A stretch of 64,000 nucleotides of DNA. Source: Salinibacterium sp. Its GTDB lineage: Bacteria > Actinomycetota > Actinomycetes > Actinomycetales > Microbacteriaceae. The position numbers and the translations under genes are program-made. The stretch is from positions 558,001 to 622,000 of the forward strand of contig JAHBSZ010000001.1 of NCBI GenBank assembly GCA_019638845.1. The letters are read 5' to 3'. Within the stretch, counting starts at the first letter, position 1. Each line of letters starts with the position of its first letter. The notes beneath the pieces are model-generated. The model was given only the letters and a program-made list of their open reading frames with translations, did no database searches and was not told where the DNA came from. Positions 1-64,000 of the stretch are shown here, one piece after another.

Positions 1-2
1 GC

Positions 3-362
3 ACCGCATTCGCAGCGTCCGACCTCGAACTCTGGGAGTTCGACGTGTTGTCCGCACTGAGACGGGCCGGAGCGCCCTACCAGTTGAGCCCCAAGGCGCT
101 GCTTCAGCAAACACTCGTCTCGAGCGGGACCATGACGAACCGCATCGACAGACTCGTCGCCCGATCCCTCGTCGAGCGACGCACCGACCCGAACGACGGC
201 CGCGGGATCCTCGTCGTCATGACCGAAGAAGGTCGCGAGCGAGTGGATGCCGCGATCAGCACGCTGCTCGATGCTGAATCCGACCTGCTCGATCGCTTGC
301 CGAAGGCCGACCAAGAACGCCTCAGTGCACTATTGCGAAAGCTCAGCCTTGACTTCGACTGA
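3..362 (+). CDS. MarR-family transcriptional regulator, 5' end outside window
   Basis: This is the C-terminal 119 residues of a winged-helix MarR-type regulator. The frame is open from base 3, so the real start lies before the window. The recognition-helix stretch SGTMTNRIDRL and the wing RRTDPNDGRG followed by VVMTEEG are the family's hallmarks, and a C-terminal dimerisation helix rich in Leu and Glu follows. Its TGA stop overlaps the proposed TTG start of the exporter gene behind it by 14 bases. The two are therefore probably cotranscribed, and the regulator may control that exporter. The effector cannot be inferred from the fragment. Confidence 0.88.
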   Translation, partial: TAFAASDLELWEFDVLSALRRAGAPYQLSPKALLQQTLVSSGTMTNRIDRLVARSLVERRTDPNDGRGILVVMTEEGRERVDAAISTLLDAESDLLDRLPKADQERLSALLRKLSLDFD

Positions 363-1356
363 ACGCTCGCGCGACCTGCTCCCCGGGTTGGGACTCGCGC
401 TGGTCGCCTTCATCGCGGCCGGACTACTCAATCAACTTCTGCCGTTCGTGCCGACTCTCACGGCGTGCGTGGTGCTCGGCATCCTCTTCACCGCCATCCC
501 GTGGCCGGATCGGTTTCGAACGCTCATGCAGCCGGGCCTCGCTGCGTCGGCACGTCGGCTTCTGCGCATCGGAATCGTTCTCCTCGGCTTCCGGTTGAGT
601 CTCACCGACATTGCGGGGCTGGGCTGGCTCGTCCTCGGCCTCATCATCGCCATCGTCTTGATCACGTTCTTCCTGACCCTCGCACTCGGTCGGGCATTCG
701 GGCTACCCGGAGACCAGCCCCTGCTCATCGCCGCTGGCTTTGCCATTTGCGGTGCCTCGGCGATCGGGGCAATGGCCGGCGTGACTAAGTCGAAGGATGC
801 CGACCAAGCAACGCCCGTCGCGCTCGTGACCCTGTGCGGCACTCTCGCCATCGCGGTACTCCCCGCGCTGCGACCGTTGCTCGGTCTCGACGCCGAACAG
901 TTCGGACTGTGGACCGGCGCCAGCGTGCACGACGTAGGACAAGTGGTCGCGACGGCGCAGGTTGCCGGGGCTTCCGCGCTCGCGATCGCCGTGGTCGTGA
1001 AACTTACCCGCGTCGCACTGCTTGCCCCCATGGTGGCCGTGACCGGCGCCGTGCTGCGCCGCGAGGGTCGGCGCCCCGCGATCGTGCCGCTGTTCCTCGT
1101 AGGCTTCCTCGCCGCGGTGGTCGCCCGCACCTTCCTTCCGTTGCCCGACACGTTCATTGCCGCAACGGAGGACGTACAGCTTCTCCTGCTCGGCATGGCG
1201 CTGTTCGGGCTGGGTGCAGCGATCCGCATCGGCACGCTCGTGAAGACCGGAGTTCGTCCGCTCGCCGTCGCCGGGCTGTCGTGGTTCGCCATCGCGGGTC
1301 TCGCTCTCGGGGCCGTGTTCATCGCCAGCGCGGCCGGAGTACCTGCTCTCGGTTAG
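349..1356 (+). CDS. YeiH/UPF0324-family putative sulfate exporter (membrane protein)
   Basis: This is a polytopic inner-membrane protein of about 335 residues with roughly ten hydrophobic helices. It matches the YeiH/PSE (UPF0324) family by the conserved stretches RIGIVLLGFRLS, AICGASAIGAMAG, and WTGASVHDVGQVVATAQV. Members are annotated as putative sulfate or sulfonate exporters, but substrates are rarely proven. The open frame extends back to an ATG at 247, but that part is the shadow of marR. I chose TTG at 349, preceded by a weak GAAAG ribosome-binding site; GTG at 325 is an alternative. It is coupled to the MarR gene before it and converges with the AhpD-like gene, sharing four bases at their stops. 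Confidence 0.8.
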   Translation: MTSTERSRDLLPGLGLALVAFIAAGLLNQLLPFVPTLTACVVLGILFTAIPWPDRFRTLMQPGLAASARRLLRIGIVLLGFRLSLTDIAGLGWLVLGLIIAIVLITFFLTLALGRAFGLPGDQPLLIAAGFAICGASAIGAMAGVTKSKDADQATPVALVTLCGTLAIAVLPALRPLLGLDAEQFGLWTGASVHDVGQVVATAQVAGASALAIAVVVKLTRVALLAPMVAVTGAVLRREGRRPAIVPLFLVGFLAAVVARTFLPLPDTFIAATEDVQLLLLGMALFGLGAAIRIGTLVKTGVRPLAVAGLSWFAIAGLALGAVFIASAAGVPALG

Positions 1357-1898
1357 CCCATCGGCGGGCATCCGAGGCCCTGGATCAAGCGTGCCCAGTA
1401 GTTGACCTGAGCTGCGGTAGACGCGATCACGACAATTTCACGCTCGGTGAACTCGGCCCGAAGTCGTTCGCCGACCGTCGGGTCGAGGCGAAGCGGTGTT
1501 TGCGATGTCAGCCTGGCGAACTCGACGGCGAGGCGCTCTGCGGGCGAGAAGCTCGGCACGTCCTCCAGCGCCGTGAGGCCCTGGATCGCGTGCAGCTCTT
1601 CCTCGGTGATGAGCTTCTCCCACCCCTCGGAATTCAGCCCCATGCAAAACGGGCACTCCACAGTGAACGACACGGTCATCCGGACCAGCTTGAGGAGACG
1701 CTCGGTAGCTCGGCCCTCGTCGTGCGCGATGAGCGCTTCGACGACTGCGGAACTCACGGCTGCGCGGGGGTACCACGTGAGCAGTCTCGGCGGAAGCAAG
1801 TCGGCGCCGGATCGGCGCTTCACAATCCACAGCCCGAACCGCAAATAAAACGGAGGTCGAGCAGGGGGCGCGATGAATGCCTGATTGAGGTCAGTCAT
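1353..1898 (-). CDS. Carboxymuconolactone decarboxylase (AhpD-like) family protein
   Basis: This 181-residue protein belongs to the AhpD/CMD superfamily, small all-helical proteins with peroxidase-reducing or decarboxylase roles. The CxxC redox motif is present as ECPFCMGLNSEGWEK, followed by a region typical of the family (FTEREIVVIASTAAQVNYWARL). A CxxC pair favours a thiol-dependent peroxidatic or carrier function over a true decarboxylase. The start at 1898 is chosen because its ATG overlaps the stop of the CDF exporter by 8 bases, which makes it the last gene of the long minus-strand run beginning at 8031. The physiological substrate is not evident. Confidence 0.82.
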   Translation of the reverse strand: MTDLNQAFIAPPARPPFYLRFGLWIVKRRSGADLLPPRLLTWYPRAAVSSAVVEALIAHDEGRATERLLKLVRMTVSFTVECPFCMGLNSEGWEKLITEEELHAIQGLTALEDVPSFSPAERLAVEFARLTSQTPLRLDPTVGERLRAEFTEREIVVIASTAAQVNYWARLIQGLGCPPMG

Positions 1899-2799
1899 GA
1901 GTGGGGTGTTCGTGCGCACCGTGGCCGGCTGGTTCGAGTTGGAACGTCGAGTGCTCGATCTGCACGGCGAAGTGCTCCGCGACACAGTGCTGGAGGTCGT
2001 CGAGCATGTGGGCGTTGTGGCCGTCGTAGAAGCACGAATCGTCGACGACGACGTGGGCGGTGAGCACGGGCATCCCGGTGGCGATCTGGCTCACGTGCAG
2101 GTCGTGGACGCTCTGCACGTGCTCAAGCCCGAGCAGGTGGTCGCGCACCGAATCGAGGTTCAGACCCTTGGGCGTCGACTCGAGCAGCACCGCGGTCGTA
2201 TCGCGCAGCAGGAGTACCGCACGCGGAATGATGAACGCGCCGATCAGGATCGCCGCAATCGCGTCCGCCAGTTGGAACCCCGTGAAGGCGATCACGACCG
2301 CCGCTGCGATGACAGCGATCGACCCGAGCGCGTCGCCTAGCACCTCGAGAAACGCTGCACGCAAGTTGAGGTTCTTCCCGCGACTCGATGCGAGCACCGC
2401 GATGGCTGCCACGTTTCCCAGCAATCCGATGATTCCGAACACGACCAACTGGTCGCCGGCGATCTCCGGTGGCTGGAACAACCGCTGCACGGCTTCGACG
2501 AGGACGAAGATTCCGACCGCGAGGAGAATCGCGGCCTGCGCGGTGGCACCGAGAACTTCCGCGCGCGCCAAGCCCCAGGTGCGCTTCGAGTTCGCCGGTC
2601 GGTTCATGAGAGTCGCCGCGAGCAGCGCAATCGCGAGCCCACCCGCGTCGGTGAGCATATGTGCCGCGTCGACGAGAAGCGCGAGGCTGCCCGTGATGAT
2701 CGCTCCGATGACCTCGGCGACGAGCACGGTGGCCGTGATGCCGAGCGCGATGGCAAGGCGAGTGTGGCCCGAATCCGTACGGTCGTGATCGTGGCTCAT
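1891..2799 (-). CDS. Cation diffusion facilitator (CDF) family metal exporter
   Basis: This is a 302-residue CDF transporter, usually a Zn2+/H+ antiporter in the cytoplasmic membrane. After a His/Asp-rich start (SHDHDRTDSGHT) come six membrane helices. The metal-site motifs are ALLVDAAHMLTDAGGL in helix 2 and a second Asp cluster in helix 5 (QLADAIAAILIGA). The C-terminal cytoplasmic ferredoxin-like domain contains HDLHVSQIATG and ends in a His-rich tail. ATG at 2799 lies one base after the stop of the epimerase gene, so the gene is read as part of the preceding pathway operon. It may be only a passenger there. Confidence 0.9.
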   Translation of the reverse strand: MSHDHDRTDSGHTRLAIALGITATVLVAEVIGAIITGSLALLVDAAHMLTDAGGLAIALLAATLMNRPANSKRTWGLARAEVLGATAQAAILLAVGIFVLVEAVQRLFQPPEIAGDQLVVFGIIGLLGNVAAIAVLASSRGKNLNLRAAFLEVLGDALGSIAVIAAAVVIAFTGFQLADAIAAILIGAFIIPRAVLLLRDTTAVLLESTPKGLNLDSVRDHLLGLEHVQSVHDLHVSQIATGMPVLTAHVVVDDSCFYDGHNAHMLDDLQHCVAEHFAVQIEHSTFQLEPAGHGAHEHPTHD

Positions 2800-2800
2800 G

Positions 2801-3667
2801 TCACCATTCTTCCGCACCGACCAGGGAAGTGGGCCCGGGGACGTAACCGAGGAGCTCGCGGGCACGGCTGAGGTCGAGGGTGCGCTCGAGGCCGAGCTGG
2901 CTCACCGCGTACCGGGTGAGTCTCGGGCGAGAGCCGGTGGCGTGGGCGATCCGTTCCAGAACAGCGGCAGCGTTGAAGGCCGCTCGGTACGGGATAGCGG
3001 CGATCGTGACATCCGTGCGTCCGCGGCGGGCGAGGAACTCGCGCAGTACCGCCGAGAGCAGCACATCGGTGTCGTCTCCGATGTTGTAGACGCCGGCGGG
3101 TCCGCTGAGCGCGAGTGATACTGCACGGGTGAGGTTGTCGATATGCGTGAGCGTGTGGCGCACCCGGGCACCCTCGGGCAAGACCAGCCGACTGCCCCGG
3201 ATGCCCGCCAGAATGCGCGGCAGCAGGGTCGTGTCGCCCGGGCCGTAGACGGCGTGCGGCCGCAAGACGACAGCGTCGGTGGGTAGTTCGGCTTCGGCCG
3301 CGGCTTTCGACTCGGGGTATGCCGCCAGAAACCTACTCGGCAGCGGAACCGACTCCGACACCCGCACGCTCGGCGTGAACGCGTCATACACGCTCGACGA
3401 GCTGAGGTGCACGATTCGGGCGCCCGCAGCACTCATGACGACATTGCGGGTGCCGATCCGGTTCGCGAGCATGGCGCTCCCGAGTGGTACCCAATCGTCC
3501 GCACGTGCGGCGCAGTGCACCACGGCGTCCGCGACGATGCTGTGGGGGCCGCTCGTGATGTCCCAATCCGCTCGGGTGAGAGGGAGGACGTGGTGGCCCG
3601 ACTCGCGAAGGTGGGAGACGACTGCCCGCCCGACGAACCCCGCTGCGCCGGTTACCGCGACTTTCAC
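2801..3667 (-). CDS. NAD(P)-dependent epimerase/dehydratase, OleD-like extended SDR
   Basis: This 288-residue extended short-chain dehydrogenase opens directly with the nucleotide-binding motif MKVAVTGAAGFVGRAV. Its catalytic Ser and YxxxK are visible in SSSSVYD and AYPESKAAAE. Its ATG overlaps the stop of the acyl-adenylate ligase by four bases. Placed after a thiolase-fold synthase and an adenylating ligase, it occupies the position expected for an OleD-type reductase of a 2-alkyl-3-oxoacyl intermediate, but a sugar epimerase role cannot be excluded from the sequence. The family call is firm; the substrate is inference from context. Confidence 0.82.
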   Translation of the reverse strand: MKVAVTGAAGFVGRAVVSHLRESGHHVLPLTRADWDITSGPHSIVADAVVHCAARADDWVPLGSAMLANRIGTRNVVMSAAGARIVHLSSSSVYDAFTPSVRVSESVPLPSRFLAAYPESKAAAEAELPTDAVVLRPHAVYGPGDTTLLPRILAGIRGSRLVLPEGARVRHTLTHIDNLTRAVSLALSGPAGVYNIGDDTDVLLSAVLREFLARRGRTDVTIAAIPYRAAFNAAAVLERIAHATGSRPRLTRYAVSQLGLERTLDLSRARELLGYVPGPTSLVGAEEW

Positions 3668-5133
3668 AGGAGGTCCCGCAGGGCGGCGCGATCCAGCTTC
3701 GAGCTTCGCCCCTTCTTTGGCAGCGCGTCGAGTACCACGACACGGTCGGGCAGCACCGCTGCATCGATGAGGCCGGGCAGGGCCGCACGAACCCGGCTCG
3801 CGTCCCCGACGATCGCGAGCACGAGCTCGTCGTCGCCGATGGCGTTGGGCAGGCCGACGAGGGCTGCCTCCTGCACTCCGGGGATTCCTGCGATCACCGG
3901 CTCGTACAGCCCCGGGTAGATGTTGGTGGTTCCGCGGATGAACATGTCCTTCGCACGCCCGCCGAGGATCAGGCGGTCGCCTTCAAGACGCGCAAGGTCC
4001 CCCGTGCGCAACTCGGAGAGTGGGGGCTCGCCCAGATAGGCCAACGCGAGGCCGGGGCCCGACACCACGAGCTCGCCGTGGTCGATGCGCGCTCGCACCC
4101 CGGTCATGAGTTGGCCCACGTAGTCCCCTTCGCCGTCGTACGCGAGCTTCTCATCACCATCGGCAATCGCGACCGGGAGGATCTCGGTCATGCCGTAGAT
4201 GGCCCGGATGCTCGTGCCGGGAAGATGTGCGCGGGCCCGCTCGAGTAACGGCCGCAGCACCGGGGCACCACCCACGAGCAGGGCTCGCAGCCGAGGTGCC
4301 TCGATACCGGATCGCAGGAGCGCATCCACTGCCGCGGGAACCGCGAACAGCACGTCGGCGGTGCGCAGCAGCGGCAGGTACCGCTCCGGTTTCGCTCCCG
4401 GATCGGCTCCGGCTGGCGGCAGCACCCAGTGCGCACCCGAGATGAGGGCGGGGATGCCCACCATGAGCTGATCGGTCAGTACGACCTCCCCGGGCACGAA
4501 GCCGACGTGGGCCGCGAAGTCACCGAGCCCGGTGCCGAGTGAGGCCCGCGAATGGACGACAGCTTTCGGATGGGCGGTCGTGCCGCTCGTGAAAATGATG
4601 AGGGCCTCACTGGTCGAGCCTGTCGAGACGCTTGATGGGCGGCCCGATCCGACCAGCTTCGCGAGGCTCAGCGCGCGTCTGGGCACCCCGGGCAGCCACG
4701 GGCCCGCGTAGATATGCCGCGCGTCGGGCACCACGGAGCCGTAGTCGGGCAGCCCCAGGCCACGCGACCTCGCGAGGCGGCGCAGCGGTCCGGACGACGC
4801 GGCGTAGAGCACCGACTCCGCCGCGACCCAGGTCGGCGCCGCGAGGCCCGCGCGAGCCCGGAACATCGTCTCCCCCGCCCCCGGATCCGCGAACACGATG
4901 GTGCCACCCGCCGCGATCGTGCCGAGGGCGAGACAGATTCCGTCGAGGCCGGGCCGCACCGAGAACAGCATGCGGTCGCCGGGCGTGAGCCCGTGTTCGG
5001 TGAGCGCCTGGGCGATCTCGTTGATGCGATCACGAAGGGCGCGGAAGGTGAGCGTTCGGCGTCCGAGCGACAGTGCCGGGGCCGTCGGCGTTCGCTCGCA
5101 CGAGTCGAGGAGGGCAGCGAGAATGTCGGTCAC
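3664..5133 (-). CDS. AMP-dependent acyl synthetase/ligase (OleC- or acyl-CoA-synthetase-like)
   Basis: This 489-residue member of the ANL adenylating superfamily carries the nucleotide-binding A3 loop FTSGTTAHPK (about 181-190), the A5 motif IYGMTEILP, the A7 motif LRTGDLARL, and a C-terminal LPKKGRSSKLDR with the expected catalytic Lys. It should activate a carboxylic acid as an adenylate; the product could be a CoA ester or, if OleC-like, a beta-lactone. The GTG start overlaps the P450 stop by four bases. A short dispersed repeat (4612-4630) sits just before A3 and encodes VSTGST, an apparent in-frame insertion in a surface linker. Confidence 0.85.
   Translation of the reverse strand: MTDILAALLDSCERTPTAPALSLGRRTLTFRALRDRINEIAQALTEHGLTPGDRMLFSVRPGLDGICLALGTIAAGGTIVFADPGAGETMFRARAGLAAPTWVAAESVLYAASSGPLRRLARSRGLGLPDYGSVVPDARHIYAGPWLPGVPRRALSLAKLVGSGRPSSVSTGSTSEALIIFTSGTTAHPKAVVHSRASLGTGLGDFAAHVGFVPGEVVLTDQLMVGIPALISGAHWVLPPAGADPGAKPERYLPLLRTADVLFAVPAAVDALLRSGIEAPRLRALLVGGAPVLRPLLERARAHLPGTSIRAIYGMTEILPVAIADGDEKLAYDGEGDYVGQLMTGVRARIDHGELVVSGPGLALAYLGEPPLSELRTGDLARLEGDRLILGGRAKDMFIRGTTNIYPGLYEPVIAGIPGVQEAALVGLPNAIGDDELVLAIVGDASRVRAALPGLIDAAVLPDRVVVLDALPKKGRSSKLDRAALRDLL
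4612..4630 (-). repeat. Dispersed intragenic 19-bp element, copy 1
   Basis: The plus strand reads GGTCGAGCCTGTCGAGACG, an imperfect inverted repeat. On the coding (minus) strand it is translated as VSTGST, directly in front of the ligase ATP-binding loop. The same element lies in nrdA in the same orientation and frame, and a diverged copy lies in the ABC-F gene. The sequence identity is directly seen; that it is a mobile or REP-like element is inference. Confidence 0.6.
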
Positions 5134-6278
5134 GAGGCTCTCCCCACCCGCAGCGAAGCGTACGACGGGATCAGCACTCCCCGAGCGGGCGTGCGAGCGA
5201 CGATCCGGAGCGGCCCGACCTCGAGCAACGCGTCGAGCGTGAGCCTGATCTGCGCCATGGCGAGGGGCGCACCCAGACAGAAGTGGGTGCCTGCACCGAA
5301 CCAGAGTTGCTTGAGGGTCGCCGCGACGTTGGTGGCGGGGTCGAACTCTCCGAGCGCGCGATTGGCGGCATAGGTGGCGAGGATGACGCGGTCACCCGGT
5401 CGCACGGCGACGCTGCCGATGGCCCCGTCCGCGATGACACTGCGCAGCATCACGGGCGACGGGGTTGTTACGCGCAGGCCCTCCGCGATTGCCGGCTCGG
5501 CGAGGGAGCGCTCCGCGGCGATGAGCGGCAGCCACCCCGAATCGATCAGCACGGCAACGAGTCGCGGGATGTACGACACGAGCGTCTCGGTGCCGGTGAG
5601 CACGAAGGCGCCCACGGCACCCATCGCTTCGTCTTCGGTGAGGCCGAGTGCGCGCATCCGGCCGGGCACCGTCGCCTCGTCGCCCGCGCGATACGCCTCT
5701 CGCGCGTGGGTGGTGAGTTCCTCGAGGATGCCCCGCGCAACCGCCACCTGCGCCGGGGTCAGCCGAGGTCGGGCCAAGCGCACGAACCGGGTTATCGACG
5801 AGACCCGGTCGAACAGCTCCTCATCCACATGAGTCGGATCGAGCCCCACGAGCTGGCTGATCATCGCGCTCGCGAAGCGCTTGACCTCGGCCACGAGGTC
5901 GACTGTCTCACCGGCCGTGAGCCGTGCGGTGAGTCCAGCGGTGGGCAGGGATGCGGCGGCGAGCGGTTCCACGTACGCGGGAGCGAACAACGATCCGAGC
6001 TTGCGGCGAAGAGCCATATGGTCCGCGCCCTCCATGTTGAGGAGCACGGCCGGGCCGAGCACCGGGGTCCACAAATCGCTCGGGCTGCCCGGCCCGGTCT
6101 TCGTGAAGGTGTCGGTGTCCATGAGCGTCGAACGCAGGAGTGCGGCATCCCGAACCAGTACACCCAGCCCGGGGACGCGGAGCACCGGCTTCCTGGCCAG
6201 CTCAAGCAACGGGTAGACGACCGGATGCGCGGCCCGCATCACTCGCTCCTCCCACCGCCTCGCCAACTCGAGAGTCAT
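5130..6278 (-). CDS. Cytochrome P450
   Basis: This is a soluble bacterial-type P450 of 382 residues. The heme-binding loop is FGAGTHFCLG with the thiolate Cys at about 334. The K-helix ExxR is E266-R269 (EGLR). The oxygen-activating I-helix motif is TGTET (about 228-232), with Glu-Thr in the usual acid-alcohol place. The ATG at 6278 is chosen because it overlaps the glycosyltransferase stop by four bases; its own stop overlaps the ligase start in the same way. It is therefore cotranslated with the ketosynthase/ligase set and probably hydroxylates or desaturates the acyl product. The electron partner is not encoded nearby. Confidence 0.92.
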   Translation of the reverse strand: MTLELARRWEERVMRAAHPVVYPLLELARKPVLRVPGLGVLVRDAALLRSTLMDTDTFTKTGPGSPSDLWTPVLGPAVLLNMEGADHMALRRKLGSLFAPAYVEPLAAASLPTAGLTARLTAGETVDLVAEVKRFASAMISQLVGLDPTHVDEELFDRVSSITRFVRLARPRLTPAQVAVARGILEELTTHAREAYRAGDEATVPGRMRALGLTEDEAMGAVGAFVLTGTETLVSYIPRLVAVLIDSGWLPLIAAERSLAEPAIAEGLRVTTPSPVMLRSVIADGAIGSVAVRPGDRVILATYAANRALGEFDPATNVAATLKQLWFGAGTHFCLGAPLAMAQIRLTLDALLEVGPLRIVARTPARGVLIPSYASLRVGRAS

Positions 6279-7027
6279 CGGATGTCCACGTGTTCTGGCT
6301 TGTACGCGTGATCCTTGTACCAGAGCAGCGTGTTCTTCAGACCCCATGCGTTCACCCGGCGAGAGCTGCCGTAGACGACGACATCGCGACGCCGGGCGTA
6401 CGACGAGGTGAGGCGGCGCACGGCGTTCACGAGCGCCCGATCCTCGTGCAGGTCTTCGATCGCGGTGCGGGGGAACCCGCCCGCCGCCACGTACAGGTCG
6501 GCCCGAATCCCGACGTTGCAGCCGGCCGCCATCAGGTATGGGCCCTGGTACTCGGGCGACCGGTTGCCCGGCCGAACGCGTCCGAACGCCTCGGCGAGCT
6601 CGACGGCGGCGCGGAGCAAGACCCGGCGCGCGAGGGTGAGGCCCTCATCGTGGCGCGGAACGAGCTCGCCGCCCACGAGGCCCAGCCCCTCGGCCGTGAG
6701 CGAGCGACGAATGGACGCCGTCCAATCCGCGCGCGGCAGGCAATCCGCGTCGGTGCGGGCGAGCAGTGCGGCCCCCCACGCGATTGCGGCCCGCATCCCC
6801 GTATCGGCGGCGGCGCCCGTGCCCTTCTGCGGCTCGGCGATGATGTGCCAGCGCGGCTGGTCGTACGACGCGATGATCTGGGCCGAGGCATCCGTCGAAC
6901 CGTTGTCGACGAAGAACACCTCGAAGTCGGTATCGGTCTGCCGCAACAACGCGTCGAGAGTAGGCCGGATGCCCGCCGCCTCGTTGAACACCGGTACAAC
7001 CACCGCGAGGCGGGTCGATTCGCTCAC
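6275..7027 (-). CDS. Family 2 glycosyltransferase
   Basis: This 250-residue GT-A fold glycosyltransferase begins with the GT2 signature AVVVPVFNEAAGI, continues with VFFVDNGSTD, and has the metal/nucleotide-sugar binding ARTDADC (DxD at 93-95). A further acidic pair occurs in AIEDLHEDRAL. There are no membrane helices, so it should act in the cytosol or at the membrane surface. GTG at 7027 overlaps the ketosynthase stop by four bases. Its presence within the acyl-modifying operon suggests the product is glycosylated, but donor and acceptor are unknown. Confidence 0.88.
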   Translation of the reverse strand: MSESTRLAVVVPVFNEAAGIRPTLDALLRQTDTDFEVFFVDNGSTDASAQIIASYDQPRWHIIAEPQKGTGAAADTGMRAAIAWGAALLARTDADCLPRADWTASIRRSLTAEGLGLVGGELVPRHDEGLTLARRVLLRAAVELAEAFGRVRPGNRSPEYQGPYLMAAGCNVGIRADLYVAAGGFPRTAIEDLHEDRALVNAVRRLTSSYARRRDVVVYGSSRRVNAWGLKNTLLWYKDHAYKPEHVDIR

Positions 7028-8031
7028 AGCCGCACCAGCATGAGGCCGAGGCTGATCCCGCCCGCGAGCCCGATGAACAGTACGAGGCTGCCGGGGCCGA
7101 CGAGCCCGCGCTCGCGCGCGAGGGAGAGTTGCAGCGGCAGGGTCACTGATGCGAGATTGCCGTGATCCGCGATCGTGATCACCGACTTGTCGGCCGCAAC
7201 ACCCAGCCGATCGAAGATCGGTGGCAGGTAGGGCAGTGCGACCTGGTGGATCGCCACGAGATCAAAGTCCTCCCAGGTGAGGTTGTTCTTCGTCAGCAGG
7301 TCGAGCACCGGTTGCGGTCCCAGTTCGAGGAACGCCTGTTGCAACCCCGTCCCATCCATGTCGAAGTAGGCGTGGTCGATGCTTCGCGGATTCATCGACC
7401 CACCCGTCGGAAGCGTGCCGATCTCCCAGTGCTTCGACACGGCGAGGAAGCTCGAATCGAGGATGCCCGTGGTCGGGTCATCCGTCGCCTCGAGGATGAC
7501 GGCGGCACCGCCATCACTCATCGTGTAGCCGGGAAACGACCGGATGAACTGCGCGTGGTCACGCAAGCTCCAGCGCACCCCGTGGCTCGGTTGCTCGCCA
7601 CTCGCGATGAGCACGCGCCGGTACTGGCCGGTCGCGATCAGTGCTTCGGCGACTTGCATGGCATTGAGCACGCTGTTGCACGCGTTCTTCACGTCCATAA
7701 CCGGGCAGTCGAAGCCGAGCTTGGCTGCGACGATGTGGCTCGTTGCCGGCTCGATGAGATCCTGGCTCGCGCTCGCGAAGATCACGAGATCGATCGGGCC
7801 GGGAGACTCCTCCAACGCGAGGCGTGCTGCAGCTACAGCGAGGTCAGAAGTTTGCCATCCTTCGGGGCGCAGGTGAACCGCCTCGACACCCGTGAGGCGC
7901 GCGATGAGCCCGGTCGCGAGTTTCAGGCCCGGGTTGGCCGCGCGTAGGTCACGTTCCGTCTGCTTCGTCGAGCGGGTGCGGTCAGGGAGGAAGATGCCGA
8001 TTCCGGCGATTCGGGCGGAAGCGGAGTGCAC
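7024..8031 (-). CDS. 3-oxoacyl-ACP synthase III-like / OleA-like thiolase-fold condensing enzyme
   Basis: This 335-residue enzyme of the KAS III/OleA thiolase superfamily has a complete Cys-His-Asn triad: Cys118 in VKNACNSVLN, His262 in AIHQVALP, and Asn292 in DHGNLASVTLP. Chain-condensing members decarboxylatively join acyl-CoA/ACP units (FabH) or join two acyl-CoAs head to head (OleA). A housekeeping FabH would normally sit with fabD and acpP. Here it heads an operon with a glycosyltransferase, P450, adenylating ligase and NAD-dependent reductase, which argues for a specialised pathway. The start codon is GTG. FabH-like and OleA-like identities cannot be separated without an alignment. Confidence 0.85.
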   Translation of the reverse strand: MHSASARIAGIGIFLPDRTRSTKQTERDLRAANPGLKLATGLIARLTGVEAVHLRPEGWQTSDLAVAAARLALEESPGPIDLVIFASASQDLIEPATSHIVAAKLGFDCPVMDVKNACNSVLNAMQVAEALIATGQYRRVLIASGEQPSHGVRWSLRDHAQFIRSFPGYTMSDGGAAVILEATDDPTTGILDSSFLAVSKHWEIGTLPTGGSMNPRSIDHAYFDMDGTGLQQAFLELGPQPVLDLLTKNNLTWEDFDLVAIHQVALPYLPPIFDRLGVAADKSVITIADHGNLASVTLPLQLSLARERGLVGPGSLVLFIGLAGGISLGLMLVRL

Positions 8032-8055
8032 GGTTGCGAGCCTAGTGCGCGCGGG

Positions 8056-9852
8056 TTAAGCCAGTAACTCTTCCAACTCAAGCCAGCGCAGCTCCACGGT
8101 GTCGAGCTGATCCTGCAAGCTCGTGATCTCGTGCGAAAGTGCTCCGAGGCCCGCATAGTCCGATTGATCGTGGGCGGCCATGCGTGCGTGGATGTCGGCG
8201 ATCTGGCCGTTCAGTTTCTCGATCTTGCGACCCGCCGCGGCGTGCTCCTTCTGCGCGTTGCGCAGTTCGGCGCCACCGAGCTTCGAGGTCTTGCTGGTCG
8301 AGCTAGTCGAGGCCGACACCACGGCGATTTTCGCGCCCTGCCCCCTCTGCTCGTGGGCACGCAGTTCGAGATACTCGTCGACGCCGCGGGGCAGGTGTCG
8401 CAGGTGCCCCTTGAGGAGAGCGAACTGGTTGTCGGTGACGCGTTCGAGCAGGTACCGATCGTGGCTGACCACGAGCAGGGTGCCGGGGAAGGTGTCGAGC
8501 AGATCTTCGATGGCAGCGAGCATGTCGGTATCGAGGTCGTTGGTGGGCTCATCCAAGATCAGCACGTTCGGCTCGCTCAACAGAATGAGCAACAGCTGCA
8601 AGCGCCGCTTCTGCCCGCCCGACAGATCCTTGACCTGCGTTGAGAGCTGCGCGCTCGCGAAGCCCACGCGCTCGAGCATCTGACTCGGAGTCATCTCTTT
8701 GCCGCCGGTAACATACGTGCTCTTCTGACGCGAGATGACGTCGCTCACGCGGTCGTTCCAGATGTCCTCAAGTTCGAAGAGCTGCTGGGTGAGCGTCGCG
8801 ACCTTGATGGTCTTGCCGCGCTTGACGCGTCCGGAGGTCGGGAGCAGAGAACCGGCGACGAGAGAGAGCAGTGTGCTCTTGCCCGCTCCGTTGACCCCGA
8901 GAATTCCGGTGCGCTCGCCGGGCGCGATGCGCCAGGTGACATCCGTGAGCACGGTCTTGTCCCCGTACGCGACGCTTACGTTCTCGAGGTCGACGACATC
9001 CTTGCCGAGTCGCTGCATCGCCATGGACGACAACGCAACGCTGTCGCGCACGGGCGGCTCGTTGGCGATCAGTTCGTTCGCTGCATCGATGCGGAACTTG
9101 GGCTTGGCCGTGCGGGCGGGTGCGCCGCGACGCAGCCACGCGAGTTCTTTCTTCATGAGGTTCTGGCGCTTCGACTCCATGGTCGCGGCCATCTGGTCAC
9201 GCTCGACACGCTGCAGGATGTACGCCGCATAGCCGCCCTCGAACGGCTCGATGAGCCGGTCGTGCACCTCCCACGTGGCCGTGCAGATCTCATCGAGGAA
9301 CCACCGGTCGTGAGTCACGACCACGAGCCCGCCGGCGTTCGTCGACCAGCGCCGCTTGAGATGGCCCGCGAGCCAGGTGATGCCTTCGACGTCGAGGTGG
9401 TTTGTCGGCTCATCGAGGAAGATGATGTCGTGGTCACCGATCAGCAGGGCGGCGAGCGCCACTCGCCGGCGTTGCCCTCCCGAGAGGTCGCCCACGAGCG
9501 CCTCCCACGGGAGGTCGGCGATGAGCCCGGCGATGACATCGCGGACGTTGGGGTCGCCCGCCCAGACGTGCTCATCGATGTCTCCGATGACGGTCTGGTG
9601 CACGGTTTTGGTGCTGTCGAGTTCGTCCGCCTGATCGAGCATGGCGATCGTGACGCCACCGCGGCGCGTGACGCGGCCGGAATCCGGTTCGAGGGTGCCC
9701 GCGAGCATCCGGAGCAGGGTCGACTTGCCGTCGCCATTGCGGCCGACGATGCCGATGCGGTCGCCTTCGTCGAGGCCAATCGTGACCTTGTCGAAGATCA
9801 CGCGAGTCGGGTATTCGAGGTGAAGCGCTTCAGCGCCGAGGAGATGTGCCAC
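8056..9852 (-). CDS. ABC-F family ATP-binding protein (Uup/Ettl type)
   Basis: This 598-residue protein has two ABC ATPase domains and no membrane helices, so it acts on the ribosome or in the cytosol. Domain 1 has Walker A GRNGDGKST, signature LSGGQRRR and Walker B FLDEPTNHLD. Domain 2 has GVNGAGKST, LSGGQKRR and LILDEPTNDLD. A charged interdomain linker (MESKRQNLMKKELAWLRRG) and a C-terminal coiled coil (NAQKEHAAAGRKIEKLNGQ) are typical of Uup-like members. A low-complexity stretch rich in Ser and Thr before the coiled coil coincides with a diverged copy of the dispersed repeat. GTG at 9852 lies six bases after a TACCTT -10-like box, so the mRNA may be leaderless. Confidence 0.92.
   Translation of the reverse strand: MAHLLGAEALHLEYPTRVIFDKVTIGLDEGDRIGIVGRNGDGKSTLLRMLAGTLEPDSGRVTRRGGVTIAMLDQADELDSTKTVHQTVIGDIDEHVWAGDPNVRDVIAGLIADLPWEALVGDLSGGQRRRVALAALLIGDHDIIFLDEPTNHLDVEGITWLAGHLKRRWSTNAGGLVVVTHDRWFLDEICTATWEVHDRLIEPFEGGYAAYILQRVERDQMAATMESKRQNLMKKELAWLRRGAPARTAKPKFRIDAANELIANEPPVRDSVALSSMAMQRLGKDVVDLENVSVAYGDKTVLTDVTWRIAPGERTGILGVNGAGKSTLLSLVAGSLLPTSGRVKRGKTIKVATLTQQLFELEDIWNDRVSDVISRQKSTYVTGGKEMTPSQMLERVGFASAQLSTQVKDLSGGQKRRLQLLLILLSEPNVLILDEPTNDLDTDMLAAIEDLLDTFPGTLLVVSHDRYLLERVTDNQFALLKGHLRHLPRGVDEYLELRAHEQRGQGAKIAVVSASTSSTSKTSKLGGAELRNAQKEHAAAGRKIEKLNGQIADIHARMAAHDQSDYAGLGALSHEITSLQDQLDTVELRWLELEELLA
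8296..8314 (-). repeat. Dispersed intragenic element, copy 2 (diverged)
   Basis: The plus strand reads GGTCGAGCTAGTCGAGGCC, related to the copies in the ligase and nrdA genes with three or four substitutions. It is translated as ASTSST in the flexible linker of the ABC-F protein. It lies in the same orientation and reading frame relative to its gene as copies 1 and 4. Confidence 0.5.
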
Positions 9853-9858
9853 TGCCTA

Positions 9859-9864
9859 AAGGTA
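9859..9864 (-). promoter_or_regulatory. Candidate -10 box for the ABC-F gene
   Basis: The minus strand reads TACCTT (TAnnnT) ending six bases before the GTG start of the ABC-F gene, with no Shine-Dalgarno sequence between. That layout fits leaderless transcription, which is common in actinobacteria. No clear -35 is seen. Confidence 0.35.
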
Positions 9865-9909
9865 GCTTGGATGCGCGTGCCCGGGTGACGCCGGCGGTCT
9901 CCGCCCGTC

Positions 9910-11463
9910 TCAGGGGATGGTGACGGAGACGGTGTGGTACCCCTCGGAGCCGTTCGGCGCGGGCGGAACTCGCGTCTCACCCTGAGTGTCGCCGTTGGCA
10001 TCGGTCGCTCGCACGGCCACGAGGTGGTTACCCGACGGGGCGTCCCACTCGTAGACCCATTGGCGCCAGGTGTCCGTCGAGACAGCGTCCGCAAGGGTTG
10101 CCTCGTGCCAGGCTCCGTCGTCGATGCGAACCTCGACGCGCTCGATCCCTCGGTGCTGGGCCCACGCAACACCACCGACGGCGACAGGTCCCCCTGGCAC
10201 ATCAGGGGTTCGCAGCACATCGATACGGGATGCCGTCTTCACCGGTCCGAGCGCCGACCAGCCACGCGGCGTCCAGTAGCCCATGTCGTCGGCGAACGTC
10301 GTGACTGTGAGTTCGACGACCCACTTCGTCGCCGACACATACCCGTACAGCCCCGGTACGACCATGCGCACGGGGAAGCCGTGCTCGATCGGAAGCGGCA
10401 CTCCGTTCATCCCGACCGCCAGTAGCGACTGTCGATCCTCCTCGAGCAATACGTCGAGCGGGGTGCCCGCAGTGAAACCATCAATGCTGGTGGACAACAC
10501 CATGTCGGCGCCGGCGAGCGGTCCCGCTTGACGGAGCAGTTCGCGAATCGGGTACCCGAGCCAGGTCGCATTGCCGACGAGATTTCCTCCCACCTCGTTG
10601 GACACACACATGAGTGTGACCATGTGCTCCGTGAGCGGAAGCGCCAGCAACTCCGCGAAGGAGATCTCCACCTCGCGCTCGACCATTCCGGTGACCTTGA
10701 GTTTCCAGGTGTCGGCGTCGATGACGGGCACCTGCAGCGCGGTATCGATGCGATAGAACGTCTCGTTTGACGAGATGAGGCTCGTGATCCCCGGGATGCC
10801 TAGGGATGCCCCCGCCGGGACCGGTGCCATGGGAGTCGTGGGCGCCGGAAGCTTCAGCGCCTCCCGCACGGTGTTGACCGCGGTCGTTCCCGCGTTCATC
10901 GCGCGCGCTCCGAGGCCGACGACGACCGCCCCGGCCGTCGTGGCGCCGAACATCACGAGAAATCCGCGCCGCGTGACCGCAGCGCGCTCGGGACCGGATG
11001 CCACGGCAGCAGTCCATCGGTGTAGCCGGTCCGTCCCGATCCGGAGCACGATCGCCCCGCCAACCACACCTACGAGCGTCGGGATGCTCGAGAGCGCGTT
11101 CGACTCGGCACGAGTCACCACCGCGAGAATGGCGACAACCCCGACGGCCGCAAGGGCGACAAGCCCCCACGGGGATCGACGGTACTGAAGAATTCCGATG
11201 CCGACCGCCAACACCAGCACGAGGATGCCCAGCGCGACGAAGAGCGCGATCTTGTCACCCGTGCCGAACACGGCAATGACGAAAGTCTTGAACCACCCCG
11301 GCACGATGTCGATGACGAACGAGCCAACCCCGAACAGCGGACTTCCGGAGGGCAGCACCATGATCGCGGCAATTGCTTCCGCGATGGCGAGTGTCACGAG
11401 CCCTGCGAGCATCCCGACAAGAGCTGACCATAGGGTCACGCGCCGCGGAGTCATGCCGGTCAT
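9910..11463 (-). CDS. Membrane-anchored molybdopterin-dependent oxidoreductase (sulfite oxidase/YedY superfamily)
   Basis: This 517-residue protein begins with about four membrane helices, then a twin-arginine-like stretch (TRRGFLVMFG) with another hydrophobic segment, and then an extracellular catalytic part. The Mo-cofactor Cys ligand is at about residue 286 in VTLMCVSNEVGGN, the conserved core of the oxidoreductase molybdopterin-binding domain. The C-terminal third (about 410-517) looks like the Mo-co oxidoreductase dimerisation (Ig-like) domain. It probably reduces or oxidises a sulfur- or nitrogen-containing substrate outside the membrane. The substrate and electron partner are not indicated by the neighbours. 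Confidence 0.87.
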   Translation of the reverse strand: MTGMTPRRVTLWSALVGMLAGLVTLAIAEAIAAIMVLPSGSPLFGVGSFVIDIVPGWFKTFVIAVFGTGDKIALFVALGILVLVLAVGIGILQYRRSPWGLVALAAVGVVAILAVVTRAESNALSSIPTLVGVVGGAIVLRIGTDRLHRWTAAVASGPERAAVTRRGFLVMFGATTAGAVVVGLGARAMNAGTTAVNTVREALKLPAPTTPMAPVPAGASLGIPGITSLISSNETFYRIDTALQVPVIDADTWKLKVTGMVEREVEISFAELLALPLTEHMVTLMCVSNEVGGNLVGNATWLGYPIRELLRQAGPLAGADMVLSTSIDGFTAGTPLDVLLEEDRQSLLAVGMNGVPLPIEHGFPVRMVVPGLYGYVSATKWVVELTVTTFADDMGYWTPRGWSALGPVKTASRIDVLRTPDVPGGPVAVGGVAWAQHRGIERVEVRIDDGAWHEATLADAVSTDTWRQWVYEWDAPSGNHLVAVRATDANGDTQGETRVPPAPNGSEGYHTVSVTIP

Positions 11464-11502
11464 GCTAGTTCCCGAACCATGGGAGTGATTCGGAGCCGTC
11501 GA

Positions 11503-12177
11503 TCAATCGGATAGCCAACTCGGGCGGGCCGGCAGATCGGTGAACGTGCGGTACACGATGTCTGATGTGGGCCGCAGCACTACCCACACCGTGAGAGCCA
11601 TGAGTCGAGCATCCAGCCACAGCGATTTGTGGTCGAGATACCACATCTCGAGCTCACCCTTGAAGGGTGCAATCTCGTCGCGGTAGAACGCGCGCGGGTC
11701 GATGTCCGGCTTCGACAGCAGCCTTTCCTCATCGCGGAATACGATCGAACCGATTCCCGTCACCCCCGGGCGCACGGTGTAGATACGCTCCCGCACGTGC
11801 GGTGGGTAGCCGTCATAGTCAACTTGCACCTGGGGCCGAGGACCCACAAAACTCATATCTCCGGTGAGCACATTGATGAGCTGGGGTACCTCATTGATCT
11901 TGGTCGCACGAAGCGAGCGACCGACAGGCGTCACCCGCGGATCCCCGCGTACCGTGAGGCTGCCGGTACCCAGGTTGGGGCTGTCTTTGAGCATCGTCGC
12001 GAACTTCCAGATGCCGAACGTCGTGTTGTGGTAACCGATTCGCTTCTGCTTGTAGAACACCTCGCCCTCGCCCGTGAGACGCAGCGCGAGCATGACCGGA
12101 GACAGCAACGGCGTGAGGATGACGACGGCGACGCCGGAAACGAGCACGTCGAAGAAGCGCTTGAAAAACGTATACAT
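11503..12177 (-). CDS. Sugar-phosphate transferase (PglC/WcaJ-type initiating phosphoglycosyltransferase)
   Basis: This monotopic phosphoglycosyltransferase of 224 residues should transfer a sugar-1-phosphate from UDP-sugar to polyprenyl phosphate, starting a cell-surface glycan. It has one N-terminal membrane helix (FFDVLVSGVAVVILTPLL) and the family stretches YKQKRIG and GDMSFVGPRPQ. The usual catalytic Asp-Glu dyad (DELPQL) reads N95-E96 (KINEVPQL) here. ATG at 12177 is used; GTG at 12186 would overlap the dehydratase stop by four bases and is also plausible. It is the last gene of a three-gene amino-sugar cassette. Confidence 0.88.
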   Translation of the reverse strand: MYTFFKRFFDVLVSGVAVVILTPLLSPVMLALRLTGEGEVFYKQKRIGYHNTTFGIWKFATMLKDSPNLGTGSLTVRGDPRVTPVGRSLRATKINEVPQLINVLTGDMSFVGPRPQVQVDYDGYPPHVRERIYTVRPGVTGIGSIVFRDEERLLSKPDIDPRAFYRDEIAPFKGELEMWYLDHKSLWLDARLMALTVWVVLRPTSDIVYRTFTDLPARPSWLSD

Positions 12178-12182
12178 CCCGG

Positions 12183-13388
12183 TCACATCTTCTGGTCGAG
12201 GCTCTTGCCGGTTTCCACGTGGTGGAAGGTCGGAACGATTTCTGCGATGGTCTCGACGATGGCCTCCTTGGGCAGGTCTGCGCGGTCGAACAACTCGCGC
12301 AGGTCGGCGAGGGTGGCCCGGATGCCCGCGACATCGTTGCTCGCGCGTCCGCGCACGACGCCGAGCGCGCCGAACGAATCGAGGTCGACGTCCTCGTCGG
12401 TCGTATAGAACTCCTCGAACGATTTCTCGCCGGACGTCTCCGACGCAAAGTAGTACACCGGCCACGTGGTGGAGTCCGCCGTGCGGGCAGCGGCTTTAGC
12501 CCGCGCTTCGTCCTCCGAGGAGCAGTAGTCAGGCTCGTACCCGAGTTCGCGCAGCAGCGCGTCGGCGATGGTGGAGAAGGTGAGCATCCGGGGTTCATCG
12601 AGTTTGGGGAAGAAGATGTCGGCCGGGTCGCCAAGGATGCACGCGAGCAGACAGAGTTGGCCGCTCTCGTTCGGGCTGACGAAGTAGCGACGCACGTCGT
12701 TCGGGGCGGAGAGGGGCTGGTTCTTGGCGATGCGCTCAAGAAAACCCGCGGGCAGGCTGCCGTTCGAGAACGCGACGTTCGCGAAGCGAGCGGTGACCGC
12801 GGGAAGTTCCGCAGCGTAGGCAAGCACCGCTTCCTCCATGAGCTTCTTCGATGCTCCCATGACGTTGGCCGGGTTCGCCGCCTTGTCGGTCGAGACGCAG
12901 AAGAAGTGCTTCGGTGGCAGCTCACGCATGAGGTCGAGGAGGGCCACGGTGCTCATGACATTGTTCTCGAGCATCGCTTCGATCGAGTAGCGATCCTTCT
13001 CGCTGCGCACGTGCTTGTGTGCTGCGAAATGGGCGACGATGTCGAACGGGCCTTCCGCGCGGAGCATGCGCTCGAAGACGGGCCCGCCGAACGAAATCGG
13101 ATAGGTCTTGTAGTCGTCGGGCACGTACTGGTGGTCGGTGCTGCGCAGGTCGCGAGTGAGCTCGGTGAGGCCGTTCTCGTTGAGGTCGACGACGACAAGT
13201 CGCGACGGGCGGAACGGTAGCAGGGCATGGATGAACGAGGAACCGATAGTTCCCGCTCCCCCGATGACGAGCACGGATGCCCCCTCGATCGCACTCCGCA
13301 GCTCGGCATCGTGCGCCGCGAGGTCTGCAGCGAACAGACTCTCGCTGCGGCCGATGACGTGGTCGGCGATGAACGCATCGAGGTTCAC
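12183..13388 (-). CDS. UDP-N-acetylglucosamine 4,6-dehydratase-like polysaccharide biosynthesis protein
   Basis: This 401-residue soluble NAD-dependent nucleotide-sugar dehydratase is of the FlaA1/PglF/CapD type (Polysacc_synt_2). The Rossmann motif is VLVIGGAGTIGSS. The conserved FAAHKHVRSEKDRY and STDKAANPANVMGASKKLME follow, with MxxxK replacing the YxxxK of classical SDRs, as in inverting or retaining UDP-GlcNAc dehydratases. It lacks the N-terminal membrane domain of WbpM-like proteins. GTG at 13388 overlaps the aminotransferase stop by four bases. The two together would make a UDP-4-amino-4,6-dideoxy sugar. Confidence 0.87.
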   Translation of the reverse strand: MNLDAFIADHVIGRSESLFAADLAAHDAELRSAIEGASVLVIGGAGTIGSSFIHALLPFRPSRLVVVDLNENGLTELTRDLRSTDHQYVPDDYKTYPISFGGPVFERMLRAEGPFDIVAHFAAHKHVRSEKDRYSIEAMLENNVMSTVALLDLMRELPPKHFFCVSTDKAANPANVMGASKKLMEEAVLAYAAELPAVTARFANVAFSNGSLPAGFLERIAKNQPLSAPNDVRRYFVSPNESGQLCLLACILGDPADIFFPKLDEPRMLTFSTIADALLRELGYEPDYCSSEDEARAKAAARTADSTTWPVYYFASETSGEKSFEEFYTTDEDVDLDSFGALGVVRGRASNDVAGIRATLADLRELFDRADLPKEAIVETIAEIVPTFHHVETGKSLDQKM

Positions 13389-14596
13389 GGGGTTCCCTCC
13401 ACCGACTCGACAACCACGCGGATCACTTCGGCGACCTGCGCCTCGGTGAGCGTGTTGTACAACGGCAACGTGATCTCGTTCGAGTAGAGCTCGTAGGTCT
13501 TGGGGTAGTCGGCGATGTCGTAGCCGCGATTACGGAACAGGGTGAGCATTGCCATCGGGATGTAGTGGACGTTGACCCCCACCCCCGCCTCGGCGATCGC
13601 GGTGATGACGCGGTCGCGACGCTGCTCGTCCGCACCCTTGATACGCAGGAGGTAGAGGTGTGCCGACGACTCGCGCTCGGCATCGCGATAGGGCGGCAGG
13701 ATCGCCCAATCGTGCTGCGCGAAAGCGTCCTGATAGAGCTCGAACTTGCGTTTGCGGTCGGGGAGCAGCTCGCCTGCGTACTTGCGGACTTGCGCCAGAC
13801 CGATCGCCGCGTTGATGTCGGGCATGTTGATCTTGAGGCCCTGGTCGATGATGTCGTAGCGCCACGCGCCCGGCACGTTCTTCTCGAATGCGCTCTTGTT
13901 CTGGCCGTTCAGCGCGAGCGCTTTGAGGAAGGTGTACTCCTCCTCATTGTCGAATGGCGTCGGCAGGTTGAGCGCGATGGCTCCGCCTTCACCGGTCGTG
14001 ATGTTCTTCACGGAGTGCAGACTGAACACCGTCGCGTCGGCGAGTTGGCCATCCGGCGTGCCCTTGTACGTGGCGCCGATCGAGTGGGCAGCGTCGGAGA
14101 CGATCAGAATGCGACCGAGTTTCTGCTGCCGGGGGGTGCTTGCCGAGAACATCGCACGGATGCCCGGCTCCTCCAGCACTGCCCGAATCGCGTCGTAGTC
14201 CGCGGGCCACCCGCCCATGTCGACCGGGATCACCGCTTTCGTACGTTCGGTGACCGCACCCCGGATGTTCTCGGGGTCAATCGTGAAGTCGTCGAGCACG
14301 TCCACCATGACGACGGTCGCTCCGAGATTCATGGCACACAGCGCGGTCGCGCTGTAGGTATACGCCGGGATGATGACCTCGTCGCCAGGGCCCACACCGA
14401 GCCAGCGCAGCATGAGCATCGCACCGGAAGTCCAGGAGTTGACGCACAACACTGGTGTCCCCGTGATGAGGGCGATCTCGGCTTCGAGCTGGCGGACCTT
14501 GGGGCCGGTTGTGAGCCAGCCCGTGTTGGTGAGCGCGTCATTGACTTCCGCGATGACATCCGCGTCGATGAGCGGTAGCGAGAAGGGGATGGCCAT
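13385..14596 (-). CDS. DegT/DnrJ/EryC1-family sugar aminotransferase
   Basis: This 403-residue PLP-dependent transaminase is of the PglE/PseC type and acts on 4-keto-6-deoxy nucleotide sugars. The PLP Lys lies in FSLHSVKNITTGEGG, and the conserved NTGWLTTGPKV, NSWTSGAM and VSDAAHSIGA agree with the family. It heads the cassette with the 4,6-dehydratase and the initiating transferase, which gives the order expected for a bacillosamine-like pathway, although no acetyltransferase is present. The ATG lacks a visible ribosome-binding site and follows a TAGATT box by eight bases, so it may be leaderless. Confidence 0.9.
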   Translation of the reverse strand: MAIPFSLPLIDADVIAEVNDALTNTGWLTTGPKVRQLEAEIALITGTPVLCVNSWTSGAMLMLRWLGVGPGDEVIIPAYTYSATALCAMNLGATVVMVDVLDDFTIDPENIRGAVTERTKAVIPVDMGGWPADYDAIRAVLEEPGIRAMFSASTPRQQKLGRILIVSDAAHSIGATYKGTPDGQLADATVFSLHSVKNITTGEGGAIALNLPTPFDNEEEYTFLKALALNGQNKSAFEKNVPGAWRYDIIDQGLKINMPDINAAIGLAQVRKYAGELLPDRKRKFELYQDAFAQHDWAILPPYRDAERESSAHLYLLRIKGADEQRRDRVITAIAEAGVGVNVHYIPMAMLTLFRNRGYDIADYPKTYELYSNEITLPLYNTLTEAQVAEVIRVVVESVEGTP

Positions 14597-14604
14597 AGAG
14601 GTTA

Positions 14605-14610
14605 AATCTA
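14605..14610 (-). promoter_or_regulatory. Candidate -10 box of the amino-sugar cassette
   Basis: The minus strand reads TAGATT, eight bases before the ATG of the aminotransferase, in the short gap behind ispE. There is no Shine-Dalgarno sequence, consistent with a leaderless message. No good -35 is seen. Confidence 0.35.
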
Positions 14611-14620
14611 GTCGCGGCTC

Positions 14621-15556
14621 TTAGTCGCCGACGATGCGGGCGCCGTGCACCGGTCCGGTCGCTCGCACGACGGTGAGGCGCGCGGCGCTCAACGCAATCT
14701 GCAGTTCGAGCGCAGAGTCCAGGTCTGCGGCCAGGAATGCCACGGTGGGGCCCGACCCCGAGATGATCCCGGCGAGGGCACCGTTCTGTTCACCCAGCTC
14801 AAGCACGTCCGCAAGCGATGGCTCGAGGTGGAGGGCTGGCGCCTGCAGGTCGTTGTAGAGGCACTCGGCGAGCATGGCGGGGTCGCCCGCGCGCAAGGCC
14901 TGCAGCACGTTGGCGTCGACCGAGGGTGCGTTTTGGGCGGGGAAGATGTCTTGCGAGTGGCGATCGCGGTGCCTGTCGAGCTCGCTGTACACCTCGGGCG
15001 TCGAGAGCCCGAAGTCCGCGAGGGCGAGAACCCACTGAAAGGTGCCCTTGGCCAGGGCCGGGCTGAGCTGGTCACCGCGGCCCGTGCCGATGGCGGTTCC
15101 ACCCGTGAAGGCGAAAGGCACGTCGGCGCCGAGCTGAGCTGCGAGGTCGAGCATGTCTTCGCGCGCGAGGCCGGTACCCCACAGGGCATCGCACGCCAGG
15201 AGTGTTGCCGCGGCATCCGCCGATCCGCCTCCCATGCCGCCCGTGACCGGGACGTGCTTGTCGATCTGAAGTCGCACCCCACCGCGGTAGCCGGTCTTGC
15301 GGGCGAGTAGGCGTGCCGCCTTGATCGCGATGTTCGAGCCGTCGGTCGGAACCCGCGAGAGCTCAACCGTGCCGTTGACCTCTACCGAAAAATCATCGGC
15401 CGGGTAGGCGCGCACGTCTTCGTAGAGTGACACCGCTTGGTACGCGATCGCGACGTCGTGATACCCGTCGTCGAGCAGCGCGCCGACCTTCAGGAAGACA
15501 TTGATCTTGCCCGGGGCCCGCGCATGCACCATGGTCGTGCCCGGCTCCACTGTCAT
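14621..15556 (-). CDS. ispE: 4-diphosphocytidyl-2-C-methyl-D-erythritol kinase
   Basis: This GHMP-superfamily kinase of 311 residues phosphorylates CDP-methylerythritol in the non-mevalonate isoprenoid pathway. It opens with the conserved [13 protein letters not shown]. The ATP-binding glycine loop is [16 protein letters not shown], and the C-terminal GHMP motif is [14 protein letters not shown]. Length and motif order match the family. It follows rsmA after a 51-base gap, the usual metG-tatD-rsmA-ispE order of actinobacteria. The ATG at 15556 seems right, although an internal ATG (MVHARAPG) nine residues in is possible. Confidence 0.95.
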
Positions 15557-15607
15557 GGTCCCAACCTATCGCGGACCGCAGGGCAAGCTTGCCCAGCCCC
15601 CACCCGT

Positions 15608-16456
15608 CTAGGCTCGCGCGATGGCCAGAAAATCCGCGACTGTCAGTTCCTCGCCGCGGGCGGTCGGCGCGATTCCCGCGGCTTCCAGCCGGGCCGAGGC
15701 GGCCGCCGAGTCGCCGAGTACGGGCGCGAGCGCCTGACGGAGCATCTTGCGGCGCTGCTGGAACGCGGCATCCACGAGCGCGAAGGTCGCGAGCCGCTCG
15801 GCCTCAGTGCCGGGCTGCTCGTGCCGCTCGAAGCGGACGAGGATCGAGTCGACGTTTGGCACGGGCCAGAACACCTGACGGCTGACTTTGCCTGCGGTTG
15901 AGAACGAGCCGTACCAGGCCGACTTCACCGACGGCGACCCGTAAACCTTCGAACCGGGCCCTGCGGCAACACGCTCGCCGACCTCGGCCTGCACCATCAC
16001 GAGTCCGCGGTCGATCGACGGGAAGTGTTCCAGGAAGTGCAAGAGCACGGGCACCGACACGTTGTACGGAAGGTTCGCGACGAACACGGTCGGGTCGCCG
16101 GGTAGCGACGTGACGCGTAGTGCGTCCTGCGTGATGACGGTGAGCCGGGCATCCGGCGCGAGTTGCGCCACGGTGATCGGAAGCTGCTCGGCAAGACGCT
16201 TGTCGATCTCGACGGCGACCACGGATGCCCCGGTCTCCAGCAACCCGAGCGTGAGCGATCCCAGACCGGGGCCGACCTCCACGACGGTCTCGCCGTCGGT
16301 GACCCCGGCCGACTTCACGATGCGGCGGACGGTATTGGCGTCAATAACGAAGTTCTGTCCGAGCTTTTTCGTGGGCTGGATGCCGAGGAGATCCGCCAGA
16401 TCGCGGATCTCTGCTGGCCCCAGCAGCTTCACGCCGGGCGAATTCGACAGGGTCAA
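15608..16456 (-). CDS. rsmA: 16S rRNA (adenine(1518)-N(6)/adenine(1519)-N(6))-dimethyltransferase
   Basis: This is RsmA (KsgA), which dimethylates two adenines in the 3' terminal helix of 16S rRNA during 30S maturation. It has about 282 residues. The SAM-binding motif is [15 protein letters not shown], the catalytic motif is NLPYNVSVP, and the N-terminal [14 protein letters not shown] is diagnostic. The frame runs further upstream as a shadow. I chose the TTG at 16456, which overlaps the tatD stop by four bases; GTG at 16432 is an alternative. It lies in the classical metG-tatD-rsmA-ispE cluster. Confidence 0.93.
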
Positions 16457-17367
16457 TCCGCGACCACGACGGGCTCGGAATCCCACGTTCCGTAGACCGC
16501 CTCGGTCGTCGACGTGATCTGTGCCGCGAGCATCGTCACGTCGGTGCCAAGATGCGCGGCCATCGCGCGGAGCGTGGTGGGAAGGAGGTACGGCGAGTTC
16601 GGCCGACCGCGCAGCGGGTGCGGCGTGAGATAGGGGGCATCCGATTCCACGAGAATGCGACCACGCGGAATAACCTCGAGAGCTTCGCGCAAGTTGCCGG
16701 CGTTCTTGAAGGTGACGGTTCCCGCAAACGACAGATACCAACCGTTGTCTGCACACAGCTTCGCCATCTCGGCATCTCCGGAGAAGCAGTGGAACACCGT
16801 GTGTTCCGGAGCGCCCACGCGCAGCAGGGTCTCAATGACCTGGGCGTGCGCGTCACGGTCATGAATCTGCAGAGCGAGCCCATGCTTCTTGGCTATCTCG
16901 ATGTGAGCCTCGAACGACTCGTGTTGCGCCTTCAGCCCGTCGGAATCCTCGGTGCGGAAGTAGTCGAGCCCGGTCTCGCCCACGGCGCGCACCCGAGGTC
17001 GGCCTGCAAGGTCGTCGATCTCGGCGAGGGCGTCGGACAGGCTGACACCATTCAGGCCTCCGGATGCCGCGTGCCGCGGCGCCTCGTTCGGATGCAGTGC
17101 CACGGCCGCAAGCACGCGGGGCTCGCGTGCTGCGATATCGGCCGACCAGCGAGACGACTCGAGGCTTCCACCCACCTGGACGACCCCACGCACACCCACG
17201 CTCGATGCTCGGTCGAGGTGCTCGCGGTAGTCGAGTTGGCCCTTTGCCTCGTTGCCGAAAGGTTCGAGATGCGTGTGGTTGTCGTACACCCCGACCGTCA
17301 GAGCCTCAGGCAATGGAGGGTATTCCACCGGTACAGCTTCGCGAGGCGCTGCCTCCGACTCACTCAC
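16453..17367 (-). CDS. TatD-family metal-dependent hydrolase (DNase)
   Basis: This 304-residue TIM-barrel phosphoesterase of the TatD/YcfH family acts as a 3'-5' exonuclease or related hydrolase. All metal ligands are visible: HxH in YDNHTHLEP, Glu in AVGETGLDY, His in LQIHDRDAH, His in FHCFSGD, and Asp in LVESDAPYL. The N-terminus carries about 28 extra residues rich in Pro and Glu. GTG at 17367 overlaps the metG stop by eight bases. The metG-tatD-rsmA order is conserved in many Gram-positive bacteria. Confidence 0.93.
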
Positions 17368-18928
17368 TGGACTCGATCCGGGGGAAGAGCGAACTCACAA
17401 GAGGTGTGACAGCGCTCGTACCCTTCCACTGCCACGCGGTGTCGATCGGCTGTTGGTCGACAGTACCGTCGCCGCCCAATGCCGCCCACAGCTTCGTGGT
17501 CGTCTTCGGGAGTACGGGAGCGAGCAGGATCGCGAGGGTGCCGATACCGTGCACGGCGGTGGCGAGCACCTGCGCCAATCGGTCGCGGTCGGCTTCGTCC
17601 TTGGCCAGCACCCAGGGCTGTTGCTCGGTGATGTAGAGGTTGAGCGCGTCGACGAGTTCCCAGATCGTGGCGAGTGCCTTGTCGATGGCGAAGGCGTCGA
17701 TGGCGGCGCCCGCGGCATCCGTCACCCGCTTCTCGATGGTGACGATCGCTTCGTCGAGCGTGGTCGTCGGCACCGCGCCATCGAAGTATTTGGTGACCAT
17801 GGCGATCACTCGGGAAGCGAGATTGCCGAATCCGTTCGCGAGTTCCGATTGGTAGCGGGCGCTCAGGTCTTCCCAGCTGAAGGAACCGTCTTGTCCGAAG
17901 GTGATCGCCGAGAGGAAGTAGTAGCGGAACGCGTCGGAGCCGAACGTGTCGGTGATCTCGTTGGGCGCGATGCCCGTGAGTTTCGACTTGCTCATCTTTT
18001 CGCCACCCACGAGCAACCAGCCGTGACCGAACACCGCCTTAGGCACATCGAGACCGGCAGCGAGGAGCATCGCGGGCCAGATGACCGCGTGGAACCGGGC
18101 GATGTCCTTGCCGACGATATGCACCGCGGGCCAGCGGCGCTCGAACTGCTCGTCGTCCGCGCCGTAACCCACTGCGGTGACGTAGTTGAGGAGGGCGTCG
18201 AACCAGACGTAGACGACATGCGAGTCATCCCACGGGACCTTGATTCCCCAGTCGAAACTCGATCGCGAGATCGACAGGTCAGCGAGACCCTGCTTGACGA
18301 ATTGCACGATCTCGTTGCGCACGCTTGCGGGCTGCACGAAATCCGGACGGTTCTCGTAGAGGTCCAGGAGCTGCTGCTCGAACGCACTCATGCGGAAGAA
18401 GTAGTTCTTCTCTTTCAGGATCTCGACGGGCCTGCTGTGGATCTTGCAGACGAGTTGCCCGGCGTAGTCTCCGTCGGCCGTTTCCATCAGGTCGTCGAGT
18501 TGCTTGTACTCCTCACATCCAACGCAGTAGTAACCCTCGTATTCGCCGGAATAGATGTGTCCGTCGTCGTAGAGCTTCTGCAAGAAGATCGTGACGGCCT
18601 GCTCGTGACGCTCCTCAGTGGTCCGAATGAAGTCGTCGTTGCTGATGTCGATGGTCTCGAGCAGGGGCTTCCATGCACTCTCGACGAGCGCATCCGCCCA
18701 GGCCTGAGGGCTCGTGTCGTTCGCGACCGCCGTGCGCAGGATCTTCTGGCCATGCTCATCGGTGCCGGTGAGAAACCAGGTGTCGTCTCCGCGTTGGCGG
18801 TGCCAGCGCGCGAGAACATCCGTCGCCACCTCCGTGTAAGCGTGACCGATGTGCGGAACATCGTTCACGTAGAAGATGGGTGTGGTGATGTAGAAGGCTG
18901 CATCATGTGCAGAGGGCCGAGCGGGCAT
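17360..18928 (-). CDS. metG: Methionyl-tRNA synthetase
   Basis: This class Ia aminoacyl-tRNA synthetase of 522 residues charges tRNA-Met. The HIGH signature is in DVPHIGHAYTEV and the KMSKS loop is in GGEKMSKSKLTG. The zinc-knuckle part YYCVGCEEY and VCKIHSR gives CxxC plus CxxH ligands. The C-terminal helical anticodon-binding domain is present; there is no C-terminal EMAP-like tRNA-binding domain, so it is a short-form enzyme. It heads the metG-tatD-rsmA-ispE cluster and is divergent from a toxin-antitoxin pair, with 94 bases between their starts. Confidence 0.97.
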   Translation of the reverse strand: MPARPSAHDAAFYITTPIFYVNDVPHIGHAYTEVATDVLARWHRQRGDDTWFLTGTDEHGQKILRTAVANDTSPQAWADALVESAWKPLLETIDISNDDFIRTTEERHEQAVTIFLQKLYDDGHIYSGEYEGYYCVGCEEYKQLDDLMETADGDYAGQLVCKIHSRPVEILKEKNYFFRMSAFEQQLLDLYENRPDFVQPASVRNEIVQFVKQGLADLSISRSSFDWGIKVPWDDSHVVYVWFDALLNYVTAVGYGADDEQFERRWPAVHIVGKDIARFHAVIWPAMLLAAGLDVPKAVFGHGWLLVGGEKMSKSKLTGIAPNEITDTFGSDAFRYYFLSAITFGQDGSFSWEDLSARYQSELANGFGNLASRVIAMVTKYFDGAVPTTTLDEAIVTIEKRVTDAAGAAIDAFAIDKALATIWELVDALNLYITEQQPWVLAKDEADRDRLAQVLATAVHGIGTLAILLAPVLPKTTTKLWAALGGDGTVDQQPIDTAWQWKGTSAVTPLVSSLFPRIESSE

Positions 18929-18987
18929 GGGTTCCAGTCTACGGATGCCGCGACGCGTGTTACTTCGTCGGGCACGCTCAACTGGGG

Positions 18988-19014
18988 TTGATCAGACCTG
19001 ATCAGACTTATAAC
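18988..19014 (+). promoter_or_regulatory. Promoter/operator of the toxin-antitoxin pair (tandem TGATCAGACY)
   Basis: Two adjacent 10-base direct repeats, TGATCAGACC (18989-18998) and TGATCAGACT (18999-19008), each contain the palindrome TGATCA. They are followed at once by TATAAC (19009-19014), a good -10, with TTGATC (18988-18993) as a possible -35. The antitoxin ATG follows eight bases later. This arrangement suits autorepression by a Phd-type antitoxin binding side by side over the promoter. Confidence 0.5.
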
Positions 19015-19022
19015 CTTGTGAG

Positions 19023-19256
19023 ATGAGCGCGACTGTCAACGTCTATGAAGCGAAGTCACATTTTTCGCAGCTCCTCGCCCGTGTCGAGGGAGGCGAAGAG
19101 ATCGTGATTGCGCGCCACGGCCGGCCGGTTGCACGGCTCGTTCCTCTCGCCATTCGGCCCAACCGCACTCCTGGGCTCTTTGCAGGACAGATAGTGATCG
19201 CCGATGACTTCGACGACTTCACTGAACAGGACGTGCGTGACTGGTACGGCGAATGA
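19023..19256 (+). CDS. Phd/YefM-family antitoxin
   Basis: This small 77-residue protein has the Phd/YefM N-terminal DNA-binding fold: TVNVYEAKSHFSQLLARVEGGEEIVIARHGRPVA is read across residues 4 to 37 with the family's typical spacing. The C-terminal acidic part (DDFDDFTEQDVRDWYGE) is the expected toxin-neutralising tail. Its stop overlaps the toxin start by four bases. The pair sits as an insert between the housekeeping genes metG and rsmI, suggesting acquisition by horizontal transfer. Confidence 0.9.
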   Translation: MSATVNVYEAKSHFSQLLARVEGGEEIVIARHGRPVARLVPLAIRPNRTPGLFAGQIVIADDFDDFTEQDVRDWYGE

Positions 19257-19630
19257 GACTTCTGCTCGACACTCACATCGTGCTGTGGTGGCTGAATGAT
19301 GATCGAAAGCTCGGGCCACACCTGCGAGCGCTTATCGAAGATGGCGACAACGACATACTCGTTTCGTCGGTTTCTGTCGCGGAGATAGCTATCAAACGAT
19401 CACAGGGCAAGGTCACGGCGCCGGCTGACTTGCTGAATGTCCTGGCCGAAGAGGGCTTTCGAGAACTCCCCCTTCTGGCCACCCATGCTGCAGCCCTTGA
19501 ACATCTCCCACTGCATCATCGCGATCCGTTCGACCGGATGCTTGTTGCGCAAGCCCTCACAGAATCGCTTGCCCTGGCCAGCCACGATGCAGCCATCCAG
19601 CGCTACGGCGTCGAGGTCATCACCGGCTAG
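19253..19630 (+). CDS. PIN-domain toxin (VapC-like ribonuclease)
   Basis: This 125-residue PIN-domain protein is the toxin of the pair. The acidic metal-binding residues are present: Asp6 in LLLDTHIVLWW, Glu44 in SVAEIAIK, and Asp91 and Asp94 in HRDPFDRMLVAQAL, with a further Asp112 in ASHDAA. Such proteins are Mg2+-dependent RNases that cut tRNA or other RNA. It is translated from an ATG overlapping the antitoxin stop. Its end overlaps the end of rsmI on the other strand by 11 bases. Confidence 0.92.
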   Translation: MRLLLDTHIVLWWLNDDRKLGPHLRALIEDGDNDILVSSVSVAEIAIKRSQGKVTAPADLLNVLAEEGFRELPLLATHAAALEHLPLHHRDPFDRMLVAQALTESLALASHDAAIQRYGVEVITG

Positions 19631-20438
19631 CCAGCGCGGCCTCGTAGAGGTCTCGCTTGCTGAGTCCGGTAGCCTCGGCCACCTCGGCGACAGCTTCTTT
19701 GAGCCGTAGGCCCTCCGCGACGAGCGCGCGAACCTGCGCGACTCCGCTCGGCAGGTCTGCGGTAGCGGGCGCCGCACCCTCGACGACCACACAGATTTCT
19801 CCGCGAGCACCGTCGGCGAAGTACGCAGCGAGTTCGGTAGCGGTTCCTCGTGCCACTTCCTCATGCAGCTTGGTGAGTTCGCGGCACACAGCGACGCGCC
19901 GGTCGGGCGCTACTGCTGCGAGATCGCGCAGGGAGTCCGCCAGGCGGTGCGGCGACTCGAAGAACACCATCGTGCGTTCCTCCCGCGCGAGTGCGGTGAA
20001 GTAGGCGACCCGACTCTTGCGCGGCAAGAATCCTTCGAACGTGAAGCGATCGGTCGGCAGGCCCGAGACGGCGAGCGCGGTGAGCACGGCGCTTGGGCCG
20101 GGCAAGGCCGTCACCGTGACTCCGGCGGCGGCCGCGGCGGCCACGAGAGGGAAGCCCGGATCGCTGATCGCTGGCATACCGGCATCCGTGAGCACGAGAA
20201 CGTCGGCGTCACGACCGAGCTCGACGATCTCGCCGGCCTTCTCAGTTTCGTTGTGCTCGTGCAGCGCGATGAGACGCGGCCGGTTCTCGACGCCGAGTGC
20301 CCGCATGAGATGGATGGTCGTGCGGGTGTCTTCGCTCGCGATCACCGTCGCGTTCTCGAGGGCTTCGATAAGACGACGAGACGCGTCGCCAAGATTGCCG
20401 ATGGGCGTCGCGGCGAGGATGATCACGCTAGCTAGCAT
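19620..20438 (-). CDS. rsmI: 16S rRNA (cytidine(1402)-2'-O)-methyltransferase
   Basis: This is RsmI, which 2'-O-methylates C1402 in the 30S decoding centre. It has about 272 residues with the tetrapyrrole-methylase-like fold. Conserved motifs are ILAATPIGNLGDAS, VIASEDTRTT, LTDAGMPAISDPG, LPGPSAVLTAL and FFESPHRL. I chose ATG at 20438; a GTG at 20426 would give the more usual VIILAATP start. It is divergent from the protein mannosyltransferase with only about seven bases between the two starts, so the promoters must overlap the coding ends. Confidence 0.93.
   Translation of the reverse strand: MLASVIILAATPIGNLGDASRRLIEALENATVIASEDTRTTIHLMRALGVENRPRLIALHEHNETEKAGEIVELGRDADVLVLTDAGMPAISDPGFPLVAAAAAAGVTVTALPGPSAVLTALAVSGLPTDRFTFEGFLPRKSRVAYFTALAREERTMVFFESPHRLADSLRDLAAVAPDRRVAVCRELTKLHEEVARGTATELAAYFADGARGEICVVVEGAAPATADLPSGVAQVRALVAEGLRLKEAVAEVAEATGLSKRDLYEAALASR
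20433..20438 (+). promoter_or_regulatory. Candidate -10 box for the protein mannosyltransferase gene
   Basis: The plus strand reads TAGCAT seven bases before the GTG at 20446. It lies inside the first codons of rsmI on the other strand. There is no ribosome-binding site between box and start, consistent with a leaderless message. The call rests on spacing only. Confidence 0.3.
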
Positions 20439-20445
20439 TACAGAC

Positions 20446-22074
20446 GTGACCATGCGGGCGAGCGACGACTTCGACGAGCTGCTGTCGCGAGACCTTCCGA
20501 CGGGCCCCGTCGAGGTCGAACCCACCGGCTCCCGGCTCGATCGGTGGTGGGATCGTCTCGACCCGCGCGTGCAACGCACCCTGCGCTGGGGTGCGCCTGC
20601 GCTCGTCGTGATCATCGCCGCGGTCACCCGGCTCTGGCAGCTCGGCCACCCGCACGCCCTTGTCTTCGACGAGACCTTCTATGTGAAGGATGCCTGGACC
20701 CTCACCAACCTCGGCTACGAGGCGTCCTGGCCGGCCGAGGCAGATGCATCATTCAACGTCGGAAACACCGACATCTTCCTTACGAATCCCTCGTTTGTCG
20801 TGCATCCGCCGCTTGGCAAATGGATCATCGGGCTCGGGATGAGCGCCCTCGGCCCCGACAACCCCGTGGGCTGGCGCATCGCGACGGCGATCACGGGAAT
20901 TCTCGCCGTGATCCTGCTGATGGTCGTCGCGAAGCTACTGTTCCAATCGACGGTGCTCGCCACTCTCGCAGGCTTCCTGTTTGCCATTGACGGCAATGCG
21001 ATAGTGATGAGCCGCGTCGCGCTGCTGGACAACTACGTGATGTTCTTCGCGCTCCTGGGCTTCCTCGCCGTGCTACTCGATCGTCAGTGGAGCGCAGTTC
21101 GGCTCACTGCGTGGATCGCCGAGCGGGAGCGACGCGGGCGATTGCCGGATTGGGGGCCCATGCTGTGGTGGCGCCCCTGGCTCATCGCGGCGGGAATCGC
21201 CTTCGGCGCAACGGCCGCGATCAAGTGGAACGGCCTCTACTTTCTCGCGGGTTTCGCCGTCTATACGCTTCTCGTCGACGCTCTTGCCCGCCGACGCGCG
21301 GGCCTGCCGTTCTGGTTCGCTGGCACCCTGTTCAAGCAGGCACCGGCAACCTTCCTGCTCACCGTGCCCGTTGCACTTGTCGTGTACCTCTCGACGTGGA
21401 CCGGCTGGTTTCTGTCCGACCGAGGCTACGACCGACATTGGGCCGACGACGCGGGCAACGCGTGGACGGGTGCCCTCGCCTGGGTGCCGCACTCGCTGCA
21501 AAGCTTGTGGCATTTCGAGTCGTCGGTATACGCCTATCACGTCGGCGAAAGCAGACCACATGGCTATCAGGCGAATCCGCTGACCTGGCTGCTTCTGATC
21601 CGGCCCACGAGCATGTACTACCAATCGGTAGGTGCTGGCACCGACGGGTGCACTTCGGCGTGTGGTGAATCAATCACGGGTATCGCGAACCCGATAATTT
21701 GGTGGGCTGCGGTCGCAGCCGCTGGCTATCTCGTCTATCGCCTCGTGCGCTACCGCGAATGGCGAGTGGGCCTCGTTCTGACCGGTGTGGCCGTCGGATA
21801 CCTGCCATGGCTGCTGTACCTGAATCGGACGGTTTTCCAGTTCTACACGATCGCATTCGAGCCGTATCTGATTCTTGCGCTCGTGACAGCGATGGGCCTG
21901 CTCTTAGGAAAGGCGTCGGATCCATCGTGGCGTCGACTCAGCGGCATCCGCGTAGTGACGATTTTCTGCGCAGTGGCGCTCGTCGTGAGCGTCTACTTCT
22001 GGCCGCTCTGGACAGGCACGCAGGCCGACTACTGGTTCATCGCCTCGCACTGGTGGCTTCCAACCTGGCGTTGA
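20446..22074 (+). CDS. Dolichyl-phosphate-mannose-protein mannosyltransferase (PMT family)
   Basis: This polytopic GT-C membrane enzyme of about 542 residues transfers mannose from polyprenyl-phosphomannose to Ser/Thr of exported proteins. The catalytic Asp-Glu of the first extracellular loop is in LVFDETFYVKDAWTL. Further family stretches are HPPLGKWIIGLGM, RVALLDNYVMFF and GATAAIKWNGLYF, and about ten membrane helices follow. GTG at 20446 is chosen; ATG at 20452 is equally possible. Location beside rsmI is common in actinobacteria. The next gene encodes a large exported Thr/Ser-rich protein, a possible substrate. Confidence 0.93.
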   Translation: MTMRASDDFDELLSRDLPTGPVEVEPTGSRLDRWWDRLDPRVQRTLRWGAPALVVIIAAVTRLWQLGHPHALVFDETFYVKDAWTLTNLGYEASWPAEADASFNVGNTDIFLTNPSFVVHPPLGKWIIGLGMSALGPDNPVGWRIATAITGILAVILLMVVAKLLFQSTVLATLAGFLFAIDGNAIVMSRVALLDNYVMFFALLGFLAVLLDRQWSAVRLTAWIAERERRGRLPDWGPMLWWRPWLIAAGIAFGATAAIKWNGLYFLAGFAVYTLLVDALARRRAGLPFWFAGTLFKQAPATFLLTVPVALVVYLSTWTGWFLSDRGYDRHWADDAGNAWTGALAWVPHSLQSLWHFESSVYAYHVGESRPHGYQANPLTWLLLIRPTSMYYQSVGAGTDGCTSACGESITGIANPIIWWAAVAAAGYLVYRLVRYREWRVGLVLTGVAVGYLPWLLYLNRTVFQFYTIAFEPYLILALVTAMGLLLGKASDPSWRRLSGIRVVTIFCAVALVVSVYFWPLWTGTQADYWFIASHWWLPTWR

Positions 22075-22180
22075 TGCGTCAACAAGTTTCTCTACCGTAA
22101 AAGCCCGCATATCGCTACGCTGTGGCCTACCGGAGAGATACCCGACTTCGGCGCACCCCTCGATCCCCGACGAGGACCCG

Positions 22181-25100
22181 ATGTCACAGCCCCCGCATTC
22201 CCGAGCCCGCAGACGCATCGCATCTGCTGGTGCTGCCCTCTGCCTCGTTCTTGCGTCGCTCGTCGGAGGAGCAGCGCTCCCCGCCCAAGCCGCCGACATC
22301 CCCTCGATGGTTTCCGCGTCGGAGACCGATCAGTCGACAATCGACCTCGAAGGCCAGACCAACTACATCGAAGTCGGCTATACGGTCAGCGTGCTCGATG
22401 GCACGACCGAAGTGTGCCCAGGGGGCGTCATCGATGGCGCCGGCTCGTTCTACTGTGACGGCATCGATCTTGCGCTGGGAACCAACACCTTCACGGTGAC
22501 CACCGACGACGGATCCGGTACTGATGGTGCCACCACCGACTTCGTCATCACGCGATATGCGCCCGCCCAGATCGTGGGGATCCAGGGCGTCGTCGGGACC
22601 GCAACTACCAGCGGAGACGTCACGCTCACCGGCACCGGCCCCGCGCTCGGGAACATCGAGATCGCGGTTTCCGCCGCCGCCACCCCGGTGGGCGACCTGT
22701 GCCAGACAACTGCAGACAGCTCGGGAGACTGGTCATGTCTGCTAACCCCAACCCTCGCCGTGGGTGACTATGACGCGGTGGCCACAGGCTACGGGACCGG
22801 GGGTACGCAATTGAGTTCGTCTGCTCCCTACTCCTTCTCCGTCATCACCGATCCGACGCTCGCGACAGCAATCACGATCGACGACCCTGCCGATACCTCT
22901 GTCGTGCTCCACTCCGACTACGACGTGACCGGAACCGTGACGCCCGCCGATGCGACCGTCACGGTCTCGGCACAGGGCAGGAGTTGTGTAGCCACCGTCA
23001 TCGGTACGGACTGGACGTGCTCGTTGAGTGGACTCGAGAACGGCGTAGGAGTAGCGATTTCCGCCTCCACCTCCGACAACACGGTGCTCGCGACATCCAC
23101 TGTTGACGTCGTGCTCCCGCCCGTCATCAACGGGCTCGTGGGCGGCAAGCTGTATGGCTACGATGCGAGCTACACGGTCACCGGTGTCGTCGGTGTCGGC
23201 GCGACGGTGCACGTCGAGGCCAACAATCCCGACGGCGAGTGCGGCGCCAACGAAAGCGACAACGACCCGGACGAGATTCCCGGGACCTTCGAGTGCACGA
23301 TCGACGCGAGCGCGGGGTTCCCGTTCACGGACGGCGAGTACACCATGCTCGTGTCCCAGTCACTCGGTGCGGGCTCCAACAGCACCCCGGTGAACATCAT
23401 TATCAACACCGACCCAGGCGCGACCGTCGATCCGTTGCCGTCGCTCGTGACGGACCCGACTCTCACCGTTACCGGAACGACTGACTACTCGACCGGTTCG
23501 CTCATCGTCGAGCTCGGCAACGACTCGTGCACAACCACGATCACCGGCACCGAGCTACCTTTTACGTGGTCGTGCACCTTCTACAACCTGACTACGGCCA
23601 ACAACACCCACGTCACAGTAAAGCGCGGTAGCGGCGCTCCGGTTCTGGCCGCCGCGACCGTCGACGTGCTCCAGCCTCCGAGCTTCAACTCAGATACGAC
23701 GGATGACGGTGGCAATCCTCCCGGGTTTGGAAACCCGATCACCATCGATGGTGAAGGCGAACCGTCTACCGATGTGGAGATCGGGGGCGACACGATCATC
23801 ACGGTGACCGTGAGCGGAATCGTTCCCCCGATCACCTGCACGACGACCACGAGCGGTTCTGACGGGGAGGGATACCCCGGCGGCTACTGGTACTGCACCC
23901 TTCCGCCCGGAATCCCTGACGGCGCCTATCCGATCGAAATCACTCAGACCCCAGCGTGGTCGGGCGGCACGGCATCCGAACCTCTCGCCAAGACGCTCTA
24001 CGTCGATCAGAACGGGGGCGGACGCGGCGCCCTGAATTGCTCGTTCTCTGCGGGCGGCCTCACGGTGACGAAGAGCGATCCCAACAATTCCGTGAGCCTC
24101 TACTATGTCGGAGCAGTTCCGGGTTCGTACCCCCCGGTCCATTTTGGTACCTGCTCGGGCGCAGTCGGGGCGCCTGCTCCCGCCTCGTTCGACGACGTGT
24201 TCCGCGGCGAGTGTGCGCCCGGGACCGACGCTCAGCCTTGGCTCGTCTCCACTTCGGATACGACCTGCCTCGTCACCAACCTCACGCCTGGCATGTGGAA
24301 CCTGTACTACTCGACCGAAGAAGGCGGAAACCTCTACTGGGATTGGTTCTTCATCGTCCCCTCCCCCCCGACGCTCTCCCCCACGAGCACTGGCGTTCCG
24401 GGAGTTGGGGGTTTCCGCGGCACAGGAACACCCGGTGACACCATCACCGTCACAACTACCGACGGAAAGCCGGTGTGCACCGCCGTCGTCGCACCGAACG
24501 GTGTGTGGGCATGCACGGCCACGGTTGGCACCGGTTCGGCCGCGTATCGCGCAAGCCAAACGGATGCCGCAACCGGCGGTGTCTCACCCTTCACGACGCC
24601 CACCGCCACCATCAGTTTCGCCGCAGCGCCAGACCCCGTAGTGGACACCACGGTTCCGACACCCACCCCCACAACCAAGGTCCCGCTCCACTGGACTCTG
24701 ACCATCAGCGGAGTCGACGGCCCCTTGCGTCCCGGACAGAAGGTCGGGCTCAGCAGCTCTGGCCTCCCCGCGGGAAGTATTGTCGACGTCGAGTTGCACT
24801 CGACCCCTGTGCACCTGGGCAATACCATCGTCCGGCCGGACGGCACGTTCGATTTCGCGGTTACCATTCCGATGGATGTGACCCGAGGAAGCCACAAGAT
24901 CATCGTCACGGTGACCGCGCCCGGCGAAGATCCATCGCCGGTAGAGAGTGCCGTCGACGTCGAAACGGACCTCGTCACGAAGGCGCTCGAGAACACCAGC
25001 GTCGGGCATTCCCCCACCAGCGACGCGCCTTCCGGAAACGGCTCGGACGTGACTCAGTCCCGCAACGACCCGAGTTCTCCCACCGCCATCTCGGGTGCGT

Positions 25101-26080
25101 TGCCGACCCTCTTCGACATCATCACGAACCCGGGCGCTCTCGCGGTTGCTGGCGGCCTCGCGCTCATGATCCTGCTTCTCGTCGCGCTCCCGACGGAAGT
25201 CCTGAACTCGACGATCGAGTCGAACTCCGGCAGATTCGGCCGCGGATTCTCGGCAATCCAACGAGCGATCACGCGCGGCACCGAGTGGTTCATTGCCGTT
25301 ACTCGTACGCCGCTCATCGCGACGGTCGTCTTGCTGGTACTCACGAGCTTCATCTTCGGCTTCGTCGACCCCTCCTTCGGATTCGATCTCGCGTCGCTGC
25401 GACTCGTACTGTCACTCGCCTTGGGTCTGTTCGTCGTGACCTTCGTGGCGTCGCGCTTGACCGGGCTCGTCCTGCACCGACGCTGGTCCGTCGAGAGTGC
25501 AATCGAAATGGATCCGAGCGCGATCATCTTCGCCATCCTCGGGGTCGTCGTCGCACGCCTGCTCGACTTCTCGCCGGGCTTCCTCGTGGGCTTGGTGATT
25601 GGGCTCGAACTCGCTCATCAGGCGACGACCAGCCAGAAGATCCGCGCGATCGTCGTCGAGTTCTCGTTCATCGTGGGCTTCGGAGTGCTCGCCTGGCTGG
25701 CGTACTCGGTATGGGTCGGCGTTCAGGGCGATGCCGTGCTCGGGTTCTGGGACGGCATGGTCCAGGATGCCCTCGTCGCCGTCACCTCCGAGGGCCTCAC
25801 CGCCGTCACGGTAGCCATGATTCCGATCGCTTTCCTGGACGGCAAGGAGATCTTCGCCCACTCACGCAGGCTCTGGGCGGTGATGTTCCTGATCGCGGCA
25901 ACGGTGTTCGCGCTTCTTATCCTGCCCACGTCCGTCGGCGGCGACCAGGTCGGAAACATTGCGGTGTGGATCGCGGTGCTCGTCGGTTTCGCTGCCGTCA
26001 CGCTGGGCCTGACGCTCTGGCTCCAGAAGACGAGCAACGCCGAGACCACCGAGGAGAAAGAGGAGAAGGTCGACGCGTAG
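22181..26080 (+). CDS. Large exported repeat protein with C-terminal polytopic membrane domain
   Basis: This 1299-residue protein has a Sec signal peptide ending LPAQA (cleavage after about residue 37), then about 800 residues of Ig-like modules of 85-100 residues. Most modules carry one Cys pair in a C-x(8-18)-W/F-x-C pattern, for example CQTTADSSGDWSC, CVATVIGTDWTC and CTAVVAPNGVWAC. A Pro/Thr linker (VPTPTPTTKVP) leads to one more beta domain. From about residue 985 onward there are some eight or nine membrane helices and a charged tail (TTEEKEEKVDA). I recognise no catalytic motif. AGGA lies four to five bases before the ATG. It probably is a cell-envelope structural or adhesive protein; function unknown. 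Confidence 0.85.
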   Translation: MSQPPHSRARRRIASAGAALCLVLASLVGGAALPAQAADIPSMVSASETDQSTIDLEGQTNYIEVGYTVSVLDGTTEVCPGGVIDGAGSFYCDGIDLALGTNTFTVTTDDGSGTDGATTDFVITRYAPAQIVGIQGVVGTATTSGDVTLTGTGPALGNIEIAVSAAATPVGDLCQTTADSSGDWSCLLTPTLAVGDYDAVATGYGTGGTQLSSSAPYSFSVITDPTLATAITIDDPADTSVVLHSDYDVTGTVTPADATVTVSAQGRSCVATVIGTDWTCSLSGLENGVGVAISASTSDNTVLATSTVDVVLPPVINGLVGGKLYGYDASYTVTGVVGVGATVHVEANNPDGECGANESDNDPDEIPGTFECTIDASAGFPFTDGEYTMLVSQSLGAGSNSTPVNIIINTDPGATVDPLPSLVTDPTLTVTGTTDYSTGSLIVELGNDSCTTTITGTELPFTWSCTFYNLTTANNTHVTVKRGSGAPVLAAATVDVLQPPSFNSDTTDDGGNPPGFGNPITIDGEGEPSTDVEIGGDTIITVTVSGIVPPITCTTTTSGSDGEGYPGGYWYCTLPPGIPDGAYPIEITQTPAWSGGTASEPLAKTLYVDQNGGGRGALNCSFSAGGLTVTKSDPNNSVSLYYVGAVPGSYPPVHFGTCSGAVGAPAPASFDDVFRGECAPGTDAQPWLVSTSDTTCLVTNLTPGMWNLYYSTEEGGNLYWDWFFIVPSPPTLSPTSTGVPGVGGFRGTGTPGDTITVTTTDGKPVCTAVVAPNGVWACTATVGTGSAAYRASQTDAATGGVSPFTTPTATISFAAAPDPVVDTTVPTPTPTTKVPLHWTLTISGVDGPLRPGQKVGLSSSGLPAGSIVDVELHSTPVHLGNTIVRPDGTFDFAVTIPMDVTRGSHKIIVTVTAPGEDPSPVESAVDVETDLVTKALENTSVGHSPTSDAPSGNGSDVTQSRNDPSSPTAISGALPTLFDIITNPGALAVAGGLALMILLLVALPTEVLNSTIESNSGRFGRGFSAIQRAITRGTEWFIAVTRTPLIATVVLLVLTSFIFGFVDPSFGFDLASLRLVLSLALGLFVVTFVASRLTGLVLHRRWSVESAIEMDPSAIIFAILGVVVARLLDFSPGFLVGLVIGLELAHQATTSQKIRAIVVEFSFIVGFGVLAWLAYSVWVGVQGDAVLGFWDGMVQDALVAVTSEGLTAVTVAMIPIAFLDGKEIFAHSRRLWAVMFLIAATVFALLILPTSVGGDQVGNIAVWIAVLVGFAAVTLGLTLWLQKTSNAETTEEKEEKVDA

Positions 26081-26131
26081 CCCGGCGTAACTGTCGGAAG
26101 CCACCGACCGGCGTTCGGGTAGCGTGAACGC

Positions 26132-27436
26132 ATGGCAGACCGCGAGTACGGGTTTCGCACCCGAGCAATCCACGCAGGCAACATCCCCGATGCCGTCACC
26201 GGCTCGCGCGCCTTACCGATCTACCAGACGAGCGCGTTCGTCTTCGACGACACAGCGGATGCCGCGGCCCGCTTCGCCCTCCAGAAGTACGGCAACATCT
26301 ACTCACGGCTGGCGAACCCAACGGTGGCCAGTTTCGAGGAGCGGGTTGCGTCCCTCGAAGGTGGACTCGGTGCCGTGGCTACGGCAAGCGGACTCAGCGC
26401 CCAGTTCATCACGTTCGCGTCCCTCGCCGGCGCTGGCGACCATGTCGTGTCCTCCGCCAACCTCTACGGCGGCAGCGTCACTCAGCTCGATGTCACGCTG
26501 CGCAGGTTCGGCATCGAGACGACCTTCGTGCGTTCATCCGACCCCGCCGAGTATGCCGCCGCGATCACCGACCAGACCAAGTTCATCTTTGCGGAGACCA
26601 TTGCCAACCCCTCCGGTGAGATCGCTGATATCGAAGGACTCGCCGATGTCGCCCACGCGCATCACCTACCCCTGATCATCGACTCGACGGTGGCGACGCC
26701 CTATCTGAACCGCCCGATCGAGTGGGGTGCCGACGTGGTGACGCACTCGGCTACCAAGTTCCTCGGTGGCGCGGGCACGACTCTCGGCGGCGTCGTCGTC
26801 GAGTCCGGTCGCTTCCACTGGGCCAATGATCGCTTCCCGCTCTTCGATCAACCGGTCCCCTCCTACGGCGGGCTTAACTGGCACGGCAACTTCGGCGAAT
26901 ACGCGTTCCTCACTCGCCTCCGCGCAGAACAGCTCCGCGACATCGGGCCCGCCCTGTCTCCGCACTCAGCATGGTTGCTCGCGACCGGTGTCGAGACCTT
27001 GCCCTTCCGCATGCAGGCCCACGTCGACAACGCGCGGATCGTCGCCGAGTGGCTCGACGCCGACCCCCGCATCGAGAAGGTGTTCTGGGCCGGGCTGCCC
27101 GAACACCCGCACTTCGAGCGTGCGAAGAAGTACCTTCCGAAGGGGCCCGGCTCGGTATTCTCCTTCGTCGTTCGTGCGACGGAAACGCAGAGCGGTCGCG
27201 AGGTCGGTCAGAAGTTCATCGAATCACTGAACCTCGCCAGCCACCTGGCCAACATCGGTGATGCCAAGACCCTCGTCATCCACCCCGCGTCCACCACACA
27301 CGCGCAACTCAGCGAGCAACAGCTCGTGGATGCGGGAGTACTGCCAGGGTTGGTGCGTGTCAGTGTGGGAATAGAGGACCCCGAGGACATCGTTGATGAC
27401 CTTGACCAGGCGCTGGCTGCGGCAACGAAGGGCTGA
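26132..27436 (+). CDS. metY: O-acetylhomoserine/O-acetylserine sulfhydrylase
   Basis: This 434-residue PLP enzyme of the Cys/Met metabolism family makes homocysteine from O-acetylhomoserine and sulfide. The PLP Lys209 lies in VTHSATKFLGGAGTTLGG. The N-terminal GFRTRAIHAGNIPD and the Tyr/Arg of GNIYSRLANPTV contact the phosphate in homologues. The length, longer than the 380-400 of MetB/MetC, and the segment HPHFERAKKYLPKGPGSVFSF point to MetY. Three bases after its stop begins a CoA-binding protein gene, a frequent partner in actinobacteria. No SAM riboswitch fits in the 51-base gap upstream. Confidence 0.93.
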   Translation: MADREYGFRTRAIHAGNIPDAVTGSRALPIYQTSAFVFDDTADAAARFALQKYGNIYSRLANPTVASFEERVASLEGGLGAVATASGLSAQFITFASLAGAGDHVVSSANLYGGSVTQLDVTLRRFGIETTFVRSSDPAEYAAAITDQTKFIFAETIANPSGEIADIEGLADVAHAHHLPLIIDSTVATPYLNRPIEWGADVVTHSATKFLGGAGTTLGGVVVESGRFHWANDRFPLFDQPVPSYGGLNWHGNFGEYAFLTRLRAEQLRDIGPALSPHSAWLLATGVETLPFRMQAHVDNARIVAEWLDADPRIEKVFWAGLPEHPHFERAKKYLPKGPGSVFSFVVRATETQSGREVGQKFIESLNLASHLANIGDAKTLVIHPASTTHAQLSEQQLVDAGVLPGLVRVSVGIEDPEDIVDDLDQALAAATKG

Positions 27437-27439
27437 TCG

Positions 27440-28012
27440 ATGTCGACATCACAATCCCAGACCACCCAACTTCCCAACGGGCTGACCTGTGAGATCCCGG
27501 CAAGCTCACCGCTTGCCAAGCTACTCAAGTCACAGCGCACCTGGGTCGGACCGGACGCCAAAGCGCGTCTCGCGATCCTGCGAGACGCGAAGTCGATCGC
27601 GATTGTCGGGGCGTCGCCCAATCCCGCGCGCTCCAGCTACTTCGTCGCTACGTACTTACTGCAGTCCAGCGACTATCGGGTCTATTTCGTGAACCCCATG
27701 GTCGATGAGATTCTGGGCCAGAAGTCCTACAAGTCGCTCGCCGACCTGCCAGAGGTGCCCGACATTGTCGATGTCTTCCGTAAAGCGAGCGATATCCCGT
27801 CTGTGATCGACGAGGTGCTCGCGGTCGGCGCGAAAACGGTGTGGGTGCAACTCGGCATCTGGAATCAGGATGCCGCGATCTACGGCGAATCCCAGGGCCT
27901 TACCGTCGTAATGGATCGCTGCCTCAAGGTCGAGCACGCGCGCTTCCATGGCGGCCTGCATCTGTTGGGCTTCGACACCGGGGTCATCACTGCGCGCAAG
28001 ACTGTGCGCTGA
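27440..28012 (+). CDS. CoA-binding domain protein (YccU-like)
   Basis: This 190-residue Rossmann-fold protein has the CoA-binding signature SIAIVGASPNPARSSYFVATYL followed by VYFVNPMVDEILGQ and SLADLPEVPDIVDVFR, as in YccU-type proteins. It later has VMDRCLKVEHARF, also conserved in that group. It begins three bases after metY, so the two are cotranslated, and a role around sulfur amino-acid metabolism is likely. No enzymatic activity is established for the family. Confidence 0.88.
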   Translation: MSTSQSQTTQLPNGLTCEIPASSPLAKLLKSQRTWVGPDAKARLAILRDAKSIAIVGASPNPARSSYFVATYLLQSSDYRVYFVNPMVDEILGQKSYKSLADLPEVPDIVDVFRKASDIPSVIDEVLAVGAKTVWVQLGIWNQDAAIYGESQGLTVVMDRCLKVEHARFHGGLHLLGFDTGVITARKTVR

Positions 28013-28078
28013 AGCCGAGTATTACCCCACGTTTCGTCGCCGCTGCGCGATCCGGATGACCGTCCGTACCGTTGAGAT

Positions 28079-28939
28079 ATGACCGGACCCCTGATCCCTT
28101 CTCCCTTCGTGTCCACCCCGCTCGTGTCGACACAGTGGCTTGCTGATCACCTAGGTGCAGACAAGCTCGTCGTTCTGGATGCGACGGTACTGCTCTACAC
28201 CCAGCCGAGCGGACGGCCCGGGTACCAGAGCGGTCACGAGAGCTACGTCGTCAACGGCCACGTGCCGGGCGCCGTGTTCGCCGACGTCATCGGTGAGCTT
28301 TCCGACACCGAAGCGGCTTTCCCGTTCACCAAACCCGATGCCGACACCTTTGCCGCCGCTGTCGGTGCCCTCGGGATCGACAATGAGACGACTGTCGTGG
28401 TCTATGACTCCGTCGCCGGGCAGTGGGCGGCCCGCGTGTGGTGGCTGTTCCGCTCGTTCGGATATGACGCCGTGGCGGTTCTCGACGGCGGACTCACAGC
28501 GTGGATTGCCGAGGGTAGGGAGACAGAGGTGGGGCACGTCGAGCCCTCCGGTGCGGTATTCGTAGCGCATGAGCGGCCGGAATCGTGGGTGAGCTCCGCA
28601 GAGGTACAGGCGATTGTGAACGGCGACGCCCCGGGCGTGCTCGTCTGCGGCATGCCCGCCAAGGAGTTCTCGGGAGAGACCGGCCGCACACCGATTCCCG
28701 GAAGCATCAACATTCCGGTCGGCGCTCTCGTCAACCGCGAGTCGAACCGACTCCTGGCCGGTCCCGAGTTACGCGCGACCTTAGCTCCCGTGCTCGACGC
28801 AGACCGCATCATCACCTACTGCAGCGGTGGGATCGCCGCGGCATCCGACGCCCTCGCCCTCGTGCTGGTCGGGCACACCAACGTCGCGCTGTACGACGGA
28901 TCGCTCAACGAGTGGGCAGCAGTGCAGCCAATTCGCTGA
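28079..28939 (+). CDS. Sulfurtransferase (tandem rhodanese, TST/SseA type)
   Basis: This 286-residue protein has two rhodanese domains. The N-terminal, inactive one shows [10 protein letters not shown] and [17 protein letters not shown]. The C-terminal one has the persulfide Cys248 in [15 protein letters not shown], together with [12 protein letters not shown] and the closing [10 protein letters not shown]. It should move sulfane sulfur from thiosulfate or 3-mercaptopyruvate to a thiophilic acceptor. Together with metY upstream it makes a small sulfur region. Its last 35 bases overlap the end of the DUF255 gene on the other strand. Confidence 0.93.
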
Positions 28940-30686
28940 CCGTCGTCACCGGCAAGCGACACACGAAGTCCTCGCAGACATACGCGGTCGTCGCACCCGC
29001 CCGCTGGGTTCGCCCTTCGAACAACTCGAATCCCGCCTGCGCCCACGCGGTCCCCTGCTCCACGCTCACCGCGATGCCGCCGTGTTGTCGAGCGACGGTC
29101 GCGAGTTCACCGCCACCCACAACGACGATCTGCCGAACCGGGCTGGCGAGCCGTGCCATCACCGTCAGTGCGGCCCCCAGCGATACCGGATGCCGCAGCG
29201 CGGCCTCGGCCACGCGCGCCATCGCCGCTCGTGCTGCGACCCGGTAGGGCTCGTGCGCGGTGACTAAGAACAGGCTGTGCGCCGCCGCTGCCATCGCGCT
29301 CAACCCGGACGGGTGCGCCCCGTCGCTCGGATCGGCCTCCACCGCGAGTCCCTGCGATGCGAGCACCGGATCCGCGCCGCCCGGCACGCCGAACGGCTCC
29401 CCCTCCTGCGCGAGAGAGGCGTCGACGAATGCTCGCGCGGCCATCGCATACCGAACCTCACCCGTCGCGGCTGCGAGTTGGAGTAGCCCGCAGGCGAGCA
29501 TCCCGAAGTCTTCGAGAGTGGCGTGCGCTGTCGAGACGACACCGCCGATGGATGCCCGAATCAGCCGCTCTCGAGCGTGGAACTCGAGCAAGAAGTCTGC
29601 CGCGCGCTGCGCTGTCGCAATCCAGTCCGGGCGGTCGAGCAGCATGCCTGCCAGCGAAAGACCTTCGATCGCGAGGCCGTTCCAGCCGGTAAGGATCTTC
29701 TCGTCGACGGGAGGTTTGTCGACGAGCTTCCTGCTTGCGGCGTCGAGCGAGTAGTAGAAACCTTCCACCCGACGACCGTCAACCGTGCTCTCGCTGTCCT
29801 GCGCACTCGCGAACCCGCCCGACGGCAACTGCATTGTCTCGAGCCACTGCGCCACGCCCTCAGCGACCTCGCTGTTGCCTGCCAGTGCGTAGGCCGCGAC
29901 GAGCTGCGCATTGTCATAGAGCATGCGCTCGTAATGCGGCTCATGCCAGTCGCGTTGGGTGGAGTAGCGAAAGAATCCGCCGTCGATCGGGTCGCGCAGG
30001 GGCGAGGCGGCCATGGCGTCCAGCGTTCGAGAGCCCAGTGGCGCTCGACGCTCAACGAGGAACCTGAGCACCGGTGAGACCGGGAACTTGGGTGCCCCGC
30101 CGAATCCGCCGTACGTGGCATCCTCGAGGGCTTCGAGCTCACCGAGCACCGGCTCGAAGTCGATGGGCAGGGCGCTGTCGACCGGATGCTGTTGTGCGAG
30201 TGCATCAACAATCGCGGCACCGTTGCGTTCCACCTCATCACGACGGTTGCGCCATGCGTCGACCACGGCATCGAGCACCTGACGAAACGCCGGATGCCCG
30301 GCCACCGGCTCGGGCGGCCAGTAGGTTCCGGCGAAGAACGCGCGCCCCTGCGGGGTCACGAACACGTTGAGCGGCCAGCCCAGGTTTCCTGTGAAGGCGG
30401 CAGCCGCGGCAAGGTAGGTCGAGTCGACCTCTGCATGCTCCTCGCGGTCGACTTTGATCGCGACGAAGTTCTCGTTCAGGTAGGCGGCGAGCCCGAGGTC
30501 GCTGAAGCTCTCGCGCGCCATGACGTGGCACCAATGGCACGTCGAATAACCGATCGAGACAAGCACGGGAACGTCGCGAGCAACGGCCTCGGCGAATGCT
30601 TCCGGGCCCCACTGCCACCAATCGACGGGGTTGCTCGCGTGCGAGCGCAGGTAGGGGCTCGCGGCGTCGGCAAGGCGGTTGGGCAT
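28905..30686 (-). CDS. Thioredoxin-fold/DUF255 protein (YyaL-like)
   Basis: This 593-residue protein has an N-terminal thioredoxin-like domain (about 1-160) with the diagnostic [13 protein letters not shown] and the CxxC motif [14 protein letters not shown]. The remainder is an alpha/alpha toroid like those of N-acylglucosamine epimerases, with [20 protein letters not shown] and [14 protein letters not shown]. The family (YyaL, human SPATA20) is widespread but its role is undetermined. The start is the ATG at 30686. It converges with the sulfurtransferase gene and their coding ends overlap. Confidence 0.9.
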
Positions 30687-30720
30687 GAGTTCAGTCTGCT
30701 ACCTCAACAGTGTTCTTTCA

Positions 30721-31923
30721 CTAGAACGGAGGAGGGTCGGCCTCGCGCAGGTTGCCGGTGGGACTCGTCCACACCGCCCGATCAGAGCCGCGAGGCTTCT
30801 CGACCTGCCACTTCGTCTGATGTTTCAGGGTGTGATGCTTGCGGCACCTCGGGACGAGATTCTGCGCGGTCGTCAGCCCTCCGCTCGCCCACGCTGTGGT
30901 GTGATCAAGATCACAGTTGATCGACCTCCGGCCGCACCCGGGAAAATCACAGGTGGCGTGTTGGACCCGCAGCCATCGCTTGAGCGCCGTAGTCGTTCGG
31001 TACTGGGTGGGGTCGAGCTGCAGCACCCCGCCCGTGACTGGGTTGGTGAGCAGTCGCGTGAGCGATGGGGCATCCCCCATGAGAACCCGAGCCGTGTCGA
31101 GATCGATCGGACCGACACCCTCGAGCAGTGCGGGCTCATCGGAGCGACCCAGGAGTGACAGGGCGGGGACAGTCAGTGCCACGCTCACGCGCGAATGCTG
31201 AGCGTCACCGATGAGAAGGTCGGCAAAGACATCAGTACGCAATTGAGCCATCGTCCGCGTTTCGTCGGGCTCGCGATATAGGTCGAATGCACTGCCGTCG
31301 AGCTGCGCGTTGACGCGTGAAATCTTCTCCGCCGAGAGGTAGGCATGCACCCAGCCCATGCCATCGCGTTCCAGTTGCGTGAACACGCGTCGCTGACGGG
31401 TCGCCACCTCATGTCGAGCTGCACGCGACGTCGCGTGCAGCTTTTCCCGCAGAGCATAGGCCTTCGCCCGAAATCGCGAGGGGGTCATCGTGCCAGCGAC
31501 ATCGGTGAGCTGCGTGTCGAACGCGCCCCAGAGCGCCGCCGGCAACTCCAACACCAATGACGCGGCCTCCCGTGCGTTCTGCGTCGAGACCTCGCCCTCG
31601 GTGAACAAACTCCAGAGCACAGGCATCCGTTCCCGCAAAGTGCTCGCGATATGACCCTGAGAACGGACTGTCGCCTCTGCCACGTTGAGGCGAATAGCCA
31701 AGTCTGCCGCGGCAGCGCGCACCGCCAACTCCACCGCATCGCCACGCAGCATCTGCTCATCGATGAAGACCTCCGGGTGGGCGGCCGCCTCTCGCAACGT
31801 GTTATCTATCGCCCGGAACGTCTCTGCCGACGCACGCCAGTGAACACGCTGCGCAAACTCGGCTTCAGCCATACCGAACATGACGCGGGTCTGCGCGAGT
31901 GCCGGGTCGAGGAGCGTATCCAT
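30721..31923 (-). CDS. DUF222/HNH endonuclease family protein (13E12-like)
   Basis: This 400-residue actinobacterial protein has an N-terminal helical DUF222 region and a C-terminal HNH nuclease fold. The HNH part reads CDFPGC, then NCDLDHTTAWASGG, then NLVPRCRKHHTLKHQ, giving the His-Asn-His residues and structural Cys residues. Family members are typically present in several copies per genome and are of unknown role, perhaps selfish or DNA-repair related. The motif is complete, so it is probably active. It is divergent from the MBL-fold gene at 31990. Confidence 0.9.
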   Translation of the reverse strand: MDTLLDPALAQTRVMFGMAEAEFAQRVHWRASAETFRAIDNTLREAAAHPEVFIDEQMLRGDAVELAVRAAAADLAIRLNVAEATVRSQGHIASTLRERMPVLWSLFTEGEVSTQNAREAASLVLELPAALWGAFDTQLTDVAGTMTPSRFRAKAYALREKLHATSRAARHEVATRQRRVFTQLERDGMGWVHAYLSAEKISRVNAQLDGSAFDLYREPDETRTMAQLRTDVFADLLIGDAQHSRVSVALTVPALSLLGRSDEPALLEGVGPIDLDTARVLMGDAPSLTRLLTNPVTGGVLQLDPTQYRTTTALKRWLRVQHATCDFPGCGRRSINCDLDHTTAWASGGLTTAQNLVPRCRKHHTLKHQTKWQVEKPRGSDRAVWTSPTGNLREADPPPF

Positions 31924-31989
31924 ACAGGTATGAGATCATTGGCCACTGACATTGACGAAACGCACTCGCGAGACGGCTAGTGTCGTCCT

Positions 31990-34408
<2,419 letters not shown>

Positions 34409-34452
34409 GATTCAGCTTTCGGAAGTGAGAGGCCTCCGAACGAACGCGTGAT

Positions 34453-34509
34453 TTAGCGGGAGACCTCGTGGGAAATGTGGACGTCACATGTCACGGCAAT
34501 GGTGGTCAT
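34453..34509 (-). CDS. Possible 18-residue small ORF upstream of the RIO kinase
   Basis: An ATG at 34509 is preceded seven bases upstream by GGGAG within AAGGGAGAACAGC, one of the stronger ribosome-binding sites in the window. It opens a frame for MTTIAVTCDVHISHEVSR and a TAA stop. It lies in the 136-base gap between the MBL-fold gene and the RIO kinase, 44 bases before the kinase start. I do not recognise the peptide and it has no attenuator-like codon run. It may be a leader peptide or chance. Confidence 0.35.
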   Translation of the reverse strand: MTTIAVTCDVHISHEVSR

Positions 34510-34519
34510 GCTGTTCTCC

Positions 34520-34553
34520 CTTCCGTCTCAGCGTTGCTTCCGTCTCAGTGTTG
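34520..34553. repeat. 17-bp tandem duplication across the MBL-fold gene stop codon
   Basis: CTTCCGTCTCAGCGTTG (34520-34536) is followed directly by CTTCCGTCTCAGTGTTG (34537-34553), differing at one base. The second copy contains the stop codon of the MBL-fold gene (minus strand). It is a simple local duplication with no known function. Confidence 0.7.
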
Positions 34554-35516
34554 GTGCTCAACGTAGCGCATTCGCATAGCAGTTTGCGAGAGGGCGGATG
34601 CCTGGTGAAATCCAGAGAGGCTCGCCCAGCCGCCGGTCCACGTGACCTGACTCGCGACCTCCCAGACCGTGGCATCCGGACGACGCGCCTGAATCGACTC
34701 GACCTCACGGGTGCGGGCCAGTTGATGTTCGCGGGATGCCCCGACGCGCTCCGCGAGATTGCGGAACACATAGCCGTGGCCCGGAGCCACCAGCGGGTCA
34801 CCGAGCGCCTCGACGAGGTCGAGCGAGTGCAGGTAGTCCGCGAGCGGATCGGCCGAGTCGCCGCCGAGCCCCACCCCCGGAAATATCGTCGGCAGCACGA
34901 GATCACCGGTGAACACCACGTCGCCCTCCACGAGGCAGATGCTGCCCGCAGTGTGGCCGGGCGTGTGCAACACCCGAACGTCGCGGCCGGGAATGTCAAG
35001 ACGCTGGCCGTGCTCCAGCATGACGTCGGCGGTGAGCTCGACGGGCCGGGTGTGGCCCACGATCGCCGCGATCGACTCGTGCAGTTGCTCGGGCACTCCC
35101 CACGCGCTGAGGTCGGGAACCGTCACCCCTCGCTGGGCGAACTCATCAAGCCCGCGCTGTTCCGCCGAGTGCACCTGCACGCGCGCGCCAGACGCCTCGC
35201 GGATGCGCGCGGCAAGACCCAGATGGTCGGAATGCAGGTGGGTGGCGGTCACCGATTCCACCCGGTCGAGCGACAGACCGACCGAGCTCAGCCCGTGAGA
35301 CAGGAGTTCGAGACTGCCGGGAAGGTCCCAACCCGTGTCAAGGAGGTGAACATTGGCCGCGGCATCCGGGAACGCGTAGACGAGCGTGTACGCCGGCGGA
35401 CCGACGGGCAGGGGCAGCGCGAACGCCCAGCGACCCTCACCGAGCGGGAGAGCCGCGGGCAGCTCCCCCGCCTCGTGCGCTGCGAACTGTGCCGCGTCGA
35501 AAGGTCGGAGAGTCAC
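34545..35516 (-). CDS. MBL-fold metallo-hydrolase (glyoxalase II/RNase Z-like fold)
   Basis: This 323-residue beta-lactamase-superfamily hydrolase has the full HxHxDH motif in ATHLHSDHLGLAA, then His in HTPGHTAGSICL, Asp in VFTGDLVLP, and His in VAPGHGYVF. The N-terminal sheet (HLLDTGWDLPGSLELL) is typical of LACTB2-like proteins, and the C-terminal helical region fits the same group. The GTG at 35516 overlaps the stop of the citrate synthase gene by four bases, so it may be read from the methylcitrate operon. A thioesterase activity on acyl-CoA is conceivable but unproven. Confidence 0.87.
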   Translation of the reverse strand: MTLRPFDAAQFAAHEAGELPAALPLGEGRWAFALPLPVGPPAYTLVYAFPDAAANVHLLDTGWDLPGSLELLSHGLSSVGLSLDRVESVTATHLHSDHLGLAARIREASGARVQVHSAEQRGLDEFAQRGVTVPDLSAWGVPEQLHESIAAIVGHTRPVELTADVMLEHGQRLDIPGRDVRVLHTPGHTAGSICLVEGDVVFTGDLVLPTIFPGVGLGGDSADPLADYLHSLDLVEALGDPLVAPGHGYVFRNLAERVGASREHQLARTREVESIQARRPDATVWEVASQVTWTGGWASLSGFHQASALSQTAMRMRYVEHQH

Positions 35517-36625
35517 TCGATGTGGCGCTCGGCCGGCCCGACATACTGCGACAGCGGGCGGATGAGCGCGTTGGCCTGCAACTGCTCCATGATGTGCGCC
35601 GTCCAACCGGTGATGCGTGCCGCAACGAACAGCGGCGTGAAAATCTCCGTGTCAAAGCCGATGAGGTGGTACGCGGGCCCGCTCGGGTAGTCGAGGTTCG
35701 GCTTGATGTTCTTCCGTTCGTTCATTGCGGTCTCAAGGGTGTCGTAGAGTTCCGCAAGCTCCGGCTGGCCGTACTGGGTGATGAGGGTGTCGAGCGCTGC
35801 CTTCATCGTGGGTACGCGCGAGTCGCCGTTCTTGTAGACGCGATGGCCGAACCCCATGATCTTGCGCTTCTCGGCGAGCGCGGCATCGAGCCACGCGACC
35901 GCCTTGTCGGCGGTACCGATCTCGTCGAAGACGTGCATGACCGCTTCGTTCGCTCCACCGTGCAGCGCACCCTTGAGCGCGCCGATCGCGCCCACGACCG
36001 CGGAGTACAGGTCGGCGAGGGTGGACGTGATCACGCGGGCGGTAAACGTCGAGGCGTTGAACGAGTGCTCCGCGTACAGGATCATCGACACGTCGAAGGC
36101 GTTGACGACGACCTCGTCGGGCATCTCGTCGAACGTCATGAACAGGAAGTTCGCCGAATAGCTCAGGTCGTCACGCGGCTCCACGAGGTGCAGTCCGCGA
36201 CGGCGACGCTGGTCGTAGGCGACGATCGAGGGCAGCTGAGCAAACAGCCGCATTGATTTGGCGAGGTTCGACGAGGGACTCGAGTCTGCGGCATCCGGGT
36301 CGCTCGCGCCGACAACACTCACAGCGGTGCGAACGACATCCATGGGATGCGCGGTCACGGGTAGTTCGTCGATAACACGCTTCACCCGCTCGTCGAGGTG
36401 GCGCAACGACCGTTCGAGGGTCTCAAACTCGGCGAGCTGTTTCGCGTCGGGGAGTTCCCCGTTCCACAGCAGATAGGCGACCTCCTCGAAGGTCGCCTTC
36501 TCGGCAAGCTCTTGCACGGGGTATCCGCGATACAGCAGGGAGTTGGTGTCGGGATTGACCTTGGAGATCGAGGTGGTGTCAACGACGACCCCCGCGAGCC
36601 CCTTCTTGATGTCGATCTCAGTCAT
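35513..36625 (-). CDS. prpC: 2-methylcitrate synthase (citrate synthase family)
   Basis: This 370-residue short-form citrate synthase condenses propionyl-CoA with oxaloacetate in the methylcitrate cycle. Catalytic residues are seen as His in LYAEHSFNASTF, His in GALHGGANEAV, and Asp in IGFDTEIFTP. The length and N-terminal TEIDIKKGLAGVVVDTT match bacterial PrpC. It begins two bases after prpB, and its stop overlaps the next MBL-fold gene. The operon context makes methylcitrate synthase more likely than housekeeping GltA. Confidence 0.92.
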   Translation of the reverse strand: MTEIDIKKGLAGVVVDTTSISKVNPDTNSLLYRGYPVQELAEKATFEEVAYLLWNGELPDAKQLAEFETLERSLRHLDERVKRVIDELPVTAHPMDVVRTAVSVVGASDPDAADSSPSSNLAKSMRLFAQLPSIVAYDQRRRRGLHLVEPRDDLSYSANFLFMTFDEMPDEVVVNAFDVSMILYAEHSFNASTFTARVITSTLADLYSAVVGAIGALKGALHGGANEAVMHVFDEIGTADKAVAWLDAALAEKRKIMGFGHRVYKNGDSRVPTMKAALDTLITQYGQPELAELYDTLETAMNERKNIKPNLDYPSGPAYHLIGFDTEIFTPLFVAARITGWTAHIMEQLQANALIRPLSQYVGPAERHIE

Positions 36626-36627
36626 TT

Positions 36628-37533
36628 CTACTTGCCTTTCGGAACCGTGAAGTTGAACACCGAGGTGTCAAAGGCGTTGTACGCCTCGTAGTCGAGCAAC
36701 TCGTACAGTCTTGCGCGAGTCTGCATCTGCGGCACCTGCGAATTCAGCGATCCCTCGGAAACGAGGGCATCGAGCCCGCGCTCGGCGGCACCCATCGCGA
36801 TCCGGAGCAGGCTCACCGGGTAGATGACGATGTTGATGCCGACGTCAGCCAGCTGCTGGGTGGAGAATAGTTCGCTCTTGCCGAACTCGGTCATGTTCGC
36901 GAGGATCGGCACGTCGATGGCCTTACGGACGGCCTCGAACTCACTGAGGTCGGCCATGGCTTCCGGGAAGATCGCGTCGGCGCCAGCGTCCACGAGCGCT
37001 TTCGCGCGGTCGATCGCGGCATCGAGGCCGTCGACGGCACGGATGTCGGTGCGCGCCATGATGAGCAGGTTCGAGTCGCGGCGAGCGTCGACAGCGGCAC
37101 GGATTCGCTTGGTCGACGTTTCGAGATCGACCACCGCTTTGCCGTCGAGGTGTCCGCAGCGTTTCGGGTTCACCTGGTCTTCGATGTGGAGACCTGCGAC
37201 ACCCGCGTCTTCGAGGGTCTGCACCGTCCGGGCCACGTTCATCGGTTCACCGAAGCCGGTGTCGGCATCGATGAGGGCCGGGAGTTCGGTCATCCGGGCG
37301 ATCTGTTGACCCCGACCGGCCACCTCACTGAGTGTCGTGAGCCCGATGTCGGGTAGCCCGAGGTCTGCCGCGAGTACCGCACCGGAGATGTAGACCCCTT
37401 CGAAGCCCTTGTCCTCGATGAGCCGCGCGCTCACCGGGTTGAACGCGCCCGGAAACCGTAGGAGTTCGCCGGTGGCGAGAGCCGCACGCAGGTTGATGCG
37501 TTTCTGGACGGCAGTGGTCTGGGAGTACAGCAT
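36628..37533 (-). CDS. prpB: 2-methylisocitrate lyase
   Basis: This 301-residue enzyme of the isocitrate lyase/PEP mutase family cleaves 2-methylisocitrate into pyruvate and succinate. The active-site Cys lies in NPKRCGHLDGKAVV and the metal site in PALIDADTGFGEP. The N-terminal RFPGAFNPVSARLIEDKGFEG is characteristic of PrpB. Its ATG shares one base with the prpD stop, so translation is coupled. It sits between prpD and prpC in the methylcitrate operon. Confidence 0.95.
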   Translation of the reverse strand: MLYSQTTAVQKRINLRAALATGELLRFPGAFNPVSARLIEDKGFEGVYISGAVLAADLGLPDIGLTTLSEVAGRGQQIARMTELPALIDADTGFGEPMNVARTVQTLEDAGVAGLHIEDQVNPKRCGHLDGKAVVDLETSTKRIRAAVDARRDSNLLIMARTDIRAVDGLDAAIDRAKALVDAGADAIFPEAMADLSEFEAVRKAIDVPILANMTEFGKSELFSTQQLADVGINIVIYPVSLLRIAMGAAERGLDALVSEGSLNSQVPQMQTRARLYELLDYEAYNAFDTSVFNFTVPKGK

Positions 37534-39029
37534 CAGAAAATTCCTTTCGGGGTGACCGCAGGGAAGTTGCCATTCACGGTAAGACCGGTCAGCTCCGTGA
37601 GGTTCTGCAGATCCTGTGCCGTGTCGAGGAAGCGCTCGATCTCGCTCGGCGCGAGGACTCCCTCGGCAAGGCCGCGGAACTTCGCGATGTACTGCTCACG
37701 CCCGAACGGGCGCGCACCCAGCGGATGCGCGTCGGCGACAGCGATCTCGTCGACGATCATCGATCCGTCGGTGAGCGTGATCGCCACGCTGCCGCCGAAC
37801 GCCTTCTCCTGCGGATCGGTGGAGTGGTACCGACGGGTCCACTCCGGATCCTCCTCGGTGACCACCTTGTGCCACAACGCCACCGTGTCTGCGCGGCCAG
37901 CGCGCTCTGGGGCGTACGACGCCGCGTGGTCCCACGCGCCATCCTGGAGGGCGACCGTGAAGATGTACGGGATCGAGTGGTCGAGGGTCTCGCGGCTCGC
38001 GGTCGGGTCATATTTCTGCGGGTCGTTCGCTCCCGAGCCGATGACGAAATGCGTGTGGTGCGACGTGCGGATAATGACCCGCTCGATGCGGTCTGCAGTC
38101 AGGTTGGGATACTCGTTGTGCAACTTGCGGGCGAGATCGATCCACGCCTGGGCCTGATACTCAGCGGAATGCTCCTTCGTGTAGGAGTCGAGGATCGCCA
38201 GGCGCGCCTCACCGTGCTCGGGCAGGGGAACCTCGTACGCGGCATCCGGGCCGTCGAGGAGCCACGCGATGACGCCGTCCTCGCCCTCGTAAATCGGGGT
38301 GGGGCTGGTCTGGCCCCGCATCGCCCGGTCGACGGCTTCGACTGCCATTTTTCCCGCGAAGGCAGGGGCGTAGGCCTTCCAGGTCGAGATCTCGCCCTTG
38401 CGCGACTGGCGGGTGGCCGTCGTCGTGTGCAGTGCTTGGCCGATGGCCTGGAAGATCGTCTCGGTGGGTAGCCCGAGCAGGGTACCGATGCCGGCGGCCG
38501 CCGACGGGCCGAGGTGGGCGACGTGGTCGATCTTGTGCTTGTGCAGACTTATCGCTTTCACGAGGTCGATCTGAATCTCGTAGCCCGTGACGATTCCGCG
38601 CAGCAGTTCTTCGCCCGAGCGTCCGAGGTGTTGGGCAACCGCGAGGATTGGCGAGATGTTGTCGCCCGGGTGCGAGTACTCGGCGGCGAGGAACGTGTCA
38701 TGGAAGTCGAGTTCACGCACTGCCACGCCGTTCGCCCACGCCGCCCACTCGGGGCTCGTCGGGAGCGGGCTGCCGAACACCGTCGAACCCACTCCGTTGC
38801 GGGAGACCGGATGCGCCTCCGCCTGTGCCCTCGCGGCAACGACGGGTGCGCGTGTGAGCGAGGCCGTGGCGACCGAAGCGTTGTCGATGATGCGGTTGAT
38901 GACCATGTCGGCGACCGCGTCCGTTGCATCGATGCGCTCAGAAGCGACCTCCGCGATCTTCCAGGCCAACTGGTTTTCGCGAGCAAGGTTCTCATCGCTG
39001 CGGTGCACGCGTACGGGGTGGAGTTTCAT
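37533..39029 (-). CDS. prpD: 2-methylcitrate dehydratase (MmgE/PrpD family)
   Basis: This 498-residue protein of the MmgE/PrpD family dehydrates 2-methylcitrate to 2-methyl-cis-aconitate. Family stretches are [42 protein letters not shown] and [16 protein letters not shown]. Its length equals that of E. coli PrpD (about 483) and is longer than most MmgE. The ATG overlaps the stop of the GntR regulator by four bases, and prpB follows at once. It is the first enzyme gene of the operon. Confidence 0.94.
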
Positions 39030-39673
39030 GCGAGTTTCCTCTCGGCTGACGCCAGCACATTGCGCAGGCTGTTATGCAGGTGAACGTGGGTTGCGGATGC
39101 CGCGAGCGCGGCATCCCCGTGTGCGATTGCCTCGACGATCAGCTGGTGCTCGCCCGCTGCCGCGCGTAGGCGGGCCCGGTCATCCCGTGACACTCGACGG
39201 ATGCGAACGAGTTGCGGCCGCAGAGTCCGCAGTGCGCCGACGAGGTAGGGATTGCCTGTCGCGTCGTCAACCGCAGAATCAAAACGGGATACGAGGTCGT
39301 AGTAGGTGCCATGCTCGGGGTCGCGATCGTCAAGCAAGTCCGGGGCTGTGGTGAACTCGTCGCGCAGAGCTTCGAACACGTCGGCATCGCGCCGTTGCGC
39401 TGCGAGGCGCGCCGCCTGCTGTTCGAGCACCTGACGCAGCTCGAACAGCTGCACGATGGTGTCTGTCGAGACCCCCGTCACGACGAGGCCACGACCGCGT
39501 TGCGTGGCGACGAGACCGTCGGCGGCGAGGCGGCCAAGAGCTTCACGTAGCGGGGTGCGCGAGACTCCCAGCCGCTCCGATTGCTCGACCTCGGCAAGCA
39601 CGGTCCCGGGCTCGAGGCGCCAGTGCAAAATGTCGTCGCGCAAGGCGAGGTACGCTCGCTCACTTGCTCGCAT
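39026..39673 (-). CDS. GntR-family (FCD subfamily) regulator of the methylcitrate operon
   Basis: This 215-residue regulator has a winged-helix GntR domain (about 1-70; [26 protein letters not shown]) and an all-helical FCD ligand domain. The FCD metal or ligand residues include Asp in [12 protein letters not shown], His in [13 protein letters not shown], and His near [10 protein letters not shown]. It heads the operon with prpD, prpB and prpC, so it is the likely local propionate sensor. Its own promoter carries the perfect palindrome CTGTGTATACACAG, suggesting autoregulation. GAGG lies about seven bases before the ATG. Confidence 0.92.
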
Positions 39674-39690
39674 CTGCCCGCCTCACGCTC

Positions 39691-39704
39691 CTGTGTATAC
39701 ACAG
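39691..39704 (-). promoter_or_regulatory. Palindromic operator of the methylcitrate operon
   Basis: CTGTGTATACACAG is a perfect 14-base palindrome 18 bases before the GntR gene. On the minus strand it directly follows TAGTCT (39703-39708), a candidate -10, and so covers the predicted transcription start. It fits the general TGT-N-ACA symmetry of FCD-type GntR operators. A partly similar half-site, TATGTATGCAC, lies about 45 bases further upstream. Confidence 0.6.
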
Positions 39705-39770
39705 ACTAGCGGAAAATGCCGAGATGACCTGAAAAATCGCTCCTATGTATGCACTCGCAGTACCGCTGTC

Positions 39771-40718
39771 TCACCGCGTTGCGCGCACCCGCCGATACTC
39801 GTCGAATGCCTGCCGGCTCGTGAATCGGGGCACATAGCCAAAATCACGCTTGAGCTTCTCGTTTGACAGCACCGGTCGGTACCGCAGGAAGCCCACCCGA
39901 TTCGGGCCGTGCACGGTGAGCCGCAAGGCATGCCCTACGGCGAGCGCCGCACCTAGCGCCCACGCAGGAAGCACGAGAGTCTTCTTGCCGAACGCAGCGG
40001 CGATCTCGCGCACCGTGACCTTCCCGTCACCGGCGACGTTGAAGATGCCGGGCGGTCCGTCGGTCGCTGCCCGCACCATCGCTCCGACCACATCGTCGAC
40101 CCAGGCGAACACGAACCCGCTCTCGGCGCCCGCGATCTCGAGAATGCGTGTGCCGTCCCACAGCGCAGTGATCTGATTGGCGACGGTCGGCCCCAGGATC
40201 GTGCCGATGCGGAACACCACCTGTTCGAGCTCCGGATGCTCGGCGCGCGCCTCGGCGAGCATCTCTTCCACGAGCCGCTTGTGCCTGCTGTACGAGAACT
40301 CGTCGTTGCCTCGCACGGGGTCGGACTCGAGCAGCCACTCGGGACTGTCCGCGTGGTAGCCGTAGGCGGCTCCGCTCGAGGAGACCACGAGTCGCCGCAC
40401 TCCCGTCGCGAGGCACGCGTCGAGCACGGCACGCGAGCCCTCCACGTCGACCCGGTACTCGAGCTCCTCGCTGCCGCGGCCGGGATTCACGATCGAGGCG
40501 AGGTGCACCACGGTCGTCATGCCGTGCCGGGCGAACTGCTCGGCGAGCGCGCGCTGGTCGGTGACATCCGCGGTCTCGTACACAACTCCGTCGGCGGGGT
40601 ACGCGGGCTCGCGCACATCGCCGCTGACCACGAGCTCCACGAGCGGGGATGCCGCAAGCCCCGCGACCACCGATGAGCCGAGGAATCCGCTACCACCGGT
40701 CACATAGACGCGAGTCAC
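39771..40718 (-). CDS. NAD-dependent epimerase/dehydratase (extended SDR)
   Basis: This 315-residue extended SDR opens with RVYVTGGSGFLGSSVV. The active-site Ser is in LVVSSSGAAYGYH and the YxxxK in EFSYSRHKRLVEEM. The C-terminal part (GDGKVTVREIAAAFGKKTLVLP) contacts the substrate in homologues. GTG at 40718 overlaps the stop of the BASS transporter gene by four bases. It is the last gene of an operon with a flavin monooxygenase and a transporter. The substrate could be a sugar nucleotide or a sterol-like alcohol; the sequence does not decide. Confidence 0.85.
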   Translation of the reverse strand: MTRVYVTGGSGFLGSSVVAGLAASPLVELVVSGDVREPAYPADGVVYETADVTDQRALAEQFARHGMTTVVHLASIVNPGRGSEELEYRVDVEGSRAVLDACLATGVRRLVVSSSGAAYGYHADSPEWLLESDPVRGNDEFSYSRHKRLVEEMLAEARAEHPELEQVVFRIGTILGPTVANQITALWDGTRILEIAGAESGFVFAWVDDVVGAMVRAATDGPPGIFNVAGDGKVTVREIAAAFGKKTLVLPAWALGAALAVGHALRLTVHGPNRVGFLRYRPVLSNEKLKRDFGYVPRFTSRQAFDEYRRVRATR

Positions 40719-41623
40719 GCCGGAACTGCCTTGCGCGTGCGCCAGCCCCAGAACGACGCGAGGCTCAGGCCCGCGATGATGTCCCAGATGCCCCACCATC
40801 CGGCGACCACTGCCATGCCGCCGAGGCCGTGGAAAAAGGCGAACACGAGGCCGAGACCGAGACCCGCATTGCGGATTCCCACCTCGAAGGTGACCGCCTT
40901 GGCGTCGTACAGCGACAGCCCACCGAGCCGGGCGCTCGCGAACCCGAGCAGCAGCGCGACCGCGTCGTGCAGGAACACCGCGAGCAGCACCACACCGATG
41001 AAGGCGATGAAGAAGGCGAAGTTTCCGATAAGCGCGAACGCGATGAAGGCGAGCAGGGCGAGCAGACTCGCCCACTTCACGAACGGCTGCACCCGACTGG
41101 CGAAGCTGGTCCAACGCTGCTTGATGAGCAGACCGAGCGCGAACGGAACACCGATCACGAGCACGATCTCGAGGAGCATCTGAAGCGGGTTCAGGCTCAC
41201 CTGCTCGAGAATGGCGCGCGCGGTCGGGTGCAGCCCGCCCCACAGCGCGAGATTGAGTGGCAACACGAAGATGTAGATGACGTTGGTGACCGCCGTCATA
41301 CTCACCGAGAGCGCAACGTTGCCGCGGGCTCGGTAGGTGAGCACCTGCGAGACGTTGCCGGGCGGACAGCACGCCACCAGGATCATCCCGAGCGCGATCG
41401 ACGGCCCGACCTGGAGGAGCAGGGTGAGACCGAAGGTCACCGCGGGCAGCAGAATGATTTGCGCGAGAAGCGCGATGATGATCGCCCTCGGAGCTTTCAG
41501 CACTGCGCGAAAGTCCTGTAGCGAGGTATCGAGGGCGATCCCGAACATGATGAAACCGAGCACGACGCTCAGCAGAATGAGCGAGAACGGGCTGAAATTC
41601 AGAACAGCGTCATCGATGTTCAT
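40715..41623 (-). CDS. Bile acid:sodium symporter (BASS) family transporter
   Basis: This 302-residue polytopic protein of the BASS/SBF family has about nine membrane helices. The conserved VACCPPGNVSQVLTYRARGNVALSVSMTAV region (read across residues 83 to 113) and the later FEVGIRNAGLGLGL form the crossed sodium-binding helices of the family. ATG at 41623 overlaps the monooxygenase stop by four bases. Substrates of bacterial BASS proteins include bile acids, pantoate and other carboxylates; here it is presumably the monooxygenase's substrate or product. Confidence 0.9.
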   Translation of the reverse strand: MNIDDAVLNFSPFSLILLSVVLGFIMFGIALDTSLQDFRAVLKAPRAIIIALLAQIILLPAVTFGLTLLLQVGPSIALGMILVACCPPGNVSQVLTYRARGNVALSVSMTAVTNVIYIFVLPLNLALWGGLHPTARAILEQVSLNPLQMLLEIVLVIGVPFALGLLIKQRWTSFASRVQPFVKWASLLALLAFIAFALIGNFAFFIAFIGVVLLAVFLHDAVALLLGFASARLGGLSLYDAKAVTFEVGIRNAGLGLGLVFAFFHGLGGMAVVAGWWGIWDIIAGLSLASFWGWRTRKAVPA

Positions 41624-42888
41624 GGCTTCTCCAATCGGGTGGTGGCTTTCTTCACTGCGCGCCGGTAGGCGTCTTTGTTGACGTAGTACGACATGCGTTC
41701 GAGGGCGAGGTAGTGATACCCGCCGGTGAGGTCGGGCCACGGCTTGCTCACCCGGGCGCGGAACTCCGCCTGCCGCTCCGGTGTCGCGGTCAGGTACGCG
41801 GCAACAAGCTCCGCCTGCTCATACCTGCCTTCCCAGCCGATGCCGGAGGCCTCGATCATGCCCAGCACGAAGAGCCCGCTGAAGGACGGGGGCACGACGT
41901 TGAGGAACAGGCTCGGCGCCATACCCGTCCAATTGAGTTCGGCACGATCCACCATTGGATAGTCGAGGGTGTACCCGGTCGCGAGCAGCACGATGTCATA
42001 GTCGGCCGCGGTGCCGTCGGTGAAACGCACGGTGTGCCCGTCGAAGCGTTCGATCCCGGGGACGACCCGCAGATCGCCCTGCCCGAGATGACCGAGCACG
42101 AGCGTATTCACGATCGGGTGGCTCTCGTAGATGCGGTAGTCGGGCTTCGGGAATCCGAACCGCACCGGGTCTCCCGTGAACGCCCGCAGCACCCGCGAAT
42201 CGAGAGCCTGCTTCAGACGAGCGGGCAGGGGGCGCCCTTGGTTGAGCGTGTCGCTCGGCTTGCCGAACAGATACCGGGGGACGAAGTAGTAGCCCCGCCG
42301 CACCGCGAGGTCGACGGATGCCGCGTGGTGCACCGCATCGACCGCGATGTCGCACCCGCTGTTGCCGGCGCCCACGATCAGTACCCGCTTACCGTCGAAC
42401 ATCCTCGGGTCGGTGTACGCGCTGGAGTGCAGCAGCTCCCCCGCGAACTCGCCGGGGAAAGTGGGGATCGTCGGCTCGGCCAAGGTGCCGTTGGCGAGGA
42501 TCACGCCGTCGTAGTGCTCTGCGTCGTAGTGCTCGCCGTCGACTGCCCAGCCCGTGGCATCCCTCGTGACGCTCGCGACCTTGGTGTTGAAGCGGAAGTG
42601 TCGGCGCAGATCGAAGTGGTCCGCATACTCGCCGAAGTATCGCTTGAGTTCCCGGTGACCGGGATAGTCGACGGTGGTGCGCATCGGAAACTCGGCGAAC
42701 TGAGTTGTCGTCCGCGAGGAAATCAGGTGCGCCGATGCGTACATCGTGCTGCGGGGATTGTCGATGTCCCACAGTCCCCCGACGTCACCGGATGCCTCGT
42801 ACCCGACGTACTCGATACCGCGCTTGCCCAGCGCGCGCGCCGCCGCGAGCCCGGACGGGCCCGCGCCGATGATGGCAATCCGTGGCAT
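41620..42888 (-). CDS. Flavin-containing monooxygenase
   Basis: This 422-residue FAD/NADPH-dependent monooxygenase of the FMO family has the FAD motif IAIIGAGPSGLAAARAL at the N-terminus and the NADP motif VLIVGAGNSGCDIA at about residues 168-181. It has an FMO-like FPGEFAGELLHSSAY fingerprint and the LLATGYTLDYP motif. It should oxygenate a soft nucleophile (N or S) or carry out a Baeyer-Villiger-type reaction. It heads a coupled operon with a BASS transporter and an epimerase, divergent from hrpA. Confidence 0.92.
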   Translation of the reverse strand: MPRIAIIGAGPSGLAAARALGKRGIEYVGYEASGDVGGLWDIDNPRSTMYASAHLISSRTTTQFAEFPMRTTVDYPGHRELKRYFGEYADHFDLRRHFRFNTKVASVTRDATGWAVDGEHYDAEHYDGVILANGTLAEPTIPTFPGEFAGELLHSSAYTDPRMFDGKRVLIVGAGNSGCDIAVDAVHHAASVDLAVRRGYYFVPRYLFGKPSDTLNQGRPLPARLKQALDSRVLRAFTGDPVRFGFPKPDYRIYESHPIVNTLVLGHLGQGDLRVVPGIERFDGHTVRFTDGTAADYDIVLLATGYTLDYPMVDRAELNWTGMAPSLFLNVVPPSFSGLFVLGMIEASGIGWEGRYEQAELVAAYLTATPERQAEFRARVSKPWPDLTGGYHYLALERMSYYVNKDAYRRAVKKATTRLEKP

Positions 42889-42931
42889 CGTCGCCTTTCC
42901 CTCGGAGAACAGACTAGGGGGCGACGCGGAT

Positions 42932-42937
42932 TACGAT
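42932..42937 (+). promoter_or_regulatory. Candidate -10 box of hrpA
   Basis: TACGAT lies nine bases before the hrpA ATG in the 58-base gap shared with the divergent monooxygenase gene. AAGG between box and start may serve as a short ribosome-binding site. No clear -35 is seen. Confidence 0.3.
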
Positions 42938-42946
42938 GTAAGGCTG

Positions 42947-45900
42947 ATGTCTTCCGCCGACCCCACCCCCATCGTTTACCCGGAGTCCCTCCCGGTAAGC
43001 CAACGGCGCGACGACATCCAAGCCACGATCCGGGCGAACCAAGTGGTGATCGTCGCGGGAGCCACCGGTTCGGGCAAGACCACACAGCTACCGAAGATGC
43101 TCCTCGAGCTCGGCTACGAGAGTATCGGCCACACCCAGCCGCGCCGGATTGCGGCCCGTACGATCGCGGAGCGTATCTCCGAAGAGCTCGGGCAAGAAGT
43201 TGGCCAGCTCGTCGGCTACCAAGTGCGCTTCACTGATCGAGTCGGGGCCGGAACCAAGATCAAGCTCATGACCGACGGGATTCTTCTCAACGAGATCCAC
43301 CGGGATCGCGACCTCACGAAGTACGACGCGATCATCATCGACGAGGCCCACGAACGCAGCCTCACCGTCGACTTCCTGCTCGGCTACCTCAAGCAACTTC
43401 TGCCCCGACGGCCCGAACTGAAGGTCATTATCACCTCGGCGACGATCGACCCGGGAAGCTTCAGCCGTCACTTCAACGACGCACCCATCATCGAGGTGTC
43501 GGGGCGCACGTACCCGGTCGAAATCCGCTACCGGCCCCTCGTCGCTGAGGTGAGCGAAGACGAGGGGGGCGAACAGTCTGACGACCGCGATTACCTCCAG
43601 GGCATCAGCGACGCGCTCGACGAACTCGCGCGTGAAGGCGACGGCGACGTTCTCGTGTTCCTCTCCGGTGAGAACGAGATCCGGGATGCCGAGGACGCCA
43701 TCCGCGGCCGGAATCTTCCGCACACGGAGGTGTTGCCGCTCTACGGTCGCCTCAGCTCGGCCGACCAGCACCGGGTATTCCAGCCCTCGGCAACAGCGGG
43801 GACGCGGCGCCGCGTCGTGCTGGCGACGAACGTTGCCGAGACGAGTCTGACCGTGCCGGGCATCCGCTATGTCATCGACGCGGGAACCGCGCGCATCAGT
43901 AGGTACAGCGTGCGCTCCAAGATCCAGCGCCTGCCCATCGAGGCGATCAGCCAGGCCAGCGCGAACCAACGTTCGGGGCGATCCGGCCGCACAAGTGACG
44001 GCATCGCGATCCGGCTGTACTCGGAAGAGGACTTCGCCAAGCGACCCGAATTCACCGAACCCGAGATACTGCGCACAAACCTCGCAGCGGTCATCCTGCA
44101 GATGATCTCGCTGGGTCTCGGCGACATCGCGAACTTCCCGTTCCTGCAGCCGCCAGACTCGCGTGGCATCAAAGATGGACTCGACCTGCTGCGCGAGTTG
44201 GGTGCGGTGACCAAGGACAACACCATCACCCGTATCGGCAAACAGCTCGCACAGCTACCCATCGATCCGCGACTGGCCCGCATGGTTGTCGAGTCGAAGC
44301 AGCACGGAACGACACGCGAAGTCATGGCGATCGTTGCGGCGCTCAGCATCCAGGATCCACGCGAACGACCGCTCGAGAAACGACCACAGGCCGATCAACA
44401 GCACGCCCGATTCGTCGATCCCACGAGTGACTTTCTTACCCTCCTCGCCCTGTGGGACTATCTGGAGGCTCAGCAGAAGGAGCTGTCCGGCAATCAGTTC
44501 CGGCGACTGCTCAAAGCCGAATACCTCAACTACCTTCGGGTACGCGAGTGGCAAGACGTGTTCCGGCAACTCACGCGCATGGCGAAGCAACTCGGGCTGC
44601 ACATCGGCGAAGCCCATGCCAACCCCGACGGCGTCCACCGATCGCTGCTCGCGGGACTGCTGAGCCACATCGGGTTGCGTGACGCCGCAAAGAAGGATTA
44701 CGTCGGGGCGCGCCAATCGCGCTTCGTGATCTTCCCGGGGTCTGCGCTCGCGAAAAAACAGCCCGTCGCGGTCATGAGTGCCGAGCTCGTCGAGACCAGT
44801 CGCCTCTTCGCACGGATGAACGCCGCCATCGACCCCGCATGGGCAGAGTCCATCGCGGGAGACCTCGTGAAGCGCACCTATTCTGAACCGCACTGGGAGA
44901 AGAAGCAGGGCTCGGTGGTGGCCTATGAGCGTGCGACGCTCTACGGCGTTCCGATCGTGGTCAAGCGTCGTGTGCAGTTCTCTCGCATCGATCTCCCCTA
45001 CGCCCGCGAACTATTCATCAGGCACGCGCTCGTCGAAGGCGAAGGGGATCTGGAGAAACTCGATCAACGCGTCTGGAAGTTCGATCGCGCGAATCGGAAG
45101 CTGCGCAAGGAACTTGCCGAGGTCGAGGAGCGCACGCGTCGGCGCGACATCCTGTTCGACGACGAAGCGATCTTCGAGTTCTACCACCGTCGTATCCCCG
45201 CGGAGGTCGCGAGCATCCGCGACTTCGAGGGGTGGTGGAAGAAGGCACGCGTCGAGACGCCCGACCTTCTCACGATGCGCGAGGAGGACCTCGTCGACGG
45301 CTCGCTGGTCGAGCCCGTCGAGACCTCTTTGCCCAGCAACTGGAGCCAAGGCGACCAGACCCTCGGCCTCAGCTACCGCTTCGAACCCGGCGCCGATGAC
45401 GACGGAGTGACCGTCGCGGTGCCGTTGCCCCTGCTCGCCGGTCTGCGAGCCGACGGATTCGACTGGCAGGTTCCCGGCTTCCGGGAAGAGCTCGTCACCG
45501 CCCTGATCAAGTCGCTTCCCAAGCACATTAGAAAGAATGTCGTGCCCGCCGCGGACTGGGCGCGCAAGTTGCTGGCTTCCGCGCCCGCAGAGCCGGACAC
45601 CGGCCTGACCGCGTACCTCGCTCGCGAGATCGCGGCCCAGACCTACACCGCCGTGACCGAGAAGGACTTCGATCTCGACCGTGTACCACCGCATCTGCGC
45701 GTGACTTTCGCCGTCACGGATGACCGCGGCAAGCGTCTCGCGTCGGGCAAGACTCTCTCCGCACTGCAGGCGAGCCTGAAGCCCGCTGCCCGCGAGAGTG
45801 TTGCCCGGGTGGTCGAAACCCCACGGGACACCCTTGAGCGCGCCGGCCTCACGGCCTGGGACTTCGACGCGCTCGAGCGAAGCAAAGACGTCAAGCACGG

Positions 45901-46687
45901 TGGCAACACCATCCGCGCATACCCGGCCCTCGTCGATGAGGGTTCCAGCGTCGCGATCCGACTCATGAGCACCCTCGAAGACCAGAGCGCGGCACATCCC
46001 GCAGGGGTGCGGCGACTCTTGTTGCTCGCGATTCCGTCGCCGCTCGGCTATGTGCAGGAACACCTCACAACGCAGGAGAAACTCGTTCTCGCGCAGTCCC
46101 CGTACCGCAACAATGCGGAGCTGTTCGAGGACTGCATGGCTGCGTGCATCGACTCCGTCGTGGGCCAGCGCGAGATTCGAACCCGCGCCGAATTCGAGGC
46201 GGCACGGGATGCGGTCTCGGCGACCATCGTCGATTCGTTGTTCCAGACCGTTGCCCTCGTATCGACGATTGTCGCCAAGAGTCGAGATGTGGATAGGGCA
46301 ATCAAAGAGGCTACGAGCCTCGTGCTGATCGCCCCCCTCGGTGACGCCCGTGCGCAACTCGACAGCCTCGTGTACCCGGGTTTCGTCAGTCTCACGGGCC
46401 TCGACCGCTTAAGGCGCCTGTCGTTTTATCTCGACGGCATAGTGCACCGGGTGCGCAAGCTCGCCGAGAATCCGGGGCGAGACCGGGTGTGGATGTCGGA
46501 GGTGCAGTTGGCTACCGACCGGTACCGGGATGCCGGCGGCGAGCTACCGCTCGCGGCGGGGACGGAGAGCCGTCTCATCCGGGCGCGCTGGATGCTCGAG
46601 GAGCTCAGGCTCAGCCTGTTCGCTCAACATATCGCTACGGCAGAGCCGGTGAGCCTGCAGCGGATCACGAAGGTTCTCGCTGGCTGA
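42947..46687 (+). CDS. hrpA: ATP-dependent RNA helicase HrpA
   Basis: This 1246-residue DEAH-box helicase has Walker A GATGSGKTTQLPK, DEAH in IIIDEAHERSLTVDF, motif III ITSATIDP, and motif VI QRSGRSGRTSDG. The HA2 and OB regions and the long C-terminal DUF3418 match full-length HrpA (about 1300 in E. coli). HrpA resolves stalled or colliding ribosomes in E. coli. The frame extends 67 codons upstream over the divergent monooxygenase gene; the ATG at 42947 fits the gap and the homologous start. A copy of the dispersed element adds LVEPVET near residue 790. Confidence 0.94.
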   Translation: MSSADPTPIVYPESLPVSQRRDDIQATIRANQVVIVAGATGSGKTTQLPKMLLELGYESIGHTQPRRIAARTIAERISEELGQEVGQLVGYQVRFTDRVGAGTKIKLMTDGILLNEIHRDRDLTKYDAIIIDEAHERSLTVDFLLGYLKQLLPRRPELKVIITSATIDPGSFSRHFNDAPIIEVSGRTYPVEIRYRPLVAEVSEDEGGEQSDDRDYLQGISDALDELAREGDGDVLVFLSGENEIRDAEDAIRGRNLPHTEVLPLYGRLSSADQHRVFQPSATAGTRRRVVLATNVAETSLTVPGIRYVIDAGTARISRYSVRSKIQRLPIEAISQASANQRSGRSGRTSDGIAIRLYSEEDFAKRPEFTEPEILRTNLAAVILQMISLGLGDIANFPFLQPPDSRGIKDGLDLLRELGAVTKDNTITRIGKQLAQLPIDPRLARMVVESKQHGTTREVMAIVAALSIQDPRERPLEKRPQADQQHARFVDPTSDFLTLLALWDYLEAQQKELSGNQFRRLLKAEYLNYLRVREWQDVFRQLTRMAKQLGLHIGEAHANPDGVHRSLLAGLLSHIGLRDAAKKDYVGARQSRFVIFPGSALAKKQPVAVMSAELVETSRLFARMNAAIDPAWAESIAGDLVKRTYSEPHWEKKQGSVVAYERATLYGVPIVVKRRVQFSRIDLPYARELFIRHALVEGEGDLEKLDQRVWKFDRANRKLRKELAEVEERTRRRDILFDDEAIFEFYHRRIPAEVASIRDFEGWWKKARVETPDLLTMREEDLVDGSLVEPVETSLPSNWSQGDQTLGLSYRFEPGADDDGVTVAVPLPLLAGLRADGFDWQVPGFREELVTALIKSLPKHIRKNVVPAADWARKLLASAPAEPDTGLTAYLAREIAAQTYTAVTEKDFDLDRVPPHLRVTFAVTDDRGKRLASGKTLSALQASLKPAARESVARVVETPRDTLERAGLTAWDFDALERSKDVKHGGNTIRAYPALVDEGSSVAIRLMSTLEDQSAAHPAGVRRLLLLAIPSPLGYVQEHLTTQEKLVLAQSPYRNNAELFEDCMAACIDSVVGQREIRTRAEFEAARDAVSATIVDSLFQTVALVSTIVAKSRDVDRAIKEATSLVLIAPLGDARAQLDSLVYPGFVSLTGLDRLRRLSFYLDGIVHRVRKLAENPGRDRVWMSEVQLATDRYRDAGGELPLAAGTESRLIRARWMLEELRLSLFAQHIATAEPVSLQRITKVLAG
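45307..45325 (+). repeat. Dispersed intragenic element, copy 3 (opposite coding orientation)
   Basis: GGTCGAGCCCGTCGAGACC differs from the nrdA copy by one base. In hrpA it is read from the other strand, so it encodes LVEPVET instead of VSTGST, in a low-complexity stretch before a beta-strand-rich part of the C-terminal domain. Confidence 0.6.
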
Positions 46688-46782
46688 CACCGGGCATCAG
46701 CGAGCGTGACGGTCAACCCCGCTCAGTCGGGCTAGCCTGTTGTGGGCGCACAGATGCGCCCGTCTGGCAGAGAGGCACTGTA

Positions 46783-47619
46783 GTGCAGCACGCTCCCCGT
46801 ACGGTTTCGGCCGAAATCGCACGTTCTTGGCTCCTGGTCGCCGCCACGCTACCCGACACTTTCGACGCCGCGGAGGCGTCGCGCGCCGACCAGATCATCA
46901 TCGACGTCGAAGATGCCGTCGATCCGAGGCTCAAGAGCTCGGCCCGCAGCGATGTCGCGTCGTGGCTCAGCAGCGGCGGCAGCGGTTGGGTGCGCATCAA
47001 CGACCGTACGAGCGACTTCTGGTCGAGCGATGTTGACGCTCTCGTCGGCCTCCCGGGACTGCTCGGCGTGATGCTCGCGAAGACCGAGTCCCCCGGGCAT
47101 GTGACCGAGACTTTCGATCGACTCCGCGGCAACACTCCGGTCATCCCGCTTGTCGAGTCGGCCCTCGGCATCGAGGAGGCCGCCAACATCGCCCGTGCCC
47201 GCGGCGCGTATCGACTCGCCTTCGGCAGCGGCGACTACCGCCGGGACACGGGCACGGCCGCCGATGACCTGGCCATGGCGTATCCGCGTTCTCGGCTCGT
47301 CATCGCGTCGCGAGTGGGCAACCTTCCCGGCCCCATCGACGGCCCGACCGTCGGCTCCAATCACCCGGTCTTGAGGGAACAGGGCAGCGTCGCCGTCGCG
47401 CTCGGGATGACCGGCAAACTGTGCCTCGACGTCGAACAGTTGCCGATCATCAACGAGGTCATCTCACCCACTCGCTCGGACGTGGCGTGGGCACGTGACT
47501 TCCTCGACGACTTCGAGGCACGCGGCCGTGTCATCCGTGATGGCAGCGACCCGCCCCGCCTCGGCCGGGCGCTGAAGATCGACAAGCTCGCACGCGCGTT
47601 CGGCATCGAACCCGCGTAG
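46783..47619 (+). CDS. HpcH/HpaI-family CoA ester lyase (CitE-like)
   Basis: This 278-residue protein of the citrate lyase beta/HpcH-HpaI aldolase family has metal and substrate residues in IIIDVEDAVDPRLKSSAR, WVRINDR, and PLVESALGIEEAANIA, and an acidic cluster in AFGSGDYRRDTGT. Such enzymes cleave or form C-C bonds of malyl-, citramalyl- or citryl-CoA. GTG at 46783 follows AGAGAGG by about seven bases; the longer open frame upstream is a shadow of hrpA. It stands alone between hrpA and the homoprotocatechuate cluster, possibly as its aldolase or as a general acyl-CoA lyase. Confidence 0.87.
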   Translation: MQHAPRTVSAEIARSWLLVAATLPDTFDAAEASRADQIIIDVEDAVDPRLKSSARSDVASWLSSGGSGWVRINDRTSDFWSSDVDALVGLPGLLGVMLAKTESPGHVTETFDRLRGNTPVIPLVESALGIEEAANIARARGAYRLAFGSGDYRRDTGTAADDLAMAYPRSRLVIASRVGNLPGPIDGPTVGSNHPVLREQGSVAVALGMTGKLCLDVEQLPIINEVISPTRSDVAWARDFLDDFEARGRVIRDGSDPPRLGRALKIDKLARAFGIEPA

Positions 47620-47648
47620 GGCCGCTGAAGCCTGCCCTCGCGTTGGGG

Positions 47649-47689
47649 TTGACGCGTCATTCGGATCGTATATCATTTCAGATATCTGA
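47649..47689 (+). promoter_or_regulatory. Promoter with GntR-type operator of the homoprotocatechuate cluster
   Basis: TTGACG (47649-47654) and TATCAT (47671-47676) form a good -35/-10 pair with 16-base spacing. Directly behind lies TCAGATATCTGA (47678-47689), a perfect 12-base palindrome covering the expected start of transcription. Repression by the GntR regulator encoded at 49147 is the simplest reading. Confidence 0.6.
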
Positions 47690-47710
47690 TTCGAGCGAAG
47701 CGAGGTTGTC

Positions 47711-49165
47711 ATGGTTGAGGCAGCGGGAATCTCCCGACCCGGCAAGGTCATCGCCCTGCACCTGAACTACCCCTCTCGCATTGCACAACGCGGTCGAACC
47801 CCCGACAAGCCGTCATACTTCCTCAAGCCAAGCACCTCGGTCAGTGCCTCCGGTACCCCGATTGAACGGCCCTTCGGAACCGAACTGCTCGCCTTCGAGG
47901 GCGAGGTCGCCCTCGTGATCGGGCGCACCGCCCGGCGCGTATCCCCCGCCGACGGCTGGTCGTATGTCGAGGCGGTCACTGCAGCCAACGATTTCGGTGT
48001 CTATGACCTGCGCTGGGCCGACAAGGGCTCCAACCTGAGATCTAAGGGCGGTGACGGCTTCACGCCGCTGGGTCCCCACCTGATCGCGGCGAGAGACGTG
48101 CAACCGGATGCCCTGCGCGTGCGCACGTGGGTCAACGGTGAGCTCGTGCAAGACGACACCACTGCCGATCTCGTTTTCGGCTTCGGCCTGCTGGTCGCTG
48201 ACCTCTCCCAACTCGTAACCCTCGAGCCCGGTGATGTGATCCTCACTGGCACCCCTGCTGGGGCATCCGTGGTCGGGCCCGGCGACATCGTGGAGGTGGA
48301 GGTGGATGCGCCCCACGCTCCGGGAGCTCCCACATCGGGACGGCTCGTCACTCCCGTCGTCGAGGGCACCGCGCCGCTCGGCGACTACGGTGCAACGGCG
48401 TGCATCGACGACCTCCAGCGCGCCGAGGCGTGGGGCTCGCCGGAGGCGGCAGGGCTGGTGCGCACGAGCATCCTGACCCCTGAGCTCACGGCACGCATAA
48501 ACTCCGTCGGCACCGCGACCCTGAGTTCGCAACTGCGCAAACTCGGCTACAACAACGTGTCGATCGACGGGCTGCACTCCACGCGCCCGGATGCCCGGCT
48601 CCTGGGCCTCGCCCGCACTCTGCGCTTCATCCCCCACCGCGAGGATCTCTTCGAATCGCACGGCGGCGGATTCAACGCCCAGAAGCGCGCGTTCGACTCG
48701 CTGAATCCCGACGACGTGCTCGTGATCGAGGCCCGCGGCGAGACCGGCACTGGAACGGTGGGTGACATCCTCGCCCTTCGCGCGCAGGTGCGCGGTGCTG
48801 CTGGGATCGTAACCGACGGCGGAGTGCGGGACGTGGCTGCGGTTGCCGCCCTCGATATCCCGACCTACTTCGCGAACGCGCATCCGGCGGTGTTGGGCCG
48901 TCGCCATGTTCCCTGGGATACCGACATCACCGTCGCGTGCGGTGGTGCGGCAGTGCAGCCGGGCGACATCATCGTCGGTGACGCTGACGGCCTACTCGTT
49001 ATCCCACCGTCGCTCATCGAGCAGGTTGTCGACGGCGCAATCGAGCAGGAGCGGCAAGAAACATTCATCGCCGAGATGGTCGCGGCACACAACAGCGTCG
49101 ATGGTCTCTATCCCCTCGCTGGCGCCTGGAAGGAACGGTACGCAACATGGTCTCCGACGACGTGA
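47711..49165 (+). CDS. Fumarylacetoacetase-family / RraA-like aldolase fusion protein
   Basis: This 484-residue protein joins two domains. Residues 1 to about 235 are a FAH-type isomerase/decarboxylase (metal ligands in FEGEVALVIG and ANDFGVYDLR, plus GDGFTPLGPHLIA, and LTGTPAGASVVGPGD). Residues about 245 to 470 are an RraA/HMG-CHA-aldolase-like domain with GIVTDGGVRDVAAV. The FAH part resembles HpaG, which decarboxylates and isomerises the ring-cleavage product of homoprotocatechuate; the second part may remove CO2 or cleave an oxo-acid. GAGG lies six bases before the ATG. It is the first gene behind the palindromic promoter. Confidence 0.87.
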   Translation: MVEAAGISRPGKVIALHLNYPSRIAQRGRTPDKPSYFLKPSTSVSASGTPIERPFGTELLAFEGEVALVIGRTARRVSPADGWSYVEAVTAANDFGVYDLRWADKGSNLRSKGGDGFTPLGPHLIAARDVQPDALRVRTWVNGELVQDDTTADLVFGFGLLVADLSQLVTLEPGDVILTGTPAGASVVGPGDIVEVEVDAPHAPGAPTSGRLVTPVVEGTAPLGDYGATACIDDLQRAEAWGSPEAAGLVRTSILTPELTARINSVGTATLSSQLRKLGYNNVSIDGLHSTRPDARLLGLARTLRFIPHREDLFESHGGGFNAQKRAFDSLNPDDVLVIEARGETGTGTVGDILALRAQVRGAAGIVTDGGVRDVAAVAALDIPTYFANAHPAVLGRRHVPWDTDITVACGGAAVQPGDIIVGDADGLLVIPPSLIEQVVDGAIEQERQETFIAEMVAAHNSVDGLYPLAGAWKERYATWSPTT

Positions 49166-49836
49166 CGGTCTCGAAAGCCCAGCTCTCCTACGACTGGATG
49201 AAGGAGCGCATCTCCGATGGCACTTTCGTGCCCGGCTACCGTCTCGTCCTGGGTCAGATCGCCAAGGAACTCGATGTGAGCGTTGTGCCGGTGCGTGAGG
49301 CGATCCGGATGCTCGAAGCCGAAGGTCTCGTGACCTTCGAACGCAATGTCGGAGCGCAAGTGACCCTGGTGAAAGAGACCGAGTACCTGCACACCATGCA
49401 GACCCTCGCGGTGGTGGAAGGGGTCGCGACCTCGCTTTCCGCACCGTTCGTCACTCCCGCCGACATCGCCCGCGCCCGCGCCATCAACGCCGAGATGATC
49501 GCCTGTCTCGACGATTTCGACCCGCCCCGCTTCACGCAGCTCAACCTCGACTTCCACTCCGTGCTGTTCGAGAACTGCCCGAACCCCCACATCCTCGACC
49601 TCGTACACCGCGGCTGGAACCGCATGAAGGTGCTACGGGATTCGACCTTCAGCTTCGTCCCCGGCCGTGCTCGCGAGTCTGTCGATGAACACGAGGCACT
49701 ACTGCGCCTCATCGAATCGGGCGCGGATGACCTCGAGATCGAACTGGCGGCGCGGACCCACCGCACCGCCACACTCGACGCCTTCCTCGCCTACAAGTCC
49801 CACACGGCCGCGCCGTCTCCACAGAAAGGCCCCTAG
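49147..49836 (+). CDS. GntR-family (FCD) regulator of the homoprotocatechuate cluster
   Basis: This 229-residue regulator has a GntR winged helix (GQIAKELDVSVVPVREAIRMLEAEGL; about 30-70) and an FCD effector domain with LNLDFHSVLFENCPNPH and SVDEHEALLRLIESG. Its start lies inside the last 19 bases of the FAH-RraA gene, so it is cotranslated with the pathway genes it probably controls. The palindrome TCAGATATCTGA at the cluster promoter is a likely binding site. The inducer would be an aromatic pathway intermediate. Confidence 0.92.
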   Translation: MVSDDVTVSKAQLSYDWMKERISDGTFVPGYRLVLGQIAKELDVSVVPVREAIRMLEAEGLVTFERNVGAQVTLVKETEYLHTMQTLAVVEGVATSLSAPFVTPADIARARAINAEMIACLDDFDPPRFTQLNLDFHSVLFENCPNPHILDLVHRGWNRMKVLRDSTFSFVPGRARESVDEHEALLRLIESGADDLEIELAARTHRTATLDAFLAYKSHTAAPSPQKGP

Positions 49837-49837
49837 C

Positions 49838-50782
49838 GTGAAATTCCGCTCAGACCCGAGCCAGATCAAGGGCTCGATCGCTCCGCTGATGACCCCGTTT
49901 CTGCCCACCGGCGAGGTCGACCACGACAGCCTCACCAATCTCGTGAACTGGCAGCTCGCCAACGGCACGCACGGCATTTCGCTCGGCGGCTCGACGGGAG
50001 AACCCAGCTCGCAGTCGATCGACGAGCGCGCAGCCGCCATCCGCACGGTTGCCACGGCACTTGACGACCGGGTGCCGTTCATGCCCGGCACCGGCACCGA
50101 GAAGCTCGAGGAAACGCTCGAGCTCACCGCCGCTGCGCAGGATGCCGGAGCCGACGCCGTCCTGATCATCACGCCGTACTACGCCCGGCCCACCCAGGAA
50201 GCGCTCTACGTCTGGTACACGACGGTCGCTCGTGAGTTCCCCGACCTGCCCATCGTCGCGTACAACGTACCGAGCCGCACAGCCGTCGACATCGCACCAG
50301 AAACCGTTGCGCGCCTTTACCGCGACGTCGACAACTTCGTCGGCATCAAGGAAACCACGAAGGATTTCGAGCACTTCTCGCACGTGCTTCAGCAGTGCGG
50401 CAAAGACCTCCTCGTGTGGAGCGGCATCGAGTTGCTGTGCCTGCCGCTGCTCGCCCTCGGCGGTATCGGTTTCATCAGCGCGACCTCCAACATCGCGCCG
50501 CGCGCTCACGCCGATCTCTACGAGGCATGGATTGCGGGCGACATCGAGCGCGCGCGCGAGATCCACTACGGGCTCCACCCCCTGGTCGACCTGCTGTTCG
50601 TCGAGACCAACCCGGCGCCCGGCAAGTGGGTGCTCGAACAACGCGGGCTTGTGGCATCCGGTTTCGTGCGCCCGCCGCTTATCACTCCGACCGACGGAGG
50701 CATCGCGAAGATTCGCGCCCTGCTTGCCGAGGGCGAGCAGTGGCTCAGCCCGGTCGACGGCTTCACCGTGAAGGGAGCCTGA
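49838..50782 (+). CDS. Dihydrodipicolinate synthase (DHDPS)-family aldolase/hydrolyase
   Basis: This 314-residue TIM-barrel class I aldolase has the Schiff-base Lys171 in FVGIKETTKD, the catalytic Tyr142 in IVAYNVPSRT, and a GGSTGEPSS loop in place of GGTTGE. GTG at 49838 follows AAAGG by about eight bases; the upstream open frame is a shadow of the GntR gene. In this cluster it probably serves as a pyruvate-forming lyase of the ring-fission product rather than in lysine synthesis. It might do the job of HpaI or of the hydratase-aldolase step. Confidence 0.88.
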   Translation: MKFRSDPSQIKGSIAPLMTPFLPTGEVDHDSLTNLVNWQLANGTHGISLGGSTGEPSSQSIDERAAAIRTVATALDDRVPFMPGTGTEKLEETLELTAAAQDAGADAVLIITPYYARPTQEALYVWYTTVAREFPDLPIVAYNVPSRTAVDIAPETVARLYRDVDNFVGIKETTKDFEHFSHVLQQCGKDLLVWSGIELLCLPLLALGGIGFISATSNIAPRAHADLYEAWIAGDIERAREIHYGLHPLVDLLFVETNPAPGKWVLEQRGLVASGFVRPPLITPTDGGIAKIRALLAEGEQWLSPVDGFTVKGA

Positions 50783-50783
50783 G

Positions 50784-52280
50784 ATGGCAACGCACACTCC
50801 CGCCAACCTGCCCGAGCGCATCCAGCACTACATCGGCGGAAAGTTCGTCGACAGCATCTCCGGCGCGACTTTCGATGTGCTCGAGCCTGCCGGCAACACC
50901 GTCTACGCGACGGCCGCCGCTGGCCAGAAGGAAGACATCGACCTGGCCGTCGCCGCCGCAACTGAGGCGTTCGAGAACGGACCATGGCCGCGCATGCTGC
51001 CGCGCGCCCGCTCCCGCGTGCTCAACCGCATCGCCGATCTCGTTGAGGCGCAGGATGCCCGCCTTGCCGAACTCGAAACGTTCGACACCGGTCTGCCCAT
51101 CACGCAGGCGCTGGGTCAGGCGCAGCGAGCTGCCGAGAACTTCCGCTTCTTCGCCGACCTGATCGTCGCTCAGGCCGACGACACCTACAAGGTGCCCGGT
51201 CGCCAGATCAACTATGTCAACCGCAAGCCCAAAGGTGTCGCCGGCCTGATCACCCCGTGGAACACGCCCTTCATGCTCGAGAGCTGGAAGCTCGCTCCCG
51301 CGCTGGCGTCCGGATGCACTGTCGTGCTGAAGCCCGCCGAGTTCACTCCGCTCTCCGCGAGCCTGTGGGCGAAGATCTTCGAGGATGCCGGGGTGCCCGA
51401 CGGAGTGTTCAACCTCGTCAACGGCCTCGGCGAGGAGGCGGGTGACGCCCTCGTCAAACACCCGGGCGTACCGCTCATCTCGTTCACGGGAGAGACCACC
51501 ACGGGTCAGACGATCTTCCGCAACTGCGCCGCCGATCTCAAAGGCATGTCGATGGAGCTCGGCGGGAAGTCGCCGGCAGTGGTCTTCGCCGATGCCGACC
51601 TCGATGCAGCGATCGACTCGACGCTGTTCGGTGTCTTCTCGCTCAACGGCGAGCGCTGCACCGCGGGCTCGCGCATCCTCGTCGAGCGACCGGTCTACGA
51701 GGACTTCATCGCTCGCTACGCGGCGAGGGCGAAGAACATCGTCGTCGGCGACCCGAACGATCCGAAGACCGAGGTGGGTGCGCTCGTGCATCCCGAGCAC
51801 TTCGCGAAGGTCATGAGCTACGTCGAACTCGGCAAGAGCGAGGGCCGATTGCTTGCCGGAGGCGGGCGCCCGGAGGCGCTCCCCGACGGCAACTATGTCC
51901 AGCCGACGGTGTTTGCCGACGTAGCCAAGAACGCGCGGATCTTCCAGGAAGAGATCTTCGGCCCGGTGGTCGCGATCACACCGTTCGACACCGACGAGGA
52001 AGCCCTCGAGCTCGCCAATGGTGTGAAGTACGGTCTCGCCGCCTACATCTGGACGTCGAACCTCGAACGCGCCCACACCTTTGCGCACGCTGTCGAGTCG
52101 GGAATGGTCTGGCTCAACTCCCATAATGTTCGCGACTTGCGCACGCCCTTCGGTGGCGTCAAGGCGTCGGGGCTCGGTCACGAAGGTGGCTACCGCTCTA
52201 TCGATTTCTACACGGACCAGCAGGCAGTGCACATCACCGTCGGTCCCGTTCACACCGCACGATTCGGAGCCTCACAATGA
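50784..52280 (+). CDS. hpaE: 5-carboxymethyl-2-hydroxymuconate semialdehyde dehydrogenase
   Basis: This 498-residue NAD-dependent aldehyde dehydrogenase has the catalytic Cys292 in NGERCTAGSR and Glu in MELGGKSPAVVF. PWNTPFMLESWKLAPAL and the C-terminal PFGGVKASGLGHEGG are typical of the HpaE/HMSD branch. It should oxidise the semialdehyde made by HpaD. It starts one base after the preceding gene's stop and its stop overlaps hpaD by four bases, so the two steps are cotranslated in reverse order of the pathway. Confidence 0.93.
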   Translation: MATHTPANLPERIQHYIGGKFVDSISGATFDVLEPAGNTVYATAAAGQKEDIDLAVAAATEAFENGPWPRMLPRARSRVLNRIADLVEAQDARLAELETFDTGLPITQALGQAQRAAENFRFFADLIVAQADDTYKVPGRQINYVNRKPKGVAGLITPWNTPFMLESWKLAPALASGCTVVLKPAEFTPLSASLWAKIFEDAGVPDGVFNLVNGLGEEAGDALVKHPGVPLISFTGETTTGQTIFRNCAADLKGMSMELGGKSPAVVFADADLDAAIDSTLFGVFSLNGERCTAGSRILVERPVYEDFIARYAARAKNIVVGDPNDPKTEVGALVHPEHFAKVMSYVELGKSEGRLLAGGGRPEALPDGNYVQPTVFADVAKNARIFQEEIFGPVVAITPFDTDEEALELANGVKYGLAAYIWTSNLERAHTFAHAVESGMVWLNSHNVRDLRTPFGGVKASGLGHEGGYRSIDFYTDQQAVHITVGPVHTARFGASQ

Positions 52281-53353
52281 CCCTGCCCGCCATCCCCACG
52301 CCGTCGCTCACGCCACCGGACATCGTGCGCTGCGCCTATATGGAGTTCGTCGTCACCGACCTGAAGTCGTCCCGGGCGTTCTACGTCGACGTGCTCGGTC
52401 TCGTCGTCACCGAAGAGAGCGACACCGAAATCTATCTGCGCACCTTCGAGGAGTTCATCCACCACAACCTCGTGCTACGCCAGGGGCCCGTCGCCGCTGT
52501 CGCGTCGCTCGCCTTCCGGGTGCGCACGCCTGAGGATGTCGACCGCGCACAGGCATACTACGAGGCGATGGGATGCCGCACCGCGCGCCGCCCGAACGGG
52601 TTCGTCACGGGTGTCGGCGACTCGGTGCGGGTTGAAGACCCACTGGGCTTCCCCTACGAGTTCTTCTACGAAGTGGAACATGTTGACCGCCTCGCCTGGC
52701 GTTACGACCTGCACACTCCCGGTGCCCTCGTACGACTTGACCACTTCAACCAGGTGACCCCGGATGTCCCACGCGGGCTCGCCTACATGGAAGCCCTCGG
52801 CTTCCGCGTCACCGAAGACATCGAAGACGAGGACGGCATCGTGTACGCCGCCTGGATGCGCCGCAAAGACACCGTGCACGACACCGCCCTCACGGGCGGC
52901 AACGGTCCGCGTGTGCACCACATCGCGTTCGCGACGCACGAGAAGCACAACATCATCAGCATCTGCGACAAGCTCGGCGCCCTTCGGCTCTCCGATCGCA
53001 TCGAACGCGGCCCCGGACGCCACGGCGTCTCGAACGCGTTCTACCTCTACCTGCTCGACCCCGACGGCCACCGCGTCGAGATCTACACGCAGGACTACTA
53101 CACCGGCGACCCCGACAACCCGGTCGTGAAGTGGGACGTGCACGACAACCAACGCCGCGACTGGTGGGGAAACCCCGTGGTCCCGAGCTGGTACACCGAG
53201 GCATCCCTCGTGCTCGACCTCGACGGAAACGTCACAGAAGTCGCGCTGCGCGAAGAGCCCTCCGAGATGGCGGTCACGGTCGGAGCGGATGGCTTCTCGT
53301 ACACCCGCGAAGGCGATACCGAGAGAGGTTTCAAGCTCGGTACTACGTTGTAG
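52277..53353 (+). CDS. hpaD: 3,4-dihydroxyphenylacetate 2,3-dioxygenase
   Basis: This 358-residue extradiol dioxygenase of the vicinal-oxygen-chelate family is nearly the same as the well-studied actinobacterial HPCD proteins as I recall them. It opens the ring of homoprotocatechuate next to the diol. The metal ligands are His156 (RLDHFNQV), His215 (HHIAFATH) and Glu268 ([11 protein letters not shown]), the 2-His-1-carboxylate triad at the positions expected. The conserved [21 protein letters not shown]-terminal lid is also present. Its end overlaps the CoA-transferase gene on the other strand by 11 bases. Confidence 0.96.
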
Positions 53354-53993
53354 CGGGCGAGAGCGCGACCCGCACGGGAGCGTCGGTGGCCGCCAGCACT
53401 TCGTCGGCGGTCACCCCGGGCGCGAGCTCTACGAGCACGAGCCCGTCGGCGGTAACGTCGAGCACGCAGAGGTCGGTGATGATTCGGTCAATGCACGCAC
53501 GGCCGGTGAGCGGCAGCGTGCATTCCGTGACCACCTTGGCCGAGCCATCCTTCGCGACGTGCTCCATGACGACAATGACGCGATCGGCGCCGGTGACCAG
53601 ATCCATGGCTCCCCCCATGCCCTTGATGAGCTTGCCGGGCACTGCCCAGTTGGCGATGTCACCGGTCGCCGAAACCTGCATAGCGCCGAGCACCGCTGTC
53701 GCGATGCGACCGCCACGGATCATGCCGAACGAGGCCGCCGAGTCGAAGTACGACGCTCCGGGGAGCACCGTCACCGTCTCCTTGCCCGCGTTGATGAGCT
53801 TAGGGTCGGCTTCGCCCTCCCACGGATACGGACCCACCCCGAGAATCCCGTTTTCGGAGTGCAGCACCACCGTGATCTCGTCCGAGAGGTAGTTGGGGAT
53901 GAGCGTCGGCAGTCCGATACCGAGATTGACGTAGGTTCCGTCTGTGAGCTCTAGGGCAGCCCTCGCTGCCATCTCATCACGCGTCAGCGCCAT
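53343..53993 (-). CDS. pcaJ: 3-oxoacid CoA-transferase subunit B (PcaJ/ScoB type)
   Basis: This 216-residue beta subunit of a succinyl-CoA:3-oxoacid CoA-transferase has the catalytic Glu in [14 protein letters not shown], and the family's [14 protein letters not shown] and [17 protein letters not shown]. Its ATG shares one base with the stop of subunit A. Placed beside a 3-oxoadipyl-CoA thiolase and an IclR regulator it most likely transfers CoA from succinyl-CoA to 3-oxoadipate. A ketone-body (acetoacetate) role is the alternative. Confidence 0.9.
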
Positions 53994-54763
53994 TAGCGGT
54001 TCTCCTTGCGGGCTCGCACTGTCGTTTTCTCGATGGGTAGATCCGCTGCCTGCTCCGGGGTGAGTTGCACGATTCGGTCGACGTAGATGCCGGGCAAGTG
54101 GATGCTGTCGGGGTCGAGGGTTCCCGCCGGAACGATCTCGTCGACCTCGGCGATCGTGATGCGCCCCGACATTCCGGCAAGCGGATTGAAGTTGCGAGCC
54201 GACTTCTCGAACACCAAGTTGCCGTGGGTGTCGCCGACCGCCGCTCGCACGAGGCCGTAGTCGGCGCGGATCGCCTGTTCGAGCACGTACTCGCTGCCTC
54301 CGAACTCCTGCGTCTGCTTGGCAGGCGACTCCACAAGCACGGAACCGTCAGGAGCGTAGCGCCAGGGCATTCCGCCCTCAGAGACGACTGTGCCCACGCC
54401 CGTCGCCGTGAAGAACGCGGGGATCCCGACCCCGCCCGCGCGCAGCCGTTCGGCCAGAGTTCCTTGCGGCGTGAGCTCGACTTCGACCTCACCCGCGAGG
54501 TATTGGCGGGCGAACTCCTTGTTCTCGCCGATGTAGGAGGCCACGATACGTCGGATGCGTCCCTCCGACAGCAGCACGCCGAGACCCCAGCCGTCGACGC
54601 CGCAGTTGTTCGAGACAACCTCCAGCCCGGATGCCCCTTGCTCGAGCAGCGCTCGAATCAGGGCGATCGGCACACCGACAAGGCCGAACCCGCCCACAGC
54701 GAGAGTGGAGCCATCCGGAATGTCTGCCACCGCCTCGGCTGCGCTCGCAACTGTCTTGTCCAT
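53993..54763 (-). CDS. pcaI: 3-oxoacid CoA-transferase subunit A (PcaI/ScoA type)
   Basis: This 256-residue alpha subunit has the CoA-binding [23 protein letters not shown] near the N-terminus (residues 17 to 39) and the conserved [22 protein letters not shown] and [22 protein letters not shown] further on. The ATG at 54763 has AGGAG five bases upstream; the longer frame runs into the divergent promoter region. It is transcribed away from the thiolase gene pcaF, and the shared 133-base gap holds an operator-like sequence. Confidence 0.9.
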
Positions 54764-54839
54764 ATGTGCTCCTAGCGCGTGCGGGGAAGGTCGGGTGGAA
54801 CTCGGCAAGGTACCGGGCATCATGTTACGCTCACCATTA

Positions 54840-54862
54840 GAACAGTTGTTCATATCGCGCAC
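54840..54862. promoter_or_regulatory. Divergent operator between pcaIJ and pcaF (PcaR-like box)
   Basis: GAACA-GT-TGTTC (54840-54851) is a perfect inverted repeat. Overlapping it, GTTCATATCGCGCAC (54848-54862) matches the PcaR box I recall from Pseudomonas (GTTCGATAATCGCAC) in its outer nine bases, GTTC-N6-CGCAC. On the minus strand TAACAT, about 20 bases further on, may be the pcaI -10. It is the best candidate site for the IclR regulator at 56077. Confidence 0.5.
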
Positions 54863-54896
54863 AATGCGCAACGGCTACTGAGTGGGATGGGAAGTC

Positions 54897-56066
54897 ATGT
54901 CCGCGAGCTTCGTCTACGACGCAATCCGTACACCGTTCGGCAGGCACGGTAAGTCCCTCGCGGGTGTGCGACCGGACGATCTCGCCGCCACGACAATCCA
55001 GTCCTTGCTCGCGCGGCACCCAGACCTCGACCCTGCGGCCATCGATGACGTCATCCTCGGTGACGCCAACCAGGCTGGCGAAGACAATCGCGACGTCGCC
55101 AGATTCGCCGCCCTCCTCGCGGGCCTGCCGACAACCGTCACGGGCGTCACCGTCAATCGGTTGTGCGGCTCGAGCGTCGAAAGCGTCATCCAAGCCAGCC
55201 GCGCTATCGAGGCCGGTGACGCTGACCTCGTGCTCGCGGGGGGCGTCGAGTCGATGAGCCGTGCGCCCTGGGTGATGCTCAAGCCCGACCGTGCGTTTGC
55301 CGCAGGCTCGGAGGTCATGCATTCGACGACGCTCGGCTGGCGGATGACCAACTCGCGCCTGCGCACTGACTGGACGATCTCCAATGGCGAAACGGCCGAA
55401 CTGCTCGCCGAGCGCTATGACATCTCCCGTGAGGAGCAAGACGAGTTCGCAGTGCGCAGCCACGTCAACGCCGCTGCCGCCTGGGAGGCGGGTCTCCACG
55501 CCGAGGTCATCCCCGTGCCCGGAACCGACCTCGTTCGCGACGAAGGCATTCGCGCGGATGCCACTGTGGCAACACTGGGAACGCTCAAGCCTGCCTTCGC
55601 ACAGAGTGGCACGGTCACTGCGGGCAACTCCTCTCCGCTCAACGACGGCGCGTCGATGCTCTTCATCGGCGGCGAGAAGACCGCCCTCGACGCCGAGCCC
55701 CTCGCACGCATCATCGGCCGCGCGAGCTTCGGTAACGACCCGAACATCTTCGGCATCGCCCCGGTCGAAGCCGCCAACCGCGCCCTCGCCCGGGCGGGCA
55801 AAACGTGGGCGGACGTCGACCTCGTCGAGCTGAACGAAGCATTTGCGGCACAGTCCCTGGCCTGCCTGAAGCTGTGGCCGGAGCTCGACCCCGAGTTGGT
55901 CAACGTGCATGGCGGTGCCCTCGCGATCGGGCATCCGTTGGGTGCTTCGGGAGGTCGCATCATCGGTCACCTCGCGCACGAACTGAAACGCCGCGGTGGC
56001 GGCGTCGGCGTGGCCGCGATCTGCATCGGTGTCGGGCAGGGTCTTGCCGTCGTTCTTGAGCGCTAG
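54897..56066 (+). CDS. pcaF: 3-oxoadipyl-CoA/acetyl-CoA acyltransferase (thiolase)
   Basis: This 389-residue thiolase has the acyl-accepting Cys90 in VNRLCGSSVES, His in GHPLGASGGR and the second Cys in AICIGVGQGLAV. It cleaves 3-oxoadipyl-CoA to succinyl-CoA and acetyl-CoA if PcaF. I chose ATG at 54897, preceded by GGGA; GTG at 54882 would add five residues. Its position next to pcaIJ and a pcaR-like gene supports the name, although other thiolases would look alike. Confidence 0.88.
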   Translation: MSASFVYDAIRTPFGRHGKSLAGVRPDDLAATTIQSLLARHPDLDPAAIDDVILGDANQAGEDNRDVARFAALLAGLPTTVTGVTVNRLCGSSVESVIQASRAIEAGDADLVLAGGVESMSRAPWVMLKPDRAFAAGSEVMHSTTLGWRMTNSRLRTDWTISNGETAELLAERYDISREEQDEFAVRSHVNAAAAWEAGLHAEVIPVPGTDLVRDEGIRADATVATLGTLKPAFAQSGTVTAGNSSPLNDGASMLFIGGEKTALDAEPLARIIGRASFGNDPNIFGIAPVEAANRALARAGKTWADVDLVELNEAFAAQSLACLKLWPELDPELVNVHGGALAIGHPLGASGGRIIGHLAHELKRRGGGVGVAAICIGVGQGLAVVLER

Positions 56067-56076
56067 CCTCGAACCC

Positions 56077-56805
56077 GTGGATCCCGAGCCGAGCGGCCAG
56101 TATGTTCAGTCCTTCGCGCGCGGTTTGGCGGTCATCCGAGCCTTCGACGCAGACAGCCCTCGGATGACCCTCAGCGAACTCGCTGCCCGTACCGACCTGA
56201 CGCGTGCGACAGCACGTCGGTTCCTGCTCACCCTCGCCGAATTAGGCTACGTGGCCATCGAGGGTAAACACTTCTCGCTCACGCCTCGCGTGCTCGAGCT
56301 TGGCTTCTCTTACCTCTCTGCCCTCTCGCTCCCGGAGATCGCCCAACCCCACCTGGAAGCGCTCTCCCGCGAACTCAACGAGTCCACCTCCGCCTCGGTG
56401 CTCGACGGCGACTCGATCGTGTACATCGCCCGGGTCCCCACTCGTCGCATCATGAACGTCGGCATCACCATCGGTACCCGGTTCCCGGCTGACGTCACAT
56501 CGATGGGCCGCGTACTTCTTGCCGCCCAACCCGAGACCCTGTGGCCGGATGCCCTCCGCCAGGTCTTGGCGGAGGTGCGAGCCCAGGGGTGGGCGCTCGT
56601 CGATCAGGAGCTCGAAGTCGGTCTCCGCTCGATCGCCGCACCACTGCACTCACCGGATGGCTCGGTCACCGCCGCCATCAACGTGTCGAGCACGACCTCG
56701 AGCGCGAGTCTCGAGCGCATCAGGGATGAGTTCCGCCCCGCGCTCCTGCGCACGGCAGCCCTTATTGAGCAGGCGCTGCGTCAGGTCCGCCCCGGTCGGG
56801 CCTGA
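56077..56805 (+). CDS. pcaR: IclR-family regulator (PcaR-like)
   Basis: This 242-residue IclR protein has an N-terminal winged helix (SFARGLAVIRAFDADSP, then DLTRATARRFLLTLAELGYV) and the C-terminal effector-binding domain (SASVLDGDSIVYIARVP, GTRFPADVTSMGRVLLA). SFARGLAVI is shared by PcaR/PcaU/PobR-type regulators, which respond to beta-ketoadipate or related acids. GTG at 56077 follows the pcaF stop by ten bases. Its end overlaps that of the TSUP gene on the other strand by 44 bases. Confidence 0.87.
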   Translation: MDPEPSGQYVQSFARGLAVIRAFDADSPRMTLSELAARTDLTRATARRFLLTLAELGYVAIEGKHFSLTPRVLELGFSYLSALSLPEIAQPHLEALSRELNESTSASVLDGDSIVYIARVPTRRIMNVGITIGTRFPADVTSMGRVLLAAQPETLWPDALRQVLAEVRAQGWALVDQELEVGLRSIAAPLHSPDGSVTAAINVSSTTSSASLERIRDEFRPALLRTAALIEQALRQVRPGRA

Positions 56806-57562
56806 GCGCACGCACCGTCAGCTGCGCAGCGATCATCACGAGAAGCGCGGCGAACAGCACGCTCGACAGGCGAGCCGTCATCGCAAGCCCAAGGTACGCG
56901 CCGCCGACCGCTGCAACGGCAGCGATCGGGCCGATGATCAGGGCGCTCCGCACGTCTACCAGGCCACTGCGCCGATGGGTGAGCGAACCGGCCGTACTCG
57001 ACACCACCATCACTGCCAACGTCGTGCCTTTCGCAATCAGGTCGCTCACACCGAGCACGGCGACCAGGGCCGGAACGGCGATGACGGCACCACCGACGCC
57101 GAACAGCCCCGAAGCCAACCCCATGAGGAGGCCGATCACGACGTAAGCGACGACAACGACCGGCGAGAGCGAAAGCGGATCGCCGCGCACCGGTTCAACG
57201 AAGGCCATCCGTACGGCAACACCCACGAGCAGCAGGATGAAGCCCCACCGCAGCACGGGCAGCGGAAGCCGCTGGAGCAGCCTCGCACCGATCACCGATC
57301 CGAGCACTGCGCCGATGGCGATGATCCCAGCGGCCGGCAGATCGACCTCACCGTTCGCTAGATAAGTGATCGATCCAGCGAGCGTACTGGGCAGGATCGT
57401 GAGGAGTGAGGTTGCGGAAGCTCGACGATGGTCGAGCCCCGCAAATGTCAAGAGCAGGGGGACCACGACCAAGCCGCCGCCGCTACCGAACGTTCCGCTG
57501 AAGATTCCACCGACGATTCCGATGATGACGAGCATCCAGACGCGAGGGCGAGAAGCTGTCAC
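56762..57562 (-). CDS. TSUP (TauE/SafE) family permease
   Basis: This polytopic membrane protein of about 266 residues has two TauE/SafE repeats: GIVGGIFSGTFGSGGGLVVVPLLL at residues about 14 to 37, and LLMGLASGLFGVGGAVIAVPAL in the second half. About eight helices are predicted. Members export sulfite, sulfoacetate or aromatic carboxylates. GTG at 57562 is chosen to keep clear of the divergent thiolase gene; an ATG (MLVIIG) nine residues on is possible. Confidence 0.88.
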   Translation of the reverse strand: MTASRPRVWMLVIIGIVGGIFSGTFGSGGGLVVVPLLLTFAGLDHRRASATSLLTILPSTLAGSITYLANGEVDLPAAGIIAIGAVLGSVIGARLLQRLPLPVLRWGFILLLVGVAVRMAFVEPVRGDPLSLSPVVVVAYVVIGLLMGLASGLFGVGGAVIAVPALVAVLGVSDLIAKGTTLAVMVVSSTAGSLTHRRSGLVDVRSALIIGPIAAVAAVGGAYLGLAMTARLSSVLFAALLVMIAAQLTVRALRPDRGGPDAAPAQ

Positions 57563-57612
57563 CCGTTCAGCGTAACCTTTCCGCGGCACTGCACCCGGCT
57601 TAGGCTGGGGTC

Positions 57613-58782
57613 ATGACTACTGCCGTCATCGTCGACGCACTCCGTACTCCTGCTGGCAAGGGCAAGCCGGGCGGTGCGCTCGCGGACTGGCATCCAGTCG
57701 ACCTGCTCGGTACCCTGCTGCGGGAACTCGTGGAGCGCAACGACCTCGATCCCGCATTGATCGACGATGTCATCGGCGGGTGCCTCTCGCAGGTCGGCGA
57801 ACAGTCGGTGAACATCACGCGCAACGCGGTGCTCGCGGCGGGGTTCCCTGAATCGGTGCCGGGCACGACCGTCGACCGCCAGTGTGGTTCCAGCCAGCAG
57901 GCCGCGGCATTCGCTGCCCAAGGCGTCATTGCCGGGGCCTACGACATCGTCATCGCGTGCGGCGTCGAGCTCATGAGCAAGAATCCGATCGGCTACGCCG
58001 CCATAGGGATGGACAACTGGGGTCCGCTCGTTCGCGGTCGCTACCCCGATGGGCTCGTGGGACAAGGTATCTCTGCCGAACTCATCGCCTCACGGTGGAA
58101 GCTCTCGCGCGAAGCCCTCGACACCTTTGCCGAACGATCCCACCGGCTCGCAGGGGCATCCGACTTCAGTAGCGAGATACTCGCCATCGGTGACCTCACA
58201 ACGGATGAAACGATCCGCGCCGGTACGACCGTGGAGGGTCTCGGGCAACTGAAACCCGCCTTCGAAGACGATGCCCTTGCCGAGCGCTTTCCCGAGATTC
58301 ACTGGAAGGTCACCGCGGGCAATTCCTCGCCGTACACCGACGGCGCGTCGGCCGTGCTCATCATGAGCGAGAAGCGCGCGCTCCAGCTCGGTCTCACCCC
58401 TCGCGCGCGGTTCCACTCGTTCGCGGTGGTCGGTTCTGATCCGATCGAGATGCTCACGGGCATCCTTCCCGCGACTCGCAAGATTCTCGACCGCAGCGGT
58501 CTGAACCACGACAAACTCGGCATCGATGACTTCGACACGTTCGAGGTGAATGAGGCATTCGCTTCGGTTCCCCTGGCCTGGCAGCACGAGTTCGGGGTCG
58601 ACCCCAAGCTAGTCAATCCGCGCGGCGGTGCCATCGCGCTCGGTCATGCGCTCGGGGCATCGGGAACTCGGCTGCTCACCACCATGGTCAACCAGCTGGA
58701 GCGGGTCGAAGGTCGCTACGGCCTGCAGCTCATGTGCGAGGGTGCTGGCATGGCGAACGCGACGATCATCGAAAGGCTCTGA
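57613..58782 (+). CDS. Acetyl-CoA acetyltransferase (thiolase)
   Basis: This 389-residue thiolase has Cys91 in [11 protein letters not shown], His in [10 protein letters not shown] and the second Cys in [13 protein letters not shown]. The distinctive [20 protein letters not shown]-terminus resembles thiolases of fatty-acid or sterol side-chain degradation (FadA5-like) more than the pca enzyme. Its stop shares one base with the ATG of a short-chain dehydrogenase gene, a natural partner for the preceding beta-oxidation step. Confidence 0.9.
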
Positions 58783-59516
58783 TGCAGATCACGGATGCCA
58801 CGGCTCTCGTCACCGGGGGCGCCTCCGGCCTCGGACTCGCCACCGCCACCGCCCTCGCGGCGGCGGGCGCGCGCGTGGTGATCGCCGACCTGCCCACCTC
58901 CCGCGGAGCCGAGCTCCCCTTCACCTTCGCGCCAGTCGATGTGCGCTCGGCTACCGACGTGCAGGCCGCCGTCGACCTCGCGGGTGACGCGCGCATCGTG
59001 GTCAACTGCGCGGGCATCGCGACGCCGGGCCGGGCTGTGGGCAAGAACGGACCGCTCGCACTTGACGACTTCGAGCGCGTCATCGCGATCAACCTCGTCG
59101 GAACGTTCAACGTCATCCGGCTTGCTGCGGCTCGCATGATGGAGCTCGACCCGATCGGCGAGGAGCGCGGCGTGATCATCAACACCGCCTCGGTCGCGGC
59201 GTTCGACGGTCAGGTCGGTCAGGCCGCATACTCGGCGTCGAAGGGGGGCGTCGCGGCGATGGCCTTGCCGCTTGCGCGCGAGTTCGCGGTGCACCTCATC
59301 CGTGTCATGACCATCGCGCCTGGCATCTTCGAGACACCGATGATGGCAGGGCTTCCCCAGGAAGCTCAGGATTCCCTCGGCAAGCAGGTTCCGCACCCGT
59401 CGCGTCTCGGCAGGCCGAGCGAGTATGCAGCCCTCGTGCAGCACATCGTCGAGAACCCCATGCTCAACGGTGAGACGATCCGTCTCGACGGCGCCATCCG
59501 GATGGCGCCGCGTTAG
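58782..59516 (+). CDS. Short-chain dehydrogenase (3-hydroxyacyl-CoA dehydrogenase type 2-like)
   Basis: This 244-residue classical SDR has the NAD-binding [29 protein letters not shown], catalytic Ser in [15 protein letters not shown] and YSASK. The length and the long insertion [17 protein letters not shown] are as in HSD10/type 2 3-hydroxyacyl-CoA dehydrogenases. It is translationally coupled to the thiolase (TGATG). The two would form the last two steps of a beta-oxidation spiral. Confidence 0.9.
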
Positions 59517-59528
59517 CCGCCTAGCTCG

Positions 59529-60542
59529 TCACTCCGCCTTGGTGCTCGCGGCGACGTTCTTCGACGTGGCACTGGCGTTCGACTCGTACGACGTGTTCGT
59601 GGACTCGAAGAAGTTCACGAGCTGAAGAGTGTCGTTGGCAGCAGCCATCCACTTCGCCGGGTTCGACACGTTGTAGTGGGGCTCAAACCCCAGCTCTTCG
59701 AGTCGACGATCCGCGAGGTACTTGACGTATTGGTTGATGTACGTGGCATTCAGCCCGAGGATTCCGCCGGGAAGCAGGTCGTGGTTGTATTCCTCTTCCA
59801 TCTCGACGGCATCGAGAATCATCTGCTTGATCTCCGCAGCAAACTCTTCGGTCTGCAGGTCGGGATTCTCTTCGAGCACGGTCAGGATGAGGTTGATGCC
59901 GAACTTGAGGTGCAACGACTCATCGCGCACCACCCAATCCATGAGCGAGCCGAAGTTGCGCAGCAGGTTGCGCTGACGGAAACTCAACGCGACCATGAAG
60001 CCCGAGTAGAACCAAACACCCTCGAGAATCACGTTGTACGCGACGAGGTTGCGGATGAAGTCCTTCTTGCCCTCGGTCGTAGTGATGTCGAGGGTTTGCT
60101 CCGTCATGCGACGGATGTACTTGACCTCGAACTCCTCCTTGCGCGCCATAGACGGGATGTCGGCGTGGGCGGCGTATGCGGCTTCACGATCGATCGGGAA
60201 CGTCTCGAGTACATACTCGAAGCTCATGCAGTGGTTGGCTTCTTCCCACATCTGCTTCGCCAGGTAAAGGCTGCACTCTGCCGCGTTCACGTACGGGTAG
60301 ACGCCGAAAGCCAGCGCCTTGTTGACGAGCAATTCGTTCGGGTTGAAGTAGCTCATCAAGAACGTCACGGCGTGACGTTCTTCATCGGTCATCTTCTTGA
60401 AGTCTGCGATGTCTTCGCCGAGCTGGATCTCATTCGGGAACCAGGTGTTGGCGACTGCCTGGTCATACAGGTCCATCGCCCACTGGTACCGGATGGGCTT
60501 GAGCAGCAGGCCTTCTTGGAGGCCGGTTCCTAGGATTCCCAT
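59529..60542 (-). CDS. nrdB: Ribonucleotide reductase small subunit (class I; class Ic-like, Phe at the radical Tyr position)
   Basis: This 337-residue ferritin-like R2 subunit provides the oxidant that starts ribonucleotide reduction. Metal ligands are Glu70 (NPNELLV), Glu101 and His104 (WEEANHCMSF), Glu174 (VILEGVWFY), and Glu208 and His211 (RDESLHLKFG). The residue four after His104, normally the radical Tyr, is Phe108, and the first ligand is Glu instead of Asp. Both traits are those of Chlamydia-type class Ic subunits that use a Mn/Fe centre. The C-terminal 25 residues hold Tyr319, a possible radical-transfer residue. It starts four bases after the tail ORF stop. Confidence 0.93.
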   Translation of the reverse strand: MGILGTGLQEGLLLKPIRYQWAMDLYDQAVANTWFPNEIQLGEDIADFKKMTDEERHAVTFLMSYFNPNELLVNKALAFGVYPYVNAAECSLYLAKQMWEEANHCMSFEYVLETFPIDREAAYAAHADIPSMARKEEFEVKYIRRMTEQTLDITTTEGKKDFIRNLVAYNVILEGVWFYSGFMVALSFRQRNLLRNFGSLMDWVVRDESLHLKFGINLILTVLEENPDLQTEEFAAEIKQMILDAVEMEEEYNHDLLPGGILGLNATYINQYVKYLADRRLEELGFEPHYNVSNPAKWMAAANDTLQLVNFFESTNTSYESNASATSKNVAASTKAE

Positions 60543-60545
60543 GGC

Positions 60546-60626
60546 TTACTGGCAGCTCTCGCACTGAAGGTCGTCCATCGGATCGACGGGAACGTAGTAC
60601 TCCTCGACAGCAGCGGCGCGGTCCAC
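60546..60626 (-). CDS. 26-residue ORF encoding the NrdA-type redox CxxC tail
   Basis: Directly behind nrdA, in the -1 frame, GTG at 60626 (overlapping the TAG stop as TAGTG) opens a frame reading VDRAAAVEEYYVPVD and then PMDDLQCESCQ before TAA. A C-terminal CxxC of this type is normally the end of the NrdA chain, where it re-reduces the active site. AGGCAGG lies six bases before the GTG, so separate initiation is possible. It is either a split-off redox peptide, a tail reached by frameshifting, or a sequencing error in an intact gene. Confidence 0.6.
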   Translation of the reverse strand: MDRAAAVEEYYVPVDPMDDLQCESCQ

Positions 60627-63088
60627 TAGTTGCCTGCCTTCGGTGCGAGTCCGCCGAAACCGCGACGAGCGGGCGAGGCCGGAGCCGCGATGGGAGCGCC
60701 TCCGGTCGAGCCTGTCGAGACCGGCTGGGGAGTGACGATGTCTTCGGACTTGTTGACCTTCACCGTCGACTGTTCCGCGGTGTGGCGGGGCTTCATGTGG
60801 AGGTAGTAGGTCGTTTTGACGCCGCGTTCCCACGCTGCGAAGTAGATGTCCATCATGTCGCCGAGGTCACGTGTTTCGAGGTACATGTTCCGGCTGATCG
60901 CCTGATCGATCCACTTCTGAGCGCGAGCAGCGACCTCGAGGAACGCGTACGGCGAGAGCTGGAAGCTCGTCTTGTACACCTCCTTGAGGTGATCCGGGAT
61001 GGCGGCTACGTTCTGGATGTCACCCTGGCTGCGCAGAATCGCTTCGCGCGTGGACTCCCAGATGCCGAGCTTCTGAAGGTCGTGCACGAGGTTCGCGTTT
61101 ACCTCGAGGAACTTGCCGTTCGACGTCGCCCGGCTGAAGATCTGTGCGAACTGCGGGTCGAGGCCGGGAGTCGTTCCCGCGACGAGACCGATCGATGCCG
61201 TGGGCGCGATCGCCATGAGGGTGGCATTGCGCATGCCGCCCTTCACCTTGAGCCGCAGAGCATCCCAGTCGAGGCGTGTCGTGCGATTGACCTTGATGGC
61301 GATGCCGCGGTCGGCTTCGGTGAGCGCGATCGAGTCGAGGGGGACAAGACCCTCTGACCAGCGGCTGCCCTCGAAGTTCGGGTATGCACCCCGCTCCTGC
61401 GCGAGGTCAGTGGATGCCTCGATCGCAGCGTAGGAGACGTGCTCCATGATCTCGTCGATGAGGTCGTACGCCTCTTCGCTCTCGTAGCTGATCCCGAGCT
61501 TCTCGATGATGTCGGTGAAGCCCATGACGCCAAGGCCGACTGCGCGGTTCTGTGCGTTGGAGAAATCTGCCTCCTGAACGCTAGAGCGGGTGATGTCGAT
61601 GAGGTTGTCGAGCTGGCGAACCGCAAGTCGAGCCGAGGCGGCGATCTTGCTGAAATCGACGGAGAGGCTTCCGTTCTCCGCGGTGAGCATGTGCTGCGAA
61701 AGGTTGATCGACGCAAGGTTGCACACGGAAACGTTGTCTTCGTCTTGCGGGAGCGTGATCTCGGTGCACAGGTTCGAGAGATGGATGGTGCCCGTGTTGT
61801 TGTTGAGGGCGCGGTTGTTGATCGTGTCTTTCCACGTCAGCCACGGGTGGCTGGTCGTCTGAAGAGAAATGAGGATCGACTTGAATTGTTCGCGCGCCGT
61901 GATCTTCTTGAACATGCGCATCTGGCCGGCCTCGGCCTTGGCGACATACTCGTTGTACTTCTCCGAGAACGCCTTCCCGTACAGCTCGTTGAGATCGGTG
62001 ACCTCAAGCGGGTCGAAGAGATACCAGTCGTCGTCGTTCTGTACGCGCTTCATGAACTCGTCGCTGATCCACACTGCCGTGTTGGCGGTGCGGGTGCGAC
62101 GATACGGGTCTCCCGAGTTCTGGCGGAGGTCCAGGAACTCGGGAAAATCGAGGTGCCAGTTCTCCATGTAGAAGCACAGGGCGCCGAACTTCTTGCCGCC
62201 GCGGCTCACTGCACGAAGGATCGAGTCGATCGTGTGCATGAACGGGATCGGACCGGTCGACGTCGTGTTGTTGCTTCGGATGGGCGACCCTTGGGCACGC
62301 AATTTGGTAACACTGAGACCGATGCCGCCCGTGCCTTTGGTGAGCCACATGACATCGCGGGTCGTCTTCGCGATGTGCTCCATGTCGTCTTGCATCTCCA
62401 TGACGAAGCAGTTCGCGAGCTGGGGGTAGATGGTCCCGGCGTTGACGAGCGTGGAGCCGGCCGCGAGGTACTCGAGGCTCGACATCTTCTCGTAGAACGC
62501 GAGAGCCGCCTTCGTGGGGTCCGCCTCATTGAGCGACAGGCCCATGGCAATGCGCATCCAGAAGTACTGGGGAACCTCGAGCGCGTCGCCGTTGCGCCCC
62601 TTGATGCCGTAACGGTTGTTGAGAGTAACGACGCCGATGTACTTGAGCAGTTCGTCGTGCGCGGGCTCAAGCTGCGAAGCAAGGAAGTCGAGGTCGAACA
62701 GTGAGGTGAGTCGCGGGTCGAGAAGGCCCTCGTCGACACCCCGCGTCACGTTCGTCGGGAAATGCGACCGGTGCAGCTCCTTGAGCTCCGCGGCGGTCTT
62801 GTAGTCGCCGAGCACGCGCTTGTAGATGGTCTTGAGTAGGAGGCGCGCCGCCACGATGTCGAAAGCGGGGTCATCCTTGACGTTCTGGAGGGCGACCTGA
62901 ATAACCGCCTCGTCGAGCTGCTGAGTCGTGATGCCGTCGAACAATGTGAGTTCGAGTTCCGAGGCGATCTGCGTCACCCAGGTGATGTTGTCGTCGAGAC
63001 CAGCGCTTGCTGACTCGATCGCCAGATTGATCTTGTTGGCGTCGTACGGCTCCCGCTCGCCGCTGCGCTTGACGACTGTGATTCCCAC
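60626..63088 (-). CDS. nrdA: Ribonucleotide reductase large subunit, without in-frame C-terminal redox tail
   Basis: This 820-residue R1 subunit reduces NDPs to dNDPs. Residues 1 to about 95 are an ATP-cone (VVKRSGEREPYDANKIN). The active-site thiols are Cys227 (QLANCFVME) and Cys456 (VSVCNLASIN), with the thiyl-radical Cys441 and Glu443 in LSNLCTEITLP. The radical-path YY lies in TTYYLHMKP. After residue about 780 comes a low-complexity Ala/Pro/Gly tail that contains a dispersed repeat (VSTGST) and ends GFGGLAPKAGN without Cys. The GTG has GAGGGAG eight bases upstream. The upstream gap carries NrdR-like boxes. Confidence 0.93.
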   Translation of the reverse strand: MGITVVKRSGEREPYDANKINLAIESASAGLDDNITWVTQIASELELTLFDGITTQQLDEAVIQVALQNVKDDPAFDIVAARLLLKTIYKRVLGDYKTAAELKELHRSHFPTNVTRGVDEGLLDPRLTSLFDLDFLASQLEPAHDELLKYIGVVTLNNRYGIKGRNGDALEVPQYFWMRIAMGLSLNEADPTKAALAFYEKMSSLEYLAAGSTLVNAGTIYPQLANCFVMEMQDDMEHIAKTTRDVMWLTKGTGGIGLSVTKLRAQGSPIRSNNTTSTGPIPFMHTIDSILRAVSRGGKKFGALCFYMENWHLDFPEFLDLRQNSGDPYRRTRTANTAVWISDEFMKRVQNDDDWYLFDPLEVTDLNELYGKAFSEKYNEYVAKAEAGQMRMFKKITAREQFKSILISLQTTSHPWLTWKDTINNRALNNNTGTIHLSNLCTEITLPQDEDNVSVCNLASINLSQHMLTAENGSLSVDFSKIAASARLAVRQLDNLIDITRSSVQEADFSNAQNRAVGLGVMGFTDIIEKLGISYESEEAYDLIDEIMEHVSYAAIEASTDLAQERGAYPNFEGSRWSEGLVPLDSIALTEADRGIAIKVNRTTRLDWDALRLKVKGGMRNATLMAIAPTASIGLVAGTTPGLDPQFAQIFSRATSNGKFLEVNANLVHDLQKLGIWESTREAILRSQGDIQNVAAIPDHLKEVYKTSFQLSPYAFLEVAARAQKWIDQAISRNMYLETRDLGDMMDIYFAAWERGVKTTYYLHMKPRHTAEQSTVKVNKSEDIVTPQPVSTGSTGGAPIAAPASPARRGFGGLAPKAGN
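60704..60722 (-). repeat. Dispersed intragenic element, copy 4
   Basis: GGTCGAGCCTGTCGAGACC on the plus strand; translated on the minus strand as VSTGST within the Ala/Pro/Gly-rich tail of NrdA, 76 bases before the in-frame stop. It is identical to copy 1 apart from the last base, which makes it the clearest pair in the window. Confidence 0.65.
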
Positions 63089-63196
63089 CGTTTAACTCCC
63101 TCTGCGTCGCCAAACAACGCTCCAAAATGACCCGCGCGCCCCGTGAAATTGGTATCTACAGTGCCCGAACCTGCAACCCCCGGCCCGGCGGTTCCA

Positions 63197-63244
63197 CCAC
63201 TATATATCGTGCCGACGACACTCTGCCAACCCCAGATGTAGTGG
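63197..63244. promoter_or_regulatory. Tandem NrdR-like boxes upstream of nrdA
   Basis: CCACTATATATCGTGC (63197-63212) matches the NrdR box consensus I know (ACACWATATATWGTGT) at 13 of 16 positions. A weaker ACCCCAGATGTAGTGG (63229-63244) matches at 11 of 16. The two start 32 bases apart with 16 bases between, the three-helical-turn spacing typical of paired NrdR sites. They suggest ATP/dATP-responsive repression of the ribonucleotide reductase genes. Confidence 0.65.
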
Positions 63245-63260
63245 GCGTGTCGTCCACAAT

Positions 63261-63288
63261 TGTGGATAACTTCGGCTAGTTGTACACA
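63261..63288. promoter_or_regulatory. Two DnaA-box-like sequences in the nrdA upstream region
   Basis: TGTGGATAA (63261-63269) is the reverse complement of the perfect DnaA box TTATCCACA. TTGTACACA (63280-63288) fits the relaxed box TTNTNCACA. The first overlaps the palindrome TCCACAATTGTGGA (63253-63266). DnaA regulates nrd genes in E. coli, so a similar link is possible. The rest of the 295-base gap (63089-63383) shows no gene. Confidence 0.45.
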
Positions 63289-63383
63289 GCCTGTGAGCAG
63301 TTTTTGTACCCCACAGGACAACCATAAGGAGGACATCCGACACCCCCGAGCCCGTGCATCCCCCGGTCTAAGCTGGTGATCTC

Positions 63384-64000
63384 GTGAAGAGCTACATCGA
63401 CCTCCTTAAGACGCCGGGCGTCGGGCGCATCATTGCGGCACAGCTCACGGCACGTTTTCCGAGCGGGATGCTCTCCCTCGCGTTTCTCATCCACATCGAG
63501 CACACCCTGCATTCCTACGGGGCTGCGGGCCTCGTCCTCGGTGCCACGAGCCTCGGTCAAGCGATCGCCGGACCCCTCACCAGCCGATGGATGGGCAGGT
63601 GGGGCATGCGCCCCGTGCTCACCCTCACTCTCATCGTGTGCGCTGCGGCAATCTTCACCATTGCCTTTGCGCCCCTCACCCTTCCCCTCTACATGCTCGT
63701 CGGGCTTATCGGTGGTCTGAGCACGCCACCCATCCAGCCCGCGGTGCGGACCATCTATCCCAAGATGGTGAACTCCCGCCAGCTCACACCGTTGTTCTCG
63801 CTCGACGCCTCGGCCCAGGAGATCATCTGGATCGCGGGGCCGGTTGTGACAACCTTCGTTGCGGTGCAGATCTCCAGCGTGCTCGCGATCTGCCTAGCGG
63901 GCATCTTCCTCATCGGTGGTGGAATCTGGTTCATCGCGAGCCCCGAAGTCGGGCAAGTTCGCATCCCCCGCAGCAAAGGACGCCTGGGCGCCGTCTTGCG
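63384..64000 (+). CDS. Major facilitator superfamily transporter, 3' end outside window
   Basis: The GTG at 63384 opens a frame that is still open at the window end (205 codons). It encodes six or so membrane helices of an MFS permease: LTARFPSGMLSLAFLIHI is helix 1, and the loop GPLTSRWMGRWGMRP holds the family's helix 2-3 motif (G-x3-D/S-R-x-G-R-R type). Later helices contain LYMLVGLIGGLSTPPIQPAVR and a long hydrophobic pair. The drug-exporter branch is likely; substrate unknown. The start is uncertain, with no strong ribosome-binding site. Confidence 0.85.
   Translation, partial: MKSYIDLLKTPGVGRIIAAQLTARFPSGMLSLAFLIHIEHTLHSYGAAGLVLGATSLGQAIAGPLTSRWMGRWGMRPVLTLTLIVCAAAIFTIAFAPLTLPLYMLVGLIGGLSTPPIQPAVRTIYPKMVNSRQLTPLFSLDASAQEIIWIAGPVVTTFVAVQISSVLAICLAGIFLIGGGIWFIASPEVGQVRIPRSKGRLGAVL

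Follow-up and report, generated by a model that had tools for sequence, protein, structure and literature searches.

The C-terminal tail of class I ribonucleotide reductase (RNR) is a classic swinging arm and has been taken for an integral piece of the chain. Its cysteines reduce the active-site disulfide, and redoxins recharge the tail; in yeast RNR, a tail can also act on the neighbouring monomer. The reduction by tail cysteines and the recharging are partly covered in PMC4520616 and PMC5704485, and a subunit cross-talk test has been reported for a class II enzyme (PMC5704485). A split RNR has been described in Pseudomonas aeruginosa, in whose class II enzyme, NrdJa/NrdJb, the dithiol-exchange part is encoded apart and is needed in vivo (PMC4520616). 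NrdJb is a 229-residue protein from the same operon as NrdJa (PMC4520616) and holds a zinc-finger domain (PMC5704485; PMC9669993). In 2015, the proteobacterial NrdJ was called the sole split RNR in a non-viral organism (PMC4520616). In Aeromonas phage Aeh1, nrdA-a and nrdA-b encode the RNR large subunit in two pieces, and many genes-in-pieces splits of phage RNRs are ascribed to inteins, introns or homing endonucleases (PMC3653736).

The arrangement that we describe here resembles NrdJa/NrdJb in that the dithiol part and the catalytic subunit have separate reading frames. It was found in Microbacteriaceae, a bacterial family of soils and waters. NrdJa/NrdJb is class II and B12-dependent, whereas the Microbacteriaceae system is class I, and its dithiol part is an ORF of 21–57 codons that also occurs unlinked, with NrdR-type boxes, and on phages. 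With a class I enzyme and a short tail that has no significant Pfam match, the locus studied here is not of the NrdJa/NrdJb type. As in the Aeh1-type splits, the large subunit comes in two pieces; here, in contrast, the detached piece is the redox tail alone, which also exists in unlinked copies. Searches of open-licence literature, mostly at the level of titles and abstracts, turned up neither a free class I RNR tail nor a split Microbacteriaceae NrdA. Judged from its genes, this appears to be a new split RNR variant: class I, with a tail-less NrdA and a tail that is unlinked, NrdR-type controlled and phage-borne. Now that the tail is detached, a peptide of some 26 residues allows docking, exchange and stoichiometry to be tested directly. 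If the reading given below is true, this is a very small RNR part, carried by phages and plasmids as a gene small enough to escape annotation, and an essential enzyme has given up its redox arm, now a free, shared dithiol microprotein.

The nrdA–nrdB junction in the window and in Microbacteriaceae

The window, a Salinibacterium sequence of 64,000 nucleotides, carries nrdA for the class I RNR alpha subunit on the minus strand (63088-60626; 820 codons, TAG at 60628-60626). Its product of 820 amino acids matched NF005101 with 1616.6 bits, up to model position 781 of 822, and PF02867 with 553.7 bits. It is without a C-terminal CxxC tail; its last residues are ...ARRGFGGLAPKAGN*. All four cysteines are at 227, 305, 441 and 456, and none lies C-terminal of 456, which agrees with the preliminary description of a Cys-free NrdA tail. 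In comparisons with human RRM1 and P. aeruginosa NrdA, C227 and C456 aligned with what we take to be the active-site pair, C441 with the presumed radical cysteine and Y761/Y762 with the presumed relay tyrosines. The barrel and the catalytic positions of a class I NrdA are present, and the C-terminal cysteine pair is absent from the chain. This NrdA should make the usual active-site disulfide, yet it has no C-terminal pair of its own to reduce it.

A putative free NrdA tail peptide is encoded directly behind nrdA by an ORF of 26 codons (60546..60626, minus strand; GTG...TAA, VDRAAAVEEYYVPVDPMDDLQCESCQ). The GTG (60626-60624) has one G in common with the nrdA TAG, and the TAA lies at 60548-60546. 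A weak Shine-Dalgarno (SD)-like stretch, AGGCAGG (60633..60639, minus strand), stands six bases 5' of the GTG; AAGG alone was matched in SD scoring of this stretch. The gene nrdB, for the RNR beta subunit (59529..60542, minus strand; NF007186, 408.6 bits), starts 3 nt past the tail stop. These coordinates confirmed the out-of-frame 26-codon CxxC ORF that had been noticed before, including its start inside the nrdA TAG and the AGGCAGG six bases ahead.

We then read the ends of nrdA at 112 loci in 110 Microbacteriaceae genomes (two genomes twice). The CxxC tail was fused to NrdA at none of the 112 loci, and a separate tail ORF lay just 3' of nrdA at 105, which represent 103 of the 110 genomes. 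Relative to nrdA, the frame of the tail was +2 at 90 of these 105 loci, 0 behind the stop at 9 and +1 at 6. Seven genomes had no called adjacent tail: one ends at a contig edge (G220), another (G048) has an NrdA frame that continues past a tail lying in another frame (locus L137), and five (G054, G092, G161, G176 and G214) had no adjacent tail within 700 nt. ATG was the chosen start in 84 of the 103 genomes and GTG in 19. The starts fell at −4 to 0 nt from the end of the nrdA stop in 77 of 103 (full range −4 to +58 nt), a spacing that would fit termination-reinitiation or coupling for the operon copy. Adjacent tails were 21–57 codons long, with a median of 27; these lengths are approximate, as the starts were picked by SD score. 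Among 80 loci from named organisms, a set that overlaps partly with the 110 genomes and includes Salinibacterium, Rhodoglobus, Clavibacter, Leifsonia, Naasia, Galbitalea and Schumannella, 75 had a separate tail, none a fused one, 3 had no adjacent tail and 2 were unreadable.

The main alternative in the preliminary description was an indel or a sequencing error, for which a comparison of the nrdA–nrdB junctions of relatives had been suggested. An error of this kind would look like the draft genome G660 from another family, in which the tail lies in a 63-aa frame without an NrdA core (L428) and whose congeners are fused. The comparison returned the same split in 103 of 110 genomes and never a fused tail, with separate ORFs that have their own start codons, at varied distances and in three frames, and the named organisms were alike (75 of 80 loci). 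Unlinked copies of the tail exist as well. Conservation across genera thus rules the error out, and the chance that a natural indel or an assembly error in this strain broke an ordinary NrdA frame is negligible.

The ratio pN/pS over the last 15 codons was 0.180 among 94 distinct adjacent tails and 0.166 among 36 distinct remote tails, with one tail taken per locus. Both cysteines and the preceding P, D and P were invariant in adjacent and remote tails, and the free tails end in ..VPVDPMDxLQC(D/E)SCQ. A chance match of a short peptide was excluded by pN/pS, the three frames and synteny. The tail peptides submitted to Pfam, NCBIfam and PHROGs had no significant match there (best Pfam E 0.12). 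The tail ORF appears to be coding and subject to selection.

Relation of the free tail to fused NrdA tails

In an order-level sample of 198 genomes, there were 34 non-own matches to NF005101; 29 of these loci were fetched, and 28 were readable at the C-terminus (L228 was not). A fused CxxC tail was present in all 28. The 15 closest loci (L200–L214) and L215 end, fused, in ..CP(V/T/I)DP...L.C(E/D)(A/S)CQ, and the 12 more distant ones (L216–L227) in a fused ..CEACQ; in sister families, the fused tails read ..CPVDPMERLQCESCQ. The profile built on free tails also picked up the fused tails. The two kinds are homologous, have the CxxC at the very end and presumably do the same job, the tail being covalently attached in one and a separate ORF in the other. 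When the tail profile was run on a class-wide sample of 394 genomes, 22 loci outside Microbacteriaceae were newly fetched, of which 17 were fused to an NrdA core, 1 was the cut-off draft G660 and 4 were partial and unread. One weak match to the profile within Microbacteriaceae (G179) had no tail pattern.

In a tree of 58 NrdA cores, all 31 rows labelled split formed one clade (SH-aLRT 100) nested within the fused ones; the label covers L248, which is unreadable at its end, and L281, L289 and L294, which are without an adjacent tail. Since this nesting needs one change, it indicates that the tail was detached once. A further cysteine of many fused tails (ACPVDP) is lost in the free tails (AVPVDP or similar). 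By homology and the tree, these results indicated that the free tail is a descendant of a fused NrdA C-terminus that was detached once.

The unlinked tail gene, its upstream boxes and a role in trans

The source genome has a second, unlinked tail copy (contig C9:178480-178403; MENEDNVGGYAVPVDPMDLLQCDSCQ), with GGGGAGG ahead of its ATG. The preliminary description had the operon copy right and missed this one. At least two tail matches were found in 81 of the 91 NrdA-bearing genomes of a 199-genome Microbacteriaceae sample, and the unlinked tail genes mostly had a strong SD and an ATG. Homologues of the hadA, hadB and murB genes of the source locus, names that were assigned from translations, adjoined 33 of 41 remote tail loci; the other 8 were extra, plasmid or different loci. 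Two genomes, G005 and G012, had 5 and 7 tail matches (L193, L194, L196), of which some are clustered and some lack a convincing start; they may be duplicates in decay. At L159 (3731-4060; G062:C7:574310), a tail lies in frame behind an SSB-like piece (Pfam SSB, E 0.014, below the cut-off); it has no clear start and looks like a remnant.

Two NrdR-type boxes lie upstream of nrdA in the window on the minus strand. Box 1 (63229..63244; CCACTACATCTGGGGT) has 5 mismatches and box 2 (63197..63212; GCACGATATATAGTGG) has 3 mismatches to the NrdR box consensus; they are 32 nt apart, start to start. Across nrdA upstream regions, a box pair with at most 5 mismatches each was present in 66 of 78, mostly at a distance of 32 nt, and in 0 of 390 shuffles. 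The search for box pairs also covered 38 remote tails that have the GG(Y/C) form. A pair with at most 6 mismatches each preceded 32 of them (dinucleotide shuffles, 4 of 380), and 31 of these 32 pairs were spaced 33 nt start to start; at a limit of 5 mismatches, the count was 21 of 38 (shuffles, 0 of 380). The limit of 6 was fixed after a first look at the boxes. Relatedness among the upstream sequences makes the shuffles exaggerate their independence, and the matches are loose, with 5 and 6 mismatches of 16 in the source genome. Among the six remote tails without a pair, L174, L176, L179 and L191 look like near misses, L182 is on a plasmid and L195 is an extra copy.

A box spacing of 32–33 nt corresponds to spacers of 16–17 bp, and the strongest NrdR binding has been reported at spacers of 15–17 bp (PMC12051234). 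As in the NrdR regulon (PMC9110341; PMC12051234), both nrdA and the unlinked tail gene are preceded by tandem boxes with a spacer of 16–17 bp. The source genome also has an nrdR gene (C7:193256-193681). At the level of sequence, two boxes about three helix turns apart and an nrdR gene, the marks of an NrdR regulon, are both present, and NrdR would be expected to bind these putative boxes. In the parts of the NrdR literature consulted (PMC9110341; PMC12051234), none of the regulon members mentioned encodes an RNR tail alone.

Seven genomes were without an operon tail (G054, G092, G161, G176, G214 and the genomes of L281 and L294), and all seven keep an unlinked tail. A box pair 32–33 nt apart, with at most 7 mismatches each, was present in six of the seven. 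The 0.9-Mb genome G054 had a single tail match overall. Because three of these genomes (G092, G161 and G214) belong to one genus, the losses of the operon copy number fewer than seven. These genomes suggest that an unlinked tail copy can suffice.

The unlinked copies also bear on how the operon tail is expressed. If programmed frameshifting or stop readthrough yielded a fused NrdA-tail chain, one would look for a tail frame that is already open ahead of the nrdA stop, as in 75 of 103 loci, or in frame 0 after the stop, as in 9 loci, and some fused product may form at such places. In 28 of 103 loci, the tail frame opens at most 13 nt before the nrdA stop. Programmed frameshifting goes with a fixed frame relation at the overlap, whereas three relations and a variable start distance (−4 to +58 nt) were found here. 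An SD and a box-type promoter of their own mark the unlinked genes, which, together with the seven genomes that have no operon copy, indicate that frameshifting is no general explanation. We consider a fused chain very improbable, in line with the preliminary description, which had thought termination-reinitiation a likelier route than frameshifting.

Tail and NrdA occurred together. In the 199-genome sample, the tail was found in all 91 genomes with this NrdA (cut-off, E below 1e-180) and was absent from 104 of the 108 without it, among which three genomes with only a 29–31%-identical RNR were counted. The four genomes with a tail and without NrdA were two drafts with good tails (G151 and G209) and two with weak matches (G171 and G179). 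In the genus sample, NrdA and at least two tails were present in 24 of 25 genomes; G019 had neither this NrdA nor any tail and only a distant (30%) RNR match.

We propose that, in an ancestor of the Microbacteriaceae class I NrdA, the C-terminal redox tail became detached and turned into an independent small gene with a median length of 27 codons. NrdA would be a tail-less catalytic subunit whose active-site disulfide forms at each turnover; free peptides would enter its active site as a fused tail does and re-reduce the disulfide in trans, and the oxidised peptide would then be re-reduced by thioredoxin or glutaredoxin. The tail peptide is acidic (7 D/E, 1 K/R), and a basic (R/K)(R/K)GF(G/A) motif is present near the end of NrdA in 111 of 112 loci. 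The peptide could dock on this motif, which is only a guess, because the motif also occurs in the linkers of fused enzymes.

Alternatively, the free peptide may serve as a regulator, an inhibitor or a redox carrier of general use, either in place of re-reduction of NrdA or in addition to it. The unlinked copy is an extra one in most genomes (at least two tail matches in 81 of 91, seven in G012), one cysteine of the tail has been lost, and most tail-bearing viral records are without NrdA, all of which would suit such a role. On the other hand, this NrdA has no other CxxC tail, the tail co-occurs with it, its cysteines are invariant, its promoter is of the same box type as that of nrdA, and seven genomes keep only the unlinked copy; we therefore regard this alternative as improbable. 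It is very probable that the tail is a free dithiol microprotein, detached from a fused NrdA, that re-reduces NrdA in trans. The separate mini-peptide of the preliminary description is supported by the split in 103 of 110 genomes and by the unlinked copies, and its role for NrdA is the one we infer, as are its translation, docking and dithiol exchange and the help of viral copies to the host enzyme.

Tail copies on phages, viruses and plasmids

Among annotated phages, three distinct matches were found, in Clavibacter phages CMP1 and CN1A and in Pontimonas phage phiPsal1. Their E values are weak (0.2 to 2), and their support comes from a short ORF that retains the complete CxxCQ end. In two phages, the tail copy lies 3' of a holin gene. 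Plasmid matches came from 19 records, all of Clavibacter, Leifsonia or Gryllotalpicola; the tails on pCM2 (L066) and on a Leifsonia plasmid (L067) lie near genes for single-stranded DNA-binding proteins. In IMG/VR, 312 stretches encode a tail relative, and 80 loci were kept. The kept viral tails are mostly 20–33 codons long at the chosen starts; many of these starts lack an SD, and the open frame of some tails extends far upstream. NrdA was found at 1 and NrdB at 4 of the 80 loci, and a search of 50 whole viral records, which may be fragments or proviruses, found NrdA in 1.

At one IMG/VR locus (L398, 4977-9174; record G457), the tail ORF is followed by an NrdA frame of 1136 aa and then by nrdB. 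This NrdA contains an insert, at about residue 440 of its NrdA match, and is tail-less at its end. Of 92 tails from viruses or plasmids, 2 were preceded by a box-like pair, including the one at this locus.

These copies may reflect a free dithiol microprotein that is shared. Hosts would encode it through a gene with NrdR-type boxes and in the operon, and phages and plasmids would bring their own copies, mostly without boxes, to run the tail-less RNR of the host for their own DNA synthesis; we lean towards this reading with some reserve. That the phage and plasmid copies are decoys inhibiting the host RNR, or passengers, seems unlikely, even though NrdA was in only 1 of 50 viral records and copies sit behind a holin gene in two phages and near a single-stranded DNA-binding protein gene on two plasmids. 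The viral copies retain the full CxxC end, which argues against decoys or passengers, as does the virus of L398, which has a tail-less NrdA of its own with a tail just upstream. The preliminary description had foreseen a separate peptide; that phages and plasmids carry copies, and that an unlinked gene with NrdR-type boxes exists, went beyond it.

Several plasmid and phage tail copies have no annotated gene beneath them. On one Leifsonia plasmid, a tail ORF of 33 aa (L062, 4977-5078; WP_223361114.1) is misannotated as ribonucleotide-diphosphate reductase subunit beta. Three viral loci (L331, L334 and L351) have two distinct tail-like ORFs each, one of which is longer and divergent and ends in, for example, APVDPADLTMCEGCQ. 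At two others (L394 and L396), the free tails retain the further cysteine (ACPVDP and FCPTDP), and they are perhaps from phages whose hosts have a fused NrdA.
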